Below, piece by piece: positions 1 through 56,542 of a DNA stretch of 56,542 nucleotides (the first letter of the stretch is position 1; the number at the start of each line of letters is the position of its first letter). Made by a program: the position numbers and the translations under genes. Under the pieces are notes generated by a model. That model was given only the letters and a program-made list of their open reading frames with translations, did not search any database and had not been told where the DNA came from. This DNA comes from Thermoplasmatota archaeon. GTDB lineage: Archaea > Thermoplasmatota > Thermoplasmata > Thermoplasmatales > Thermoplasmataceae. The stretch spans positions 19,263 through 75,804 of the forward strand of contig JAMDBT010000007.1 of NCBI GenBank assembly GCA_023487205.1, written 5' to 3'.

Positions 1-3000
1 CTCCTCCAATCAGTACAGGAATGTAGCTGCTTGGATTGTTTAATGCAAATCCGTTGTACCATGCAATCGTTCCACCAATCTGAGTCACGTTGAGGAAGTA
101 GAGTCCAGGCAGATAGGCGTCACTGATGGTAAGGTTGAACACTCCAGTCTTGTTGGTCGTGGTCACGGGTATCATGTTCTGCAACACAAATGTGGGATAC
201 GGAGTCAGGAATCCGACAGACACATTTGCCTTCTCCGGCGTTGACTGGTTGTAGTTGAACACCTGCTCCTGAACGGTGTATGAAGTTCCGGGTGAAGCCG
301 CAGGAAGTGAGATTATCCCGGTGTACACGTCAAACAGGGCCTGGTTTGAGTTTGTCGGCAATACTGAATACTGCGGGGTCACTTTCATAGTGGACGATGC
401 AGAAAGGTTCTCGTATGTAGCGTTCACATAGTACGTGGAGTTGCTCCCTACGTTCCAAGTTTCAACGAATGCTATACCTGTTACATTGGTGAACCCGACG
501 CTTCTGAAACTCGTTGAAGTTTCGTTTACAGCCGAGTACATTGGGGAGTATTTTGCCTGTTGAGCCAATACATAGGCACCGGAGACTGGCACACCGTTAA
601 GGGTGACCTGGACCTCTGCAGTATTCGGGAACAGTGGCGCAAACCCCGGATAGCCCGGTGAGAGCATGTTATTGAATGCAGCGAACCCGCCCATAACTGT
701 GCTCTGAAGAACTGTTACCTTCAGCGTTCCTGTTTTTAGAACGTTATTGATAAACACGTACCAGTAGGCAACGTTAAGTCCGTGCGTAATGGTGATCAAC
801 ACAGTGTCGTTCCCAAATCCCGTGGTATTGAAAGTAACGTTGCCCTTTGCATCAGACGTTGGATTAAAGGTCTTCACGAATGAACCGCTGCTTGCGTATA
901 CCGTGAAGTTAACGGCGGCGCTTGCTTGAGGAAGTCCGGAAGTAGCATTCTCTACCGTGAGGGTATAGTCTATTCCGCTGTTGAGGGTCGTGCCGGCTGC
1001 AGCGCTAATCATATTTCCGGAAGTCAGGTTCTTAAGCGCGTATATGTTTTCTTCTTTCAATTTGACCATGTCGTGCGCAAACACGTACGCGTTTATGGTC
1101 CCCCATCCAGTAAGGAAGGTGTATCCCTTGTGCTCATTGGTCCAGCCCGTGGGATATGCGAGACCGTTTGGCCATCCAAACTCCTGGTTCTGGGCAGCCC
1201 ATGGGTTTGACCCGTTTGTGACGTTGTAGAACGGACTGTTGCCGAATGTGTAGGCAAAATTGCCAAGCATGTATATCGGAACGTTGAAGTTACCTGAATA
1301 GTTCACACCAATAGTGGCATTGGTGTATGACAGTATATCAGCAATCTCTCCTGCAACAGTCGGGCAGGCGAAACTTGTGCCTCCCCAGAAGAATACCCAC
1401 ATCCCTGTGAAATACTCTGTTTCGTTGAAGTCAGCTTCGCCAGAAACGGCTACAGTATTCTGCCTGCCGGAAAATGGAATGCCCGGTCCGTGCTGGTACG
1501 CTGACTGGTTGAACCAGTAGCTGAGCCCTACCTGCCCGCCCGCAAATGGCGTACCTCCCTGGGAAGTGTACCAGTAAGACTGCGTTGCTATTCCGGATGC
1601 GTTACCAATCTGCAGCGGAAAATTGGGGTACCAGAGTGAACTTATTCCAGCTGGCTGGTTGCTGTATGGAGACAGCGTGAAGTTAGACACATTTCCGGTT
1701 GGGGTTAAGCCCTGGGTACTGTCCGCGACCGTTCTCACTCCACCAACGCCCACCACGTACGGGGATGTTGCACCGAAAGAAGGGGTGAGGAAATTCGTGA
1801 GTGCCCCCACACCGGCGCTGTCGCCGCTGGAGAACAGCACAGTTGATCCCATTGAGGTGAGCACTTCGAACAGAGAGTTCATGGTATACGCGTTCTGGAA
1901 GCTTGATCCATAAAGGTTGAACCAGAGATCCTCGTCACCGCCCCAGCTGTTTGTGACTATGTTCGGGGTCTTGGGCAGCGACACAAGTGCCTGGTAAGCT
2001 GTGTCAAGTGACATTGTTGTGAGATCAGGACCATAGACGGCATCAATATGGGCACCGGGTGCCATGGTGGCTGAGTACTCAATGTCAAGGGTGAATTCAC
2101 CAGCTCCGCCGGATTGCCAATTCCAGTAAGTTGCATTGCTGGCATTCAGCGCACCATTGACTGGGTAGTTGGTAATCCTGTGAAGTATCTGTCCACCATT
2201 ACCGAAGGCTTCTGTTGCATAGGTCGAAAGGTCTGAAGGGTTATAGCCCTGCTCCATCACGACCGCTATGGTAATTCCCTTTCCGTTGTAGCCTTGCTTA
2301 ACTAGGCCCGTTGCATTGTAAAGGGCAGGCATGGTTGTAGGAAACAGGAACTGTGAGTATCCGAATCCGGGAACGTTTCCCCACGCAAAGGCATGCCTGT
2401 TGTAGTTGATGACATCAGACTGATTGAGGTAGTTGGTCAAGGCACTGCTTGTTATGCCTGGGGCATAAGCAGTTCCAGACTGGGCAGGTGAAGCAATCAT
2501 AGAATCCGGCTTGAATGCCAGGAGATTGTTGAGCCCATCAATGGAAGAGACGCTGGCAGATAATACAGTTGGAATGGAAAGTGGCTGGTAGTTTGAGTAC
2601 TTCGTTACGCCGTTCTGCGTGAAGCTGACCATGTGCGTCCTGAACGCGCTGTTCACCTGTGAAACATATCCCGTGAACTCTACTGCCAGAGGATACTTCT
2701 TCTCGAGAGTGAAGCCCTGACCCTGGTAGTACGTTACGGTATCAGTGTAAACAGTCTGACTGGGGCCGTATGCAGCACCTGGCTGAAAGTCCGCTGAGGT
2801 AAGGTACTTGTGATAATATGGTGAAAACACGTTGTTTTCCTCATTTATGTAGGCTGATAGCCCCTGAGGGTTTGAAACCTTGAAATTGACGAGGAAGCTG
2901 ATCCTCTCATTCCCCGGCATTGCAGAGGGTGAATAAGTTGACAACTTCTGCTGAACACCGCTGAAGTTTTCCGTGGTCATCTGCACGGGAGCACCCGTGG

Positions 3001-3154
3001 ACATCGATTTTGCAAAATCCTGCTGATATGGATTCACCGTATTGTTACTGCTCGTGTGAGTGCCATTAAATCCGGCATACAAAATACTCATTGACGAGGC
3101 AATCATTACAATGGCGATACCCAAAACGAGGTATTTCCTAATATTGCCATTCAT
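1..3154 (-). CDS. S53 family (sedolisin/kumamolisin-like) secreted acid peptidase, C-terminus cut by window edge
   Basis: The reading frame runs from ATG at 3154 to the left edge without a stop (1051 residues seen). Residues 7-28 form a signal anchor. About 80-210 matches the S53 activation prodomain, with YHKYLTS, GFTLEKKY and a GL near its end. The catalytic domain (about 285-690) has the S53 E-x3-D pair (GEFTLD, E353/D357), the oxyanion Asp in SSGDSAG (D445) and the nucleophile in GGTSFACP (S593). From about 690 the protein continues as beta-rich Ig-like or carboxypeptidase-regulatory-like repeats with many N-x-S/T sites, probably a surface stalk. S53 enzymes are self-processing endopeptidases active at low pH, so an extracellular digestive role in acid is likely. 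A TATA box lies at 3179-3188. Family assignment is firm; substrate and the missing end are unknown. Confidence 0.93.
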   Translation of the reverse strand, partial: MNGNIRKYLVLGIAIVMIASSMSILYAGFNGTHTSSNNTVNPYQQDFAKSMSTGAPVQMTTENFSGVQQKLSTYSPSAMPGNERISFLVNFKVSNPQGLSAYINEENNVFSPYYHKYLTSADFQPGAAYGPSQTVYTDTVTYYQGQGFTLEKKYPLAVEFTGYVSQVNSAFRTHMVSFTQNGVTKYSNYQPLSIPTVLSASVSSIDGLNNLLAFKPDSMIASPAQSGTAYAPGITSSALTNYLNQSDVINYNRHAFAWGNVPGFGYSQFLFPTTMPALYNATGLVKQGYNGKGITIAVVMEQGYNPSDLSTYATEAFGNGGQILHRITNYPVNGALNASNATYWNWQSGGAGEFTLDIEYSATMAPGAHIDAVYGPDLTTMSLDTAYQALVSLPKTPNIVTNSWGGDEDLWFNLYGSSFQNAYTMNSLFEVLTSMGSTVLFSSGDSAGVGALTNFLTPSFGATSPYVVGVGGVRTVADSTQGLTPTGNVSNFTLSPYSNQPAGISSLWYPNFPLQIGNASGIATQSYWYTSQGGTPFAGGQVGLSYWFNQSAYQHGPGIPFSGRQNTVAVSGEADFNETEYFTGMWVFFWGGTSFACPTVAGEIADILSYTNATIGVNYSGNFNVPIYMLGNFAYTFGNSPFYNVTNGSNPWAAQNQEFGWPNGLAYPTGWTNEHKGYTFLTGWGTINAYVFAHDMVKLKEENIYALKNLTSGNMISAAAGTTLNSGIDYTLTVENATSGLPQASAAVNFTVYASSGSFVKTFNPTSDAKGNVTFNTTGFGNDTVLITITHGLNVAYWYVFINNVLKTGTLKVTVLQSTVMGGFAAFNNMLSPGYPGFAPLFPNTAEVQVTLNGVPVSGAYVLAQQAKYSPMYSAVNETSTSFRSVGFTNVTGIAFVETWNVGSNSTYYVNATYENLSASSTMKVTPQYSVLPTNSNQALFDVYTGIISLPAASPGTSYTVQEQVFNYNQSTPEKANVSVGFLTPYPTFVLQNMIPVTTTNKTGVFNLTISDAYLPGLYFLNVTQIGGTIAWYNGFALNNPSSYIPVLIGG

Positions 3155-3488
3155 GGTAATACGAATGAGCATTCGGACGTATATTAACGTTCTTCTGCCA
3201 TAAATGGGTGTCGGCATTGCATTTAGGATCACAAAAACCCGGCAAATTTGGAAACAGAAAGAGGTACAGGTTTCCTGAAGTCCTTCCCCACACAGTTTTC
3301 CACCTTCCTGCGGAACCGGAGGTCGAACAACTTGTGAATTGCTTCCCACCGGACCCAATAAACAAATCCATGCTCGTGACCCCTGGGAGCCCTATCCTGA
3401 GATTTCAACAACCATTTAGAGGAGGATTGTGTCTCGATCGCGTATCGCGTTACGGAAATTATTTAGGAGCGTTTAAATCATAAGGTTG
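3155..3488. other. Intergenic region between S53 peptidase and acyl-CoA synthetase
   Basis: This 334-base divergent region carries a TATA-like TTAATATAC at 3179-3188 for the minus-strand peptidase and an AT-rich box near 3457-3465 for the plus-strand synthetase. Short open frames exist on both strands (for example 3229-3411 minus). They overlap each other, and I recognise no family in them; a decayed gene remains possible. Confidence 0.4.
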
Positions 3489-5384
3489 ATGGAAAGAGAA
3501 AGTGTCTTTCTTCCTTCCCGTGCACAAATAGAAGCCACAAACCTGATGAAATTTGCAAGGAAAATGGGTTTCGATGACCTGAAAAGCTTCTATGATTTCG
3601 CGGACAGGAATCCGGTTGAATTCTGGGAAGGGGTTGTCAAGGATTGCGGAATAGAGTTTGACGATGGCTATACTTCCGTGCTGGACAATTCGTCGGGGAA
3701 GCCGTGGACCAAGTGGTTCGCGGGCGGAAAGGTTAATGTGGTTCACAATGCAGTTTCAAAACATACGTCTTCGTTGATTCCCGCAATAAAGTATGAGAGG
3801 GAGTCAGGAGAAACCGGTGAAATATCGTATGAAGGGCTTGAGACATTAACCGCAAAGCTCGCAGGGGGGATGGCGAGTTTGGGGGTAAAGAGAGGAGACA
3901 GAGTCGGCATCTTCATGCCCTCTTCCCCGGAAGCGGTGATCTCCCTTTATGCGATCCTGAGAATTGGCGCAGTTGCAGTCCCGATTTTCTCCGGATATGG
4001 AAGCGAAGCCGTCCAGGCAAGGGTGAACGATGCAGGAATCAGGCATATCCTCGCGTACAAGAACTATTCAAGACGCGGGAAGACCGTAGATATGTTATCT
4101 GTGTTAAGGGAAATAAATGCAGTGAAGATAGTCTACGGACTGGAAACAGAAATCGATGGCCTTGTGGATTTCCAGTCACTAATTGAACGCAGTGATCCTG
4201 TTGCGGTGCAAACAACCTCCTCCGAGGACCCGGCAATAATGCTCTATACGTCCGGGACAACAGGCAAGCCCAAGGGCACAGTCCACGTGCACGGCGGAGC
4301 GCTTGTCAGCATAGTCAAGGAGGTAAAGTACTACATGGACATGAATAATACAGACATCCTGATGTGGATTTCCGATCCAGGGTGGATGATGGGGCCGTGG
4401 TCCATGATCGGGGCAAACGTGATCGGCGGTACCATTTTCCTGTATGACGGCGCCCTGGACTTTCCCACGGCTGAAAGGCTCTGGGATGTCGTTGAAAAAA
4501 ACGGCGTGACCCTGCTGGGACTGTCTCCGACCCTTGTAAGGTCGCTCAGATCAAAGGACAGGGCGATGCCTCTCAAGGGAGTCAGGGTATTCGGATCTAC
4601 CGGCGAACCCTGGGACACTGAATCCTGGTTATGGTTATTCGAGAAACTCGGATCTTCAAAGGTCCCTATTTCGAATATTTCCGGGGGAACTGACATAATA
4701 GGTTGTTTTCTTGCTTCGACTCCCGCCATAGCTCAGACGCCGCGTTGCCTGTACAGGGGGCTTGGAATGGGCGTATCTGTTTACGACGAGAACGGAAATG
4801 AGGTATTCGATAAGATTGGATATCTTGTCGCCAAGGAGGCGTCCCCCTCTATGACCAGGGGGCTCTGGAAACAACCGGAAAAGTACGTGGACACCTACTG
4901 GAAGAGGTTTGATGGAGTGTGGTACCACGGAGACTGGGCCTCCATGGATAGGGAAGGCTACTTCTTCCTTTACGGCCGAGCAGATGATGTTATCAAGGTT
5001 GCAGGAAAAAGGGTAGGCCCCAATGAAGTCGAAGACCTGGTCTCTGGAGTCGCTGGGGTCGTGGAGTCGGCCGTTGTGGGCATTCCCGACGAGGTCAAAG
5101 GTGAAACCCTTGGGGTTTTCTATGTTTCCATAGGCAACAAGGATCTTCACCAGGAAGTAAAGAAGAAGGTGGAATCCTCAATGGGCAAATCGTTTACTCC
5201 TGGATACGTGGTCAGGCTAGATTCAATCCCAAAGACCAAGAACGGGAAGATAATGAGGAGGGTTGTCCGGAACGCGTTCATCGGTGAAGCGCTTGGCGAC
5301 ACTTCTGGTCTGGAAGACCAGTCCGCCGTGGAAGCGATCAGGAAGATTTCAGCTATGATGGGATACGGAAAGGTGGAGAACTGA
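3489..5384 (+). CDS. AMP-forming acetyl/acyl-CoA synthetase
   Basis: 631-residue member of the ANL adenylating superfamily, close in length to acetyl-CoA synthetase (about 650). The P-loop-like motif YTSGTTGKPKG is at about 253-263, followed by the DPGWMMGPW and GSTGEPW motifs. The C-terminal hinge region has YHGDWA, GRADDVIKVAGKRVGP and the acylation lysine in KTKNGKIMRR near residue 590. It should activate acetate or another short acid to the acyl-CoA with ATP in the cytoplasm. ATG 3489 is preferred over an in-frame TTG three bases earlier. It is followed after 3 bases by an MBL hydrolase, so the two are probably co-transcribed. Substrate (acetate, propionate, hydroxypropionate) is not decided by sequence. 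Confidence 0.9.
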   Translation: MERESVFLPSRAQIEATNLMKFARKMGFDDLKSFYDFADRNPVEFWEGVVKDCGIEFDDGYTSVLDNSSGKPWTKWFAGGKVNVVHNAVSKHTSSLIPAIKYERESGETGEISYEGLETLTAKLAGGMASLGVKRGDRVGIFMPSSPEAVISLYAILRIGAVAVPIFSGYGSEAVQARVNDAGIRHILAYKNYSRRGKTVDMLSVLREINAVKIVYGLETEIDGLVDFQSLIERSDPVAVQTTSSEDPAIMLYTSGTTGKPKGTVHVHGGALVSIVKEVKYYMDMNNTDILMWISDPGWMMGPWSMIGANVIGGTIFLYDGALDFPTAERLWDVVEKNGVTLLGLSPTLVRSLRSKDRAMPLKGVRVFGSTGEPWDTESWLWLFEKLGSSKVPISNISGGTDIIGCFLASTPAIAQTPRCLYRGLGMGVSVYDENGNEVFDKIGYLVAKEASPSMTRGLWKQPEKYVDTYWKRFDGVWYHGDWASMDREGYFFLYGRADDVIKVAGKRVGPNEVEDLVSGVAGVVESAVVGIPDEVKGETLGVFYVSIGNKDLHQEVKKKVESSMGKSFTPGYVVRLDSIPKTKNGKIMRRVVRNAFIGEALGDTSGLEDQSAVEAIRKISAMMGYGKVEN

Positions 5385-5387
5385 AAT

Positions 5388-6191
5388 ATGGCAGACGAGG
5401 TTTCCATTGTCAAAGGAGGAACCTTTTCCCTTGACCCCGGTGCCGCTTTTGGGACCACTCCCCGGATTGTGTGGTCGAGGTTCGTCCAGACTAACGATCA
5501 GTACAGGATCCAGATGGATACGAACCTTCTGCTTGCAACCGCTGGCGGGAAGAAGATACTGATTGACTCGGGTATTGGATCGCATCATGACGAGAGGTTT
5601 GCCGGACTCTTCCAGGTCAATCCCAGGAAGGATCTTGCCAACGTCCTGATGCGCGAAAGTGAAAATTTGCCTGACGTCGTGGTCCACACGCACCTGCATT
5701 TTGATCACGCCGGGAATTCGCTGGACATAGCATCCAGAAAGAAAGACGTCGTTCTTATTGCTCAGGAAATCGAGAAGAAGGAGCTTTCCACACACAATGA
5801 ACTCACGTCGGTAAGCTATGAAGCAATGAGGCCGCTGAAAGCAAGGCTCAAAACTGTAAGGGGAAATAGTAAGATCACGTCTTCACTGAGCGTGATACAC
5901 ACTGGCGGGCACACTGCGGGACACCAGTCTGTCATCCTGGAATCTGGGAATCGCAAATTCCTGTATTTCGGCGACATTGCGCCAACTCATTTCAATGTCA
6001 AGCCTTCCCGGATAACCGGCATAGATACGTTTCCGCTTGACACCCTGAAATGGAAGAAGAAGCTGATAATGAGGGCAATCAGGGAAAATATGGTGTGTGT
6101 TTTTGGCCATGACACCGTGATGCCGGCAGCCACCCTTTCCGGCAGCCTGGAAAAGATTGAGGTCACACCGTTCGATATCTCAACTTATTGA
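5388..6191 (+). CDS. MBL-fold metallo-hydrolase
   Basis: 267-residue metallo-beta-lactamase-fold protein. The metal-binding motif HLHFDH (H102-x-H104-x-D106-H107) sits inside VVHTHLHFDHAGN. Further ligands are in GGHTAGHQS and YFGDIAPT, with a final His in VFGHD. The sequence is nearest to the lactonase/N-acyl-homoserine-lactonase-like branch, which hydrolyses lactones or thioesters, but the substrate is not evident. It starts 3 bases after the acyl-CoA synthetase stop, so it may act on the same acyl-CoA or a side product (inference). The 3' end overlaps the convergent phoU-like gene by 12 bases. Confidence 0.88.
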   Translation: MADEVSIVKGGTFSLDPGAAFGTTPRIVWSRFVQTNDQYRIQMDTNLLLATAGGKKILIDSGIGSHHDERFAGLFQVNPRKDLANVLMRESENLPDVVVHTHLHFDHAGNSLDIASRKKDVVLIAQEIEKKELSTHNELTSVSYEAMRPLKARLKTVRGNSKITSSLSVIHTGGHTAGHQSVILESGNRKFLYFGDIAPTHFNVKPSRITGIDTFPLDTLKWKKKLIMRAIRENMVCVFGHDTVMPAATLSGSLEKIEVTPFDISTY

Positions 6192-7139
6192 AATTTCCGA
6201 GTTTGCGAACGCAACTCTGTCCATTGCGAGTTCCGCTATGTCAGTGGAGTAGAGTGAGATCCTGGAAATGTCTTCGACCACAGAGGTGACCGCAACCAGT
6301 TCACCCCTCTTTGCTTCGGTTATCAGTCTGCTTTTTTCGTCTATGATCGCAGATTTTCTGCTTATGATCTCGTTTATTTCACCGAATTGCGGCGCATGTA
6401 GAACCTTGACTGCATCTGCGAATATTTTCCTGGCATCGTTGAAGAATTTTATCAGTTCCGTGGGATCTACCCCGGCTCCCCTGTCTTTCCAGGTCTTAGC
6501 CGCATTAACAGCGTGATCTGCAACTCTCTCAAGTATCCTGGATAGAATAAACAGAAGAATCGGTCCTTGAGCGCTTCCTTTCCTGTTTGTCTCGCGGAAA
6601 ATGTACAGATGGTACCTGTCCACTTCGTCGTCTCTCGCTATAACGCTTTCAAGCAGATCGAGGTCGGAGGATTCAATCCCCTTTACAGTGTCTTCCAGCA
6701 TAAGCTCCACGTTAGTGGACATCCTTCGTATCGCCTTATCGACGGGAAACGACTCAGAGTCAAGGACGTTCTGAAGAATAATGCGGTTAGAGGACTCCTC
6801 AAATGTTTCCACTCCCATCACAAGCCTGGCAAATTTCTTTGCCTGTTCCCTCAGCTCGTTTGTAAGATACCTGCTGCTCTCTATCACCAGAGTATCGAAC
6901 TGCGAGATGTAAATGGAAATTAATCCTCTGAGAAACATCTCGCTGTCAACGCTGCCCGAAATGAGCACTTTCTTCACTATTTCCTTCTTTTTCTTTCCGA
7001 GAGAGAGTATCAGCCGATCTTCGTCTTCCTTGATGGAAACCTCACTGCCACGATCAATGCCGTTCTTCCCTGCCCAGGCTGATGGAAGTGAAACAATATA
7101 GGTGGAGCCCCCAGTCTTCTGAACGCGCCTAGTGTACAT
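6180..7139 (-). CDS. PhoU-like phosphate uptake regulator with N-terminal AbrB/SpoVT domain
   Basis: 319 residues from the ATG at 7139. Residues 1-45 form a SpoVT-AbrB-type DNA-binding domain (RRVQKTGGSTYIVSLPSAW, then GSEVSI). The rest is a PhoU-type helical bundle with two repeats, including MLEDTVKGI, a DDEVDR segment and RILERVADHAVNAA. This fusion is the usual archaeal PhoU arrangement and is thought to link phosphate transport to signalling. The frame is open for 43 more codons upstream, but those run through the promoter and the neighbouring transposase. The TATA box at 7161-7171 sits 27 bases before ATG 7139, so a leaderless start at MYTRR is preferred. No Pst transporter is nearby. 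Confidence 0.88.
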   Translation of the reverse strand: MYTRRVQKTGGSTYIVSLPSAWAGKNGIDRGSEVSIKEDEDRLILSLGKKKKEIVKKVLISGSVDSEMFLRGLISIYISQFDTLVIESSRYLTNELREQAKKFARLVMGVETFEESSNRIILQNVLDSESFPVDKAIRRMSTNVELMLEDTVKGIESSDLDLLESVIARDDEVDRYHLYIFRETNRKGSAQGPILLFILSRILERVADHAVNAAKTWKDRGAGVDPTELIKFFNDARKIFADAVKVLHAPQFGEINEIISRKSAIIDEKSRLITEAKRGELVAVTSVVEDISRISLYSTDIAELAMDRVAFANSEISIS

Positions 7140-7160
7140 ATAGCTATATACCACATAGCC

Positions 7161-7171
7161 GCATATATATT
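7161..7171 (-). promoter_or_regulatory. TATA box of the phoU-like gene
   Basis: The AT run GCATATATATT is centred about 27 bases before the ATG at 7139 on the minus strand, the spacing expected for a leaderless archaeal transcript. It directly abuts the broken end of the IS1634-like transposase, so the promoter was preserved when the IS fragment arrived or was trimmed. Confidence 0.7.
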
Positions 7172-7172
7172 C

Positions 7173-8396
7173 CGCACCACGCAGGAACTCAAGGATCTCA
7201 GCAGGGATATAGATAGGGAGATATTCCTCAGATGGAGGGAGAAGCATCCCCTCAACCGAACGGACCATGTTGCCTATGACCTCACCATCGTACTCTTCTT
7301 CGGAACCTCATGTCCCCTGGCAGAATTCGGCTATAATCCCGGCCATCTCAATAGACGGCAGGTGAACATAGCACTCATGGTATCAAAGGAGGACTACCAG
7401 CCTGAATACCATGTAGTGTTTGAGGGATTGCGATCCGGTGTGACAACGGTGAGGAATCTCCTGGCTGCGCTTCCCGCCCGGGACGGTACTCCGGGAACCA
7501 TCATATGGGATCGCTACAACATGTCTGCAGGGAACGTGACCGCCGTTGATCTGGCGGGATGGTTCCTGATATCAGGCATTCCGAAGAGCGTGAAGCAGGT
7601 CCGCACCATCCTGTCCAAGACGGAGATCAGCGAGGTTCCGCAGAACCTGGCCAGGAGGACAAGGATAGCCAACGTCTACGCCGATCTTGTCCATGGGAAC
7701 GCATACGGAAAGACCAGGAACATGACGGTGTACCTCAGCCCCCTCAAGGCGCTGAACGAGAGGGAGGATCGCAACTCGGAACTTGCAAGGATCGGCAAAG
7801 AACTCGATGACCTGTCGGGGAGATGCACGGACTGGGACGAGCCCAGGATACGTGCCGAGATCTCGAAGATAGAAGGGGAATGGAAACCGTACATGGAGAT
7901 CAGGATAAGCAGGAATGGCGGCAGGAGGATTCAGTGGCGATACCACTCACACGCAATCCTGGCATCTGCGAGGCTGGACGGGAAGTCTGCCATACTGTGC
8001 ACCGATCCGTCCATGAGCGCCAGGGAGATAGTCAACCAGTATCTTGAGAAGGATTTCGCGGAGAAGGTCTTCCGCACCATGAAGACGCAGGAGGAGATCG
8101 TTCCTGTAAGGCACAGGCTGGAGAGACGCGTGAGGGCATACGTATTCGTCATGGTGACAGCATACAGGCTGATTGCAGCCCTTGTGTTCATGCTGAGGGA
8201 ATCCGGCGATAGGGAATCATGGGAGGAGATGGAGAAGCTCCTCGACTCACTGTCGAGGGTGGAGAGGTTGGAGATCACACTGCGGAAAGAGCACAGGACA
8301 TGGTATCTCAACGTGAGAAGGGAGACGGGAGAAACGTTGAAGAAAATAGGCTATGAATGGCTGTTTGACGAGAAAAAACAGGGATCACAGGTGTAA
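7173..8396 (+). pseudogene. 5'-truncated IS1634/IS4-like DDE transposase
   Basis: The frame is open from 7092 to the stop at 8394-8396. Transposase-like sequence starts near 7173, with YDLTIVLFFGTS (probable first catalytic Asp), FGYNPGHLNRRQVNIAL, IIWDRYNMSAGN (second Asp) and EKVFRTMKTQ (Glu region). This is the order seen in IS1634-type transposases. About 405 residues remain against roughly 550 in the family, so the N-terminal domain is missing. No good start codon precedes the transposase homology: the first GTG at 7362 lies after the first catalytic Asp. The 5' end abuts the phoU promoter and the 3' end overlaps the truncated istA by 12 bases. It is probably inactive. Confidence 0.75.
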
Positions 8397-9248
8397 TAGG
8401 TAATTCCCGTCGCTGTTCAGGCCATGAGTGGTTCCATGCACCTGGGAGTTGACCTTCTGCAGCCATTCATGGCACTGGGCATTCATATCCTGGAGGGATT
8501 CAAACGTCCTGCCTGCCCAGAAATTGTATCTGAGGTATTTGATCGTGTTTTCGATCTTTCCCTTTGTCTGGGCGCGATAGGGATGGCACAACCTCACAAC
8601 GATGCCATAGTACTCGGCGAAACTCATGAACTCGCCGTTGAACCTTGATTCGGAGGCCTTGATCTTGCGCTCGAGAACGACCTGCTTCATGTTGTCGTAG
8701 AGGATCGTATCTGTGTATCCCCGGAAGAAACGGAACGCGTTCAGGTGCAGGCGGATCACGTTGCGAGTGCTGACGTCTGTAGTAAACTCGGCATACCTCA
8801 TCCTTGAATATCCCAGGATCATGGAGAACGTATACAGCCTCCTGCGTTTTCCATCCTCTGCGATATAGCCAAATTCACCGAAATCCACCTCCGACTGTTT
8901 TCCCGGGTCTGTCTCGTATCTGTCGACTGCAATGATCTTCCTGTCATTTCTCATGGGCCTGCTGTGCATCTTCACAAGGGAATATGATCCCCGGAAGCCT
9001 TTCTTCCTCAATTCCTCGTGGATCCTCACAGCGGAAAGATTGTGCTGATCTATCATTTCCCTCATCAGGGGGAGAAATGGCTCAATGCTTGATCCTGCAG
9101 GACCCCTGTGATACTGTGGCACCATACCGGACTTGAGATATCTTCTCACCGTGGTCCTGCTTATCCCCAGTCTTCTCGAGATCTCGCTGATCGACAATCC
9201 CCGATCCTTCATCTCCCTGATCACGTACCATCCCTCCTGTTCAAGCAA
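8385..9248 (-). pseudogene. istA: IS21-family transposase IstA, truncated at the C-terminus
   Basis: 287 residues. The N-terminal helix-turn-helix (SISEISRRLGISRTTVRRYL) is followed by the rve integrase core, with DDE residues visible in QSEVDFGEFG, LYDNMKQVV and KGKIENTIKYLR. Full IstA is about 400-500 residues. Here homology stops at the conserved HGTT, and the last dozen residues are junction sequence before a stop at 8385. The partner ATPase IstB is absent. The upstream end of the element is preserved as three 24-bp repeats (9276-9346). Loss of the C-terminus and of istB makes autonomous transposition unlikely. Confidence 0.87.
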
Positions 9249-9275
9249 TCCGCTGCACCCTTGCTCCGCAAGCTA

Positions 9276-9346
9276 GACTGGCTATTTTTCGATTGCCGAA
9301 ACTGGATACTTTTCGTTTGCCATAATTGGACAGAATTCACTTGCCA
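9276..9346. repeat. Three tandem 24-bp-spaced repeats at the IS21 end
   Basis: Three related units begin at 9277, 9301 and 9325 (ACTGGCTATTTTTCG, ACTGGATACTTTTCG and ATTGGACAGAATTCA, each ending near TTGCC). The period is exactly 24 bases. Multiple repeats inside the terminal inverted repeat are typical of IS21-family ends, where they bind IstA. The element boundary is probably the CA near 9346-9352. Confidence 0.75.
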
Positions 9347-9467
9347 TTTACAGTCCAAACATGCCTCGAAATTTAAGAGCACGGGAAAGATATGGAAGCG
9401 GACAGACAGACCAATTAGAACCAGATAATGTTATTTATGCCTTCAATTCCGTAATGGTTGTAGCATA

Positions 9468-11012
9468 ATGGATCAGAATCCAATTCAGTTCGCCCTTAAC
9501 AAAGCGAAACAATATTCGTTCGAAGATCTAAGTTTGATGATTGGATGCATATACCATTGGAACGGCTATGGTGCACAGAGACCCCTTTATCATTTGCTTC
9601 TTTCCGAACTTGCAGATTTGTGCCCACTGAGTGGGGAGATGACCCCTACGTTAGAGGATGCTCTGAATTTAATTAACACTTTTAGTGATGAATACAACAA
9701 ATATAGATCTGAGAAACTTTCCTCGCACATATTTTCCGATCAAGAAGGGGACGATGTGGAAGAACTCACTATTAGCAGGATTGCGAGTGAAAGCATTATC
9801 AATCCTGATTCTGAAGCAAGATTAATGGAATATATTTTGGATAAATTTCAGCCAATTGATCAGTTACTTTTCGAAAAACTTGGTTTTCGAACCAGAGACT
9901 TGTTGAGAACTATCAGATATATTGAAATTCTAATGCAAGCTGATTTCTTAGATTATAACGAGATTGAGTTGCCTATATTCAAAATGAGGCGAGGATCTCC
10001 AGATCACTATAAACAAGAGTGGGAGATACCTCCATATGACTTTTATATTCAATGGAAAAGATCAAACTCGTTTGATTTAGAGAATGAATATTCGTTTCTA
10101 AGGCCAGAAACTAAAAGCGTATTCAGATTTCTCAGCAGTAGTCAGGCGGCGTTCTCAACTAAAGAATACGCTTTTAGAAGATGGGCATTCTTGAAAAAGG
10201 AAATTGATACAGCAGTTTTGCTTGACCCGACGCACTTGGCTAACACTCTGCTTACTGCAGTACATATCGGTTTGTTGAATAGTGTTACACAAATAGAAAA
10301 AGGTCGCTATCTTGAGAGTATAGGAAAGCAATTTGAAGAAATGATAGCAAATTCATTTAGACAAGCTTACCCATTCGCAACTATCAACCCAAATAAAAAG
10401 TATCCTGGTCAAGTAGGAGATACTGATATCGAAGTGACTTTGGAGGAAGATTTTTGCATATTAGCCCAGTGCAAAAGCAATCAACTGATTCAAAAAAATG
10501 CAAAGAAAGACGATCGAACTTTCGCAGAGTTTTACAACAAGAGTGTTCTAAGAGCGGCCCAGCAAGCAAAGGAATCATTGGAGTTCCATCCTAATGCGAA
10601 ATCTGTAAAGTCCGTGTTTATAATAATAGATTCTTATCTGCCGGGTATATTTGTTTTACAAGGACGGAGTGGCGATACTTATAGAGCACTAAAAGAGCTC
10701 CCATCCCCAATTGTAATGAATTATTTTGACTTCAAATATCTACTCTATCGTATTCCATTCCGGAATTTGGCTAGGTACTTAGAATGGCGTGACAAAGTGA
10801 TATCGTTGGGAATACTCATCCTCTATGATGAGTACGATTTAATAAGATTCTACTTGAAGACAGTAGAGGAGGGATTAGAAGAACAAATGTTGGATCTTTT
10901 TAAATTTGGCGCCGAAAAGGGGCTACCGCCTAAGATTATTTTTATAGGGTATGATGAAGAATGGGAAACGGAAGGATTTGCTTCATTGGATTTGAAACTT
11001 GGGTTATTCTAG
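9468..11012 (+). CDS. Uncharacterised protein with a PD-(D/E)xK nuclease-like domain (QxK variant)
   Basis: 514-residue protein that I do not recognise as a named family. Residues 1-280 look mainly helical. From about 279 the sequence GRYLESIGKQFEEMI leads into a restriction-endonuclease-like core: E290 (or E291), then GDTDIEV (D320), a strand, and ILAQCKS (Q334-x-K336). The QxK form of the motif is known from Mrr-type nucleases. Residues 380-420 give further beta strands, and 440-514 is a separate tail with YDEYD and GYDEEWE. No membrane segment or signal is seen. The gene is AT-rich compared with the core, lies next to an IS21 end and converges on a second PD-(D/E)xK gene. A DNA-cleaving defence or mobile-element role is an inference. 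Confidence 0.75.
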   Translation: MDQNPIQFALNKAKQYSFEDLSLMIGCIYHWNGYGAQRPLYHLLLSELADLCPLSGEMTPTLEDALNLINTFSDEYNKYRSEKLSSHIFSDQEGDDVEELTISRIASESIINPDSEARLMEYILDKFQPIDQLLFEKLGFRTRDLLRTIRYIEILMQADFLDYNEIELPIFKMRRGSPDHYKQEWEIPPYDFYIQWKRSNSFDLENEYSFLRPETKSVFRFLSSSQAAFSTKEYAFRRWAFLKKEIDTAVLLDPTHLANTLLTAVHIGLLNSVTQIEKGRYLESIGKQFEEMIANSFRQAYPFATINPNKKYPGQVGDTDIEVTLEEDFCILAQCKSNQLIQKNAKKDDRTFAEFYNKSVLRAAQQAKESLEFHPNAKSVKSVFIIIDSYLPGIFVLQGRSGDTYRALKELPSPIVMNYFDFKYLLYRIPFRNLARYLEWRDKVISLGILILYDEYDLIRFYLKTVEEGLEEQMLDLFKFGAEKGLPPKIIFIGYDEEWETEGFASLDLKLGLF

Positions 11013-11363
11013 GAGAGGAAGATCTAAGGTTTTCTTGCTCCGCTTTTTGAGTAGAACTCATTTTCTAATAGGAACCATGCCATTAAGAGCATATTCTCAT
11101 CAAATCTATTTCCGATTTTGTTAGAAAATAGAGAATTCCGAAAAACCTGACCCGATTTGAAAGGGTTCCCGGGGAGAGCGAGATTATGGTGCGATCTCTG
11201 CGAGTCCGAAGAATGTGTGCATCTGAACTTCGTACGGTCAGTGCCTGAAGTGAGAGTTCTCCTATAAGTCAACAATTACGTGTGACTAACGTTTCGGTTT
11301 GAAATCGCGTTCAACCAGACTTTAGAGTTAAGTCTTGGACTCTTGCGTTATAGAGATATAGCG
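11013..11363. other. Convergent intergenic region between the two nuclease-like genes
   Basis: A 351-base stretch between two converging stops. A minus-strand open frame at 11024-11275 (83 codons) ends in RFDENMLLMAWFLLENE. It has no convincing promoter or ribosome site and no family I can name. It could be a small gene or a decayed fragment; I see no repeat, RNA gene or clear terminator. Confidence 0.35.
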
Positions 11364-13100
11364 TTACAAAACTTCTTCTGTGGATGAACCGAATCTTGCC
11401 TCTTGGATTTCTATGCAATCTTCGCAAACTTGAATTGGGTACCCATTCATTAGTAGCTGTCTGGTAGGCTCGTCACCGCAAATCATACAAGCATTCTCAT
11501 TTGTTTCAAGGATTGCTTTGCTCATTGCATACTGATGGAAAGGAAGATTAGCCAGAAGTTCCGAAATCGTGAAGAATCTAACCATAGGCTTTTTCTGTGA
11601 GGCATCTAATTCTCTTAGGTCTCGAAGTGGGATTATTCGTATCCCTTGAAACTCCTTTATTGGTTCAACGTTAAATGTCACATAAACTAGCTTTAGGTCG
11701 TATGCCTTATTTCGATTAAAACCAAATCTTTCAAGGTTTTCAGAAAGAAAAGATGCACGTCTCTTCATTTTTTCCGGTTCCTGCGACAAGATGCTCCCTA
11801 AATGTTTATTTCTGTTGCGCACAATGAACTCTGTGGTAAATACCAAATGTTTGCATTCTATAAGGTATATCTCATCATTCTTGTATGCTATTATGTCTAT
11901 CTCCAAAGTTGGTTTTTGTGTGTCATCAAGTACATTAACCATTTTCTTGTTCTTGTCGTTTGGTTGATAGACTAGAAATTGATATTTCTCGAGCTCTTTG
12001 ACAACTTGATCCTCAAATTCCCTTCCCACATCGCGAACCCTGTCCAGGTATTCCCTAAAATACTTCGCCTTGAGAAGTCTTGAAACCAGAACTAAGGTCT
12101 GTGGTCCAATAAATAACCCTTTAGATGTCGACAGGAGAAGTGGGAAGCCCTTCTTTCTGTTTGATGCTAGGTAACTCAGGATGTGATCAATCGCGTTTAA
12201 ATCGAACCCTTCTTTTAGGAAGAAGTTATAGAATTGTATCAAAAGGATCGGTTTGAGTTCAAAGGAAGTAACTCTGCCCATCACGTTCTTTTCTGCGGAA
12301 TAATAGAATGGAAATTCTATTGTCATTCTTTCGAAGGCTCGCAGAGTGTCCACTGAGTCCTTCAGGTCTGGAAACTCCAACAGTTCTCTATTGCCCGTAC
12401 TCTGTTCCAGCGATATCTTTGTCCTAATTGAATCCCAGAACTCGTCAAGCAAGGGCACCTTGGCAGAACTGAAAACACCAAAATGTGCTTCATTCTTAGC
12501 TATGATACCGTTAGCGCTAAGGTTCTCAAGGACTTCTTTCCACTGATAAGTAAACTTCAATTCCGTTACCCAGTCATCCCCGTCTAGCTCTTCGAAATTC
12601 TTTTCATCAGCCTTCAATGAGTTTTCCAAGTCATAGCAGTAAGTTCTCAATTCGCTCTTTCTTATCCTAATAAACCGAATCCAGTCATTTTGCAGAAGTG
12701 AGATGATTTTCTTGTCCATATTCGCCCTTTCTGCTAAGTGATAGAGTTCTTGAACTCCGTCTTCATTCCAAACAGCTTGTTTATTTCCCAATTGGTCAAA
12801 GGACATTACTAGGTTTATCAGTTCAGAAATCCCTATGAAATAAGGGAGGTCGGGAACTTCTGAATGAAGCTCGCTCTCTCGCGTTATGTACGCAGATATC
12901 AAAAGACTTTCCTTCTCGTATTGTTTCATAACGTGCAATATTCTAGATGAAATGTCCTTGAATTCGGATACGAGATGGTTTTTGGAGACGACCACATTTT
13001 CAACCTCAACTCCCTCGCAACTAGGGCACCAGCCAACGTTTAACTTCCCTTTACCAAGCAAGAGCGTAGTGCCACATTTTTCGCATTTGTATTTGGTCAT
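11364..13100 (-). CDS. Uncharacterised protein with N- and C-terminal zinc ribbons and a PD-(D/E)xK nuclease-like domain
   Basis: 578-residue protein, family not recognised. Residues 6-28 hold a CxxC...CxxC zinc ribbon (C6, C9, C25, C28). A long, mostly helical region (30-340) follows. The nuclease-like core starts with VRDVGREFEDQVVKEL (E361/E363), then PTLEIDIIAY (D402) and YLIECKH (E415-x-K417), a complete PD-(D/E)xK signature close to NERD/Mrr-type nucleases. A second zinc knuckle (C538, C541, C559, C562) closes the protein. The order 'hydrophobic helices, a basic linker, G-x-x-FE, D, (E/Q)xK' also occurs in the convergent gene at 9468, so the two may be distant homologues. Function is unknown; nucleic-acid binding and cleavage is inferred. 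Confidence 0.77.
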   Translation of the reverse strand: MTKYKCEKCGTTLLLGKGKLNVGWCPSCEGVEVENVVVSKNHLVSEFKDISSRILHVMKQYEKESLLISAYITRESELHSEVPDLPYFIGISELINLVMSFDQLGNKQAVWNEDGVQELYHLAERANMDKKIISLLQNDWIRFIRIRKSELRTYCYDLENSLKADEKNFEELDGDDWVTELKFTYQWKEVLENLSANGIIAKNEAHFGVFSSAKVPLLDEFWDSIRTKISLEQSTGNRELLEFPDLKDSVDTLRAFERMTIEFPFYYSAEKNVMGRVTSFELKPILLIQFYNFFLKEGFDLNAIDHILSYLASNRKKGFPLLLSTSKGLFIGPQTLVLVSRLLKAKYFREYLDRVRDVGREFEDQVVKELEKYQFLVYQPNDKNKKMVNVLDDTQKPTLEIDIIAYKNDEIYLIECKHLVFTTEFIVRNRNKHLGSILSQEPEKMKRRASFLSENLERFGFNRNKAYDLKLVYVTFNVEPIKEFQGIRIIPLRDLRELDASQKKPMVRFFTISELLANLPFHQYAMSKAILETNENACMICGDEPTRQLLMNGYPIQVCEDCIEIQEARFGSSTEEVL

Positions 13101-13370
13101 TAACTGTTCCCTATTCGAGGACTTACGGCTTACTTGTGCATTAAACTTCTTCCAGACGCTTCTTACGACCTTGGCATATAATATTGAGAAGTGAAAGAGG
13201 TCATACTTCTAAAGACGGGTTTCATGCCTTAAAAGAGTTTGTTATAAAACATAGAGTGGGCGCTTGAATCGCAGTACTCAAGATATATTATACGCGCACG
13301 GATAGTACGTAGAAACCGCGTGCTGGATTCTTGGTTTTTTGTTCTGGGGTATTGGGTATCTCACTGATTC
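13101..13370. promoter_or_regulatory. Divergent promoter region of the zinc-ribbon nuclease-like gene
   Basis: Upstream of the minus-strand ATG at 13100, AGGG (about 10 bases before the start) is a weak ribosome site and GTTTAATGC near 13140-13148 a weak TATA box. A stronger AT box, GATATATTATA near 13279-13289, would serve plus-strand transcription towards the hypothetical frame at 13371. Confidence 0.35.
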
Positions 13371-13799
13371 TTGATATGGGGGGCTGCAACAAGCGGAAGA
13401 AGTACGGTTTGGTTAAGTACCCCAGAAGGGTTCAGGTTTATAGTTATCACGTATGGTTCTGGATCAAGTTCCCTTGGCTGGACTGCTTCACTAGGGGAGA
13501 TCGGTGAGGCTCTGAATAGTCTGCCTCAGCAAACAATATCTGACGCAATTAGAGAATTATCGAAATTGGAAAACTTTCTAAAGTCGGTAAAACTCTCCGC
13601 AGACTTCAATGATGAGTTTCAAGTTCCGATATACAACTTCCCGAACTCCATCAGGGTACTGTTGCAGAGATTTCATCGAAAAGAAAACACCGGGAAAAGA
13701 TTATGTCCCCAATCCAGGAGGGAGAAAGGGGAATTGGAAAGACAAGAAACCCAAAGAAACAAGGGATGGGGACGAAAAAGAATTGGGCTATCAAAATGA
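13371..13799 (+). CDS. Possible hypothetical protein, perhaps frameshifted
   Basis: TTG-started frame of 142 codons. The first 105 residues look protein-like (GEIGEALNSLPQQTISDAIRELS, probably helical). After about base 13680 this frame becomes rich in Arg, Gln and Trp and looks like noise. The +1 frame (to 13863) then gives a lysine/glutamate-rich sequence with PGKDYVPNPGGRKG. A single frameshift near 13680 would join the two into about 165 residues. I recognise no family. It lies in the AT-rich cargo between the zinc-ribbon nuclease-like gene and the IS110 element. Confidence 0.35.
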   Translation: MIWGAATSGRSTVWLSTPEGFRFIVITYGSGSSSLGWTASLGEIGEALNSLPQQTISDAIRELSKLENFLKSVKLSADFNDEFQVPIYNFPNSIRVLLQRFHRKENTGKRLCPQSRREKGELERQETQRNKGWGRKRIGLSK

Positions 13800-14099
13800 T
13801 AACCTAATTTCTCATGCAGATCAAAAGACATCTGAAAAAATTGCCACTGAAACACGCACGTAAAATCTCAGATCAGCCTTTCCGTTTTCACATATCCAAT
13901 TCAACCTCTCTTATGAACGTTCTCCTTTGGACCGGGATGGAATCTGCCTTCCCTGCCTTTCCGCAAACACGCATAAACACTCGAAGGTGTAAACTGACAA
14001 TACAGCGGAGACAGGTAATGGCACTCAAATTGTAGAGTTCATGACTCATGTCCACAGAAGCCATGCAGCAGACCCCAGTGACCCGTATGTCCGGAGTGT
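13800..14099. other. Non-coding flank 3' of the IS110 transposase
   Basis: About 300 bases without a supported gene. If the element belongs to the IS1111 subgroup, its structured non-coding RNA would lie on this side (the right end). The boundary of the element was not found, and no striking inverted repeat was seen here, unlike on the other side at 15204-15238. Confidence 0.35.
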
Positions 14100-15194
14100 T
14101 CATTCCTCATCCAGTCTTGATAGCTTGTTCTCCGTCACTGCGGGATTGGCATATTTCCACTCCTTTCTTTCGGAGAGCATTGTGTAGATCATCCTGACCA
14201 GCTTTCTCATGGTGGAAACATGGGCAAACTTACCGGATCCCTTGCGGTTCTTCACGGACTGATAGTATTCCTTTATGGGTTTGTTCCTCAGCGATACTGT
14301 ATCCACCGCCACGGAGAGAGCCCATCTCGCTGTCGACGGGCTCTCCTTTGACATGTGGCCTCGCCTCTTGATGGATGATGAATCCCGTGTGGCAGGTATA
14401 ACGCCGAAGTATGCTGCAAGCTTGTCAGGATTATCGAATCTCCTTATGTCGCCGATGTACGATGACAGCAGGGAGGCGAGATAATAGTCGATCCCGGGAA
14501 TACTCATTAACAGGCGAACATCCCCGCTCTCCCTTGCCATCCTCTTTATCTCAGTCTCAAGGGGAATGATCTGTCTCTCCTGGAAGTCAAGGCGATCCAT
14601 CAGTGTCTTGAGGACCAGATCCTTCTGGTTCCCGAACCTTATCTTCTTCATGGCCCCCCTCCTCTTTTCCGAGAAACTCTCGGATGACTCGGGTAGACCG
14701 CCGTAAAGACCTTCGCGCTTCAGGTAGCCGATGATGCCGTTCTTCGTGGATGCGACGGACTGTGACAGCTCCACCCTCTGTATCAGGAGATCCCGAAAGA
14801 TCCTGTCGTCCTCATCGAGAAGGTGTGATTCAGGGATCATGTTTACGAGATGGAGCCTCGCAAGTTTAAGGCTGTCTACCTCGTCATTCTTCCTCTTCGA
14901 TTTGGTGATCCAGGCGATCTCTTTCGGGTGTGCCACGGTGAGGTCACAGTAACCGAGATCCTTCATTGTCCTGCTGAAAGAATATGCCGATCCCGATGCC
15001 TCAAACACTATCCTCGTGTCCGGGGGTATCCTGAATGCAAAGTCAGCATACCCCTTCATGTCCATGGGAAAATCAAAGCTGTCTCTGACATCTCCGTCAG
15101 GCGCAAGATACGTGGCAAAGCTCTTCTCCTCTCCAATATCTATTCCAACAACAGGACTGTTCATTCTTTTGTTACGCTTCTTTTCCTTATCCAT
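14100..15194 (-). CDS. IS110-family transposase (DEDD recombinase)
   Basis: 364 residues. The N-terminal DEDD RuvC-like domain is visible: GIDIGEEKSFATYL (first Asp), IVFEASGSAY (Glu) and KNDEVDSLKLARL (Asp pair). The C-terminal Transposase_20 domain has LLMSIPGIDYYLASLLSSYIGDIRRF, KLAAYFGV and the serine-containing segment of IS110 enzymes. These enzymes move circular or double-stranded intermediates guided by a bridge RNA coded in the element ends. The gene appears intact and preceded by a strong SD (GGAGGG) 5 bases before ATG 15194. The neighbouring region 15195-15321 contains a 12-bp stem-loop that may be part of such an RNA. Confidence 0.92.
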   Translation of the reverse strand: MDKEKKRNKRMNSPVVGIDIGEEKSFATYLAPDGDVRDSFDFPMDMKGYADFAFRIPPDTRIVFEASGSAYSFSRTMKDLGYCDLTVAHPKEIAWITKSKRKNDEVDSLKLARLHLVNMIPESHLLDEDDRIFRDLLIQRVELSQSVASTKNGIIGYLKREGLYGGLPESSESFSEKRRGAMKKIRFGNQKDLVLKTLMDRLDFQERQIIPLETEIKRMARESGDVRLLMSIPGIDYYLASLLSSYIGDIRRFDNPDKLAAYFGVIPATRDSSSIKRRGHMSKESPSTARWALSVAVDTVSLRNKPIKEYYQSVKNRKGSGKFAHVSTMRKLVRMIYTMLSERKEWKYANPAVTENKLSRLDEE

Positions 15195-15260
15195 ATTTCC
15201 CTCCCGGCTGCTTCCATGACTGACAGGAAGCAGCTCGGAAAGGCTGACCGGCTGGGGGAG
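15195..15260 (-). ncRNA. Candidate IS110 bridge-RNA region with a strong stem-loop
   Basis: Just before the transposase start, GCTGCTTCC (15207-15215) pairs perfectly with GGAAGCAGC (15226-15234). Adding CCG (15204-15206) against CGG (15236-15238) with one bulged base gives 12 bp around a 10-base loop. IS110-subgroup elements code their bridge RNA between the left end and the transposase gene, so position and structure agree. The donor- and target-binding loops were not identified, and the full RNA length is unknown. An alternative is an attenuator or transposon-end hairpin. Confidence 0.4.
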
Positions 15261-15321
15261 ATCTTACTATTCAGTCAAGTCGCAAGATTAAAAGTGAGAA
15301 TTTATGTTCCTGACCGTATAA

Positions 15322-15642
15322 ATGTCCGAGAAAACGGTATATAAAGCTGAAGAAAAGCTGAAGATCGTCCTGGAAGGCATGATCGGAACCATATCGGTGG
15401 CTGATCTGTGCAGGAAATACAACATCGGCACTGCGAGATTCTACTACTGGAAGGATCAGTTCATGAAGAGTGCCCCTGGCATATTCGAGAGCAGGGACAG
15501 GAAGGCCGACGAGGATCGCATCAGGGCGGAGAAGGACGGCGAGATCTCAAGGCTCAAGGACGTGATCGCGGAGATCACGCAGGAGAACCTGAAGATCAAA
15601 AAAAAAATCGGAGAACGCTTGCAGAGGAGGGGACGGACATGA
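15322..15642 (+). CDS. IS3-family transposase OrfA (helix-turn-helix)
   Basis: 106 residues with the HTH_Tnp_1 pattern: YKAEEKLKIVLEGM, then VADLCRKYNIGTARFYYWKDQF, then a coiled-coil tail from about 60 to 100 (a leucine-zipper-like segment with ITQENLKIKKKI). OrfA binds element ends and is joined to OrfB by ribosomal frameshift in this family. A run of ten A lies at 15598-15607 near the 3' end. The stop overlaps the orfB ATG (ATGA at 15639-15642). Confidence 0.88.
   Translation: MSEKTVYKAEEKLKIVLEGMIGTISVADLCRKYNIGTARFYYWKDQFMKSAPGIFESRDRKADEDRIRAEKDGEISRLKDVIAEITQENLKIKKKIGERLQRRGRT
15598..15607 (+). promoter_or_regulatory. A10 slippery run, candidate -1 programmed frameshift site
   Basis: Ten consecutive A lie in the overlap of orfA (frame of 15322) and the orfB frame, which is open from 15408 and lies one base back. 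Slippage here would give an OrfAB fusion, as in other IS3-family elements. Because orfB is otherwise broken, the signal may now be a relic. Confidence 0.55.
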
Positions 15643-16597
15643 GATCCCTGTTCTTCGATATCCACAGAACGGCCATGAATGCCGTGGAGAGGGCAGGATA
15701 TTCCCTGTCGAAGGCGCTCTCCACCCTCGGAATATCGAGGTCCTGGTACTATGCGCAGCTGGATTTCTCTCCCCTGCTGGACGGAAGGTTCAACGCATTC
15801 GCCGCCATGGACGATGAGTGGATCGTGATAGGATTCAAGCACCGGTATCCGAGGATGTCGTTCAGGGAGATTGCCTATGCCCTCACCGACGGGGATCTTG
15901 CATATCTCACCCCGTCCACGGTGTACAAGATCCTGAAGAAACATGATCTCATAACGCCATGGAACCGCATCGCATGGGCATCTACCCGTCCCGAACGTAC
16001 AAAGAGGCCCGACGAAAGGTGGCAGACGGGCATCATGTACGTCAAGATAACGGGCAGGTTCTTCTACCTCATAATCTTCATCGACGAATACTCCAGGTAC
16101 ATCGTGCATCATGCCCTCCTCACCTCCTGGATGCGGATTCCGTGTCGCTTGAAGCGCAGTCCGCAATTGATAAGCTCAGGAGGGATTCCATCGCGGAACC
16201 CGTGATACAGAGCGATAACGGATCGTCGTTCATGGCAATGGAGTTCAAGCAGGTGCTGAAGGAGAATCACCTGGCGCAGAAGCTCATAAGGCCGCACACG
16301 CCGGAGCAGAACGGCATCGTCGAGAGGGCCAGCAAGACCATGCGCGAATCCATGGTGCCCGTGATACTCGCGGATTACGAGCATGCGAAATCGGAGATTT
16401 CAGGGATAATCGGCTGCTATAACGATGAGAGGAGACACTCATCGTTAAACTATTTAACGCCGAAGCAGTACTACAGGGGAGAACCGGAGATCCTGATTGC
16501 AGTCAGGGAGGCAAAGATCGAGAAGGCAAGAGCATTAAGGAAGGAGAGGAACATGAAAGAGAGAAAAGGAGGTGAAATGGCAGGGACCTTCTCATAA
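15639..16597 (+). pseudogene. IS3-family transposase OrfB, frameshifted and lacking the first catalytic Asp
   Basis: The rve-type integrase starts at ATG 15639. Homology runs in one frame to about 16125 (FIDEYSRYIVHHALL), then continues in the frame one base back from SVSLEAQSAIDKL through QSDNGSSF (second Asp) and NGIVERASKT (Glu) to a stop at 16597. The sequence near the break is not a homopolymer, so a point indel is more likely than programmed shifting. The usual W-x-x-D is WQTGIMYVKI, so the first DDE aspartate is replaced by glycine. Two separate lesions show that this copy is dead. Confidence 0.85.
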
Positions 16598-17422
16598 TTG
16601 ATTTTGGGTTTTGTCCAGAAGTGAGATAAACAGTACACATTCCTCTCTGTGGAAATAGACGAACACGTCACCCCATATCCGGTGGCTCTGGAGGATTATT
16701 ATTGCATTGTCCTTCCACTTGTCGAGGATCTTTCTTGCGACGGTCATCTTCATGTCCATCAGGAAGATGATCTTCTCCTCGTGTAACTGCGCCCTCAGGG
16801 AGGAGAAGAATTCATCAAGTCCTTCACCGGAATCCTCGTTTCCTATGTTCCCGAATTTCAGTCCGCCTGACACTCCAAGCATAAGCCCCCTGTGGCCCTT
16901 GTACATCATGTCTATGGTGACTATTGCGTACCTGGTGCCTTCGTATTCAACGGTATCCGGATCTCCTCTCCTGCTGTAACCGATGTTCGGCAGAGACATC
17001 CTCATCTCGTTGAACATGTCCTTTCCTAAGCCGAACATCTCAGCCGATCCTTCAGATGAGGCGCAATGCACATACGCCAGGAATGCGGTCATCTGTTTCC
17101 TGTACCTGAATGTGGTCAGCTCGAAGGTATTGTACAGGGACATCTTAGCCCCGCATTTCCTGCAGAGGAACTCCCTCGTACCGGATCCATTGCTTCCGTC
17201 GGATGTCAGGGGAGAGAAGCAGAATCTGCAGCAGAAACCCCCGTATCTACCCACTACCATTGAAGCAACCGTGTCATAATCCAGCATGGAGTCGAGGCGC
17301 ATCAGAAACTCCGATCTGTCCCTCATCGCCGGGTCTGGAATGTTCACGCCCCAGTGGAACGATCTTGATCTGCTGAGGCTCAGATTACGCTCCGATGGAC
17401 TATAATCAACGAGGAAGGGCAT
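16592..17422 (-). CDS. Transposase-like protein with N-terminal zinc ribbon (DUF2080-associated element)
   Basis: 276 residues. A zinc ribbon (CCRFC about 64-68, then CRKCG about 88-92) precedes a central region with AIVTIDMMYKGHRG, then IIFLMDMKMTVARKIL and ILQSHRIWGDVFVYFHREE, spacing that fits a DDE/DDD transposase. Its ATG overlaps the stop of the DUF2080 gene (TGATG), the layout of a two-gene archaeal insertion sequence. I could not assign the IS family. The C-terminal dozen residues run into the end of the neighbouring IS3-like element, so the 3' end may be truncated. Confidence 0.65.
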   Translation of the reverse strand: MPFLVDYSPSERNLSLSRSRSFHWGVNIPDPAMRDRSEFLMRLDSMLDYDTVASMVVGRYGGFCCRFCFSPLTSDGSNGSGTREFLCRKCGAKMSLYNTFELTTFRYRKQMTAFLAYVHCASSEGSAEMFGLGKDMFNEMRMSLPNIGYSRRGDPDTVEYEGTRYAIVTIDMMYKGHRGLMLGVSGGLKFGNIGNEDSGEGLDEFFSSLRAQLHEEKIIFLMDMKMTVARKILDKWKDNAIIILQSHRIWGDVFVYFHREECVLFISLLDKTQNQL

Positions 17423-17622
17423 CAGCCTTCTTTCTCTTCCTCTTTGTCCATCGGTTCAAGGCGCACAACTCTTACTTTCTTCCCTATCCAGTGTCTTGGA
17501 ACCAGAACCTTGGCTGATGTTGCGTGCTGTGTGACGACCTTCTCAATCACCTCGTATCCCTGCATCTGGATGTCCATTGGCTTTTCGGATACCTTCCGTT
17601 TCATATTGCAATAATATTGCAT
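17422..17622 (-). CDS. DUF2080 family transposon-encoded protein
   Basis: Up to 66 residues (starts at 17622, 17604 or 17574 are possible). The core GYEVIEKVVTQHATSAKVLVPRHWIG with KKVRVVRLEP is the DUF2080 pattern, an AbrB-like small protein found beside archaeal transposases. It presumably binds DNA and helps or regulates the downstream transposase, which starts on the same A as its stop codon. The acidic KEEEKEG tail closes the protein. Confidence 0.8.
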   Translation of the reverse strand: MQYYCNMKRKVSEKPMDIQMQGYEVIEKVVTQHATSAKVLVPRHWIGKKVRVVRLEPMDKEEEKEG

Positions 17623-17778
17623 GCTTGTATTTCATGTTTTCTGTTGCTAGGGTGGTACCGTACGAAGATATGGATAACGACCAGAGGCCGAACAATTCCT
17701 ACAGTAACACTACGCCAACAGTATATAAGCAATCACTCGGTATCCAACAATCTCTCCCAAAGCGGCTACCTGACAAGA

Positions 17779-17787
17779 TTATAAATA
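17779..17787 (+). promoter_or_regulatory. TATA box of the rpl7ae-infB operon
   Basis: TTATAAATA at 17779-17787 predicts a transcript start near 17810. That leaves a short leader of about 20 bases with GGGAG before ATG 17832. Confidence 0.7.
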
Positions 17788-17831
17788 TCCAGTTAGCCTT
17801 ACGGCTTGCCCGCTAAGTGAGGGAGATTCCT

Positions 17832-18200
17832 ATGGATAAAAGTAGTTACGTGAAATTCGAGACTCCTGAGTCATTGGAGAAGAGTGCGCTGGATCTGGTT
17901 GAGAATTCCTTTAGAAACGGAAAGATAAAGAAAGGAACCAACGAAGTGATAAAGTCGATAGAGAGGGGAGAGAGCAAACTGGTGGTTATTTCTGAAGATG
18001 TTTCCCCGCCAGAGGTCGTTTATTACCTTCCAACCCTTTGCACAGAGAGGAAGGTACCGTTCGTTTACGTAAAGAAGAAGAACGACCTGGGCGGCAGGGT
18101 AGGAATTTCGTCCGCTGCCTCGATTTCCATTGTCGACTACGGCAAGAATCAGGAACTTTACACCAAGGTCGTAGAGGACTTGAATTCGATTAAGAAGTGA
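17832..18200 (+). CDS. rpl7ae: Ribosomal protein L7Ae
   Basis: 122 residues. L7Ae binds kink-turns in 23S rRNA, in C/D and H/ACA guide RNAs and in RNase P RNA. The diagnostic core is present: [27 protein letters not shown], then [15 protein letters not shown] and [16 protein letters not shown] 17832 is chosen over an in-frame GTG at 17817, because GGGAG lies 6-8 bases before it and most archaeal L7Ae start here. It is the first gene of a five-gene unit; its stop overlaps the rps28e ATG. Confidence 0.95.
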
Positions 18201-18415
18201 TGAGCTTGGCAGACGATGCTACCCCCGCGGAAGTTCTTGAGTTGATGGGTCGTACCGGCATGGCTGGTGAGGCTACGACTGTCAAGGTCAGAGTTCTCAG
18301 CGGGAGAGATCAGGGCAGAATTATTGCGAGAAACGTGATAGGGCCCGTCAAGATCGGGGATATTGTCATGCTGAGGGAGACTGCCAGGGAAGCAAAGAAA
18401 CTCTCCTTGAGGTGA
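18200..18415 (+). CDS. rps28e: Ribosomal protein S28e
   Basis: 71 residues with the S28e OB-fold core and the family signature near the C-terminus ([24 protein letters not shown]). It sits at the mRNA exit side of the small subunit. The ATG shares bases with the L7Ae stop (TGATG), indicating translational coupling. An in-frame GTG three bases earlier is less likely. Confidence 0.95.
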
Positions 18416-18419
18416 AGCT

Positions 18420-18638
18420 ATGGCAGTTAGAACCTGTAATTTCTGCGGAAAAGATATAGAGCCCGGGAGCGGGACCATTTACGTCAGAAAAGACGGATCG
18501 ATCCTGAGCATGTGCAGCAGGAAGTGCCGGGTCAATTACCTTGTCCTTGGAAGGGTTTCGCGCCGTGTCAGATGGACCGGCGAGTTCTCCAGTATCAAGA
18601 GTTCCAAGGGTTCAAAGAAGAGAAGCCAGAAACATTAG
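18420..18638 (+). CDS. rpl24e: Ribosomal protein L24e
   Basis: 72 residues with the L24e zinc finger: CNFCGKDI (C6, C9) and CSRKC (C32, C36). A basic region RVSRRVRWTGEF and a lysine/serine-rich tail follow. It is a large-subunit protein. The gene begins 4 bases after the S28e stop and ends directly before ndk, in the conserved archaeal order. Confidence 0.95.
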   Translation: MAVRTCNFCGKDIEPGSGTIYVRKDGSILSMCSRKCRVNYLVLGRVSRRVRWTGEFSSIKSSKGSKKRSQKH

Positions 18639-18653
18639 TTGCGGGTGTTCACA

Positions 18654-19097
18654 TTGGAGAAAACCTTAGTATTGATAAAACCGGATGGCGTACAGCGCAG
18701 GATCATCGGCAACATTATTGAAAGGTTCGAGAAGAGAGGACTGTTTGTCCGTGCCATGAAGCTTATGCTCCTTAGTCGCGAGAAAGCGGAAGAGCACTAC
18801 AAGATACACAAGGGAAAGCCGTTCTTTAACGACCTTATAGAATACATTACTTCCGGCCCTATCGTCGCGATCATCCTGGAAGGGAAGGATGTCATATCCG
18901 TTGTCAGGGGAATGTGTGGCACAACTGACGGTGCAAAGGCTGCTCCCGGCACCATAAGGGGAGATTTCTGCACAGGCATTCAGAACAACGTTGTCCACGC
19001 ATCTGATTCACAGGAATCGTATAAACACGAACACAAGATATTTTTCAGCAATGATGAAATACTGGATTACAGATACATAGACGAGGAATTGGTTTGA
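18654..19097 (+). CDS. ndk: Nucleoside diphosphate kinase
   Basis: 147 residues from TTG 18654, giving MEKTLVLIKPDGVQR as in most NDKs. Upstream in-frame GTG 18645 and TTG 18639 would only add 3-5 residues. The phosphorylated histidine is in NVVHASDS, and RGMCGTTDGAKAAPGTIRGDF is the nucleotide-binding stretch. It transfers the gamma phosphate between nucleoside tri- and diphosphates and balances NTP pools. It lies between rpl24e and infB, a common archaeal arrangement. Confidence 0.95.
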   Translation: MEKTLVLIKPDGVQRRIIGNIIERFEKRGLFVRAMKLMLLSREKAEEHYKIHKGKPFFNDLIEYITSGPIVAIILEGKDVISVVRGMCGTTDGAKAAPGTIRGDFCTGIQNNVVHASDSQESYKHEHKIFFSNDEILDYRYIDEELV

Positions 19098-19106
19098 GGG
19101 GTTTCC

Positions 19107-20855
19107 ATGGAAGAGAAAAGGTTGAGACAGCCCATTGTTTGCGTTCTTGGGCATGTCGACCATGGAAAAACAACACTGCTTGACCAGATCAGGGGAACCG
19201 CAGTAGCCAGATCAGAAGCTGGCGGCATTACACAGAGGATTGGAGCCACCGAAATAGACCGTACCCATATTGAAAAGATTGCTAAGGACCTGTTGAAGGG
19301 CGGGAAGATCCGTATCCCGGGACTGCTGTTCATAGACACGCCGGGCCATGTGGCATTTTCAAATATGCGTGCAAGGGGCGGTGCCTTGGCGGACATAGCA
19401 GTTCTGGTTGTTGATATCAATGATGGGTTAATGCCCCAGACCAGGGAATCAATCCACATTCTTAAGAAATTCAAGACTCCATTTGTCGTTGCGGCCAACA
19501 AGATAGACCTTGTGGATCTTTATACAGACTCCAAGAGCAAGACCTTCAAGGGAAGCATTAGCAGGCAACGCCCAGAGTATATTGAGAACCTCGATGCCAA
19601 GGTGTATGATCTTGTGAGCAGCCTGTATTCCCTTGGGTTTTCAGCGGACAGGTATGACAGGGTCTCAGACTTCTCCAGCATTATCGCAATTGTACCTGTT
19701 TCCGCCAAGTCTGGTTTGGGCGTACCGGACCTTCTGATGGTACTTTCGGGACTGGCGCAGAAATACCTTGAAAGGGACATCGGGTTGACAGAGTCGGGAG
19801 GACAGGGCACCGTTATTGAGGTCAAGAAAGAAACCTCAATAGGGACCACCCTCGACACAGTCCTCTTTCAGGGAAAATTGAGCAGGAGCGATAGCATTGC
19901 GGTTAACTCTTCTGATGGGCCGGCAACCACCAGGATCAAGGCAATTTTCGTCAACTCGGGGACCCGTAATGCCAGGCTTGCAGAGAAAGATACAGTTTCT
20001 GCAGCTGCGGGTGTCAGGATCCTAATATCCGACAAGCTTTCCGTGATCCCCGGGACCCCCCTTATAGCAGTGGACGGAAATACCGATGACGCTTATGCAA
20101 CTATTCTGGCAGAGTCAACGCCGAACATTTCCACCGAAATGGACGGGATTACCGTCAAGGCGGACGCCCTGGGATCGCTTGAGGCAATTTGCTACGAACT
20201 GCAGCAGAAATCCATTAGAATCAGGAGTGCCACAATCGGAGATATTTCCAGGAAGGACGTTGTGTCCATATCTACCCTGAACAATCAGATGGATCGTGTT
20301 GTAATCGGGTTCAACGTGCAGATACTTCCGGATGCCAAGGATTTGCCAACGTTTTCTGATATTGGGATCATTTCAGGGAACGTTATCTATTCCATAGTTG
20401 CGGACACCGAGAAATGGTTATCCGACAGGAGGGCTCAGATTGAAGAGTCGCGAAAGGACTCAATGCCGGTTCCGTCGAGGATCTTTCTCATGCCTGAATA
20501 CGTGTTCAGGGCCACGAAACCCGTAATAATTGGAGTCCGCGTTCTGTCGGGACGCGTCAAGGTTGGCGACGATCTCATCAAGAGCGACGGGAGATTCGGC
20601 GGCACCGTCAAGAGCATCCGGGACGGGGACGTGAGCAAGCGTTACAGCGATGCTGGTTCTGAGGTCGCGGTTGCCATAGACGGCATAACGCTGGGAAGGC
20701 AGATTTCTGCTGGCGAAACACTATACACGGACATAACCGAGGAGGTCGTCAGGTCCCTGCGCGCTCACAGCCTCGATGAGGAGACCATGAAGACCATGGA
20801 AGAGATAATTTCGATCAAGCGCAAGCAGAACATGTTCTGGGGAACGAAGGCTTGA
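19107..20855 (+). CDS. infB: Translation initiation factor aIF5B
   Basis: 582 residues, typical of the archaeal IF2/eIF5B family. All GTPase motifs are present: G1 GHVDHGKT (15-22), G2 GGITQRIGA, G3 DTPGH, G4 NKID and G5 SAKSG. Domains II, III and IV follow, ending in a helical tail (IISIKRKQNMFWGTKA). It promotes subunit joining and initiator tRNA placement using GTP. It is the last gene of the rpl7ae operon, 9 bases after ndk. Confidence 0.97.
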   Translation: MEEKRLRQPIVCVLGHVDHGKTTLLDQIRGTAVARSEAGGITQRIGATEIDRTHIEKIAKDLLKGGKIRIPGLLFIDTPGHVAFSNMRARGGALADIAVLVVDINDGLMPQTRESIHILKKFKTPFVVAANKIDLVDLYTDSKSKTFKGSISRQRPEYIENLDAKVYDLVSSLYSLGFSADRYDRVSDFSSIIAIVPVSAKSGLGVPDLLMVLSGLAQKYLERDIGLTESGGQGTVIEVKKETSIGTTLDTVLFQGKLSRSDSIAVNSSDGPATTRIKAIFVNSGTRNARLAEKDTVSAAAGVRILISDKLSVIPGTPLIAVDGNTDDAYATILAESTPNISTEMDGITVKADALGSLEAICYELQQKSIRIRSATIGDISRKDVVSISTLNNQMDRVVIGFNVQILPDAKDLPTFSDIGIISGNVIYSIVADTEKWLSDRRAQIEESRKDSMPVPSRIFLMPEYVFRATKPVIIGVRVLSGRVKVGDDLIKSDGRFGGTVKSIRDGDVSKRYSDAGSEVAVAIDGITLGRQISAGETLYTDITEEVVRSLRAHSLDEETMKTMEEIISIKRKQNMFWGTKA

Positions 20856-20860
20856 TCGCC

Positions 20861-21829
20861 TCAGAGCATTACCACAGTCACTATGGCAAAGGCCAGTATT
20901 GTGAGAAAAGAAAGAATTCTCCTTGGGCCAATCAGCGACGAAATTGACAAAACCACGGCCAGTACCACAAATGAGGTTATTGACCATAATGCATCACTTA
21001 GAATAACGGGCGACACCAGTGCGACTGCTGAAACCAGCAGTGTGGACTTGTACACCGTGCTTCCAGTCACGACGCCTGTTCCCACCTCCGCCCTTCGTCT
21101 CAGCACGGAATAATAGATTAGAAAAAACTCCGGGATTGATCCCGCAATTCCCGTCACCAGGATTCCAGAATACAGAGGACCTATCTTGAAGAAGGATGCC
21201 GTGAAATCGGCCTCATAGACAATGTCTACTGAGGAAAATGCCAGAAAGACTACCGCCATTGCAATTCGAATTATGTTGAACGACCCCTGGGAATCAGAAA
21301 CTTCCTGTTCTTCTTCCCTTGATGCAAACATGTATATTGCGAGAACGGCAAGAAGTATGATTGATAATTCCCAATTTATTGTTCCAAGGAAGACATATGC
21401 AAATAGCAGGATCACCGAAGTTGCCAGAACCATCGCAGAATCGATCTTGAAGTGATCGATCCGGAATCCTGATGCGGAGAACGGAAAAAGTATCAGAAAT
21501 GCAAAGAGAACAGCTATGTTTGATCCCATAAGGGCCCCGAAACTCAGTGCTGTTTTTCCCTGGACAAGCGCCACAGATATAACGGCAATTTCGTCCACGA
21601 TAGCGGCAAGCGAGAGGATTACTGTCCCCGCAAATTTTGGACCTTTTCCGATCCGCGACGCAAGGGAAGTGGCTTCATCGAAAACGTTCTCTCCGCCTTC
21701 TCGGAGGCCAAGAATAGAAATTACAATTCCTGGAAAAACAACGATATAGTAGTAGCCCTGGAGAAAGAAAACTGCGACCAGGGCCAGTATGAGAAAGAAA
21801 GGGTATAACTTTCTTATTGGAGACAGCAC
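20861..21829 (-). CDS. CaCA-family sodium/calcium exchanger-like membrane protein
   Basis: 322 residues with about 10-11 membrane segments. The two alpha repeats of the cation/Ca2+ antiporter superfamily are visible: SLAAIVDEIAVISVALVQGKTALSFGALMGSNIAVL (about 75-110) and TGIAGSIPEFFLIYYSVLRRRAEVGTGVVTGSTVY (about 225-260). Each carries an acidic residue in the first helix. The central loop is short and acidic (SREEEQEVSD). It probably exchanges calcium or another cation against sodium or protons. It starts 4 bases after speD ends, so the two share a transcript. Confidence 0.85.
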   Translation of the reverse strand: MLSPIRKLYPFFLILALVAVFFLQGYYYIVVFPGIVISILGLREGGENVFDEATSLASRIGKGPKFAGTVILSLAAIVDEIAVISVALVQGKTALSFGALMGSNIAVLFAFLILFPFSASGFRIDHFKIDSAMVLATSVILLFAYVFLGTINWELSIILLAVLAIYMFASREEEQEVSDSQGSFNIIRIAMAVVFLAFSSVDIVYEADFTASFFKIGPLYSGILVTGIAGSIPEFFLIYYSVLRRRAEVGTGVVTGSTVYKSTLLVSAVALVSPVILSDALWSITSFVVLAVVLSISSLIGPRRILSFLTILAFAIVTVVML

Positions 21830-21833
21830 ATTT

Positions 21834-22232
21834 TCACTCTATCAGGACGTGCTGCGGCTTTACTACCCTAACCTCCTCTTCGACCTGTTTCCCTCTCGTC
21901 AGCTTCTTGTACTCGATCGAGGTCGGCTCGAATACGCTCACTATGTAATTGAAAGCAGTATCCGCATGCTGGGGTTCGCCACAGGTATAGATATCCAGGG
22001 TTATGAGCCCGTGTTCCGGCCAAGTGTGAAAAGAAAGGTGGGATTCCGCAAGCAGAATAACACCGCTCACACCCCTCGGCTGGAACTGGTAATAATCGGA
22101 TGAAATCTTGGTGAGCTTACCAACTTTGACTGCCTTCTCCATAATTTCGTACACGGTCGTGGACTCTGAGATCAGACTCTCATCCACACCATAGAGATCC
22201 GCTATAATTTGGACCCCCACGGCCATCCTCAT
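21834..22232 (-). CDS. speD: S-adenosylmethionine decarboxylase proenzyme
   Basis: 132 residues, the small archaeal/bacterial form. Self-cleavage at E63-S64 (LAESHLSFHTWPEHG) gives the pyruvoyl cofactor. The proton donor is C84 in YTCG, and the conserved His are present. It makes decarboxylated SAM for spermidine or long polyamines. The second Met (22226) is the likely start, because GGAGG lies 9 bases before it. It is followed directly by the cation exchanger. AT-rich DNA at 22233-22416 holds the promoter (TATTTAAATATTT near 22285). Confidence 0.95.
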   Translation of the reverse strand: MRMAVGVQIIADLYGVDESLISESTTVYEIMEKAVKVGKLTKISSDYYQFQPRGVSGVILLAESHLSFHTWPEHGLITLDIYTCGEPQHADTAFNYIVSVFEPTSIEYKKLTRGKQVEEEVRVVKPQHVLIE

Positions 22233-22416
22233 CGTCCTCCATTGAAGACCCCCAGTGCCATGTTTCCGATTAATAAATATGTTGTATTTAAATATTTTAC
22301 AGCCGAGGTAGCGTTGTATATTATGTCTGTAACTGCATATTACTAGGCTGCCCGAAACTCGGTTATACTTTTTTGTAATTGCATAAAAATATAATTATAT
22401 AATAGGAGTCCATGAA

Positions 22417-23184
22417 TCAAAGATATTGTATTCTGAACCGCACTTCTGGCATTTTTCGTGCAATCTCCTCGATTTTGGATAGTTCAAATCTCATCCTTCC
22501 CTCGGATATGAATATCACGGAAGAAAGACCTCGTGCTGCGGCCTCGAATGCTCCCGCATTTGCCGAGAATTCCAGATCGATGCGGCCAAGTTTCCTTGCA
22601 GTCATGTATCCGTCCTCTCCCACCGACCCAACCAAATCGGGCCTAAGTTCGCCCAGAATCCCTTTTGCTCTTTCGGTTAGGTCGTGAGCCTTCTTACCAG
22701 CATCCGCAGATGGCAATACCAATATTGTCACTTTTCCGAGATCAAAATCTATGAGACCCTGAATGCCTGTGACAGAGCATGGTTCCGATTCAAGAGCGTT
22801 ATTTGAAGCGATACCGGTACAGCCGCTAGCCTGATTCGTTGTTGAGTAAAGATATCCCCTCCTCATTCTCAGGTATACCCTATCTCCTTTGGAGATGGAC
22901 TCCTCCGCGATGGTTTCCCATGGTTGGGAACGGTGCAAAGACGTGGAATAGCTGGAAATCCGGTTGCTGAGGCCTTCCAGCCCTTTTGCCAGGTGGTCAT
23001 AGCCGGATTTGGTTATCCTGTTTTCATCGTCAACGAATCCTCCATTCTTCAGGTCCTTTATGTGGTAAAGAGCACCCTGCCTTGTCATGCCAATTCGTCT
23101 TGAAATCTCGGAAATCCTCGTAACGCCCTCGCTGATGATGGCAAGGACAAGGAGTTGGTTTACGTTAATTTCAGAGCTTTCCAT
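22417..23184 (-). CDS. Winged-helix transcriptional regulator with a conserved C-terminal domain
   Basis: 255 residues from ATG 23184, where AAGGA lies 6-10 bases upstream. Residues 1-70 form a winged helix (LLVLAIISEGVTRISEISRRIGMTRQGALYHIKDL). Residues 85-150 contain PWETIAEESISKGDRVYLRMRRGYLY, an SH3-like segment. The remainder alternates strands and helices with a hydrophobic ILVLPSADA strand. The architecture resembles archaeal MarR/TrmB-like regulators of unknown ligand. An upstream extension of 20 codons is open but lacks support. No operon partner is evident. Confidence 0.75.
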   Translation of the reverse strand: MESSEINVNQLLVLAIISEGVTRISEISRRIGMTRQGALYHIKDLKNGGFVDDENRITKSGYDHLAKGLEGLSNRISSYSTSLHRSQPWETIAEESISKGDRVYLRMRRGYLYSTTNQASGCTGIASNNALESEPCSVTGIQGLIDFDLGKVTILVLPSADAGKKAHDLTERAKGILGELRPDLVGSVGEDGYMTARKLGRIDLEFSANAGAFEAAARGLSSVIFISEGRMRFELSKIEEIARKMPEVRFRIQYL

Positions 23185-23287
23185 ATTGATTCCTTCATAA
23201 AATAACCACAATTTAAGATTTGTGAACGGTAAATCCCACACCATTTATGGGTGGAACGGGAGCGAGCAAGCGGAGCATGTATGAATA

Positions 23288-23704
23288 TTGCATGTATCAT
23301 TGTGCCCAGGGGGTTACGATGCCCCGCAGACATCAGTTCGTTTCGTGAGCTATCATTTTGTCCGGTGTCCCAAGTACAGGAGGGAGGTGATCACCGGGGA
23401 AGTCGAATCCAGGCTCAGAGAGATAATAGGAGACATTGCAGGGGAGAATGGCTGGGAGATCATGGCACTGGAGACCATGCCGTATTATGTCCACATGTTC
23501 ATCAGGACATCTCCCAGGATTGCACCAAATAACATAATTGCCGGGATAAAGGGCAGGACGTCGAGAATTCTCAGGAACGGATTTCCACAACTGAGGAGAA
23601 GGTTGCCAACGCTGTGGACACGGAGCTATTTCTTATCCCCGCACGGTAATGTTACATCAGAAGCAATAAACAGGTATGTGGAGGAACAGAAAGGCGCAAG
23701 ATGA
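23288..23704 (+). pseudogene. tnpA: IS200/IS605 transposase TnpA, HUH motif altered
   Basis: Up to 138 residues. The Y1 transposase core is clear: YHFVRCPKYRREV, then the metal-binding region and SEAINRYVEEQ with the nucleophile Y130. The HUH motif, usually DHVH, reads YYVH (residues 66-69), so the first metal-binding His is replaced by Tyr. CAT to TAT is a single base change. The N-terminus has no good start; an ATG at 23318 (PRRHQFVS) is in another frame and meets a stop, suggesting an early frameshift. The TGA overlaps the tnpB ATG at 23701. The protein is probably inactive. Confidence 0.75.
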
Positions 23705-23819
23705 AGACTTACAGGTTGAGATCGTGAATTTTCTCATGAAAGACTTATATAAGTATCTTAAACCCGTGCGGCATATTTAAGTACGTGACTCCTCATCTCT
23801 TCAGCCGGAGGTGAAGTGC

Positions 23820-23903
23820 TTGGATGAAATAAAGATCAGGAAATTGGAAAAGATTGAGGCAACGATTATAACGGGTTACTTCGGAACTGACTCTCCCAAA
23901 TAA
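23820..23903 (+). CDS. Possible 27-residue small protein within the tnpB remnant
   Basis: A TTG start at 23820 is preceded by a full anti-16S match, GGAGGTGA (23807-23814), with 5-base spacing. The 27 codons are charged (MDEIKIRKLEKIEATI at the start) and end at TAA 23901. A TATA-like CATATTTAA at 23772-23780 lies about 25 bases before the predicted transcript start, and a T-rich run at 23936-23951 could end the transcript. A GTG at 23811 would add three residues but overlaps the SD. I recognise no family. The unit could also be a small RNA with an incidental frame. Confidence 0.4.
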   Translation: MDEIKIRKLEKIEATIITGYFGTDSPK

Positions 23904-23935
23904 GCAATATCTGTTGTTAGGGTAGAGTAGTAATA

Positions 23936-23951
23936 TTTTCTTCTTTTTTTT
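23936..23951 (+). terminator. T-rich terminator
   Basis: TTTTCTTCTTTTTTTT, about 33 bases after the stop of the 27-codon frame, fits the oligo-T terminators of archaea. Confidence 0.5.
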
Positions 23952-24538
23952 CACATCGATTACTTATCCGCAGTCCAATTTTGAGGTTATGGGGAACGGC
24001 CTTCTGGAAATTTCCAAGATCGGTACCGATAGAACGTTCACGGACCACAGGATGAGCTGCACGATCAATACACTAACAGTATCAAAGGGACCTGGTAGGT
24101 GGCTGGTTTGCATCATTCTTGGTTCAGGCACAGGAAGGTGAGGAGGATCTTGCCCACAAACGTTCCAGCGATCTGGCCAGGAACGACAGTATCCTTGCCT
24201 TTGAACGGTTGAATGTGCAGGGGATGGTGAGGAACCGCCATCTCGCAAGGATCATATCGGATGCCTCATGGATCATGCTGGTGCAATGCACCGCCCACAT
24301 GGCTGAAAGGGGATCTGGAACTCTCGGATCGCAACTTTCACTGTGATAGTTGCGGCACGGGGATCGATCGGGACCTGAATGCCGCGATCAACACCTGCAT
24401 ACGCGGCATGACGGGGATGGGCATTCCCGAATTTACGCCTGTGGAGATTGGAACGCTACCCGCAGGGGCAACTCCGGTCGGAGAAGCAGGAAGCCCATGA
24501 CATTAGTCGTGGGAGGATGTCACGTCAAAAGACTTTCC

Positions 24539-25327
24539 TCAGTAGTGCTGCCAGAAGTGATTGAGTGACCCGAACCCTTTTCCGGCAGGGAATGAGTTCT
24601 TTATCGCCCCCTCAATGAATTCCTTGGCATGTTCGATGGAATCGACAAGATTCACACCCTTGGCAAGCCCCGCGGTTATTGCAGCGGATAGTGTGTCTCC
24701 AGTTCCGTGTGTATTATCAGTGATGAATCTAGGACTGGAATATCGCTTCGAAATGTTTCCCATTCTCAGCATGTCAACGCTTTCTTTTCCACGCGAGTGC
24801 CCTCCTTTCAGGAGCACAGCACATCCAAATTCACCGGCGAGTTTCTCAGCAACAGCGTCAATTTCACTTTCTTCCGTTATTCTAATGCCTGACAGTTCTT
24901 CGGCCTCAGGAATATTTGGCGTTATCAGGCAAGCATCTGCAAGCAAGCCGGACTTCATTTCCTCAATTGCTTCAAGAAGCAGTAGACGCTTCCCACTTTT
25001 TGAAATCATCACAGGATCAACCACATACGGGACCGGGAATTCAGTGAACTCTTTGTGGACGGTCCTCACGATTTCTGCGGAGTAAAGCATACCCGTCTTT
25101 GCAGCATCGCATCCGATGTCCTGGAGAACCGCATCCATCTGCAATTTAACAAAATCAGGCGAGACTTCCCAGATACCCCGGACCTCATAACTGTTCTGCG
25201 CAGTTAATGCTGTAATGACACTACTGCCAAACACGGACATGGCTGTGAATGTCTTGAGATCTGCCTGAACGCCCGCTCCACCCCCAGAATCTGATCCGGC
25301 CACGGTCAACGCCCTTGGTATCTTCAT
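24539..25327 (-). CDS. thiD: Hydroxymethylpyrimidine / phosphomethylpyrimidine kinase
   Basis: 262 residues from ATG 25327 (MKIPRALTVAGSDSGGGAGVQADLKTF, the usual ThiD opening). Ribokinase-like fold with DPVMISKSG, TPNIPEAEEL, VLLKGGHS and the catalytic Asp region NTHGTGDTLSAAITAGLA. It phosphorylates HMP and HMP-P for thiamine synthesis. It lacks the C-terminal ThiN-like domain found in some archaeal ThiD. The frame is open 23 codons further upstream without homology. Its 3' end lies next to the right end of the IS605 remnant. No TPP riboswitch motif was seen upstream. Confidence 0.93.
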   Translation of the reverse strand: MKIPRALTVAGSDSGGGAGVQADLKTFTAMSVFGSSVITALTAQNSYEVRGIWEVSPDFVKLQMDAVLQDIGCDAAKTGMLYSAEIVRTVHKEFTEFPVPYVVDPVMISKSGKRLLLLEAIEEMKSGLLADACLITPNIPEAEELSGIRITEESEIDAVAEKLAGEFGCAVLLKGGHSRGKESVDMLRMGNISKRYSSPRFITDNTHGTGDTLSAAITAGLAKGVNLVDSIEHAKEFIEGAIKNSFPAGKGFGSLNHFWQHY

Positions 25328-25434
25328 CTTCCTGAAACTGGATGCACAATAATTGGCTTGCTGTTGCCCGTACGTCCACGAATCAACTATTTGCACAATA
25401 TAACTTCAGACTGAGATTGAGATTCGTGCGAAAT

Positions 25435-25445
25435 ATTAATAAATA
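25435..25445 (+). promoter_or_regulatory. TATA box of the four-helix membrane protein gene
   Basis: ATTAATAAATA is centred about 26 bases before ATG 25466, predicting a leaderless transcript. Confidence 0.65.
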
Positions 25446-25465
25446 GAAACGAAGTAAATGTCCGC

Positions 25466-26047
25466 ATGGACATTGCAAAACAACTTGGTCGTCTATTTGC
25501 CCTTCTGGTGGTCATTTTTTCGCTGATCGGACTTGCGGGTCCCGTTGCGTATTTTACGGTATCGGTAAGCTATAGCGGCTTCAGTAATTCCACTACCGCG
25601 TATGCTGGGTTCCTCGGATTTATAACCAGTACAAGCTATAGTGCATCCACAAATGCAGGCATGGCCCTGATTTACATCTCGCTTGTGACGATGATCATCG
25701 CCCTCCTCGTCGCCCTGGTTTGGCTGGTCTACAGTTTGATAGAACTGCCTTTCCTCGCTCCGATTAAGGAGATCGGACTGCCCCCTATTGTGAAGAAACT
25801 TGTGCCGTGGTCACCGCTCCTTGCTGGCATATTCCTGCTCCTGACCGTAATTCTGTATTATTTGGGAATATCCACCATAATGAACTCTGTTTCGTCTAAG
25901 ATACCAAGCGGTTCTTCGATCACGTTTTCCTGGGGACTGGCTGTCGGTGGATGGATGATCGTTCTCGCGCTTATCCTGTGCTTCGTTAGTGTCGCAATGC
26001 CATCCATATTGAAACCGAAGAAGGCGGCAGAGAAGCCGTCTTCTTAA
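25466..26047 (+). CDS. Membrane protein with four predicted helices, function unknown
   Basis: 193 residues. Membrane segments lie near 8-30, 66-90, 113-138 and 150-175. A polar Ser/Thr/Tyr-rich loop with NST sits outside between helices 1 and 2, and the tail is short and basic (KPKKAAEKPSS). I recognise no family; the layout resembles small four-helix archaeal membrane proteins. It stands alone, with its own TATA box and a T-rich terminator at 26053-26066. Confidence 0.75.
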   Translation: MDIAKQLGRLFALLVVIFSLIGLAGPVAYFTVSVSYSGFSNSTTAYAGFLGFITSTSYSASTNAGMALIYISLVTMIIALLVALVWLVYSLIELPFLAPIKEIGLPPIVKKLVPWSPLLAGIFLLLTVILYYLGISTIMNSVSSKIPSGSSITFSWGLAVGGWMIVLALILCFVSVAMPSILKPKKAAEKPSS

Positions 26048-26052
26048 ACCCA

Positions 26053-26066
26053 TTTTTTTCTTGGTT
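26053..26066 (+). terminator. T-rich terminator after the membrane protein gene
   Basis: ATTTTTTTCTTGGT begins six bases after the stop at 26047 and fits an archaeal oligo-T terminator. Confidence 0.5.
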
Positions 26067-26117
26067 TTCGTATTATTTAGCAGGCAATGAAAAATTTTAA
26101 CTCTTTGCTCAATCTCG

Positions 26118-26819
26118 TTGCGATTGCCCCTGAATGTTTTCTTAGGGAAACGAGTCGATTATGGAAAATCGTTAATGATCCAGAGAAGCCTACGGGATCA
26201 CGTGAACGGTGTTCCGGAAGACACCTTTCTGATGTTTCTTGAACACACTCCGGTATATACGGCCGGAAGGCATTCCAGGGAAACTGACCTGCTGAGTTCG
26301 TCAATCAAAATCTACAGCGTGGAGAGAGGAGGATCTTACACGTACCACGGCCCGGGGCAGCTTGTGGTATATTTCATCCTGAATCTCAACTACCTGCATA
26401 TTACAATTAAGGATCTCCTGAAAGTGGTGGAGGATTCTGAGGTGAAGGTCCTTTCTTCTTACGGAATTCAGGCTGAATCCAGGACAGGGAAGGATGCGGG
26501 AGTATGGCTTGGACCCAGGAAGATAAGTTCGACGGGTCTTTCCGTGAAGGAATTTGCCACAATGCACGGAATAGCCCTCAATATCAATACGGACCTGGAC
26601 CGGTTCAACGCAATAAATCCGTGCGGTTTTCCCGGTTCAATCATGACCTCGATGAGCGAAGTGCTTGGAAAGGAGGTAGACGTTCGGGAAGTCCGTAATA
26701 GACTATTCAGTAGTTTGCTCCGTGTCCTGGGTCAAAGGAGGATCAGACTTTTTTATAATCTGAACAGTCTTGCTCGCGAATACGGAATCAGTGAGCAATT
26801 GTCTGAGACTGTTCCCTGA
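26118..26819 (+). CDS. lipB: Octanoyltransferase LipB
   Basis: 233 residues. All LipB marks are present: TYHGPGQLVVYF (H77), RKISSTGLS with the catalytic lysine K135, TMHGIALNIN, and the thioester cysteine C169 in NPCGFPG. It moves octanoyl groups from acyl carrier protein to lipoyl domains of 2-oxoacid dehydrogenases or GcvH. Start is TTG 26118 or 26124; ATTTTAACTC near 26095 would place the transcript start at the TTG, so it is probably leaderless. The 3' end overlaps the convergent dehydrogenase by 32 bases. No lipA is in view. Confidence 0.92.
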   Translation: MRLPLNVFLGKRVDYGKSLMIQRSLRDHVNGVPEDTFLMFLEHTPVYTAGRHSRETDLLSSSIKIYSVERGGSYTYHGPGQLVVYFILNLNYLHITIKDLLKVVEDSEVKVLSSYGIQAESRTGKDAGVWLGPRKISSTGLSVKEFATMHGIALNINTDLDRFNAINPCGFPGSIMTSMSEVLGKEVDVREVRNRLFSSLLRVLGQRRIRLFYNLNSLAREYGISEQLSETVP

Positions 26820-28305
26820 GGAACTGCTGCAGATAATAGAATGATCCGGTACCCTTACCTGTGCTGCCGCTCATTTTCCATCCAACGAACGGTTGCGATC
26901 CCACCATCGCTCCAGTCGACCCCCCGCTCTTGCGGTTCGCGTAAATCACCCCCACCTCGGCGTGGTTGAAGTAATAGTTTATTTCCAGAGGATCCTCGGT
27001 AAAAATACCACCTGTTAGGCCATAGTCTAGAGAATTCACCAGTTTCACGGCATCTTCCAGCTTTCCATACTTAACCATTGCTAGTATAGGCAGGAAATGC
27101 TCTTCCTGTATCACGAATGATTCCCACTTCACGTCCGAGATTATCGTTGGCTCAACGTAAAATCCAGGGCGTTCAAGAGCAGTTCCCCCGTAGAGTATCT
27201 TTCCCTCCGCCGGTAGGCGTTCTGTGAGCGATTTGTATTTCTGGAACGCCTCGTTATTGATTACGGGATTAAGCAGCGTCTCCCTTTTCCTTGGATCGTC
27301 CGGCTTGAATTTGCCTGAAAACTCCAGAAGTGCTTCCTTGAATTTGTCATAAACACCTTCCTGCACAAGCACCACCGAGCAAGCGCTGCATTTCTGCCCG
27401 GCGTACCCAAAGGCAGACCTGGCCACACCCTCCGCAGCCTTCCTGATATCTGCGCTGCCGGAAACAATTATCGCGTCCTTCCCCCCCATTTCCGTTACGA
27501 TTACTTTTGGGGAATCCCTGGATGCGTTGTGGTAAATATCCATTCCAACACTTCTCGATCCTGTGAAAACAACTCCTGAAACCCTCGAATCACCATAGAC
27601 CGCCCTCCCGATCTTCGATCCAGAACCGGAGACGTATGCAACTGCATTCGTGGGGACCCCGTTCTCGTGAAGGAGCTTCACGAAAAGGTACGAAGCTAGC
27701 GGGATGTCGCTGGAAGGCTTGAGAAGAACGGCGTTTCCGACAGTAAGTGGTCCAACCGCCATTCCCACAGTTATGGAGAAGAAGTTGAACGGAGCTATCA
27801 CGGCGAACACACCGTAAGGCTTCATGATGCTCCTGCTCTCCTCGTTCTCGTACGCTTTGCCCGTGAAGTTGTCAAACCCCCGGTTCTCCACCATGTTCAG
27901 GGCGTAGTACCTGATGAAGTCAATTGCTTCGTCCACATCCCCCATTGCCTCCATCCTGTTCTTGCCGTGCTCATAGGCGAGAAGTGCTCCAAACTCAAAC
28001 TTCCTGCCGCTGAGCGCATCAGCGCATGCAAGCATAATTCTGGATCGTTCGACATAGCCAGTGTCGTACCAGGATCTGAAACCGGAATGCAGGAGTTCGA
28101 TTGCCTTTGAAATAGAATCCGCAGAAGCCAACTGAAACGAAGCAAGGCTTGAGGCATCAATAGGCGAAATATCGGTAATCTTTTCTTGTTCCTTCACGTC
28201 GGATCCGATAATATTTGGATACTCCTTTCCGAAGTAATTACTGACTTGTTCCAGCGCAGACTCGTACTTCTTATGGAACTCCTCGGTCTCGTTTCTCCTT
28301 GACAT
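26788..28305 (-). CDS. L-glutamate gamma-semialdehyde (1-pyrroline-5-carboxylate) dehydrogenase
   Basis: 505 residues from ATG 28305. Aldehyde dehydrogenase superfamily: NAD site PFNFFSITVGMAVGPLTVGNAVLLKPSSD and FTGSRSVG, general base E272 in VTEMGGKDAI, and nucleophile C306 in AGQKCSACS. The GQKCSA form and the MGGKDAIIV strand are those of the P5CDH/RocA group, which oxidises glutamate semialdehyde to glutamate in proline and arginine breakdown. A 34-codon upstream extension of the frame has no homology. No proline dehydrogenase is nearby, so substrate is inferred from sequence only. Confidence 0.85.
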   Translation of the reverse strand: MSRRNETEEFHKKYESALEQVSNYFGKEYPNIIGSDVKEQEKITDISPIDASSLASFQLASADSISKAIELLHSGFRSWYDTGYVERSRIMLACADALSGRKFEFGALLAYEHGKNRMEAMGDVDEAIDFIRYYALNMVENRGFDNFTGKAYENEESRSIMKPYGVFAVIAPFNFFSITVGMAVGPLTVGNAVLLKPSSDIPLASYLFVKLLHENGVPTNAVAYVSGSGSKIGRAVYGDSRVSGVVFTGSRSVGMDIYHNASRDSPKVIVTEMGGKDAIIVSGSADIRKAAEGVARSAFGYAGQKCSACSVVLVQEGVYDKFKEALLEFSGKFKPDDPRKRETLLNPVINNEAFQKYKSLTERLPAEGKILYGGTALERPGFYVEPTIISDVKWESFVIQEEHFLPILAMVKYGKLEDAVKLVNSLDYGLTGGIFTEDPLEINYYFNHAEVGVIYANRKSGGSTGAMVGSQPFVGWKMSGSTGKGTGSFYYLQQFLREQSQTIAH

Positions 28306-28466
28306 GTTGATAAAAGTATTCTCGTTGTGGAACATGCCCGTGAATCGCCATATTACAGAAATAAGTATTGAGTGTATGATCCTGGCGGAACAACCGCAAT
28401 TATCCAAAGACTGTGAAATGTCGCGCCTCTCGTTGAATTTCTGGCATTCCTTCTACCAAACAGGCA

Positions 28467-31400
28467 TCATGAAAATGAAACTGCGTAATTCATCTCGTTT
28501 AGCGTCCTGCGTATTAACTCTCTGTTGGATCTCTCACCGTCTATCTTGGTGACGGTAAGGATTCTCCCCCTCTTCTTTGCCCTGAAGCCGCAAACTATCC
28601 TGCCATTTTCCACCAGGAGAAAGATGTTGGACGTTCCGTACCTCCTCTTGAAATACTCCCTGTTGTAAAGAATGAATGCCTCCCTAGGAAAGACGATGGT
28701 ACCTCCCGAGATCTTGACCTTCTTGTGGGGGGACAGGTAAAGTACTGATCTCATGGAAGGGGAAAGCACCTGATTGGTCTTCCCCATGGAAAGGATGTTC
28801 CTCATGGATTCTTCTATTTCCTCCCGAGAAAGCGATCCGAACGCCTCCTTAATGCGGGATTCATTCACGAAACCGAACCTGTCCAGCAAATACAGGAACA
28901 GCAACACAAGAGTCTCCGATTTGCCCTTGCCCCGTGGTACGGCAAGGTATTTCCTGGAATAGTCCCGAGCCACCAGCGCGCTGGAGAAGAGGTCAACAAG
29001 GTGGCTCCGGAGGCCAATGCCGACCCCCCTGATGGCACCCCTGATCTCCTGTTCGGTTGAATATGGATTCTCTTCCAGGTATTCCAGAATGGATTCTTCC
29101 TCGTCCGTAACTCTCGCCGACCTCAGATCCCGATAGAGTGAAATCGTATCCATCGATGCGGTGGAAAGGTTCTGGAACGGCCCCATGAAATTGAACGTGA
29201 GCCTCGACCGAAGGTACGTATCATACTCACGCTGATTGATTCCGGTTCTCTCGACCTCAGATTCAGTTCGGAATCCCAGCCTGGAATTCTTGAGAGAAAT
29301 AAACGGCTGGTCAACTGTAAGCGGCGTAAGATAACGTGCCAGCGACTGCAGTATGAAATCATCTTCAGGCGTTCCGTCGAGCGGGATCGATCCGGAAACC
29401 ACAGTGCCGACTGCTGCGGATTCCGTTGAAGCGGCGATCGCGGCGGTTACGTACCTCGTTGAAACCATTGCATCAAGCGCACCTTTCAATGGTCCCTGAT
29501 TGGAAATCGATCCTTCCAGGCCGTCGATCCAGCATACCCCATTCCTGATTTCCATGGAGAAATCCGCAAGTTCCTTCCCGGATTCCATCAGAAGCCCGTT
29601 TACCGTCGAAAGACCGGAGTAGTTTCTTTCGAGGTATATTCCAATGGGGTCCCACAGGTTGACCAGGGAAGGGCCGGTCTTCACGTCGTCCTGCAATTCC
29701 CCATAGTAGACCTCTCCCCTGTAGTAGGTGCTTTTCACGTCTTCCGGTACGGATGAGATATCTGCCCAGAAATAGTGGGACAATTCTCTCTTTGACACCG
29801 GCCCATAAGCCTTGACGAGTTTCCGTATCGCCTCTTCCCTTGCGATCTGGGGGGCTCCTTCCATGAACGGCTCATACCCGTTCCCTCCCTTCTTTAGCAG
29901 GAGGTGGTACTCCAGGATTGACAGGATCTGGCGGACTATTCTCCTTTCCAATCCGGATCTTGTACTTATCTCGGATTCCGTTGTATGACCGGATAGTACG
30001 AGGTTCAGAACCTCCTTCCCCTCGGCAGACAGGGGATCGTACCTGATCGAATAGATGCAGTCAAGGAGCCATCTTGCAACCATGTATTCTCTCCTCTTGA
30101 TGGCCCTGCAGCGCACCACGGATCCCGATTGAATCAGCGCATCCACCGATTGCGACGTGACTGCGGGACCCCTGCACAGAATGTTCCATACGTTATATGC
30201 GAATCCATACCTGTCAAAGAATTCGGCCGCATCCTTCACGGGCTTCATAATGGACTTGCTTCTTTCTTCCAGCAGATCCATAGTGGACGTGGAGAGCAAG
30301 GCGTCCAGATCGGATTTCTGAATATACTGCTTCGAATATACCGGTGTAACGAAGTCAAGCAACAGAACCCCTTCACGCACCAGTGACGAGAGAGCGCTTG
30401 AAATCTCGTCACTGTTTGCAGGGACCTTAATCAGGATTTCGTCCGTGGTAAGAGGCCCGTAGGAGCTTATGGTTGACAACACGCCTTTCCTGATGCCCTC
30501 TGAGACTTCGTGGAAGGGAATGCCTACCGGGCAGTAAGTGGCCGTGCCGGATCGCATCTTCTTCCTGATTTTGTAAGAAGATTCCAGCCTTATGAGGGAA
30601 TTTCTGAGATCGTTTTCTTCAAGTCCTGAGATTTCCTTTAGCTCGACGAAGGTCTTGCCATCGCACAGCTTCTGCACGTCAAGATCCAGAGGGTCCGCAT
30701 CCCTGGAAGACGAGAATATGGATCTGCACAGGCTGTAATTGTCTATGTGCGTCCACTGTGTTCCGCGAACAAATACCGAAACGAGTTTATCCTCATCAAT
30801 CAGATCTTCAGTGATGTCCGTGACAGGCACATCAGCGTACGGGAAAGGGGAATTGAACTTGTTCTTGAACGGATCCACATACAGGAAATACCTGAGGAAT
30901 TCCTGGTACGATTCCGGATCCTTGATTCTGGGGACTTTCGAGGCAAAATACATCTCCACCGTTCTGGGGTCCTGGATCAGAAATCTTACGGCTTCAGACC
31001 CATAGACCTTTTCCAGTATCTTGCTCTGAAGCTGCCTGAGGAGTTTTGCCCTGTCCTCCATCAGGACGATGTCCGATACTCCCGCCAGAATTATGCCGTG
31101 CGAAAAAGGGCTTGGATCCGGGGAATAGTCTCTGGTGACGTATGATCCTTTACCGATGACATCGCGGACGTACCTTTCTGCAGACGGAACGTCCATCATG
31201 TCCTCCATGATCTCGCGGAACGTCTCCTTCAGGATGGGAAAATTCCGGAACGATTCCAGATACCTGAGCACCTTGTCGCTCCTGAGCTGCTGCTTCGCCA
31301 CAGTGATGTCATAGCCCTTGTACTTCCTCAATACCATCAGGGCGCGTGCGGCACAGTGCCGAAAACGCTGCTTGAATATTTCTGTGTTCCATATGGATCG

Positions 31401-33551
31401 CCTCACCGTTTCCAGGAAATTTGACTCGTTGATCAGGGGAATGATCTCCTTCACCGGTATCTTGCTGGCAGAAGTGATCATGAATCCATCGTCCGTTATG
31501 GTAATGCGAAGGTTCTGGTTGTACTTGTTAGACACTGCCTGCGCATATGCTCTAGACAGGGCATCATTGACCCTCCTTCCGAGAGGCACATGAAAAATTA
31601 TGTTGAAAGATCCGGATTCATCCTTGTAGCCCTCAACGTAGAGTTTCGAGTCGGTGGGAATAAAGAAACGGGACTGGTTGGTGACGTAAGAAACAAGACT
31701 GTCTGATCCTGAGTCGTCCAGCATGTAGTTATCCATTAACCATTGCCTGGCATCCTCCCCTCTACTGATCCTGGACGCAAGCTCCTGCCGGAACCTGCCG
31801 ATGAGGACTCCAAGATCATGGCTCCTGGGAAGCATTTCCCCTGTCCAGGATGGGACCGTTGGCCTCATTCCCGTTGCTTCGCGAACCAGAATCCGGTTTC
31901 TGGATGACCTGAGGAAGAGGTAGGTCCTTGCTCCCAGGACGAAGACGTCACCCGTTTTCAGGCGCTCCGCAAACTTCTCGCTCAGTTGTCCAAGGTGACG
32001 GCCACGCTCGTTGACCACCTGAAAGTCCGATTCGTCCGGAATTGTCCCGGTGTTCATGAAATAAATCATCCTGGAACTCTTCTTTTTCCCGAATCTCCTT
32101 TCCTGTTTATCGAACCAAATCTTGGGATAGATTCCTCCGGCTTCCATGTCACCAGAAAGATATTCCAGCGTTGCGTCGAAGTCCTCTGCTGACAGGTTGT
32201 GGAAAGTGTACGATCCTTGAAGGAGCTTCAGGGCTTCATCAACGTCCCACGCCTTCTCGAGGGACATTCCCACAATCACCTGCGAAAGCACATCCAAAGG
32301 GTTTTCAGGCACTCTTACCCGATCGATATCCCTGTCGTATGCTGCCCTGGTGAGGACCGTGCATTCCATGAGATCGTCGAGATCGAAAACAAGAAAACGC
32401 CCCTTGGCCAGTTCGTGTATTGCGTGGCCCGACCTTCCGATCCTCTGCAGTCCCTTGGAAACGGATTTTGGGCTCCCTATCTGCAAAACCAGATCGATAA
32501 ACCCTATGTCTATTCCCAGTTCCAGAGAGGTTGAGGTGATAACACATTTCAGCTCTCCCGCTTTGAGTTTGCCCTCCACCTCGTGCCGCGTCTCCTTTCC
32601 CAGGGAAGAGTGGTGAGCCTCGATGCTTTCCACTCCCCTCGCCTTCAGCCTTATGGCAACGTGCTCCGTGGAGCTCCGGGTGTTCGTAAACACGAGGGTA
32701 GTCCTGTGATCTGCGATGTACTTTGCCAGGATATCGTACATCAAGTTGTTTGCCACTTCCGCGCTGACCTGAGTCAAATCACGGACCGGGGTTATGGTCT
32801 GGAGGTCCAGAAACCTCTTTGTATCCACGTCTACGATCTCGAAGGGGCGTTCCTGGCCATCCTCGTATCCGCAGAGATATTTTCCTATCACTGAGAGAGG
32901 TGCCTGCGTTGCCGAGAGCCCGACGCGAATAAAATTCCCGGACAGGACGCGCAGCCTTTCAAGATTTGCAGAGAGTAGAGATCCACGTTTTGTGGACGAT
33001 ATCTCGTGAATCTCGTCAACTATGACCCACCTCACGGTCCCAAACTTTTCCCTGAACTTTGGGGCGGACAAAGCCAGCGACAGCGATTCTGGAGTAGTAA
33101 TGAGAATGTTTGGAGGCTTCTTGAGCATCCTCTGCCTCTCGTTCTGCGAGGTGTCTCCCGACCTCACTCCAACGGTTATTCGCTTCAGATCCTCCCCGTC
33201 CTCCTTCAGGAGGTCGTATATTCCGTCCAGTGGCTTCTTCAGGTTTCTGTCGATGTCATTTGCCAGCGCTTTGAGTGGGCTAATGTACACACAGTAGATC
33301 TTATCCTCAAGCTGACCGGCTCTTGCAAGTCCCAGAAGCTCATTTATGACCGAAAGGAAGCCGGTGAGAGTCTTTCCGGTACCGGTGGGGCTTGAAACAA
33401 GCACGTTCCTCTTCTGGTGTATAAGGGGGATGGCTTTTTCCTGCGGTTCCGTTATTTCGGTGTAGTTCAGGTTGAACCATTCCGCGATCACGTGATCAAG
33501 AAACGGGAGATACTTCTCCACTCTGAATTGCTTTGTTTCTGCCTTTTCCAT
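28467..33551 (-). CDS. lhr: Very long Lhr-family ATP-dependent helicase
   Basis: 1694 residues, about twice the usual archaeal Lhr core (near 900). The helicase core has Walker A SSPTGTGKT (53-61), DEIH (179-182), SAT (213-215) and QRIGRSGHA near 390. The Lhr winged helix and domain 4 follow, to about 850. The rest is a long C-terminal extension with several winged-helix-like and AlkZ-like segments, for example EISTRSGLERRIVRQILSIL and EQEIRGAIRGVGIGL. Lhr proteins unwind DNA and RNA:DNA hybrids with 3'-5' polarity and are linked to repair. The length resembles the long bacterial Lhr with its C-terminal extension. It is a single gene; no frameshift was seen. Confidence 0.9.
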   Translation of the reverse strand: MEKAETKQFRVEKYLPFLDHVIAEWFNLNYTEITEPQEKAIPLIHQKRNVLVSSPTGTGKTLTGFLSVINELLGLARAGQLEDKIYCVYISPLKALANDIDRNLKKPLDGIYDLLKEDGEDLKRITVGVRSGDTSQNERQRMLKKPPNILITTPESLSLALSAPKFREKFGTVRWVIVDEIHEISSTKRGSLLSANLERLRVLSGNFIRVGLSATQAPLSVIGKYLCGYEDGQERPFEIVDVDTKRFLDLQTITPVRDLTQVSAEVANNLMYDILAKYIADHRTTLVFTNTRSSTEHVAIRLKARGVESIEAHHSSLGKETRHEVEGKLKAGELKCVITSTSLELGIDIGFIDLVLQIGSPKSVSKGLQRIGRSGHAIHELAKGRFLVFDLDDLMECTVLTRAAYDRDIDRVRVPENPLDVLSQVIVGMSLEKAWDVDEALKLLQGSYTFHNLSAEDFDATLEYLSGDMEAGGIYPKIWFDKQERRFGKKKSSRMIYFMNTGTIPDESDFQVVNERGRHLGQLSEKFAERLKTGDVFVLGARTYLFLRSSRNRILVREATGMRPTVPSWTGEMLPRSHDLGVLIGRFRQELASRISRGEDARQWLMDNYMLDDSGSDSLVSYVTNQSRFFIPTDSKLYVEGYKDESGSFNIIFHVPLGRRVNDALSRAYAQAVSNKYNQNLRITITDDGFMITSASKIPVKEIIPLINESNFLETVRRSIWNTEIFKQRFRHCAARALMVLRKYKGYDITVAKQQLRSDKVLRYLESFRNFPILKETFREIMEDMMDVPSAERYVRDVIGKGSYVTRDYSPDPSPFSHGIILAGVSDIVLMEDRAKLLRQLQSKILEKVYGSEAVRFLIQDPRTVEMYFASKVPRIKDPESYQEFLRYFLYVDPFKNKFNSPFPYADVPVTDITEDLIDEDKLVSVFVRGTQWTHIDNYSLCRSIFSSSRDADPLDLDVQKLCDGKTFVELKEISGLEENDLRNSLIRLESSYKIRKKMRSGTATYCPVGIPFHEVSEGIRKGVLSTISSYGPLTTDEILIKVPANSDEISSALSSLVREGVLLLDFVTPVYSKQYIQKSDLDALLSTSTMDLLEERSKSIMKPVKDAAEFFDRYGFAYNVWNILCRGPAVTSQSVDALIQSGSVVRCRAIKRREYMVARWLLDCIYSIRYDPLSAEGKEVLNLVLSGHTTESEISTRSGLERRIVRQILSILEYHLLLKKGGNGYEPFMEGAPQIAREEAIRKLVKAYGPVSKRELSHYFWADISSVPEDVKSTYYRGEVYYGELQDDVKTGPSLVNLWDPIGIYLERNYSGLSTVNGLLMESGKELADFSMEIRNGVCWIDGLEGSISNQGPLKGALDAMVSTRYVTAAIAASTESAAVGTVVSGSIPLDGTPEDDFILQSLARYLTPLTVDQPFISLKNSRLGFRTESEVERTGINQREYDTYLRSRLTFNFMGPFQNLSTASMDTISLYRDLRSARVTDEEESILEYLEENPYSTEQEIRGAIRGVGIGLRSHLVDLFSSALVARDYSRKYLAVPRGKGKSETLVLLFLYLLDRFGFVNESRIKEAFGSLSREEIEESMRNILSMGKTNQVLSPSMRSVLYLSPHKKVKISGGTIVFPREAFILYNREYFKRRYGTSNIFLLVENGRIVCGFRAKKRGRILTVTKIDGERSNRELIRRTLNEMNYAVSFS

Positions 33552-33707
33552 TGTGCGTAGTCCGCATCGTAGCCATTATTCGTATTTAACAATTAGCAGC
33601 GAAATGTGGATCCAGAGCGTGCATTTGTTGGGTCCACGGCACTGTTACGATTAGACCTCATGGCGGCTGAGGAGCGAAATTCCATGCCGGAAAAAAGGTG
33701 GGAGCGG

Positions 33708-35099
33708 CTACCCGATTTGGGAATAGCCACTCTCCGCAGCATTGTAGTACGTGTAACTCCACGTGGCCGGCGCGTTCAGCGTAAATGGAAGCATGTAGCT
33801 TGCGTTAAGTGCTGACAAGGAGGAGAAAGAGCTGCCGTACCCCATGTCAAAAAGCGATCCGTTGAGATAGTACTGGTCGATGGGAAATGCTGACGATGGC
33901 TGGAACTCCAGTTGTGTGTATGTCCCATAGAATTCCGTGCCGCTGTATGGAATGGTTGCATTCCAGTATCTGTCTCCTGACTGCACAGAAACGCTGTAGT
34001 CTATGATCTGGAAGAAGATCGAGTTCGTGGCCGGTTCATCCTCAATTGTCAATCCCAGCAAGGTTCCAGCTGGAGTTACGAAACCCGGCTGTGCTGCAGG
34101 GTTGTTTGAACTCACGAAGTAATGGGCAATGCAGTTCTTTCCCGGGACATACCACGGCGCTATGGCCCCATTCTGGCCAAGGTCCACGCCGAGCTGGAAG
34201 AAGCCGACGCAGGTGGAAGTGGTGGTGCCATAGTTGTTCATGGCATTAATCTGGAAACTCATTATGTTGTTCTCAGGGACACTCCAGCTATTGAGCTTCA
34301 TGTTTGCATGAAGTATGGTGAAAGGATGCAACAGGGAGACCACGAGACCTGAACCCTGGCCATATCCCTCCATGGGGTTGTATCCGGGGTCGTAAATTGG
34401 GATCTGGTAGGTGCTGAATACCACACTTGTGAAATACGCATTCCCGGAAATCGCCGCCAGTTGAATTCCAGAGTACTGGTAAGCGTTCGGAACGGAAATA
34501 TTTGCGAATACTGTATCAGTTTGATCCACGAATAGCTGCATCGTCCAGCTTGAGACTTTATTTGTACTGGTGTTCTGAATGTTGCCACTTATGTATGTCC
34601 ATCCGGAAGGATATACCGTTCCCGTGGGCGACTGGCCAACGGGATGTAGTGCGGATCCACCGGCAAATACCTCGGTCCCGGATATTGCGACGGAAGCGAC
34701 TGGGTTGCCAGCAGAATCCACGACCCTGAATGCACCCTCTCCCCCTGCGGCATATATTGCTGCCTGGAACGAAACAAACTGGTCACCCTGAGTTATTCCT
34801 GAACTGGACGTGAGAGACTCACCCCGAGAAACCTGGACGGAGGGCTCACCGAAATAATTCACAGACTGGGTTATGGCCGGAACCGGTCCGTGGCCTGACA
34901 ACTGCCAGCCATAACTGGAGTAAGTACCGCCATTCTCGAAGTCGGAAACAAAAGCGAACGTGCCCTTAAGCGAAGTTGCAGGGGCGTTGCTTGTCTTTTC
35001 CTCCAGCGCAACCTTCCCGAAGGCGCCTCCGCTGCCAAGCGCCGGTAGAACGGAGAAACACATTATCACGGTGATCAAGAGCACCAGAATCTTTTTCAT
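33708..35099 (-). CDS. Secreted beta-rich protein, concanavalin/LamG-like
   Basis: 463 residues with a clear signal peptide (1-22, MKKILVLLITVIMCFSVLPALG) and many N-x-S/T sites. Two beta-sandwich-like halves are suggested: 45-235 (GTFAFVSDFENGGTY onwards) and 270-400. The second half holds FFQLGVDLG (Q302) and TQLEFQP (E398). This loosely recalls the Q/E pair of G1 (eqolisin) peptidases, which also have a concanavalin-like fold, but the match is weak. Otherwise it is a surface or secreted protein of unknown role. No membrane anchor at the C-terminus. It stands alone. Confidence 0.7.
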   Translation of the reverse strand: MKKILVLLITVIMCFSVLPALGSGGAFGKVALEEKTSNAPATSLKGTFAFVSDFENGGTYSSYGWQLSGHGPVPAITQSVNYFGEPSVQVSRGESLTSSSGITQGDQFVSFQAAIYAAGGEGAFRVVDSAGNPVASVAISGTEVFAGGSALHPVGQSPTGTVYPSGWTYISGNIQNTSTNKVSSWTMQLFVDQTDTVFANISVPNAYQYSGIQLAAISGNAYFTSVVFSTYQIPIYDPGYNPMEGYGQGSGLVVSLLHPFTILHANMKLNSWSVPENNIMSFQINAMNNYGTTTSTCVGFFQLGVDLGQNGAIAPWYVPGKNCIAHYFVSSNNPAAQPGFVTPAGTLLGLTIEDEPATNSIFFQIIDYSVSVQSGDRYWNATIPYSGTEFYGTYTQLEFQPSSAFPIDQYYLNGSLFDMGYGSSFSSLSALNASYMLPFTLNAPATWSYTYYNAAESGYSQIG

Positions 35100-35267
35100 G
35101 GTCGATCTAGAATGAATTCATGTGGCGATTAATAAGACTATCGGTTCCCGGGCCCAATATCCGATCCCATGCGGCCAGCATGAAAATGTGGCATTAAGTC
35201 AGGTGAGCGTGGTCGGCGATCCCGTAGCACGCTTCCACGGAACTGCACGCAGCACGAGAATTGCGTG

Positions 35268-36536
35268 CTATTCCAGAGACCTGATCAACTTCTTGCCATA
35301 TCTGCTGAGGTCGAAGTGACTATAGGTGGCCAGTGTTCGTTTACGGTAGAGGCCATCTCTGCCGTCGATTCCACGCCCCATACTGTTCACAAGAGTCTTG
35401 GTACCGTTGTCAGATGTGCTGCTGTAGTGATACTCGTGCCCGTACAGGATACTTCCGTTCCCGTAGAGGAATGTCCCTGAAGTTGCTTCCAGTTTGGTGT
35501 AGCTGAGGGTGAGCCTCCCGGTCATCTCAGTGGTTCCATCAAATACTCCACACATTGGATAGGAATTTCCGTCCACCACTATTGCCTTCTCCAGATACAT
35601 CAGGCCACCACATTCCGCAAGTATCGGTTTTCCCTCTTCAGAGAATGATTTTAGGAATTGTGCGGTCCTGTGTGAAGATGATAGCTGTTTCGCATGGATT
35701 TCCGGATATCCTCCTCCTATGAGCACGAAATCCGGATCTTCTGGAACCTCGTCTTTCAGAGGAGAAAAATACTGGATTTCACCATTCCTTCCCAGAAAAT
35801 CAATGCTGGACCAGTAGTAAAAGCTGAATGCATCGTCAAGCGCGACCGCGAACCTGAACTTCTTTCCGGTAGCTGCCTTGCGTCCTGGGGCAGAATCGGG
35901 CTTTATGTCCGGAAGATTGTCGACAAAACTGAAGTCCAGATAGCGGGAAACTTTCCCTGCTATTCGCTCCACTTTTCCCGGGTCGATGTCGTTCTTCAGA
36001 CCCAGGTGCCTGCTCTCCAGCGTCAGGGAAGGGTCCTTTGGAATCGCACCAAGTATGCGCACTTTGTGGTCCGTGAACGGTTTCGATACCATCTCCAGAT
36101 GTCTCGCAGACCCATAATTGTTCAGAACAACTCCAAGGCATAAGCCAGTGATGAAGCCTTTTGCCTGGTAGAATGCAGATTCGGCCATGACCTCAACGTT
36201 TAGCACCAGGACATACGGGACTCTGAACCTGCGGAAATAATAATCGGTGCTCTGATATTTGTGCCCGCCGGAATCAAACATGCCCATGACCCCTTCCAGG
36301 ACTGCGAAGTCATACTGCCTTGCAAGTCCGGGAAGAACTCCCAGGTAACTGCGTCCCTGAATCCACCTGTCGATGTTCACCCCTTTTCCCCGCGTAAGTG
36401 AAGCCGTTATGGCAGGGTCTATGTAGTCAGGGCCAATTTTCACAGAAACAGCGTTATGAAGGCCTCCAAGGAGACCCATTGTGACTGTAGTCTTTCCAGA
36501 TCCTGTGGAAGGTGCCGTTATTCCTACGACCTTCAT
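35268..36536 (-). CDS. cbiA: Cobyrinate a,c-diamide synthase
   Basis: 422 residues from ATG 36536. The N-terminal P-loop amidotransferase ATPase domain opens with [22 protein letters not shown], followed by KIGPDYIDP and VMGMFDS. The C-terminal GATase1_3 domain has [10 protein letters not shown] and the nucleophile Cys in [13 protein letters not shown]. The final His region reads ATYSHFDL. It amidates side chains a and c of cobyrinic acid (or hydrogenobyrinate) with glutamine and ATP in cobalamin synthesis. No other cobalamin gene lies in the window. Confidence 0.93.
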
Positions 36537-36699
36537 CGCGAATCCAACCTGCATAGCTCACGCAATGAAATAACCTGCTGCTTCCAGATTCCGGGGGTTC
36601 AATCCTCAATCATATACACACGGACTGGACAAGAGATGCTGGGAGAGGGTCAGGTTACCACTCTTTATAAAGGGAATGCCTAATGAGTTAATCATGACC

Positions 36700-36724
36700 T
36701 ATATAAAGTATTAAATTATATACT
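36700..36724 (+). promoter_or_regulatory. TATA box and palindromic operator candidate of the Fur-family gene
   Basis: TATATAAA (36700-36707) lies 27 bases before ATG 36730. Just after it is AGTAT-N8-ATACT (36707-36724), a perfect 5-bp inverted repeat between TATA box and start. Its place suggests autoregulation. Confidence 0.5.
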
Positions 36725-36729
36725 ATGTA

Positions 36730-37149
36730 ATGCTCAATCAAAGGTACGTTGATCTATTAAGGAAGTCAAACTATAAGATTACACCTCAACGCTTGAGAGT
36801 AATAGACTACGTTTCAAGTCATCCGGGCCACTTCAGGGCTGAAGACGTCTTTTTCCACGTAAAGGGCGTGGAACCTTCGATCACACTTGCAACAATTTAC
36901 AACATTTTCCGCGCCATGATAAGGTCTGGAATTATCAACTCGTTCGAGATTAATGGAACAACGTGGTTCGAAAGCAACACCAATCCTCATGCCAATTTAT
37001 TCTGTGAAGTATGTCACAAGTTTGAGGACGTGGAACTTCCGGATCAGTTCTTTACGAAGAAGCTTTCCAAGGAACTTGGCATACAGGTGAATTCTGCATC
37101 AGTCCTGCTTAAGGGCACGTGCAGCGTTTGTAATGCCAGGGCCAACTAA
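36730..37149 (+). CDS. Fur-family metal-dependent regulator
   Basis: 139 residues. The winged helix (YKITPQRLRVIDYVSS and SLATIYNIFRAMIRSGII-like region, 15-70) is followed by a metal-binding dimer domain with HANLFCEVCHKFEDVELP and a C-terminal GTCSVCNA. The two CxxC pairs form the structural zinc site. Fur-family proteins repress metal-uptake or peroxide genes when a metal is bound. Iron, manganese, zinc or peroxide sensing cannot be told apart from this sequence. It is probably leaderless and autoregulated. Confidence 0.9.
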   Translation: MLNQRYVDLLRKSNYKITPQRLRVIDYVSSHPGHFRAEDVFFHVKGVEPSITLATIYNIFRAMIRSGIINSFEINGTTWFESNTNPHANLFCEVCHKFEDVELPDQFFTKKLSKELGIQVNSASVLLKGTCSVCNARAN

Positions 37150-37323
37150 GGCTTTCTGCACGGTTCGTTTCGTTCACAGATCAAACTATCCGGGATTCTT
37201 TGTAGATCTTTCATCGTTCTGTGTTTTCAAGATCGAAAACTGCGGGGAAAAAATGCTTTGGCCATATGCAGCCTGTCAAATATTATGTGCATAAGTGCAT
37301 TCCGACTCATGGGATAGAGAACT

Positions 37324-38577
37324 TTGGCATGGGCGGACAAATACAGGGCGAAGAGTTTTTCGGAACTGATAGTGAAGCCTGATATCCTCAGGTCCGTAAT
37401 TGCCTGGGTAAACCAGTGGAGAGCAGGAGCCCCGGAAAAGAAGATCCTTCTGCTTCATGGTCCTCCCGGGGTGGGGAAGACAACCTTCGCGTCGGTAATC
37501 TCTTCAGAAATGGGCCTCAGCCTCGTTGAAATGAATTCTTCAGAGAGAAGGAACGAGGACAGCCTGAGGATCACAGGAAAGATGGCTGGCCTGTACAGGG
37601 ACCTCCTGCAATTTGAAGCCGTACCGACCGGGCCGGACAAGATAATCCTGATCGATGAAGCTGATAACATTTTCGAAGGCAGATCCGAAGCTTCAGATTC
37701 CGGAGGAATGAGGGCTCTTGCCGAAATCGCGGAAACAACCCGGAATCCCGTAATTGTCACCATGAACGATTTCTATGAGTTCAGGCGCAAGTCACATTCC
37801 CGTGAAGTGCTGGACAATGCCCTTCAGATCGAGCTTGTCCCGTATCACAGAAAGAACGAGAAGGACTACTCGTCCTTCAGGACCAGGCTGAAGGAGAGAA
37901 TGGCCAGGATCTGCGAGATCGAGGGAGTTTCGGTACCCGAGAATATAATTGACGGGATCATCGACAAGAACGGGACCGACATTCGCGCTTCCCTGAACGA
38001 TCTTGAGTCCATGAGGTACGTCGACGGAACCCCAGGCGGATTCCGAGACCAGGAGGAGAGCCTGTACAAGGTTGTGGAGACAATCCTGTTCCGTGGGGAA
38101 ATGGATAGGGCAGTGGAGGTTTCCAGGGATGGTGATTTTACTCCGGAGGATCTGTTGATGTGGCTTGACCAGAATGCACACTATGTGGGGGTTGAGGACA
38201 GTGACAGGGCTGCCATGTATCGCCTGATCTCATACTGTGACATGATGATTGGAAGAGTTACAAGGAAGCAACACTACGCGTTCAAGGGTTACGCTGAGGA
38301 ATTAGCCTGTGGTATCAGGCACTTAGCTTCGAAACCGTACGGGCACTACGTCAAGTTTCAATTCCCCTCCTATATAAGAAACCTGGCCAGGATCAAGTCC
38401 GGGGGGTATGCCAGGAAGGGACTCGAAGCAAAACTGTCCAGATACACCCATATGGGTCCAGACGTGGTGAGGAACCATATGTGGTTCTTTTCGGGAATGG
38501 CGAAACACCGACCAGACCTTTTTCGTGAAATATCCAGGAAATTAATGATCAGGGATGAGGAGATCGGCTATCTTTAA
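37324..38577 (+). CDS. rfcL: Replication factor C large subunit
   Basis: 417 residues with a TTG start, giving the family opening MAWADKYRAKSFSELIVKPD. Walker A HGPPGVGKT (45-53) and Walker B ILIDEAD (108-114) are present, then sensor-like IVTMND. The C-terminal collar domain continues to 417, and the basic tail of some archaeal RfcL is missing. With RfcS it loads the PCNA clamp. The 3' end overlaps the convergent Pop5-like gene by 29 bases. Confidence 0.93.
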   Translation: MAWADKYRAKSFSELIVKPDILRSVIAWVNQWRAGAPEKKILLLHGPPGVGKTTFASVISSEMGLSLVEMNSSERRNEDSLRITGKMAGLYRDLLQFEAVPTGPDKIILIDEADNIFEGRSEASDSGGMRALAEIAETTRNPVIVTMNDFYEFRRKSHSREVLDNALQIELVPYHRKNEKDYSSFRTRLKERMARICEIEGVSVPENIIDGIIDKNGTDIRASLNDLESMRYVDGTPGGFRDQEESLYKVVETILFRGEMDRAVEVSRDGDFTPEDLLMWLDQNAHYVGVEDSDRAAMYRLISYCDMMIGRVTRKQHYAFKGYAEELACGIRHLASKPYGHYVKFQFPSYIRNLARIKSGGYARKGLEAKLSRYTHMGPDVVRNHMWFFSGMAKHRPDLFREISRKLMIRDEEIGYL

Positions 38578-38842
38578 CTGAATTCTCCAGGCGGGAAATG
38601 ACTCGCAAGCATTTGTGTATTGTCCCGCTGACGGTGACTATCCTCACATCAGGAAACAAAGATTCTATTTCCTTGCATAAACCGTCCTTTTCTAGCTGGT
38701 TGGTACCGATAACTGCGAATTCACCCCTTGTCAGCCGCACCCTGGCTTCATGCTTCCCTGAGAGTGCACGTTCCAGTTTTCTCAAATCTGCGCCGGAATG
38801 CGCAATTAACACGTACCTCCTCCTCTTCAGTGAACCCTTCAC
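38549..38842 (-). CDS. rnp2: Probable RNase P protein component 2 (Pop5 homologue)
   Basis: 97 residues. The opening KRRRYVLIAHSGADLRKLERAL, the middle strand GEFAVIGTNQLEKD and the strongly conserved VSGTIHKC near the end follow the archaeal Pop5 pattern (in others, GVSGTIKR). Pop5 binds RNase P RNA and activates it for tRNA 5' maturation. The protein is a little shorter than usual (about 110-120). It is downstream of the DCC oxidoreductase gene by 26 bases and overlaps rfcL at the 3' end. An unrelated small protein is possible. Confidence 0.6.
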   Translation of the reverse strand: MKGSLKRRRYVLIAHSGADLRKLERALSGKHEARVRLTRGEFAVIGTNQLEKDGLCKEIESLFPDVRIVTVSGTIHKCLRVISRLENSVKDSRSPHP

Positions 38843-38868
38843 CTTAACAGTCTCCGTTATGGGGTTCC

Positions 38869-39240
38869 CTAAGTCCGCATAAGTTTTCCGGTTCGACCGA
38901 TCCGGTGCCTGTTTCTAGCCATGAAATCGTAGAGCCCGTCACCGAAACCGATCAGCATTGAGAGCTTGAAAAAAGCCCAGAAAGGAAAGAGGGGCGGGAT
39001 CATCCGTGTGATCTGCACGAGTGATTCCATCCCATTTTCAACGCGTCCATCCAGCCAAATAGTATGCATGCTTTTTTCGAGGTTCTCCTCGCTGATCCCG
39101 AAATCGGCCACGTCCTGAGCGTGAATCCCGGTGAACTGAAGCGTTCCATTTCCTCCCAGTTTCGAAGCGACATCGACGGACAGGGAGCATACGCTGCAAT
39201 TATCATCGTACAGAACCGTAACCTTCTGGGGGTTTTTCAC
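38869..39240 (-). CDS. DCC-family (DUF393) thiol-disulfide oxidoreductase-like protein
   Basis: 123 residues with a GTG start. The family motif D-x-x-C-x-x-C is present in VLYDDNCSVCSLSV, followed by the conserved HAQD region, LDGRVENGMESLVQITRMIPP and FYDFMARNRHRIGR-like end (YDFMARNRHRIG). The fold is thioredoxin-like; the physiological substrate is unknown. It lies 26 bases upstream of the Pop5-like gene, so the two are probably one transcript. Confidence 0.88.
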   Translation of the reverse strand: MKNPQKVTVLYDDNCSVCSLSVDVASKLGGNGTLQFTGIHAQDVADFGISEENLEKSMHTIWLDGRVENGMESLVQITRMIPPLFPFWAFFKLSMLIGFGDGLYDFMARNRHRIGRTGKLMRT

Positions 39241-39338
39241 GATTCTAAATTAATAATCGAAAGAAATAGTCTTGCAACTACACAAACCGCAAGCAGTTGT
39301 GAGGGACCGACCAACCGGTGGCCCCCTGTATATGTCGC

Positions 39339-40184
39339 CTAAGCGGCCTTATTAAACCTGGCCCTGGCAATGACGCTCTCAACCCTCTTATATGCAAGAT
39401 AGAAAGCAATGGTCATCAGTACATCAGGAATGCCGTTTAACAATGTATATTCCGACAGTTTAGAGGAAAGGCTCGAAACTGAGGATGTGTTGTTTGCCTG
39501 AACCGCTGTCGACACTACCTGGATGAACGTGGGAAGCAGGAACAAAAGCATGAAAACGCCTATGGCAACTGTAGCAACAAATGACGCGGCAAGTATTATT
39601 TTTCCCCGTGTTTCTTGCAGCGCAACTGATAGAAGAATATACGAGATCGACCCGAGTATAGATGCTGCCACGGTTAGAACCAGGAGCTCGGTTGTTGCAG
39701 TCTGAAGTGAAGAAATTACCTGTGAGCTGGTAAGATTTTGACCCGCCCCGCTAATGAAAGATGTCGAATTCAGGATCCCGATGGTAAATGCAACAATGGC
39801 GCCAATTTCCAAGCCTAAACTTATAAAGAACACAATGATTGCCCCCACCACCATTCTTGCGTGTTTAATCCCAAATGATTTTCTCCCCAATATTACCAGA
39901 ATTGCTCCGACACAGATGAGGATGAGTCCAACAAGATCAACGCCCGGAAGCCACGCTAATCCAACACCTATGGCAAGAAGGATGAATCCATTCTTCGTTC
40001 GATCTACCTCCCTCCGCCAGACTTCCTCTCCAAACTTTGCAATGTCTGAAGGTGGTCCCCAAACGTTTTCACTGGAGCTGCCGATGGTCGTTGCCTTGCC
40101 CGGCAGGGTCAACCCACAATTGACGCAGTTCAGGGCGGATGCAACATTGATGGTACCGCACGTGGCGCATGTCTTGCCTTCCAT
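39339..40184 (-). CDS. Zinc-ribbon multi-span membrane protein (DUF973-like)
   Basis: 281 residues. An N-terminal zinc ribbon (CATCGTIN, C6 and C9; CVNCG, C20 and C23) is followed by a cytoplasmic linker and five to six membrane segments from about 67 to 270. An external loop with NST and NLT lies near 138-155, another with NNTSS near 230. This matches the archaeal family of zinc ribbon plus DUF973-like membrane domain. Function is unknown; the ribbon may bind a nucleic acid or protein partner at the inner face. Confidence 0.75.
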   Translation of the reverse strand: MEGKTCATCGTINVASALNCVNCGLTLPGKATTIGSSSENVWGPPSDIAKFGEEVWRREVDRTKNGFILLAIGVGLAWLPGVDLVGLILICVGAILVILGRKSFGIKHARMVVGAIIVFFISLGLEIGAIVAFTIGILNSTSFISGAGQNLTSSQVISSLQTATTELLVLTVAASILGSISYILLSVALQETRGKIILAASFVATVAIGVFMLLFLLPTFIQVVSTAVQANNTSSVSSLSSKLSEYTLLNGIPDVLMTIAFYLAYKRVESVIARARFNKAA

Positions 40185-40387
40185 GTTATCAAGAAGCGAT
40201 CAGGAAAGTGCCTATATTATGTTGTCTTATGCCTTAACCGGGAAGGGCCTGTTTTCCCAAGCACCGGATCGCCATAACACAGTTCCATTTCCCGAGCACG
40301 GGCTTCCAAACGGTGAGGAAGATAAGTAGTACTTGGACAGACCGCAATACCATGATTGGTTTTGGGTAGGAATTCTTCTTGAGAAGA

Positions 40388-40394
40388 ATATATA
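40388..40394 (+). promoter_or_regulatory. TATA box of rpl15e
   Basis: ATATATA at 40388-40394 predicts a start near 40417 and a 20-base leader, with AAGGGA (40425-40430) six bases before ATG 40437. Confidence 0.7.
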
Positions 40395-40436
40395 TACAGT
40401 ACAAAACTAACGCAAAACTGAATCAAGGGAAATAAA

Positions 40437-41030
40437 ATGCAATCTTCCAGCACATACTCGGTAGTAAGAGGGGCCTGGAAAGGTCTCAAGGGTTCCGAAA
40501 TCTATGATCTTCAGAAACAGCGGATGGTGGGGTGGAGGAATTCGCTCTCGGTTGAGCGAGTCGAGAAACCTACCAGAATTGACAGGGCGAGAGAACTGGG
40601 ATACAAGAGCAAACAGGGATTCGTCGTTGTCAGGTCGAGAGTCAGGAGAGGGGGTAGACACAGACCAAAGATCATGGGCGGAAGAAGACCCAGAAGACTT
40701 GCATACAATAAACTCACTCCTAAGAAAAGCATCCAGTGGATTGCTGAGGAGAGAGCAGCAGATAAGTATCCAAATCTTGAGGTGCTGAATTCCTACTATG
40801 TTGGTGAGGATGGGTCATACAAATATTATGAGGTCATTCTCGTAGATCCGGACAGCCCGGTCATTATTTCGGATCCAAAAATCAATTGGATTTCTGAAGA
40901 TACTCAAAAGGGAAGGGTCTACAGGGGACTGACTTCTGCAGGATACAAAGGCAGAGGCCTTCGAACCGGCAGGACTGGCAGCAGCAAGAGTAGACCATCT
41001 ATCAGGGCAAACGGGAGAATAAGACGCTAA
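40437..41030 (+). CDS. rpl15e: Ribosomal protein L15e
   Basis: 197 residues, full length for archaeal L15e. Diagnostic stretches are [46 protein letters not shown] and the end [20 protein letters not shown]. It is a basic large-subunit protein contacting 23S rRNA. It has its own TATA box and SD and stands alone, followed by the GC-rich non-coding stretch and tRNA-Ser. Confidence 0.96.
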
Positions 41031-41244
41031 GCTCGCGGGATTGCTGCTACAGGACGCTCGGTGTAGATTAGACCAGCCCGCTACTGCAAAGCGATCACCG
41101 TCGGAAACCACAAACCGGGAGTAACCTGGAGCGGCTCGGGGCGCCAGTCAGACTTACCTAGCCATTTGAGCATTCAGCGATCAAGGTGAGGTCCTCTTAT
41201 TCAACACAACTTTCATTAGTCGCTCTCACTTTCCACACGAAAAA
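41031..41244 (+). ncRNA. GC-rich non-coding stretch with nested hairpins, possible RNA gene
   Basis: Between rpl15e and tRNA-Ser there is no supported frame, yet the DNA is GC-rich and self-complementary. GCGGG (41035-41039) pairs with CCCGC (41077-41081) around CTACA (41047-41051) and TGTAG (41062-41066). Further on, CTGG and CCAG enclose a GC-rich segment near 41128-41149. It lacks the conserved core motifs I would expect for SRP RNA or RNase P RNA. It could be a guide RNA, an rpl15e 3' leader/terminator structure or a relic of the integrated element. Confidence 0.3.
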
Positions 41245-41325
41245 GCCGCGGTGGCCCAGTGGTACGGCGCCAGACTTGAGATCTGGTTCCCTTGTGGATC
41301 GGGAGTTCGAATCTCTCCCGCGGCG
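41245..41325 (+). tRNA. tRNA-Ser(TGA)
   Basis: Complete cloverleaf. Acceptor GCCGCGG (41245-41251) pairs with CCGCGGC (41318-41324), with discriminator G41325 as usual for serine. D-stem GCC/GGC. Anticodon arm CCAGA-CTTGAGA-TCTGG (41270-41286) with anticodon TGA at 41277-41279. A long 14-base variable region marks class II, and the T-loop is TTCGAAT (41306-41312). It reads UCA and related serine codons. CCA is not encoded. A dead integrase follows 27 bases downstream. Confidence 0.93.
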
Positions 41326-41351
41326 TAAGTCCATGTTCGTGATGGGCAGTT

Positions 41352-41565
41352 TCAGTATTTTACTACCTCCGCTAGAAAAAAATTCCTCTTCACCTTATCC
41401 CTGATCTCATTGATGACCTCGCCCTAGTCGAGGTGGGCGTAAACCGATGTTGTCTGCAGGTCCTGATGACCGAGGATTTTCGATACTCCGTAGATGGAAA
41501 CGTCCTGCCTAAAGAGTTAAGTAGCATAGGCGTGCGTGGCCAGGTAGTTGTGGAACCTTACTCCG
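41352..41565 (-). pseudogene. Tyrosine integrase/recombinase C-terminal remnant
   Basis: Reading the minus strand from about 41565 gives SGVRFHNYLATHAYAT, stop, LFRQDVSIYGVSKILGHQDLQTT, then SVYAHLD, stop, GEVINEIRDKVKR. This is the C-terminal catalytic part of a tyrosine recombinase, with the LGH box and the nucleophile Tyr in VYAHL. Two in-frame stops and loss of the Arg in H-x-x-R show it is dead. It lies just 3' of tRNA-Ser, where archaeal integrases commonly insert. Its 5' part overlaps the last codons of the copper ATPase. Confidence 0.8.
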
Positions 41566-43648
41566 GATTTTGAGACTTTCCTTCGCGGGGAAGAGGAACT
41601 GCCCTCAATAGTCCATTAATCTTTCTTCTCAACAATAATGAATTCAGGACTACGGACGATGAACTCATACCCATAGCGAAGGCTGCCAGGATAGGTAGGA
41701 GAGAGTAGATTGATAGCCCAAACACAGGTACAAGTGCACCTCCTGCAATGGGAATTAGGGCTGTGTTGTAACCAAATGCCCATCCGATGTTCTGTTTTAC
41801 CTTTCCAACTGTCTTAGTTCCGATGATCTTGGAACGTGCCACGTCATTAAGATCATTCTTGAGGAGAATGATATCGCCACTCTCCCTGGCTATGTCGGAG
41901 CCTGATCCCATGGCAATTCCTACATCTGCGGTCTCCAGGGCTACCGTATCATTGATTCCGTCACCTGTGAATACCACGTAGTCGCCGGCTTCCTGGTACT
42001 TCTTGATTATTTCCGACTTGCCTGCAGGCGATACCTCAGCATGAATATCCTCGATTCCCACCCGGCCGGCTACCCTCCTGGCTTCTTCGAGGGAATCCCC
42101 GGTCACGATGGAAGACCTGATGCCCATATCCTTCAACCGTTTTACCGCGGAAATGGCATCTTCCCTGATCCTGTACGAGATGGATATCAACCCTTTCTCG
42201 GCTCCGTCCAGAGAGACAGAGACCGTTGAACCGCCTTCCCTCTTAGCTCTTGAGACTTTGACTTCACGTGTGTTGATGGTTCCTGTAATTCCAATCCCCG
42301 GGATTTCTTTGAAGTTGGAAACATTTGACAGCGTGATTTTTCTCCGCTCTGCCAGAGACACTATGGCCTTCGCTATTGGGTGATTGGACAGGGATTCCAC
42401 AGAGGCGGCCAGCGATATGATATCATCCTCTGAGCTTCCCTGCGTCGTCGTAATTCCGGTCACGACGGGGTCGGGCTCTGTCAGGGTACCGGTCTTGTCA
42501 AAAACAGCCCTGTTAGCCTTCGACAACCTCTCCAGCGCGCTGGCGTTCTTGATTATGATCCCGTTCTCTGAAGAAACGCTGGATGAGATTAGAAGAGTGA
42601 TAGGTCCCGCGAGCCCGATTGCACAGGGGCACGCGATGATAACTACGGATACAAACGCAAGTATGCAAATTTCAAGAGCCAGGGAATTTCCGATGCTGTT
42701 TAGATAGAAATACCAGAAGAATGATGCTGCCAGCGCCGAAACTATAACAACAGGCACAAAAACAGAAGAGAACACGTCGGCAATTCTCTGCACCTTCAGT
42801 CTCCCGGAAATTGCTCTCTGGATGAGCTCAAAGATCTGGCTCACAGTGCTATCCTTTCCGGTCCTGATGACATTGATTCGCAAGATTCCGTTAAGATTCT
42901 TGGTTCCGGAAGAGACTCCGTCTCCGGGAGATTTCAATACAGGCCCCTCCTCTCCCGTGAGCATTGACTCATCAACCTCACTCCTGCCTTCGTATACGCT
43001 GCCATCGACCGGGATGACCTCTCCGGGCTTCAGAAGGATGTTGTCCCCAGGCTTGACCTCCTCCGTCTTCCTGTCGATTATTTCTCCGTTGGGGGACACA
43101 AAATGAGCAATGTTGGGTATCATTCCAATGAGCTTGCCGGCAGCAGCATTGGCCCTGGCTTTTGTCAGATTCTCGACGAAGTTTCCGGTCAGGATAAGCG
43201 TAATTATAAAGGCAGACGCGTCGAAATATACCTCATCCGGGGGGATTGCACCTGGATGCGCAAGGGTTACGAATGCCGAAAACACGAATGCCGTGAGTGT
43301 ACCCAGTGAAACCAGCAGATCCATGTTGGCAGATCTTGTCTTCAGGGCATGATAGGCTCCTTCGTAAAAACCAAGGCCAGAGTAGAACTGGACCGGAATC
43401 GTCATCGCAAGAAGCAGGTAGTTGAGATAATATATGGAATGCGAGAACCCGTAATCGAATACCAGGATGGGCACGGACAACATCCACCCCACGAAAAGCC
43501 TCCGCTTCAGCTTCTTCGATTCTCGCTCCGGGGAAACAAATTTATTCTGACATGTCTTTGAACAGAAGAAATAACCCTGTCCCTCCACGTCCGAAAATAG
43601 ATCAGATGTTTCGGGAACAAACATCCCGCATACTGGATCTGTTGGCAT
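41558..43648 (-). CDS. copA: Copper-translocating P1B-type ATPase with N-terminal YHS domain
   Basis: 696 residues. Residues 1-40 are a YHS/TRASH metal domain (DPVCGM C7, FFCSKTC C29 and C33), taking the place of the usual HMA domain. Actuator TGEEGP (231-236), the metal site CPC (340-342) in the membrane, phosphorylated D384 in DKTGT, NHPIAKAI in the nucleotide domain, GDGIND and a final MSSSS follow. It exports Cu+ (or Ag+) across the membrane with ATP. It is 12 bases after the small YHS gene and divergent from the TRASH regulator. The last residues (GKSQNPE) overlap the integrase relic, so the C-terminus may have changed. Confidence 0.93.
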   Translation of the reverse strand: MPTDPVCGMFVPETSDLFSDVEGQGYFFCSKTCQNKFVSPERESKKLKRRLFVGWMLSVPILVFDYGFSHSIYYLNYLLLAMTIPVQFYSGLGFYEGAYHALKTRSANMDLLVSLGTLTAFVFSAFVTLAHPGAIPPDEVYFDASAFIITLILTGNFVENLTKARANAAAGKLIGMIPNIAHFVSPNGEIIDRKTEEVKPGDNILLKPGEVIPVDGSVYEGRSEVDESMLTGEEGPVLKSPGDGVSSGTKNLNGILRINVIRTGKDSTVSQIFELIQRAISGRLKVQRIADVFSSVFVPVVIVSALAASFFWYFYLNSIGNSLALEICILAFVSVVIIACPCAIGLAGPITLLISSSVSSENGIIIKNASALERLSKANRAVFDKTGTLTEPDPVVTGITTTQGSSEDDIISLAASVESLSNHPIAKAIVSLAERRKITLSNVSNFKEIPGIGITGTINTREVKVSRAKREGGSTVSVSLDGAEKGLISISYRIREDAISAVKRLKDMGIRSSIVTGDSLEEARRVAGRVGIEDIHAEVSPAGKSEIIKKYQEAGDYVVFTGDGINDTVALETADVGIAMGSGSDIARESGDIILLKNDLNDVARSKIIGTKTVGKVKQNIGWAFGYNTALIPIAGGALVPVFGLSIYSLLPILAAFAMGMSSSSVVLNSLLLRRKINGLLRAVPLPREGKSQNPE

Positions 43649-43660
43649 TTCCGAACTGTT

Positions 43661-43801
43661 TTACCTGCTGTGCTTAAGGGGATTCTTGTCGAATTCCGCT
43701 TTGCACGCGCCGCTGCAGAAATAAAACTTCTTTCCCTGAAACTCGCTCTGAAATTTCGAGTCTTCCTTCACTTTCATTCCACAAATGACGTCTTTAGCCA
43801 T
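43661..43801 (-). CDS. 46-residue YHS/TRASH-domain metal-binding protein (CopM-like)
   Basis: A short gene from ATG 43801 to TAA 43661. The whole protein is one YHS domain: MAKDVICGMKV (C7) and FYFCSGACKAEF (C29, C33). It closely resembles the N-terminal domain of the downstream ATPase. It probably carries copper to the pump or buffers it, like the small CopM protein of the Sulfolobus copTMA cluster. The ATPase starts 12 bases later, so both share the promoter with TATA-like GTTATTAGTAA (43820-43830) 24 bases before this ATG. Family assignment is firm, role inferred. Confidence 0.85.
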   Translation of the reverse strand: MAKDVICGMKVKEDSKFQSEFQGKKFYFCSGACKAEFDKNPLKHSR

Positions 43802-43838
43802 GGAGTATGGAGTGTTGGATTACTAATAACCGTTCTGC

Positions 43839-43851
43839 ATACACAATGTAT
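43839..43851. promoter_or_regulatory. Palindromic operator candidate between the divergent copper genes
   Basis: ATACA-CAA-TGTAT is a perfect 5-bp palindrome with a 3-base spacer in the 75-base intergenic space. Its right half overlaps the regulator's TATA-like TGTATTTACA (43847-43856), and it lies just upstream of the pump operon's TATA box. It is the best site for the TRASH regulator. Confidence 0.5.
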
Positions 43852-43876
43852 TTACAACCTGCCGATATTTTGCAAT

Positions 43877-44419
43877 ATGAAAAGAAATATGACTGAGATC
43901 GAACAGCGATTGCTTGTCATATTGAAGAAGGATTCCAGGAGGACAATTGTCGAAGCTGCGGAAGAACTCGGTGTAAGCAGGATAACTGCCAAGAAAGCAT
44001 TTGATTCGCTCATAAGCGAAGGCAGGATCAGGAATTTCACGGTTAACATCAACGACGACATGAAGGATCTGGTCCTCGTACACACGAAGAGCCTGAAGAG
44101 TTTCCCGCAGACTCTGCTCATTGAGAGCTTCAGGCTGCTGGACGGAACCTACTTGGCAGTTCTGTATTATGAAAACCTGCCCAGAATAAGGGATCTTCCG
44201 ATAATCGACGTGCAAATTGCAACTGAACGCACCATCAACGACAGCGCAGGTAGGCTCGAGCATCTCCACTGTGACTATTGTGACAGGGAAATTACCGGAA
44301 ACCCGATTATTCTTGAACTGCGAGGAAAAACCTATTATGCATGCTGTCCGAACTGCGAACGCGATCTCAACAAGGGACGGGAGTTCGAACCTCAAGAAAC
44401 GGCTCATGCGCACGATTAG
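43877..44419 (+). CDS. Copper-responsive regulator: Lrp-type helix-turn-helix plus TRASH domain (CopR/CopT-like)
   Basis: 180 residues from ATG 43877 (ATG 43889 also possible). The helix-turn-helix at 7-50 reads EIEQRLLVILKKDSRRTIVEAAEELGVSRITAKKAF-like. A linker domain follows, then a C-terminal TRASH finger (131-165): C132 and C135 in HCDYCDREI, C156/C157 and C160 in YYACCPNCERDL. The tail ends HAHD. This is the architecture of archaeal CopT/CopR, where copper binding to TRASH relieves or activates transcription of the pump. It is divergent from the YHS protein and ATPase, with a palindrome on its own TATA box. Confidence 0.9.
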   Translation: MKRNMTEIEQRLLVILKKDSRRTIVEAAEELGVSRITAKKAFDSLISEGRIRNFTVNINDDMKDLVLVHTKSLKSFPQTLLIESFRLLDGTYLAVLYYENLPRIRDLPIIDVQIATERTINDSAGRLEHLHCDYCDREITGNPIILELRGKTYYACCPNCERDLNKGREFEPQETAHAHD

Positions 44420-44695
44420 TGCTGTTCCTTGCCATTTTGGCCTGGCAGGGACTTACAGGGGAAACCTAACTGGCACCTTCCTCACTTTCAATTCACGAGT
44501 GTCTGAACAATGGACAGAGTAACTGCAGACCGTGAAATTTATTGCGGTTCAATTCCTGTGATGCCACCCATGGACGCTTGTCCGTCTTGCTGCAAAAGGT
44601 GCATCAGACTCCACAGGGAAATACCAAGCCTGCTACCAATGCACCATCCTGACTTGAGGATTGGAGGCGATGCGGATTTAGAAACTCTTCCCCGG
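44420..44695. other. Gene-free stretch after the copper regulator
   Basis: 276 bases between convergent genes. Both strands have overlapping open frames. In the minus-strand frame, segments such as DGALVAGLVFPCG and CTFCSKTDKRPW interrupted by a stop could be a decayed gene, but I cannot name it. No RNA gene or clear repeat seen. Confidence 0.35.
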
Positions 44696-45172
44696 CTATG
44701 GCTTCTCAGCCGGGTCGGCCGGGTCCCCCGGAACGTTTTGTTTAGCATCGGGTACCGTGCTCTTCTTTCGCTTGTGGCGACCGGAGTGTCCGGGCTTATG
44801 GTATTCAAACCCAAAAAGGAAATCCAGGAAACCAAGAAATATCAATACATAGGCACCTATCCTGATAAGCTGTGGATAAGACAAGTAAGCGAACAACGTC
44901 ATTAGAAACACAATCGCAGTACCGGCCAAGGACATGCCGAACGCCTCATACTCCTTGTCGCGGAAATAGTGCTCCTCAACAAATGCAATCACAATCGCGG
45001 CAATGACAAGAACCCAGTAAGGTTCTGATCCAGCGCCCGTTAGTGAAGACGCAGAGCTTCCAAAGTTAGTATGCGTAATTGACGCAAGGTAGCCAAATAT
45101 CAAGAAAGGGGCAATCATAAGCAGCCCCCTCAGCACATAGAAAAGTCCACCGAAGAACATTGATAGTTTCAT
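44696..45172 (-). CDS. Membrane protein with about four helices, function unknown
   Basis: 158 residues. Hydrophobic segments lie near 8-30, 50-63, 77-98 and 100-122, with a charged inner loop (EEHYFRDKEYEAF) and a long polar tail (HKPGHSGRHKRKKS onwards) probably in the cytoplasm. I recognise no family. The next gene on the same strand upstream, another membrane protein, is 57 bases away. Confidence 0.7.
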   Translation of the reverse strand: MKLSMFFGGLFYVLRGLLMIAPFLIFGYLASITHTNFGSSASSLTGAGSEPYWVLVIAAIVIAFVEEHYFRDKEYEAFGMSLAGTAIVFLMTLFAYLSYPQLIRIGAYVLIFLGFLDFLFGFEYHKPGHSGRHKRKKSTVPDAKQNVPGDPADPAEKP

Positions 45173-45229
45173 ATATCCGCCTCAAACCTCAAACAAGTTA
45201 TATTTCTTTCGCGATACTCCAGAGAAATC

Positions 45230-45871
45230 TCACTTGACCCCTGCTTCCTTGAGCTCCTTTCCCTGTTCCTTGACTTTCTTTTCCAGCCTCTTCTTCTTGC
45301 GCCTTTCCCATTCCTGAATGGCTACGCCAATGACGTACAAGACGGCTGCAACCGCCTGCGCCGGAATAGCGGGCAAGCCGAGTTTTGTCATTGCGTAATA
45401 GGCGGCAAACGCACCGACAATTCCAGAAACAACGTGAACGAAGTCCTTATAGAGGATGTACGCAACACCGAAACCAATTACTGCAATGCCCAGGGCATAA
45501 TAGAATTGAATGTGGAGCAGGTCGGTGGCAATCAGGTAAACCAGGTATCCAAAACCAACTGAAAGTCCCAGCCTGACTACGAACGTAAGGATAACTGCAC
45601 CAATAATCGCCCCTATGGCAACTGCAATGTATATTGGAACTGAAGTAAAATTAAGGTATATTACCAGGTTATAGGTGAAATACCCGCCCAGGTAAAGACC
45701 AGCAGCAGTAAATACTGCCTTCCAGGCTTCCGTCCCCCTGAACATCATTGCCAAGCCAATGGCGAGCAATGCTCCGAAAACAAGATACAATTCAAGTGAA
45801 GAAAGACCGGTTGGCACAGACACGGCATTCCTGAACAGATTTTCCAGGTATGTCAGCGAGACCAAGTACAT
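45230..45871 (-). CDS. DUF4203/TMEM198-like membrane protein
   Basis: 213 residues from ATG 45871, which lies about 27 bases after TTTAAATATT (45893-45902) and is therefore probably leaderless. Seven short glycine/alanine-rich membrane segments run from about 20 to 190 and a lysine-rich coiled tail follows (EWERRKKKRLEKKVKEQGKEL). The repeated GALLAIGLAMMFRG, GLYLGGYFTYN and GAIIGAVILTFV pattern is like DUF4203 (TMEM198-type) proteins. Function unknown. Confidence 0.65.
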   Translation of the reverse strand: MYLVSLTYLENLFRNAVSVPTGLSSLELYLVFGALLAIGLAMMFRGTEAWKAVFTAAGLYLGGYFTYNLVIYLNFTSVPIYIAVAIGAIIGAVILTFVVRLGLSVGFGYLVYLIATDLLHIQFYYALGIAVIGFGVAYILYKDFVHVVSGIVGAFAAYYAMTKLGLPAIPAQAVAAVLYVIGVAIQEWERRKKKRLEKKVKEQGKELKEAGVK

Positions 45872-45989
45872 AGACCTGTGACTGACATGCAATATTTAAA
45901 ACTTTGTCGGGAAAAAGCCGTTTCCAAGTGCAGGACGATATGCTACAGGTTATCTCGCTGATTCTATGATCCTGCTTGAAGAACTCCCT

Positions 45990-47453
45990 TCACTTGTTTT
46001 TCCTTTTCATATACATGAATTTCCTGACCTCGAACACCGCCACCGGTACAGCCATTGCTGCGACAAAAACGCCCACGAGAAATGCCGGCAGAAAATAGAA
46101 GGGCGTAATGGCGGTTTCAGCCTGCACAAAATACTGAGTGGCATTTTCCATGTTTATGGAACTGTTTCCGCTTTCGGCATAGGGCAGGGTTGACGAATTA
46201 TACTGCAATGCAAGTGGAAAGTAGGCACCGATGCTCCCATTTGGAGTGGATTGGCTAAATTCAATACTTGGGGGCATAAATCGTGAAACTCCGGTCAGGT
46301 TTACGGGAGGACGGACAATGTTGCCGTCACTGTATTTCTTGTTGAAATTGAACATATCAAGAGGCAGGTTCGAATAAGCAACCAGCTTGTCGAGAGGAAG
46401 CATTCCCCAGTTATAGTCAACAAACGCAATCAGGGAAGTGTGCGACATTATGGTGGTGGAAAGGTAGTTCTCCTTAGCATACGGCGAGATGACTATGAAT
46501 GGAACGCGAAAACCAAGTTGTGATCCCGCTGTAGTGGGCGGAGGGACAGAATCGTAGAATCCTCCGCCCTCGTCGTATGTTATGATGATTGCGGTTGAAT
46601 TCCATTCACTGCTGTGCATGACTTTCTCAACTATGTACAGGAGCCATTGCTCTCCCACGAACACGCTGTCTGAGGGATGCTGGCTGTAACCATGTGCCCC
46701 GCCAGAAATGGGCTCGACCCACGAAACGGAAGGAAGCGTGTTGTTCTCAACGTTTCCCACAAACCCGTTCCATGAATTCACGTGTGACCAGGATTGCTGG
46801 ATACCCTGAAAATATGGCAGCATCAATGACGGATCTCCGGGGTTAAGCAGGTAGTAACTCCAGGAGACGCCGTAATGGTTCATCTCCCCGAATATGGAAT
46901 TGTTGATGGGAATGTAGGGCGGCGGACCATAGTCATCAATGACAGGCGTATATCCGGCAAGGCTGTACAGCCTGTTTGGCACCGTGTCAGTGAGCATAGA
47001 TGAAAAATAACCAACCCCCATGGAAAACTCATGGGCAAGATCCCATTCTATGGCCATCTGGGATGCGTTGTAGTAGTACGATGATGCTGGCCCGGAATAC
47101 TCCGAGAACCCGTCCATCTTGCCACTATTCCAGTCCAAATGGTAAAAAATCCATCCCTCTGCCGGATCTGCAGTTGAGTAAGTCCCGGAAGGTACCGGTT
47201 TCAGGCTAGACAACTGGCTGGCACTGAGGAACGGATTAACTGTCCTGCTGCCCACACGCATTGACAGATTGTCGGTGTATGGATAGGTGCCGAAAAGGTT
47301 GTCAAAGCTATGGTTCTCCATCATCAGGAAAATCACGTGTTTTATGGGGGTAGCTGTCGATTTTGCAGTCTGCGATTGCTCCGCGATGTAGACTGGTTGC
47401 ATCATCAGGAACATTGCAGCGATTGCCAGGACTGCCAGCTGGATGGTTTTCAA
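45990..47453 (-). CDS. Secreted, membrane-anchored phosphoesterase (acid phosphatase / phospholipase C family)
   Basis: 487 residues. A signal peptide (1-25), then the family opening IKHVIFLMMENHSFDNLFGTYP (metal ligands E and N), DTVPNRLYSLAG, SWVEP, ITYDEGGGFYDSVPPP and RVPFIVISPYAKENY with MSHTSLIAFVDYNWG. These belong to the phosphoesterase family of AcpA-type acid phosphatases and phospholipase C. The C-terminus has a membrane helix (about 453-476) and a basic end, so the catalytic part is held outside the cell. It overlaps the upstream membrane protein gene by 4 bases, so they are one operon. Confidence 0.88.
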   Translation of the reverse strand: MKTIQLAVLAIAAMFLMMQPVYIAEQSQTAKSTATPIKHVIFLMMENHSFDNLFGTYPYTDNLSMRVGSRTVNPFLSASQLSSLKPVPSGTYSTADPAEGWIFYHLDWNSGKMDGFSEYSGPASSYYYNASQMAIEWDLAHEFSMGVGYFSSMLTDTVPNRLYSLAGYTPVIDDYGPPPYIPINNSIFGEMNHYGVSWSYYLLNPGDPSLMLPYFQGIQQSWSHVNSWNGFVGNVENNTLPSVSWVEPISGGAHGYSQHPSDSVFVGEQWLLYIVEKVMHSSEWNSTAIIITYDEGGGFYDSVPPPTTAGSQLGFRVPFIVISPYAKENYLSTTIMSHTSLIAFVDYNWGMLPLDKLVAYSNLPLDMFNFNKKYSDGNIVRPPVNLTGVSRFMPPSIEFSQSTPNGSIGAYFPLALQYNSSTLPYAESGNSSINMENATQYFVQAETAITPFYFLPAFLVGVFVAAMAVPVAVFEVRKFMYMKRKNK

Positions 47454-48004
47454 TCCACTGCCTCCGCATCGGTACCGGGAACATCCACAAAGATCGAGTA
47501 TAGCAGAAACAGCACGAAGAAAGAACCTTCGGAGATGAGAATCATCTCAGGCAATCCCATAGACTGGTAGAAGAAATAGACGAGCAAGTACGCAGGAAGG
47601 ATGAAGGTCGTCATCAGAGAAAGATAAAATGGATCGCGCATCCTCCGGGCAACGCTAACAGGTTTCAGCATCAGCCATGTTGGTATTATGATTGTTGAAC
47701 TGACTGAGAACCCAAGCACTAGCAGGGTACCTTTCAAAATAAGAGGGATTGTGCTGATATACTGGTAGACTGTGACCGCAATAATCACGCTTGAAACCAT
47801 CATTGCGACTGCGATCCATTTTGGCCATGAGTTAGACAGCACAAGAACGTTGAAAACGAAAATTCCCAGTATTCCTCCACCCAGAAGGTATGCGATCTGC
47901 ACCCCGGTGCCAATGAGAAATAAGATTCCGGAAACATATACCCAGAGAAGCAGGATCGAGGCCTGCATGAATGCAGCAACAATCCAGATCAACCTTCCAT
48001 TCAA
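47450..48004 (-). CDS. Six-helix membrane protein upstream of the phosphoesterase
   Basis: 184 residues with about six membrane segments (7-30, 34-55, 63-80, 86-107, 127-148, 155-174) and short loops. I recognise no family. The stop overlaps the phosphoesterase start by 4 bases (ATGA type), indicating coupled translation and perhaps a shared role in the envelope. The C-terminal tail is acidic (DVPGTDAEAVD). Confidence 0.72.
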   Translation of the reverse strand: MNGRLIWIVAAFMQASILLLWVYVSGILFLIGTGVQIAYLLGGGILGIFVFNVLVLSNSWPKWIAVAMMVSSVIIAVTVYQYISTIPLILKGTLLVLGFSVSSTIIIPTWLMLKPVSVARRMRDPFYLSLMTTFILPAYLLVYFFYQSMGLPEMILISEGSFFVLFLLYSIFVDVPGTDAEAVD

Positions 48005-48153
48005 CAGAGAATCAATGGGGATTACCGAGATTAAGCTTATGCGATCTCCGCAGGAAAAATATTTTAACCGTTCCCGGCCTAACGGGACTGTTAACGAGAA
48101 ATCATGTTGTGCTTCGATGTTTCAGTTTGTGATGATGAAGTAAGAGGGTTCGC

Positions 48154-48432
48154 ATGAACGTCCGGAGGGTGGTTCTGGATGTTGACAAGTCCGTTAACAG
48201 GCCAACGCTCGTAGAACTGGCGAACGCCATTTCAGCCGTTCCGGGAGTTGAAGGCGTGAATATCCTGGTCACTGAAATGGATGTTGGAACAATGGGCATG
48301 AATATCACGGTTGAGGGCCAGAATATAGACTACGACGAGTTGCTGCAGGTCGTTGAGAATACTGGAGCAGCAGTCCATTCCATTGATGAAATAGCTGTGG
48401 GAAAAAGACTCATCGAGAACAAGAGACCATAA
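48154..48432 (+). CDS. DUF211 family protein
   Basis: 92 residues matching DUF211: VRRVVLDVDKSVNRPTLVELANAIS, GVEGVNILVTEMD, MNITVEGQNIDYDELLQVVENTGAAVHSIDEIAVGK. The fold is ferredoxin-like. Members are widespread in archaea and form oligomers; a structure in the family bound calcium, but the role is not known. It is 5 bases upstream of a VIT-like transporter, so the two probably work together in metal handling (inference). Confidence 0.9.
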   Translation: MNVRRVVLDVDKSVNRPTLVELANAISAVPGVEGVNILVTEMDVGTMGMNITVEGQNIDYDELLQVVENTGAAVHSIDEIAVGKRLIENKRP

Positions 48433-48437
48433 TCGCC

Positions 48438-48953
48438 ATGAAAGGATTGTTTCCCATCGTTTTGGGCCTGACCGACGGCATCATAACTTCGCTTGTTTTT
48501 ACGGCCGGTCTCCTGGACCGTTCCTCGGCTATCACGCTGATCCTCATACTGAGGATCTCCATCGGGTCCAGCGTCATCGGAGCCTTCAGCTTTTTCATAG
48601 CAAATTATACGGAGCTGAGGGAAGAGCTGATAACCGTGGGCACGAAACTGAACCCTGCAAAGCCAACGCACCTTCTTGAAAGCAGCCAGGGGATCCGGAT
48701 AGTGTCCGAGTCGATTGTAGAGGCGTCACTTGCCCTGGGAAGCGGTTTTCTGGGAGCCTTCCTCACGTTGTTCCCTGCCTATGCATTCCCGGAAGTGGGC
48801 ATTCTTTCGCTTTCCCTGGCGCTTGCGATCCTTTCCATCCTTGGCGTGCTGATTTCAAGGTATCTGTACGGGGGACCCTTCAGATGGGCCCTTACCTTCG
48901 TCATAGTCGGATTGATCACAATCCTTCTGGGAATGTACCTCAATATAGTTTGA
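48438..48953 (+). CDS. VIT1/CCC1-like membrane transporter, short form
   Basis: 171 residues. The opening GLFPIVLGLTDGIITSLVFTAGLL is the first helix of VIT1/CCC1 iron/manganese transporters, with the conserved Asp. Five helices are predicted (6-28, 34-58, 93-115, 117-140, 148-170), and the last helices carry small residues. The cytoplasmic metal-binding helices between TM2 and TM3 are shortened. It may move Fe2+ or Mn2+ out of the cytoplasm. It is in an operon with DUF211. Confidence 0.7.
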   Translation: MKGLFPIVLGLTDGIITSLVFTAGLLDRSSAITLILILRISIGSSVIGAFSFFIANYTELREELITVGTKLNPAKPTHLLESSQGIRIVSESIVEASLALGSGFLGAFLTLFPAYAFPEVGILSLSLALAILSILGVLISRYLYGGPFRWALTFVIVGLITILLGMYLNIV

Positions 48954-49397
48954 ATCCACAATCGGGAAAGCATGGCTAGATAGACTGGATTTGACTGCAT
49001 GCATAGGCAAATGCATCTTCCAGGTGTGTGGGATCTGGGTTCGCCGTGATGCACTACTACAGTTCTCGTAGAAGTGCCTATTTGCCAGGGTCTTGAGACC
49101 AGTTTTGAATCTCTCCCGGTATTGGGAATTATTGCTATATACATAGTACATAAACTGCAAAATCCAGAGATTTATGGAGTCGCCGGAAGATGTGGCAATA
49201 CAACGGGGCGAAGCCGGGGAAGGAGCCGGTATTGGCTGGTTAGTACGGGATTCAGGCGACTTAATGACCAATGAGGAATTGAACCACCACAGGTGCTGTT
49301 CAGGAGAAGGTTTTCAATCGGAAGAGTTTCACAAATCTGGAACCTGTGTGTCCATGGTGGAAAAGCGCGGATGCCGTCTTGCCGCACTGCGAGATCA
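48954..49397. other. Gene-poor region before tRNA-Ile with a tRNA-Ser-like fragment
   Basis: 444 bases with no supported gene. At 49092-49118 it has CTTGAGA followed closely by GAATCTCTCCCG. Both blocks are identical to the anticodon loop and T-arm of tRNA-Ser(TGA) at 41245, with the variable arm lost. An AT-rich part follows (49130-49160). A plus-strand frame at 49174 runs into the tRNA-Ile gene and is not credible. Confidence 0.4.
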
Positions 49398-49472
49398 TGG
49401 GGTCGACCGGATTTGAACCGGTGACCTCCCGGTTATCAGCCGGGTGCTCAAACCAAGCTAAGCTACGACCCC
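49398..49472 (-). tRNA. tRNA-Ile(GAT)
   Basis: Complete cloverleaf on the minus strand. Acceptor GGGGTCG (49472-49466) pairs with CGACCCC at the 3' end, with discriminator A (49398). The anticodon arm is CCCGG-CTGATAA-CCGGG with anticodon GAT. The T-arm is ACCGG-TTCAAAT-CCGGT. CCA is not encoded. A TATA-like ATATAAT at 49503-49509 lies about 34 bases upstream. No intron. Confidence 0.95.
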
Positions 49473-49585
49473 GTTAATGGAATGCGGGACGCATTTTCAT
49501 GGATATAATGAATTTTTGCATAATGGCGGCGTGTCTATTGTACGCGCACACGGATATCCCACGCCGGTAGTTCCGGGAAATCATA

Positions 49586-50497
49586 TCAAACCAGGGTCAA
49601 CCAGTGATCCCTGGTGTTCCCTCGACCCCGCACAGCGTCAAAGTACTCCTTTCTTACAGCCAGAGATATGCTGTTATCCTCCGCAGAATCCAGCCGGTAG
49701 CCGCCTATCTCTAAAATCGGGGCGATCTCCGCCGCCGTTCCGGCAAAGAAAGCTTCGTCGGCAGAAATCAACTCTGACAGGCTTATCCTCTTTTCCACGA
49801 CGGGATTTGATTCGCCCAACAACTCTATAACTGTATCTCTTGTTATTCCCCCGAGAACAGAAGAGTCCAGAGAAGGTGTGAACACCTTTCCATCCCTGAC
49901 AATAAACACGTTTTCTCCCGGACCTTCGGCAAGGTATCCCTGCGTATCAAGGAGAATGGCCTCATCATATCCGTCCATCCTGGCGTCATGGGTAGCGAGG
50001 AAAGAATTCGCGTACTGTCCTGTTCCTTTCGCGAGGGAAGGGAGTTCTGATCCGTCGATCTTTCTCCACGGTGAAACCTTCGCCCTCACTCCGTCCTTCT
50101 TTCCCAGGTACAGGTCGAGTTTGGTCGTCATGATGGCAACCCCAATCACTGGATTCCTGGGATAGATGCCAAGCACAGTGTTTGCATAGAACGCAAGAGG
50201 CCTGATGTAGCATTCCCTGTTTCCGTTCTTTCTGACGGTATCAATTATGGCCTGCCTCATCTCGTCGAAATCGTATTCAATGTCCATCCGGTAAATCTTT
50301 GCCGATTTGAAGAATCGTTTAAGATGATCATCGAGCCTGAATATGGCGTTCCCCCTGTCTGATGCATACGCCCTGATCCCTTCAAAAATTCCCGTTCCGT
50401 AATGGAGCGCATGTGTCATCAGATTGACATTGGCTTCTTCTGACTCAAGGAATTTCCCGTTGAACCATATATGGTCACCACCACCCGCCATGCTCAC
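49586..50497 (-). CDS. ilvE: Branched-chain amino acid aminotransferase
   Basis: 303 residues, fold type IV PLP enzyme. The opening HIWFNGKFLESEEANVNLMTHALHYGTGIFEGIRAY is typical of IlvE, the PLP lysine is K157 in SLAKGTGQYANS, and EAILLDTQGYLAEGPGENVFIV and TPSLDSSVLGGITRDTV follow. It interconverts leucine, isoleucine and valine with their 2-oxoacids using glutamate. It is 31 bases downstream of the tRNA thiolase gene on the same strand. Confidence 0.94.
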   Translation of the reverse strand: MSMAGGGDHIWFNGKFLESEEANVNLMTHALHYGTGIFEGIRAYASDRGNAIFRLDDHLKRFFKSAKIYRMDIEYDFDEMRQAIIDTVRKNGNRECYIRPLAFYANTVLGIYPRNPVIGVAIMTTKLDLYLGKKDGVRAKVSPWRKIDGSELPSLAKGTGQYANSFLATHDARMDGYDEAILLDTQGYLAEGPGENVFIVRDGKVFTPSLDSSVLGGITRDTVIELLGESNPVVEKRISLSELISADEAFFAGTAAEIAPILEIGGYRLDSAEDNSISLAVRKEYFDAVRGRGNTRDHWLTLV

Positions 50498-50528
50498 TGA
50501 TCCGCGATTCCCATTAAAATAGTTGCTT

Positions 50529-51482
50529 TCAGGCCATGGGAAGTTGATCGAAAAGGGGATTATTCCCAGGGATTTCGTGCCCCTGGGCTGTCATCCTGCA
50601 GACAGGGCACAATGCCGCGGAGGTGGGAGATCCACACCGGATGCATGCTCCAGGTCCCCCTGCCTTTTTCTCCAAGCGTCCTGTCCTTATTCTATCTGCA
50701 AACTTGAGAATCGCGAACCTTGAACCGGGAAATTCGCTCTCCAGGCCGTCAATCATTGCACGGAAATAATTGCGTTGTGCCCCACCGTAGTAAGGGCACC
50801 AGCTATGATCGTACTCGATTCCTTGCAGCATGCAGTACAGCAGGACTTCCTTTTCCGGAATCAACCGCAGGGGAGTAACCCTCCTTACCATTCCCCCTAC
50901 CGGGGCTTCGTGGGGAGCCATCCGCTTGAGCCGGTCATAGTCTCCCCTGACAACGTTCATCATAACCGACTGAGCGTAGTCGTCGAGATTCATCCCGAGG
51001 GCAACATAATCCGCGTTCACTTTCAGGGAAGCCCGATTGATCAGGTTTCGCCTCATGGGACCGCACTTCGAACATGGTATGCCTCCAGAATGTCCGGAGA
51101 CTTCCCTGTCCATTGTGGTCCCGAAGGCTTCCTCATACGACAACACGAAGTGAGGTATCCCCATGGATTCGCAGAGCCTTCTGGCGGATGCGAGACCATT
51201 CTCCCTGTATCCGCTTATCCCCTCGTCTATGGTGAACGCAAACAGGCTGACACCTTTCCACTTTGAGTACAATTCGTGGATCATCTTCAGTGTCAGGGAT
51301 GAGTCCTTCCCACCGGAGATTGCCACCGCAATGGTGCCCTTCCGGTTCTCCAGCCTGATCTGGCTGCGCGCCTCCCTCCTTACGCGCCTTTCCACGGACT
51401 GCGAAAAATGCGTCTGGCAGAGAAAGGCTCCGCTATACCTTGCCTCGTAAACTGCCTCTTTCTTGCAAATTGTGCACCTCAA
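50529..51482 (-). CDS. tRNA 2-thiolation enzyme of the TtuA/Ncs6 family
   Basis: 317 residues. An N-terminal zinc motif (C3, C6, C22, H25), then the PP-loop ISGGKDSSLTL (55-65) that adenylates the tRNA base. GIPCSKCG (about C138/C141) and SWCPYY (about C230) are the iron-sulfur or persulfide cysteines, and a C-terminal zinc ribbon ACIRCGSP with CPVC closes the protein. Members thiolate U54 (TtuA) or U34 (Ncs6/NcsA); the sequence does not say which. The start overlaps the PIN-ATPase stop by 4 bases. Confidence 0.9.
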   Translation of the reverse strand: MRCTICKKEAVYEARYSGAFLCQTHFSQSVERRVRREARSQIRLENRKGTIAVAISGGKDSSLTLKMIHELYSKWKGVSLFAFTIDEGISGYRENGLASARRLCESMGIPHFVLSYEEAFGTTMDREVSGHSGGIPCSKCGPMRRNLINRASLKVNADYVALGMNLDDYAQSVMMNVVRGDYDRLKRMAPHEAPVGGMVRRVTPLRLIPEKEVLLYCMLQGIEYDHSWCPYYGGAQRNYFRAMIDGLESEFPGSRFAILKFADRIRTGRLEKKAGGPGACIRCGSPTSAALCPVCRMTAQGHEIPGNNPLFDQLPMA

Positions 51483-53293
51483 TGGAAGCTGTCTCCCTCG
51501 ATTGACGCTTCTATCAGCTTTCCCGACTTGTGCGCATTGTAAATGGCGCCGCCAGTTTCGCCCTCCAGCTTCATCCTGATCGTTCCCTTTGAGGAGCTCT
51601 TTGCCTGCAGCATCAGGATCCCGTCGGCGTACACCCTTACGTTGCTGTTGCTCTTGCCCACATCAATGTAGATCAGCCTGTTCTTTACCTCTATCCTTAC
51701 AGGAGACCTTTCGTCAGAATGCTGGCTAACTTCCCCCATTGGCTCGACGTCGATTCTCAATCCCAGCGTGGATTCCAGTCCGCTTATGGTCACACCCTTG
51801 CGCCCGATCAGTCTTGCAATCTTATCCTCCGGGACCAATACCAGGACCTTGCCGGGATTGATGAACCGTGCGGAAAACCTGTCTGTGCCAATAACGTGCT
51901 GGATTTCTTCCTCCACCCTCATAAGCGCAAGCTTCTGAACGCCGTTAACTGAGTTTCCCACGGGCATAGCTACAACTTGTTCTCCGAATGTATAGATTTC
52001 GAACTTAGGTTCACCGGTGAAAAAGTCCTTTACCAGAATCACGGGTCTGGCAAGATCCTCCTGGCTCATTCCTGACGGGACCTTCACAACGCTCTCTGTC
52101 ATCAGGACCTGTGAAATCCTTCCTGCTTCCACGAACACTATTGTATCCACCACCTGTGGGATTAGCCCAAGCTCTATCCTTCCAATGAACCTCTGAAGGG
52201 CGTCAATGGGCCTGGTGGCATGCACTACCCCAATCATGCCAACGCCGGAGAGCCTCAGGTCGGAATAGACCTTGAAGTCACTGGTAACACGCATCTCATC
52301 GAAAACAGTGTAATCTGTTCTAACAAGCAGAACAATGTCTCCGGTCTTCTCCATGGAGTTCTCCAAGGAGGTGTACTGGGTAATTTTCCTGGACACCTGC
52401 AGGTCCCTTGGATTCTCCATGGTCTTCACAATCTTTCCCTTTCCGGCGAGATATTCTGCAAGAGCCTGGACAAAGGTACTCTTTCCCGCACCCGGTGAAC
52501 CGGCAACCAGTACCCCCGAGTTGCGGCTCTCCACTCCATAGACCAGCCTGCTGTCCAGTGAATATTCGTCCAGAGAAAGTTTCTTGATGGGCCTCACTGC
52601 AGTGATCTCGATTTCATCCGAAAACGGGGGTCTCGTGATCACCACCCTCATGTCTTTGATCTGCAGGACTGTGGCACCGAACATGTCCATTTCCAGGAAC
52701 GATTCTTCTTCGAGCTTTCCCCTCTTGACCATGGTCGAGGCAATGGACTCTACGTCTGCCAGCGAGAGTTCCTGTTCCAGTCGTACGGTCTCCACGGAAC
52801 CCGGAAAGCCCTTTTTTACGACCGGGTTCATCCCCGGCTTGAGGTGGACTGATGTGGTCAGTTCGTCAAAGAATTCTTCAATGTTCCTGGGACTCTTCTT
52901 GAGCGGTTCCAGAAACTGCACCCTGATTCCCTTAATTGTGGCCAGGTCTCGCTGGATGTTGTCTCCCGTCACAAGCGTTGCATCGTTCTCCGCAGCAGTG
53001 CTCCTGATCATCTCATCTATTTCTCCGGCTTTAGCTCTTTTTATCTGCCAGTCGCCGGGTCTGCGGCCGGAGAAGTCCAGCGCTATTTTTCCCTCCTTTT
53101 CCATTGCCCGGATATTCTTCAGCTCCTCCAGCGCGGCAAAACCGATTGACCTGCCCTGGTTTGCCTGATGTTCCACCTCCGCCAGCATTGCCTCCGAAAG
53201 TATCACCCTGGGGTCGTCCTGCTTTTCAATGAATGCGGTAAATCGACCGTCCACAATGACGGAAGTATCTGGAACGTAATCTGGCATGTGCAT
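51479..53293 (-). CDS. PIN-domain plus ATPase plus KH protein (archaeal PINc/VapC-ATPase)
   Basis: 604 residues; ATG 53287, two codons on, is also possible. PIN nuclease domain at 1-140 with acidic residues in VPDTSVIVDG, AEVEHQA and VTGDNIQRDL. The PilT-like RecA ATPase at about 225-420 has Walker A AGSPGAGKST and a Walker B-like DEMRVTSD. The KH domain at about 480-540 has the GxxG in IARLIGRKGVTISGLE. This archaeal family probably acts on RNA, perhaps on rRNA or tRNA. It is coupled to the tRNA thiolase gene by a 4-base overlap, which supports an RNA role. Confidence 0.9.
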   Translation of the reverse strand: MHMPDYVPDTSVIVDGRFTAFIEKQDDPRVILSEAMLAEVEHQANQGRSIGFAALEELKNIRAMEKEGKIALDFSGRRPGDWQIKRAKAGEIDEMIRSTAAENDATLVTGDNIQRDLATIKGIRVQFLEPLKKSPRNIEEFFDELTTSVHLKPGMNPVVKKGFPGSVETVRLEQELSLADVESIASTMVKRGKLEEESFLEMDMFGATVLQIKDMRVVITRPPFSDEIEITAVRPIKKLSLDEYSLDSRLVYGVESRNSGVLVAGSPGAGKSTFVQALAEYLAGKGKIVKTMENPRDLQVSRKITQYTSLENSMEKTGDIVLLVRTDYTVFDEMRVTSDFKVYSDLRLSGVGMIGVVHATRPIDALQRFIGRIELGLIPQVVDTIVFVEAGRISQVLMTESVVKVPSGMSQEDLARPVILVKDFFTGEPKFEIYTFGEQVVAMPVGNSVNGVQKLALMRVEEEIQHVIGTDRFSARFINPGKVLVLVPEDKIARLIGRKGVTISGLESTLGLRIDVEPMGEVSQHSDERSPVRIEVKNRLIYIDVGKSNSNVRVYADGILMLQAKSSSKGTIRMKLEGETGGAIYNAHKSGKLIEASIEGDSFH

Positions 53294-53308
53294 AGAATGC
53301 GGTTTTCG

Positions 53309-53317
53309 CTTAAATAG
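53309..53317. promoter_or_regulatory. Shared bidirectional TATA box
   Basis: CTTAAATAG reads as CTATTTAAG on the other strand. Its centre is 25-26 bases from the start codons on both sides (53287/53293 minus, 53338 plus). One element may serve both divergent leaderless genes. Confidence 0.55.
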
Positions 53318-53337
53318 TATCTACGGATTAATGGTGG

Positions 53338-54069
53338 TTGACGGTCGATTCTGTCCAGAGTTACAGGACACTGCTTCAGGAGATCATCAGGTCACTTTCA
53401 CTCGATATTTCGAATGCATCGGGATCTGCGCTCGCTTTCTCCGGAGGTGTCGACTCTTCGCTCCTTCTATGGCTTTCACGTGGTGGTCTAAGACCGTACA
53501 CCACCGGATTTCCCGGTTCCCCCGACCTGAAGAGTGCTTCGACGGCGGCTGCACTCATGGGATTTTCGACCGTGGACATACTGCTTGATGACCAATATAC
53601 AAAGAACGCTGCATCTGCGATCAGGAAGATTGATCCTGGAATCCCGACTGCCGAACTGGGATACGAGATTGTATTGTATGCAATCCTCGATCATGCACCA
53701 GTGGAGAGGCTGGTTACCGGCCAGGGAGCTGACGAGCTATTTTACGGCTATAGGGCGTTCATTGACAATCCACTGATGTCCAACGAGAGGCATCTGAAGG
53801 ATTTGTTTGAAGTCACCTTGCCGAGGGAAACGAGGTTGGCTGAAGAATTCTCCAAGACTCTCCTGACTCCGTACCTCTCTCCGAGGATCCTGGAAATATC
53901 GCGATCGCTGGGGAGAGATAGGAACGTGATCGGCAGCAGGAACAAATCACCCTTGAGGGACGCGGCCATCGCAGCCGGGCTGCCTGAGGAAATTGCGGAA
54001 AGGCCAAAAAAGGCAGCGCAGTATGGAACATTAGTGCAAAAGAGGTTGAGGGCGATTCTCAGGCATTAG
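53338..54069 (+). CDS. Asparagine-synthase-like protein without glutaminase domain
   Basis: 243 residues with a TTG start about 25 bases from the TATA box. PP-loop AFSGGVDSSLLL (33-44), RLVTGQGADELFYGYR, and PLRDAAIAAGLPEEIAERPKKAAQYGT near the end are the AsnB synthetase motifs. The N-terminal class II glutaminase domain is absent and the protein is about half the length of AsnB, so it must use ammonia or a partner, or act on another carboxylate. It is divergent from the PIN-ATPase gene. The substrate is unknown; asparagine synthesis is only one possibility. Confidence 0.82.
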   Translation: MTVDSVQSYRTLLQEIIRSLSLDISNASGSALAFSGGVDSSLLLWLSRGGLRPYTTGFPGSPDLKSASTAAALMGFSTVDILLDDQYTKNAASAIRKIDPGIPTAELGYEIVLYAILDHAPVERLVTGQGADELFYGYRAFIDNPLMSNERHLKDLFEVTLPRETRLAEEFSKTLLTPYLSPRILEISRSLGRDRNVIGSRNKSPLRDAAIAAGLPEEIAERPKKAAQYGTLVQKRLRAILRH

Positions 54070-54147
54070 TACCTCAGCGTCCTCCGACCGGGAGCCGCCT
54101 CCTGCTGTCGGGTCTGCAGGCGATTTGCTCCGAACTACCATAAGAAC

Positions 54148-54156
54148 TATTATAAC
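54148..54156 (+). promoter_or_regulatory. TATA box of the YVTN surface protein gene
   Basis: TATTATAAC lies 27 bases before ATG 54179, predicting a leaderless transcript. Confidence 0.65.
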
Positions 54157-54178
54157 TGCGCAAACGCTAAAACTGATC

Positions 54179-56542
54179 ATGGAAAAATTGTTCGTTTCTG
54201 TGGTAAAACAAACACGGTTTCCTCCTGGCAAGTCTAGCAGGAGTAAGTTTGGAAAACTGCTTGTTTTTGCTTTGGTGATGGTTGTCGTTGTTTCATTACT
54301 GCCGTCGATTCTTGACGCAAAGGGCATACATCATACATCTCCCGGTGGAAGTGGATTGATGAATGTCCCAGACAAGGCCTATCTTTCTCCCCCGCCAGGG
54401 ATCGTAACTTATAGGGCGAACAACACTTTCCTGCTTTTCAACAGTAGCACGGTTCCAGGCAGTCTCCTGAGGACTGGACAGGGAATTGGCCCAATAGCTG
54501 TTGCATATGATCCACAGACCAAGAACTTGTACGTTGCAAATAATATGGTAGATAACGTGTCTGTCATAAACTCCACCACCAATGAAGTTACCGCCTCAAT
54601 CTATGTTGGAGCCGCCCCTTCTGCAGTTGCGTACGATCAGTACAATAACTATGTGTATGTTACTAACTACTTAAGCAACAACGTATCAGTCATTAACCCA
54701 AGTAACGACAGGGTAATCAATACCATAAGTTTAGTTGGTCAAATCGAGCCGAACGGAATTGCATACGATCCATCTGACAATGAAATGTATGTGGTGGACT
54801 CTTCCGCTAACGTCTCCATAATCGGCACGGGAAATACAGTGACCGCAACAGTGGCCGTGGGGCACCACCCCATAGGAATAGCGTACTCTCCGGTGACCGG
54901 CGGCATGTACGTTGCTAACGATGGAAGCGGTAATGTCTCAGTGATAAAAGGAAGTTCGATATATACAACTGTGAATGTCGGAGTGGACCCATACGCTGTG
55001 GCCTATGATCCGTATACGACAGACATCTATGTTTCAAATTACCTTCCAGGCAATGTTTCGGTTATCCATACGGTCAGCGTCATTACATCCATAAACGTGG
55101 GCAATAATCCGGAAGGCTTGGCCTACGACCCCACCACCCAAGATTTGTATGTGTCTAATTTGGGCAGTCACAATCTTTCGGTGATCGGTTCTGGAAATAC
55201 GGTTACCCACACGATTAATCTCGGCAGTCTGTGGGTGGAACCCGTCGGTATGGCTTATGACGCTTCCAACGGTTTCCTTTATGTCGCCAATAATTACGGC
55301 GCAAACCTGACGCTCATTGACGGGTCAGATTACCAAGTCGTCGGCGTCGTTTCTGTTGGATTCTTCCCATCTGGAATTGTGTATGATAACCTCAATGGTT
55401 ACTACTACGTGGGAAGCTTTGCTGGATCTTCTGTCCACGTAATCAATGCGGCTTCAAACAGTCTGGTGACAATAGTAAAGGTAGGAATAGAGCCCAGGAA
55501 CCTGGCATTTGACCCCTACCACAACCAGGTTTATGCTTCGAACTACCAGTCTGACAACGTGACGGTCATCAACGCCACGACCAACCACGTCGCTAAGAAT
55601 ATAGGGATTGGAAGTGGTCCGCAGGGAATAGCCTATGATTCCGACAGCCACAACGTTTACGTTATTTGGAACAGTCATATTTCTGAGATTAACACGACAA
55701 CGAACGTTGTTGCAACCTTTTTTGCGATACCTAGCAGTGCACAGGGCATAATCTACGACCCGTATTACAAATACCTCTATGTTGCGGTCGGACTTTTCCC
55801 CGGGAATGTATATGTGTTTGATCCGAATGGGAACCCCCAGTTCACGATCAACGTGGGAAACGAACCATATAACTTAGCCTGTGACCCTTCCACTGGAGAC
55901 ATCTACGTTTCCAACCTCGCGAGCAATAACATATCTGTCATTTCATACTCTGCAGTCATCGCAAATGTCAGCGTTGGGTCTGGACCCTTTGGCGTGGTGT
56001 ACAATCCCCTCAACAAGGATGTTTATACTGCGAACGGGGGAAGCAACAACGTGTCCGTGATAAGCACCGTTTCAAAATCAGTCATCTCCACAATTAATAC
56101 CGGAGAGGCCCCTCAGAGTGTCGGGTATGACTCCACCAACGGCAATCTCCTCGTCGGCGAACGCTTATCTGGAGCGATACTGGCCCTCTCCCCGGTGGAA
56201 TTCGCCACCACTTTCTCAGAGACTGGGTTATCTTCCGGTTCATGGTACGTCAACATAACGGGATTCGCGCCCTCCGGGCCGATCTCCGGAAGCTCATACT
56301 CGAAGAGCATCTATAACGGAACCTTTGCCTATACGGTAGCGACCTCGAACAAGATCTTCGAACCATCCCTCTATTCCGGGTCCCTTTTAATATCGGGAAC
56401 TCCGAAGTCCGTTGCGATAACATTCTCCAAGGTTACGTACGCTGTTAAGTTTTCGGAGACTGGTCTCCCATCAGGGTCATGGTATGTCAACCTGACCGGA
56501 TCAAACTCTTCAGGTCCTATTTCCGGAAACTCTTATTCCTTC
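54179..56542 (+). CDS. Surface protein with 14 YVTN beta-propeller repeats, C-terminus cut by window edge
   Basis: 788 residues visible without a stop. A basic N-terminus and a membrane/signal segment (about 28-48, LLVFALVMVVVVSLLPS) lead to 14 repeats of about 42 residues, each with a core like AYDPxTxxLYVxNxxSxNVSVI, from about 100 to 675. This would make two seven-bladed propellers. From about 680, two copies of an Ig-like module begin with FSETGLxSGSWYVNxTG and continue past the edge. YVTN proteins are cell-surface or S-layer-type proteins in archaea. Asn-x-Ser/Thr sites are very frequent. Role probably structural or adhesive (inference). Confidence 0.88.
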   Translation, partial: MEKLFVSVVKQTRFPPGKSSRSKFGKLLVFALVMVVVVSLLPSILDAKGIHHTSPGGSGLMNVPDKAYLSPPPGIVTYRANNTFLLFNSSTVPGSLLRTGQGIGPIAVAYDPQTKNLYVANNMVDNVSVINSTTNEVTASIYVGAAPSAVAYDQYNNYVYVTNYLSNNVSVINPSNDRVINTISLVGQIEPNGIAYDPSDNEMYVVDSSANVSIIGTGNTVTATVAVGHHPIGIAYSPVTGGMYVANDGSGNVSVIKGSSIYTTVNVGVDPYAVAYDPYTTDIYVSNYLPGNVSVIHTVSVITSINVGNNPEGLAYDPTTQDLYVSNLGSHNLSVIGSGNTVTHTINLGSLWVEPVGMAYDASNGFLYVANNYGANLTLIDGSDYQVVGVVSVGFFPSGIVYDNLNGYYYVGSFAGSSVHVINAASNSLVTIVKVGIEPRNLAFDPYHNQVYASNYQSDNVTVINATTNHVAKNIGIGSGPQGIAYDSDSHNVYVIWNSHISEINTTTNVVATFFAIPSSAQGIIYDPYYKYLYVAVGLFPGNVYVFDPNGNPQFTINVGNEPYNLACDPSTGDIYVSNLASNNISVISYSAVIANVSVGSGPFGVVYNPLNKDVYTANGGSNNVSVISTVSKSVISTINTGEAPQSVGYDSTNGNLLVGERLSGAILALSPVEFATTFSETGLSSGSWYVNITGFAPSGPISGSSYSKSIYNGTFAYTVATSNKIFEPSLYSGSLLISGTPKSVAITFSKVTYAVKFSETGLPSGSWYVNLTGSNSSGPISGNSYSF

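Follow-up and report, generated by a model that had tools for sequence, protein, structure and literature searches.

One of two large genes on an insertion sequence (IS)-bordered island encodes a protein, P0001, which sequence profiles assign, as a new branch from archaea, to a nuclease family that is widespread and for the most part uncharacterised; its neighbour, P0002, is a predicted NERD-like nuclease. By colinear profile matches, a large set of proteins from plasmids and phages, most of them without a name of their own (and often annotated as SecA, SEC-C or hypothetical), is tied to GapS1, an anti-phage protein, and the GapS1-linked family now reaches this archaeal group. Archaeal immunity that depends on a single gene has been little sampled and, should the defence role discussed below be true, the whole family becomes testable via knock-in tests.

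The locus and its mobile setting

The window, by which we mean the whole stretch of 56,542 nucleotides that was analysed, contains the following features, with coordinates counted from its first letter.

7152 to 17774, no strand: block of ~10.6 kb with both genes and several IS remnants, without a DNA match at the syntenic flanks in two same-genus genomes
8385 to 9248, minus strand: ORF of an IS21-type IstA transposase with rve (9.4e-15) and HTH domains, bounding the AT-rich block on the left
9468 to 11012, plus strand: P0001, 514 aa; predicted PD-(D/E)xK-type nuclease (E290, D320, Q334-x-K336) at the C terminus, behind an N-terminal part predicted to be helical
11364 to 13100, minus strand: P0002, 578 aa; putative NERD-like nuclease core (D402, E415-x-K417), with CxxC pairs at either end of the protein
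14100 to 15194, minus strand: IS110-family transposase, right border (Transposase_20, 1.1e-17; DEDD_Tnp_IS110, 1.6e-10)

An earlier note, made from the sequence alone, had described two large open reading frames in an AT-rich block between an IS21 end and an IS110 element. The frames lie where it placed them, Pfam domains identify both transposases, and the GC content of the block is 38-43% against ~50% around it. Chance does not account for the open frames (527 and 614 codons), since the 3.6 kb block, shuffled 300 times, never exceeded 192 stop-free codons. GC3 is 0.36 for P0001 and 0.44 for P0002, compared with 0.47-0.64 in twelve other sampled non-IS genes, and this, together with the base composition, suggests a foreign origin. 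In DNA comparisons with same-genus genomes the matches of the left flank end at window position 7151 in one record and 7139 in another, the match of the right flank starts at 17775, and nothing matches between 7151 and 17775 (these neighbours are draft contigs, in which the empty site was not seen joined). Because the conserved flanks stop at the edges of the ~10.6 kb block, P0001 and P0002 are foreign cargo in a mobile setting, and their own locus is species-specific, AT-rich and IS-bordered.

The IstA-like ORF, at 287 aa, is probably truncated. Its end is overlapped by a 344-aa ORF (7362-8396) that is without a significant Pfam match and resembles an IS4/IS1634-type transposase over the latter's C-terminal part; given this resemblance, another IS may have interrupted the IS21-type gene. 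Elsewhere in the island, 15322-16597 was judged by eye to be a broken IS: its IS3-like orfA (106 aa) precedes an orfB-like stretch that is divided between frames (15408-16205 and 15959-16597). The same AT-rich block holds, at 13371-13863, a 142-aa ORF with a TTG start and, overlapping it in a different frame, one of 84 aa; the arrangement looks like a frameshifted small gene and has no Pfam match.

Two PD-(D/E)xK-type proteins and their relatives

Single-sequence searches returned no relatives of P0001 or P0002 in the nearest 150 genomes or in 341 genomes of the phylum, nor in phages, viral contigs or plasmids at E<=0.01. P0001 had no match in Pfam, NCBIfam, PADLOC or PHROGs, neither protein matched a restriction family, and a PDB sequence search with the single proteins gave nothing meaningful. 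Degenerate probes, artificial variants of both proteins run against viral and GTDB contigs, also found no match, which is weak evidence of absence because in one run one of the two probes had been built from non-motif columns. Several candidates were set aside: the weak P0001 matches in the single-sequence search are due to chance and, where inspected, lie inside an MCM helicase; NERD matches in related genomes belong to SLFN-type helicases and to a DUF234 ATPase rather than to relatives; Rhizobium matches in the plasmid search overlap a response regulator gene; and most phylum matches of profile A9, as well as the G188 ORF, have only the nuclease core in common. At E<=10 the plasmid search provided a lead for each protein, from Halomontanus rarus for P0001 (E=2e-6 as a single comparison) and from Alteromonas for P0002 (E=7e-7).

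The Halomontanus lead opened onto 44 places in 43 plasmid records and the Alteromonas lead onto five plasmid records; members were also found on 11 viral contigs, and the annotations of the family run from hypothetical and nuclease-related to NERD, SEC-C and SecA. A family profile was made from 16 members collected with their neighbourhoods, the window proteins being left out. It detects P0001 with E=3.6e-10 (hmmsearch, run on the ORFs of the window and of the collected loci), and hhalign aligns the two at 97% over 327 columns (residues 113-465), compared with at most 1.3% for shuffled P0001; the N-terminal half alone gives P=0.001 against the family. A common order of motifs runs through P0001 and the family: a helical Y-x-P...GF, P..Y..P, GxxxE, the catalytic-type D, (E/Q)-x-K, then a Q and finally DE..L. 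As judged from these profile matches, P0001 is a very divergent archaeal member of a widespread plasmid/prophage nuclease family. The earlier note had recognised no family for either protein, which no longer stands; neither turned out to belong to a housekeeping family.

NERD (PF08378) is matched by 11 of the 18 aligned proteins. The PADLOC matches to PDC-S12 and E2 involve only the C-terminal SEC-C motif and were rejected. The SecA annotation is, in our reading, wrong; some public records (L039 and Agrobacterium records) label members 'preprotein translocase subunit SecA' or 'prepilin peptidase', probably because of the SEC-C motif. In the 16 loci the neighbours include transposases, integrases, toxin-antitoxin, restriction and DUF4209 genes, the defence genes among them being judged by eye and without a background rate. 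On two haloarchaeal plasmids (L028, 6505-11212, and L029, 6277-10984) the same set of four genes comes after the family gene (one coding for a DEAD/DEAH helicase-family protein, the others hypothetical), and a linked multi-gene locus is possible there.

P0002 is more distant. Residues 359-456 score 20.3 and 23.9 bits (two runs) against Pfam NERD (cut-off 22.1), and its CxxC pairs form zinc-ribbon-like ends. Its alignment with the plasmid family is confined to the nuclease half, appearing with the C-terminal half of the family when that half is used alone, and its nearest neighbour is the Alteromonas/Klebsiella branch (P=2.3e-4). Against the whole family profile it gives P=0.012, and unrelated NERD controls give 0.012-0.016; since this is no better than other NERD proteins, P0002 is described here as NERD-like, with family membership unproven, and as possibly a distant member.

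The motif residues that had been proposed from the sequence fall, at the positions named, in columns conserved in very distant homologues. In P0001 these are D320, K336 and Q334, the last being E or Q across the family; in P0002 they are D402, K417 and E415, a column which likewise holds E or Q. The Q-x-K of P0001 might suggest a dead enzyme; one bacterial branch also has it as a rule (QAKSK). AlphaFold models from nine-row alignments are of low confidence (mean pLDDT 41.7 for P0001 and 42.9 for P0002, the N-terminal ribbon of P0002 being the best-modelled part) and place strands and helices around the motifs in the order that was expected. In both proteins the D...(E/Q)xK residues are predicted to lie in consecutive strands of the common core, and the earlier note was right to call both PD-(D/E)xK-type. 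In the Foldseek check that it had suggested, PD-(D/E)xK enzymes predominate among the best matches of each model, and none falls below E=0.001. The models support the PD-(D/E)xK fold without deciding it.

The connection to GapS1 comes through other members of the family. Two haloarchaeal members are matched colinearly by the NCBI GapS1 model (NF047931; curated cut-off 320 bits), and in the Halalkaliarchaeum member, scanned alone, residues 214-363 align to model positions 215-361 (E=2.2e-7). A Klebsiella phage protein of the GapS1 family, which scores 393 bits against this model, has the same motif order as the plasmid/prophage family and matches its profile with P=5.5e-5. These comparisons indicate that the family, and P0001 with it, is distantly related to GapS1. 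The same Klebsiella phage is said to carry a GAPS1-like protein in a report whose wording has GAPS1 as protective against phages (PMC12774648). The name of the NCBI family likewise presents GAPS1 as anti-phage.

Possible roles of the two genes

Both genes are plausible virus-defence genes because the family of P0001 appears to be distantly related to a named anti-phage protein, and we put defence, at roughly even odds, as their likeliest single role. The nuclease activity of the proteins, its substrate and trigger, and the defence role itself are what we infer from sequence. Our preferred explanation, which falls a little short of an even chance, is that P0001 and P0002 came in on a mobile island and each work alone, as nuclease effectors independent of one another and probably directed against viruses or plasmids. 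Acquisition of the island would bring in both nucleases; the large, fast-evolving and mainly helical N-terminal part would probably sense an infection product or hold the enzyme off, and the C-terminal PD-(D/E)xK-type nuclease, once released, would cut invader or host nucleic acid, most likely DNA, and so end the infection. The zinc-ribbon-like ends of P0002 may bind nucleic acid or protein.

The most serious alternative, though an unlikely one, is that the nucleases serve the mobile element itself, in plasmid or provirus recombination, replication or the exclusion of rivals, and were left as the element decayed. The presence of family members on plasmids and viral contigs, the wealth of IS remnants in the island and the Hjc resolvases among the fold matches of the P0002 model (with a weak Pfam Hjc match, 0.12) would all fit; however, genes for replication, structural proteins or an integrase are lacking beside the pair, Hjc does not resemble proteins of this size (514-789 aa) and with such large extra domains, and the relatives lie on unrelated replicons with differing neighbours.

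It is improbable that the proteins act as Type IV-like restriction enzymes, cutting incoming DNA that bears foreign modifications without killing the host. The best fold matches of the P0001 model are to the BspD6I nicking endonuclease, with FokI further down, and one relative, in Klebsiella, adjoins a phosphorothioate-DNA restriction gene, but no modification-reader domain, helicase or methylase is found in or beside the genes, and the want of a restriction-family match also counts against this role.

That P0001 and P0002 form one obligate two-component system has, in our estimate, a rather slim chance. They are adjacent and both of PD-(D/E)xK type, and show a weak mutual similarity (E=0.001 when compared as a single pair); yet the genes are convergent, tail to tail, and hence not an operon. 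A survey of co-occurrence, the check put forward by the earlier note, found no other genome with both genes; the relatives, in their 44 places, are solitary, and beside none of the 16 fetched members is a further full-length gene of the family annotated. Of the 'convergent pair' the tail-to-tail arrangement stands, but the two-gene system that the phrase suggests is improbable, the relatives being nearly always single; it is this gene order, the solitary relatives and the lack of a second genome with both genes that lead us to regard P0001 and P0002 as independent cargo. We think it very improbable that they are passengers which no longer have a function, drifting among the partly broken genes of an IS graveyard, as both frames, unlike their neighbours, are fully open and retain all motif residues. 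Least probable is a new archaeal two-nuclease immune unit, without known counterpart, in which P0002, with zinc ribbons at its two ends, would recognise invader nucleic acid and P0001 would be the partner effector.

Comparison with known systems

As candidate stand-alone nucleases, P0001 and P0002 can be set against four known groups. The first is the plasmid family itself, of which WP_317176134 (Halomontanus), WP_222609053 (Halobaculum), WP_068840302 (Pontibacter) and WP_071819105 (Rippkaea) have the same motif order as P0001, although they are only 13-18% identical to it. The SEC-C motif (PF02810), found in four relatives, is absent from P0001 and P0002 in the Pfam search, and P0001 is without any zinc finger. 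The second is Pfam NERD, a domain listed among those of phage-defence systems (PMC10952713): P0002 matches it approximately at the gathering cut-off, whereas P0001 does not match, and the known NERD proteins of related genomes are helicases or ATPases of a different build. The third comprises the CARF-PD-(D/E)xK enzymes Can2 and Card1. The family profile matches Can2 (7bdv, E=1e-4) and DUF1887 (8bao, 0.016), and CARF_PDDEXK models match P0002 at 361-422, but these matches are confined to the nuclease part and no CARF domain was found with Pfam.

The fourth is GapS1. Its model has no match in the archaeon's own genome at E<=1 and does not reach P0001 or P0002, for which direct comparison also gives nothing; the family, by contrast, shares with GapS1 the solitary gene, an N-terminal region of ~220 aa, the P..Y segment, GxxxE and a D...AKG-type core.
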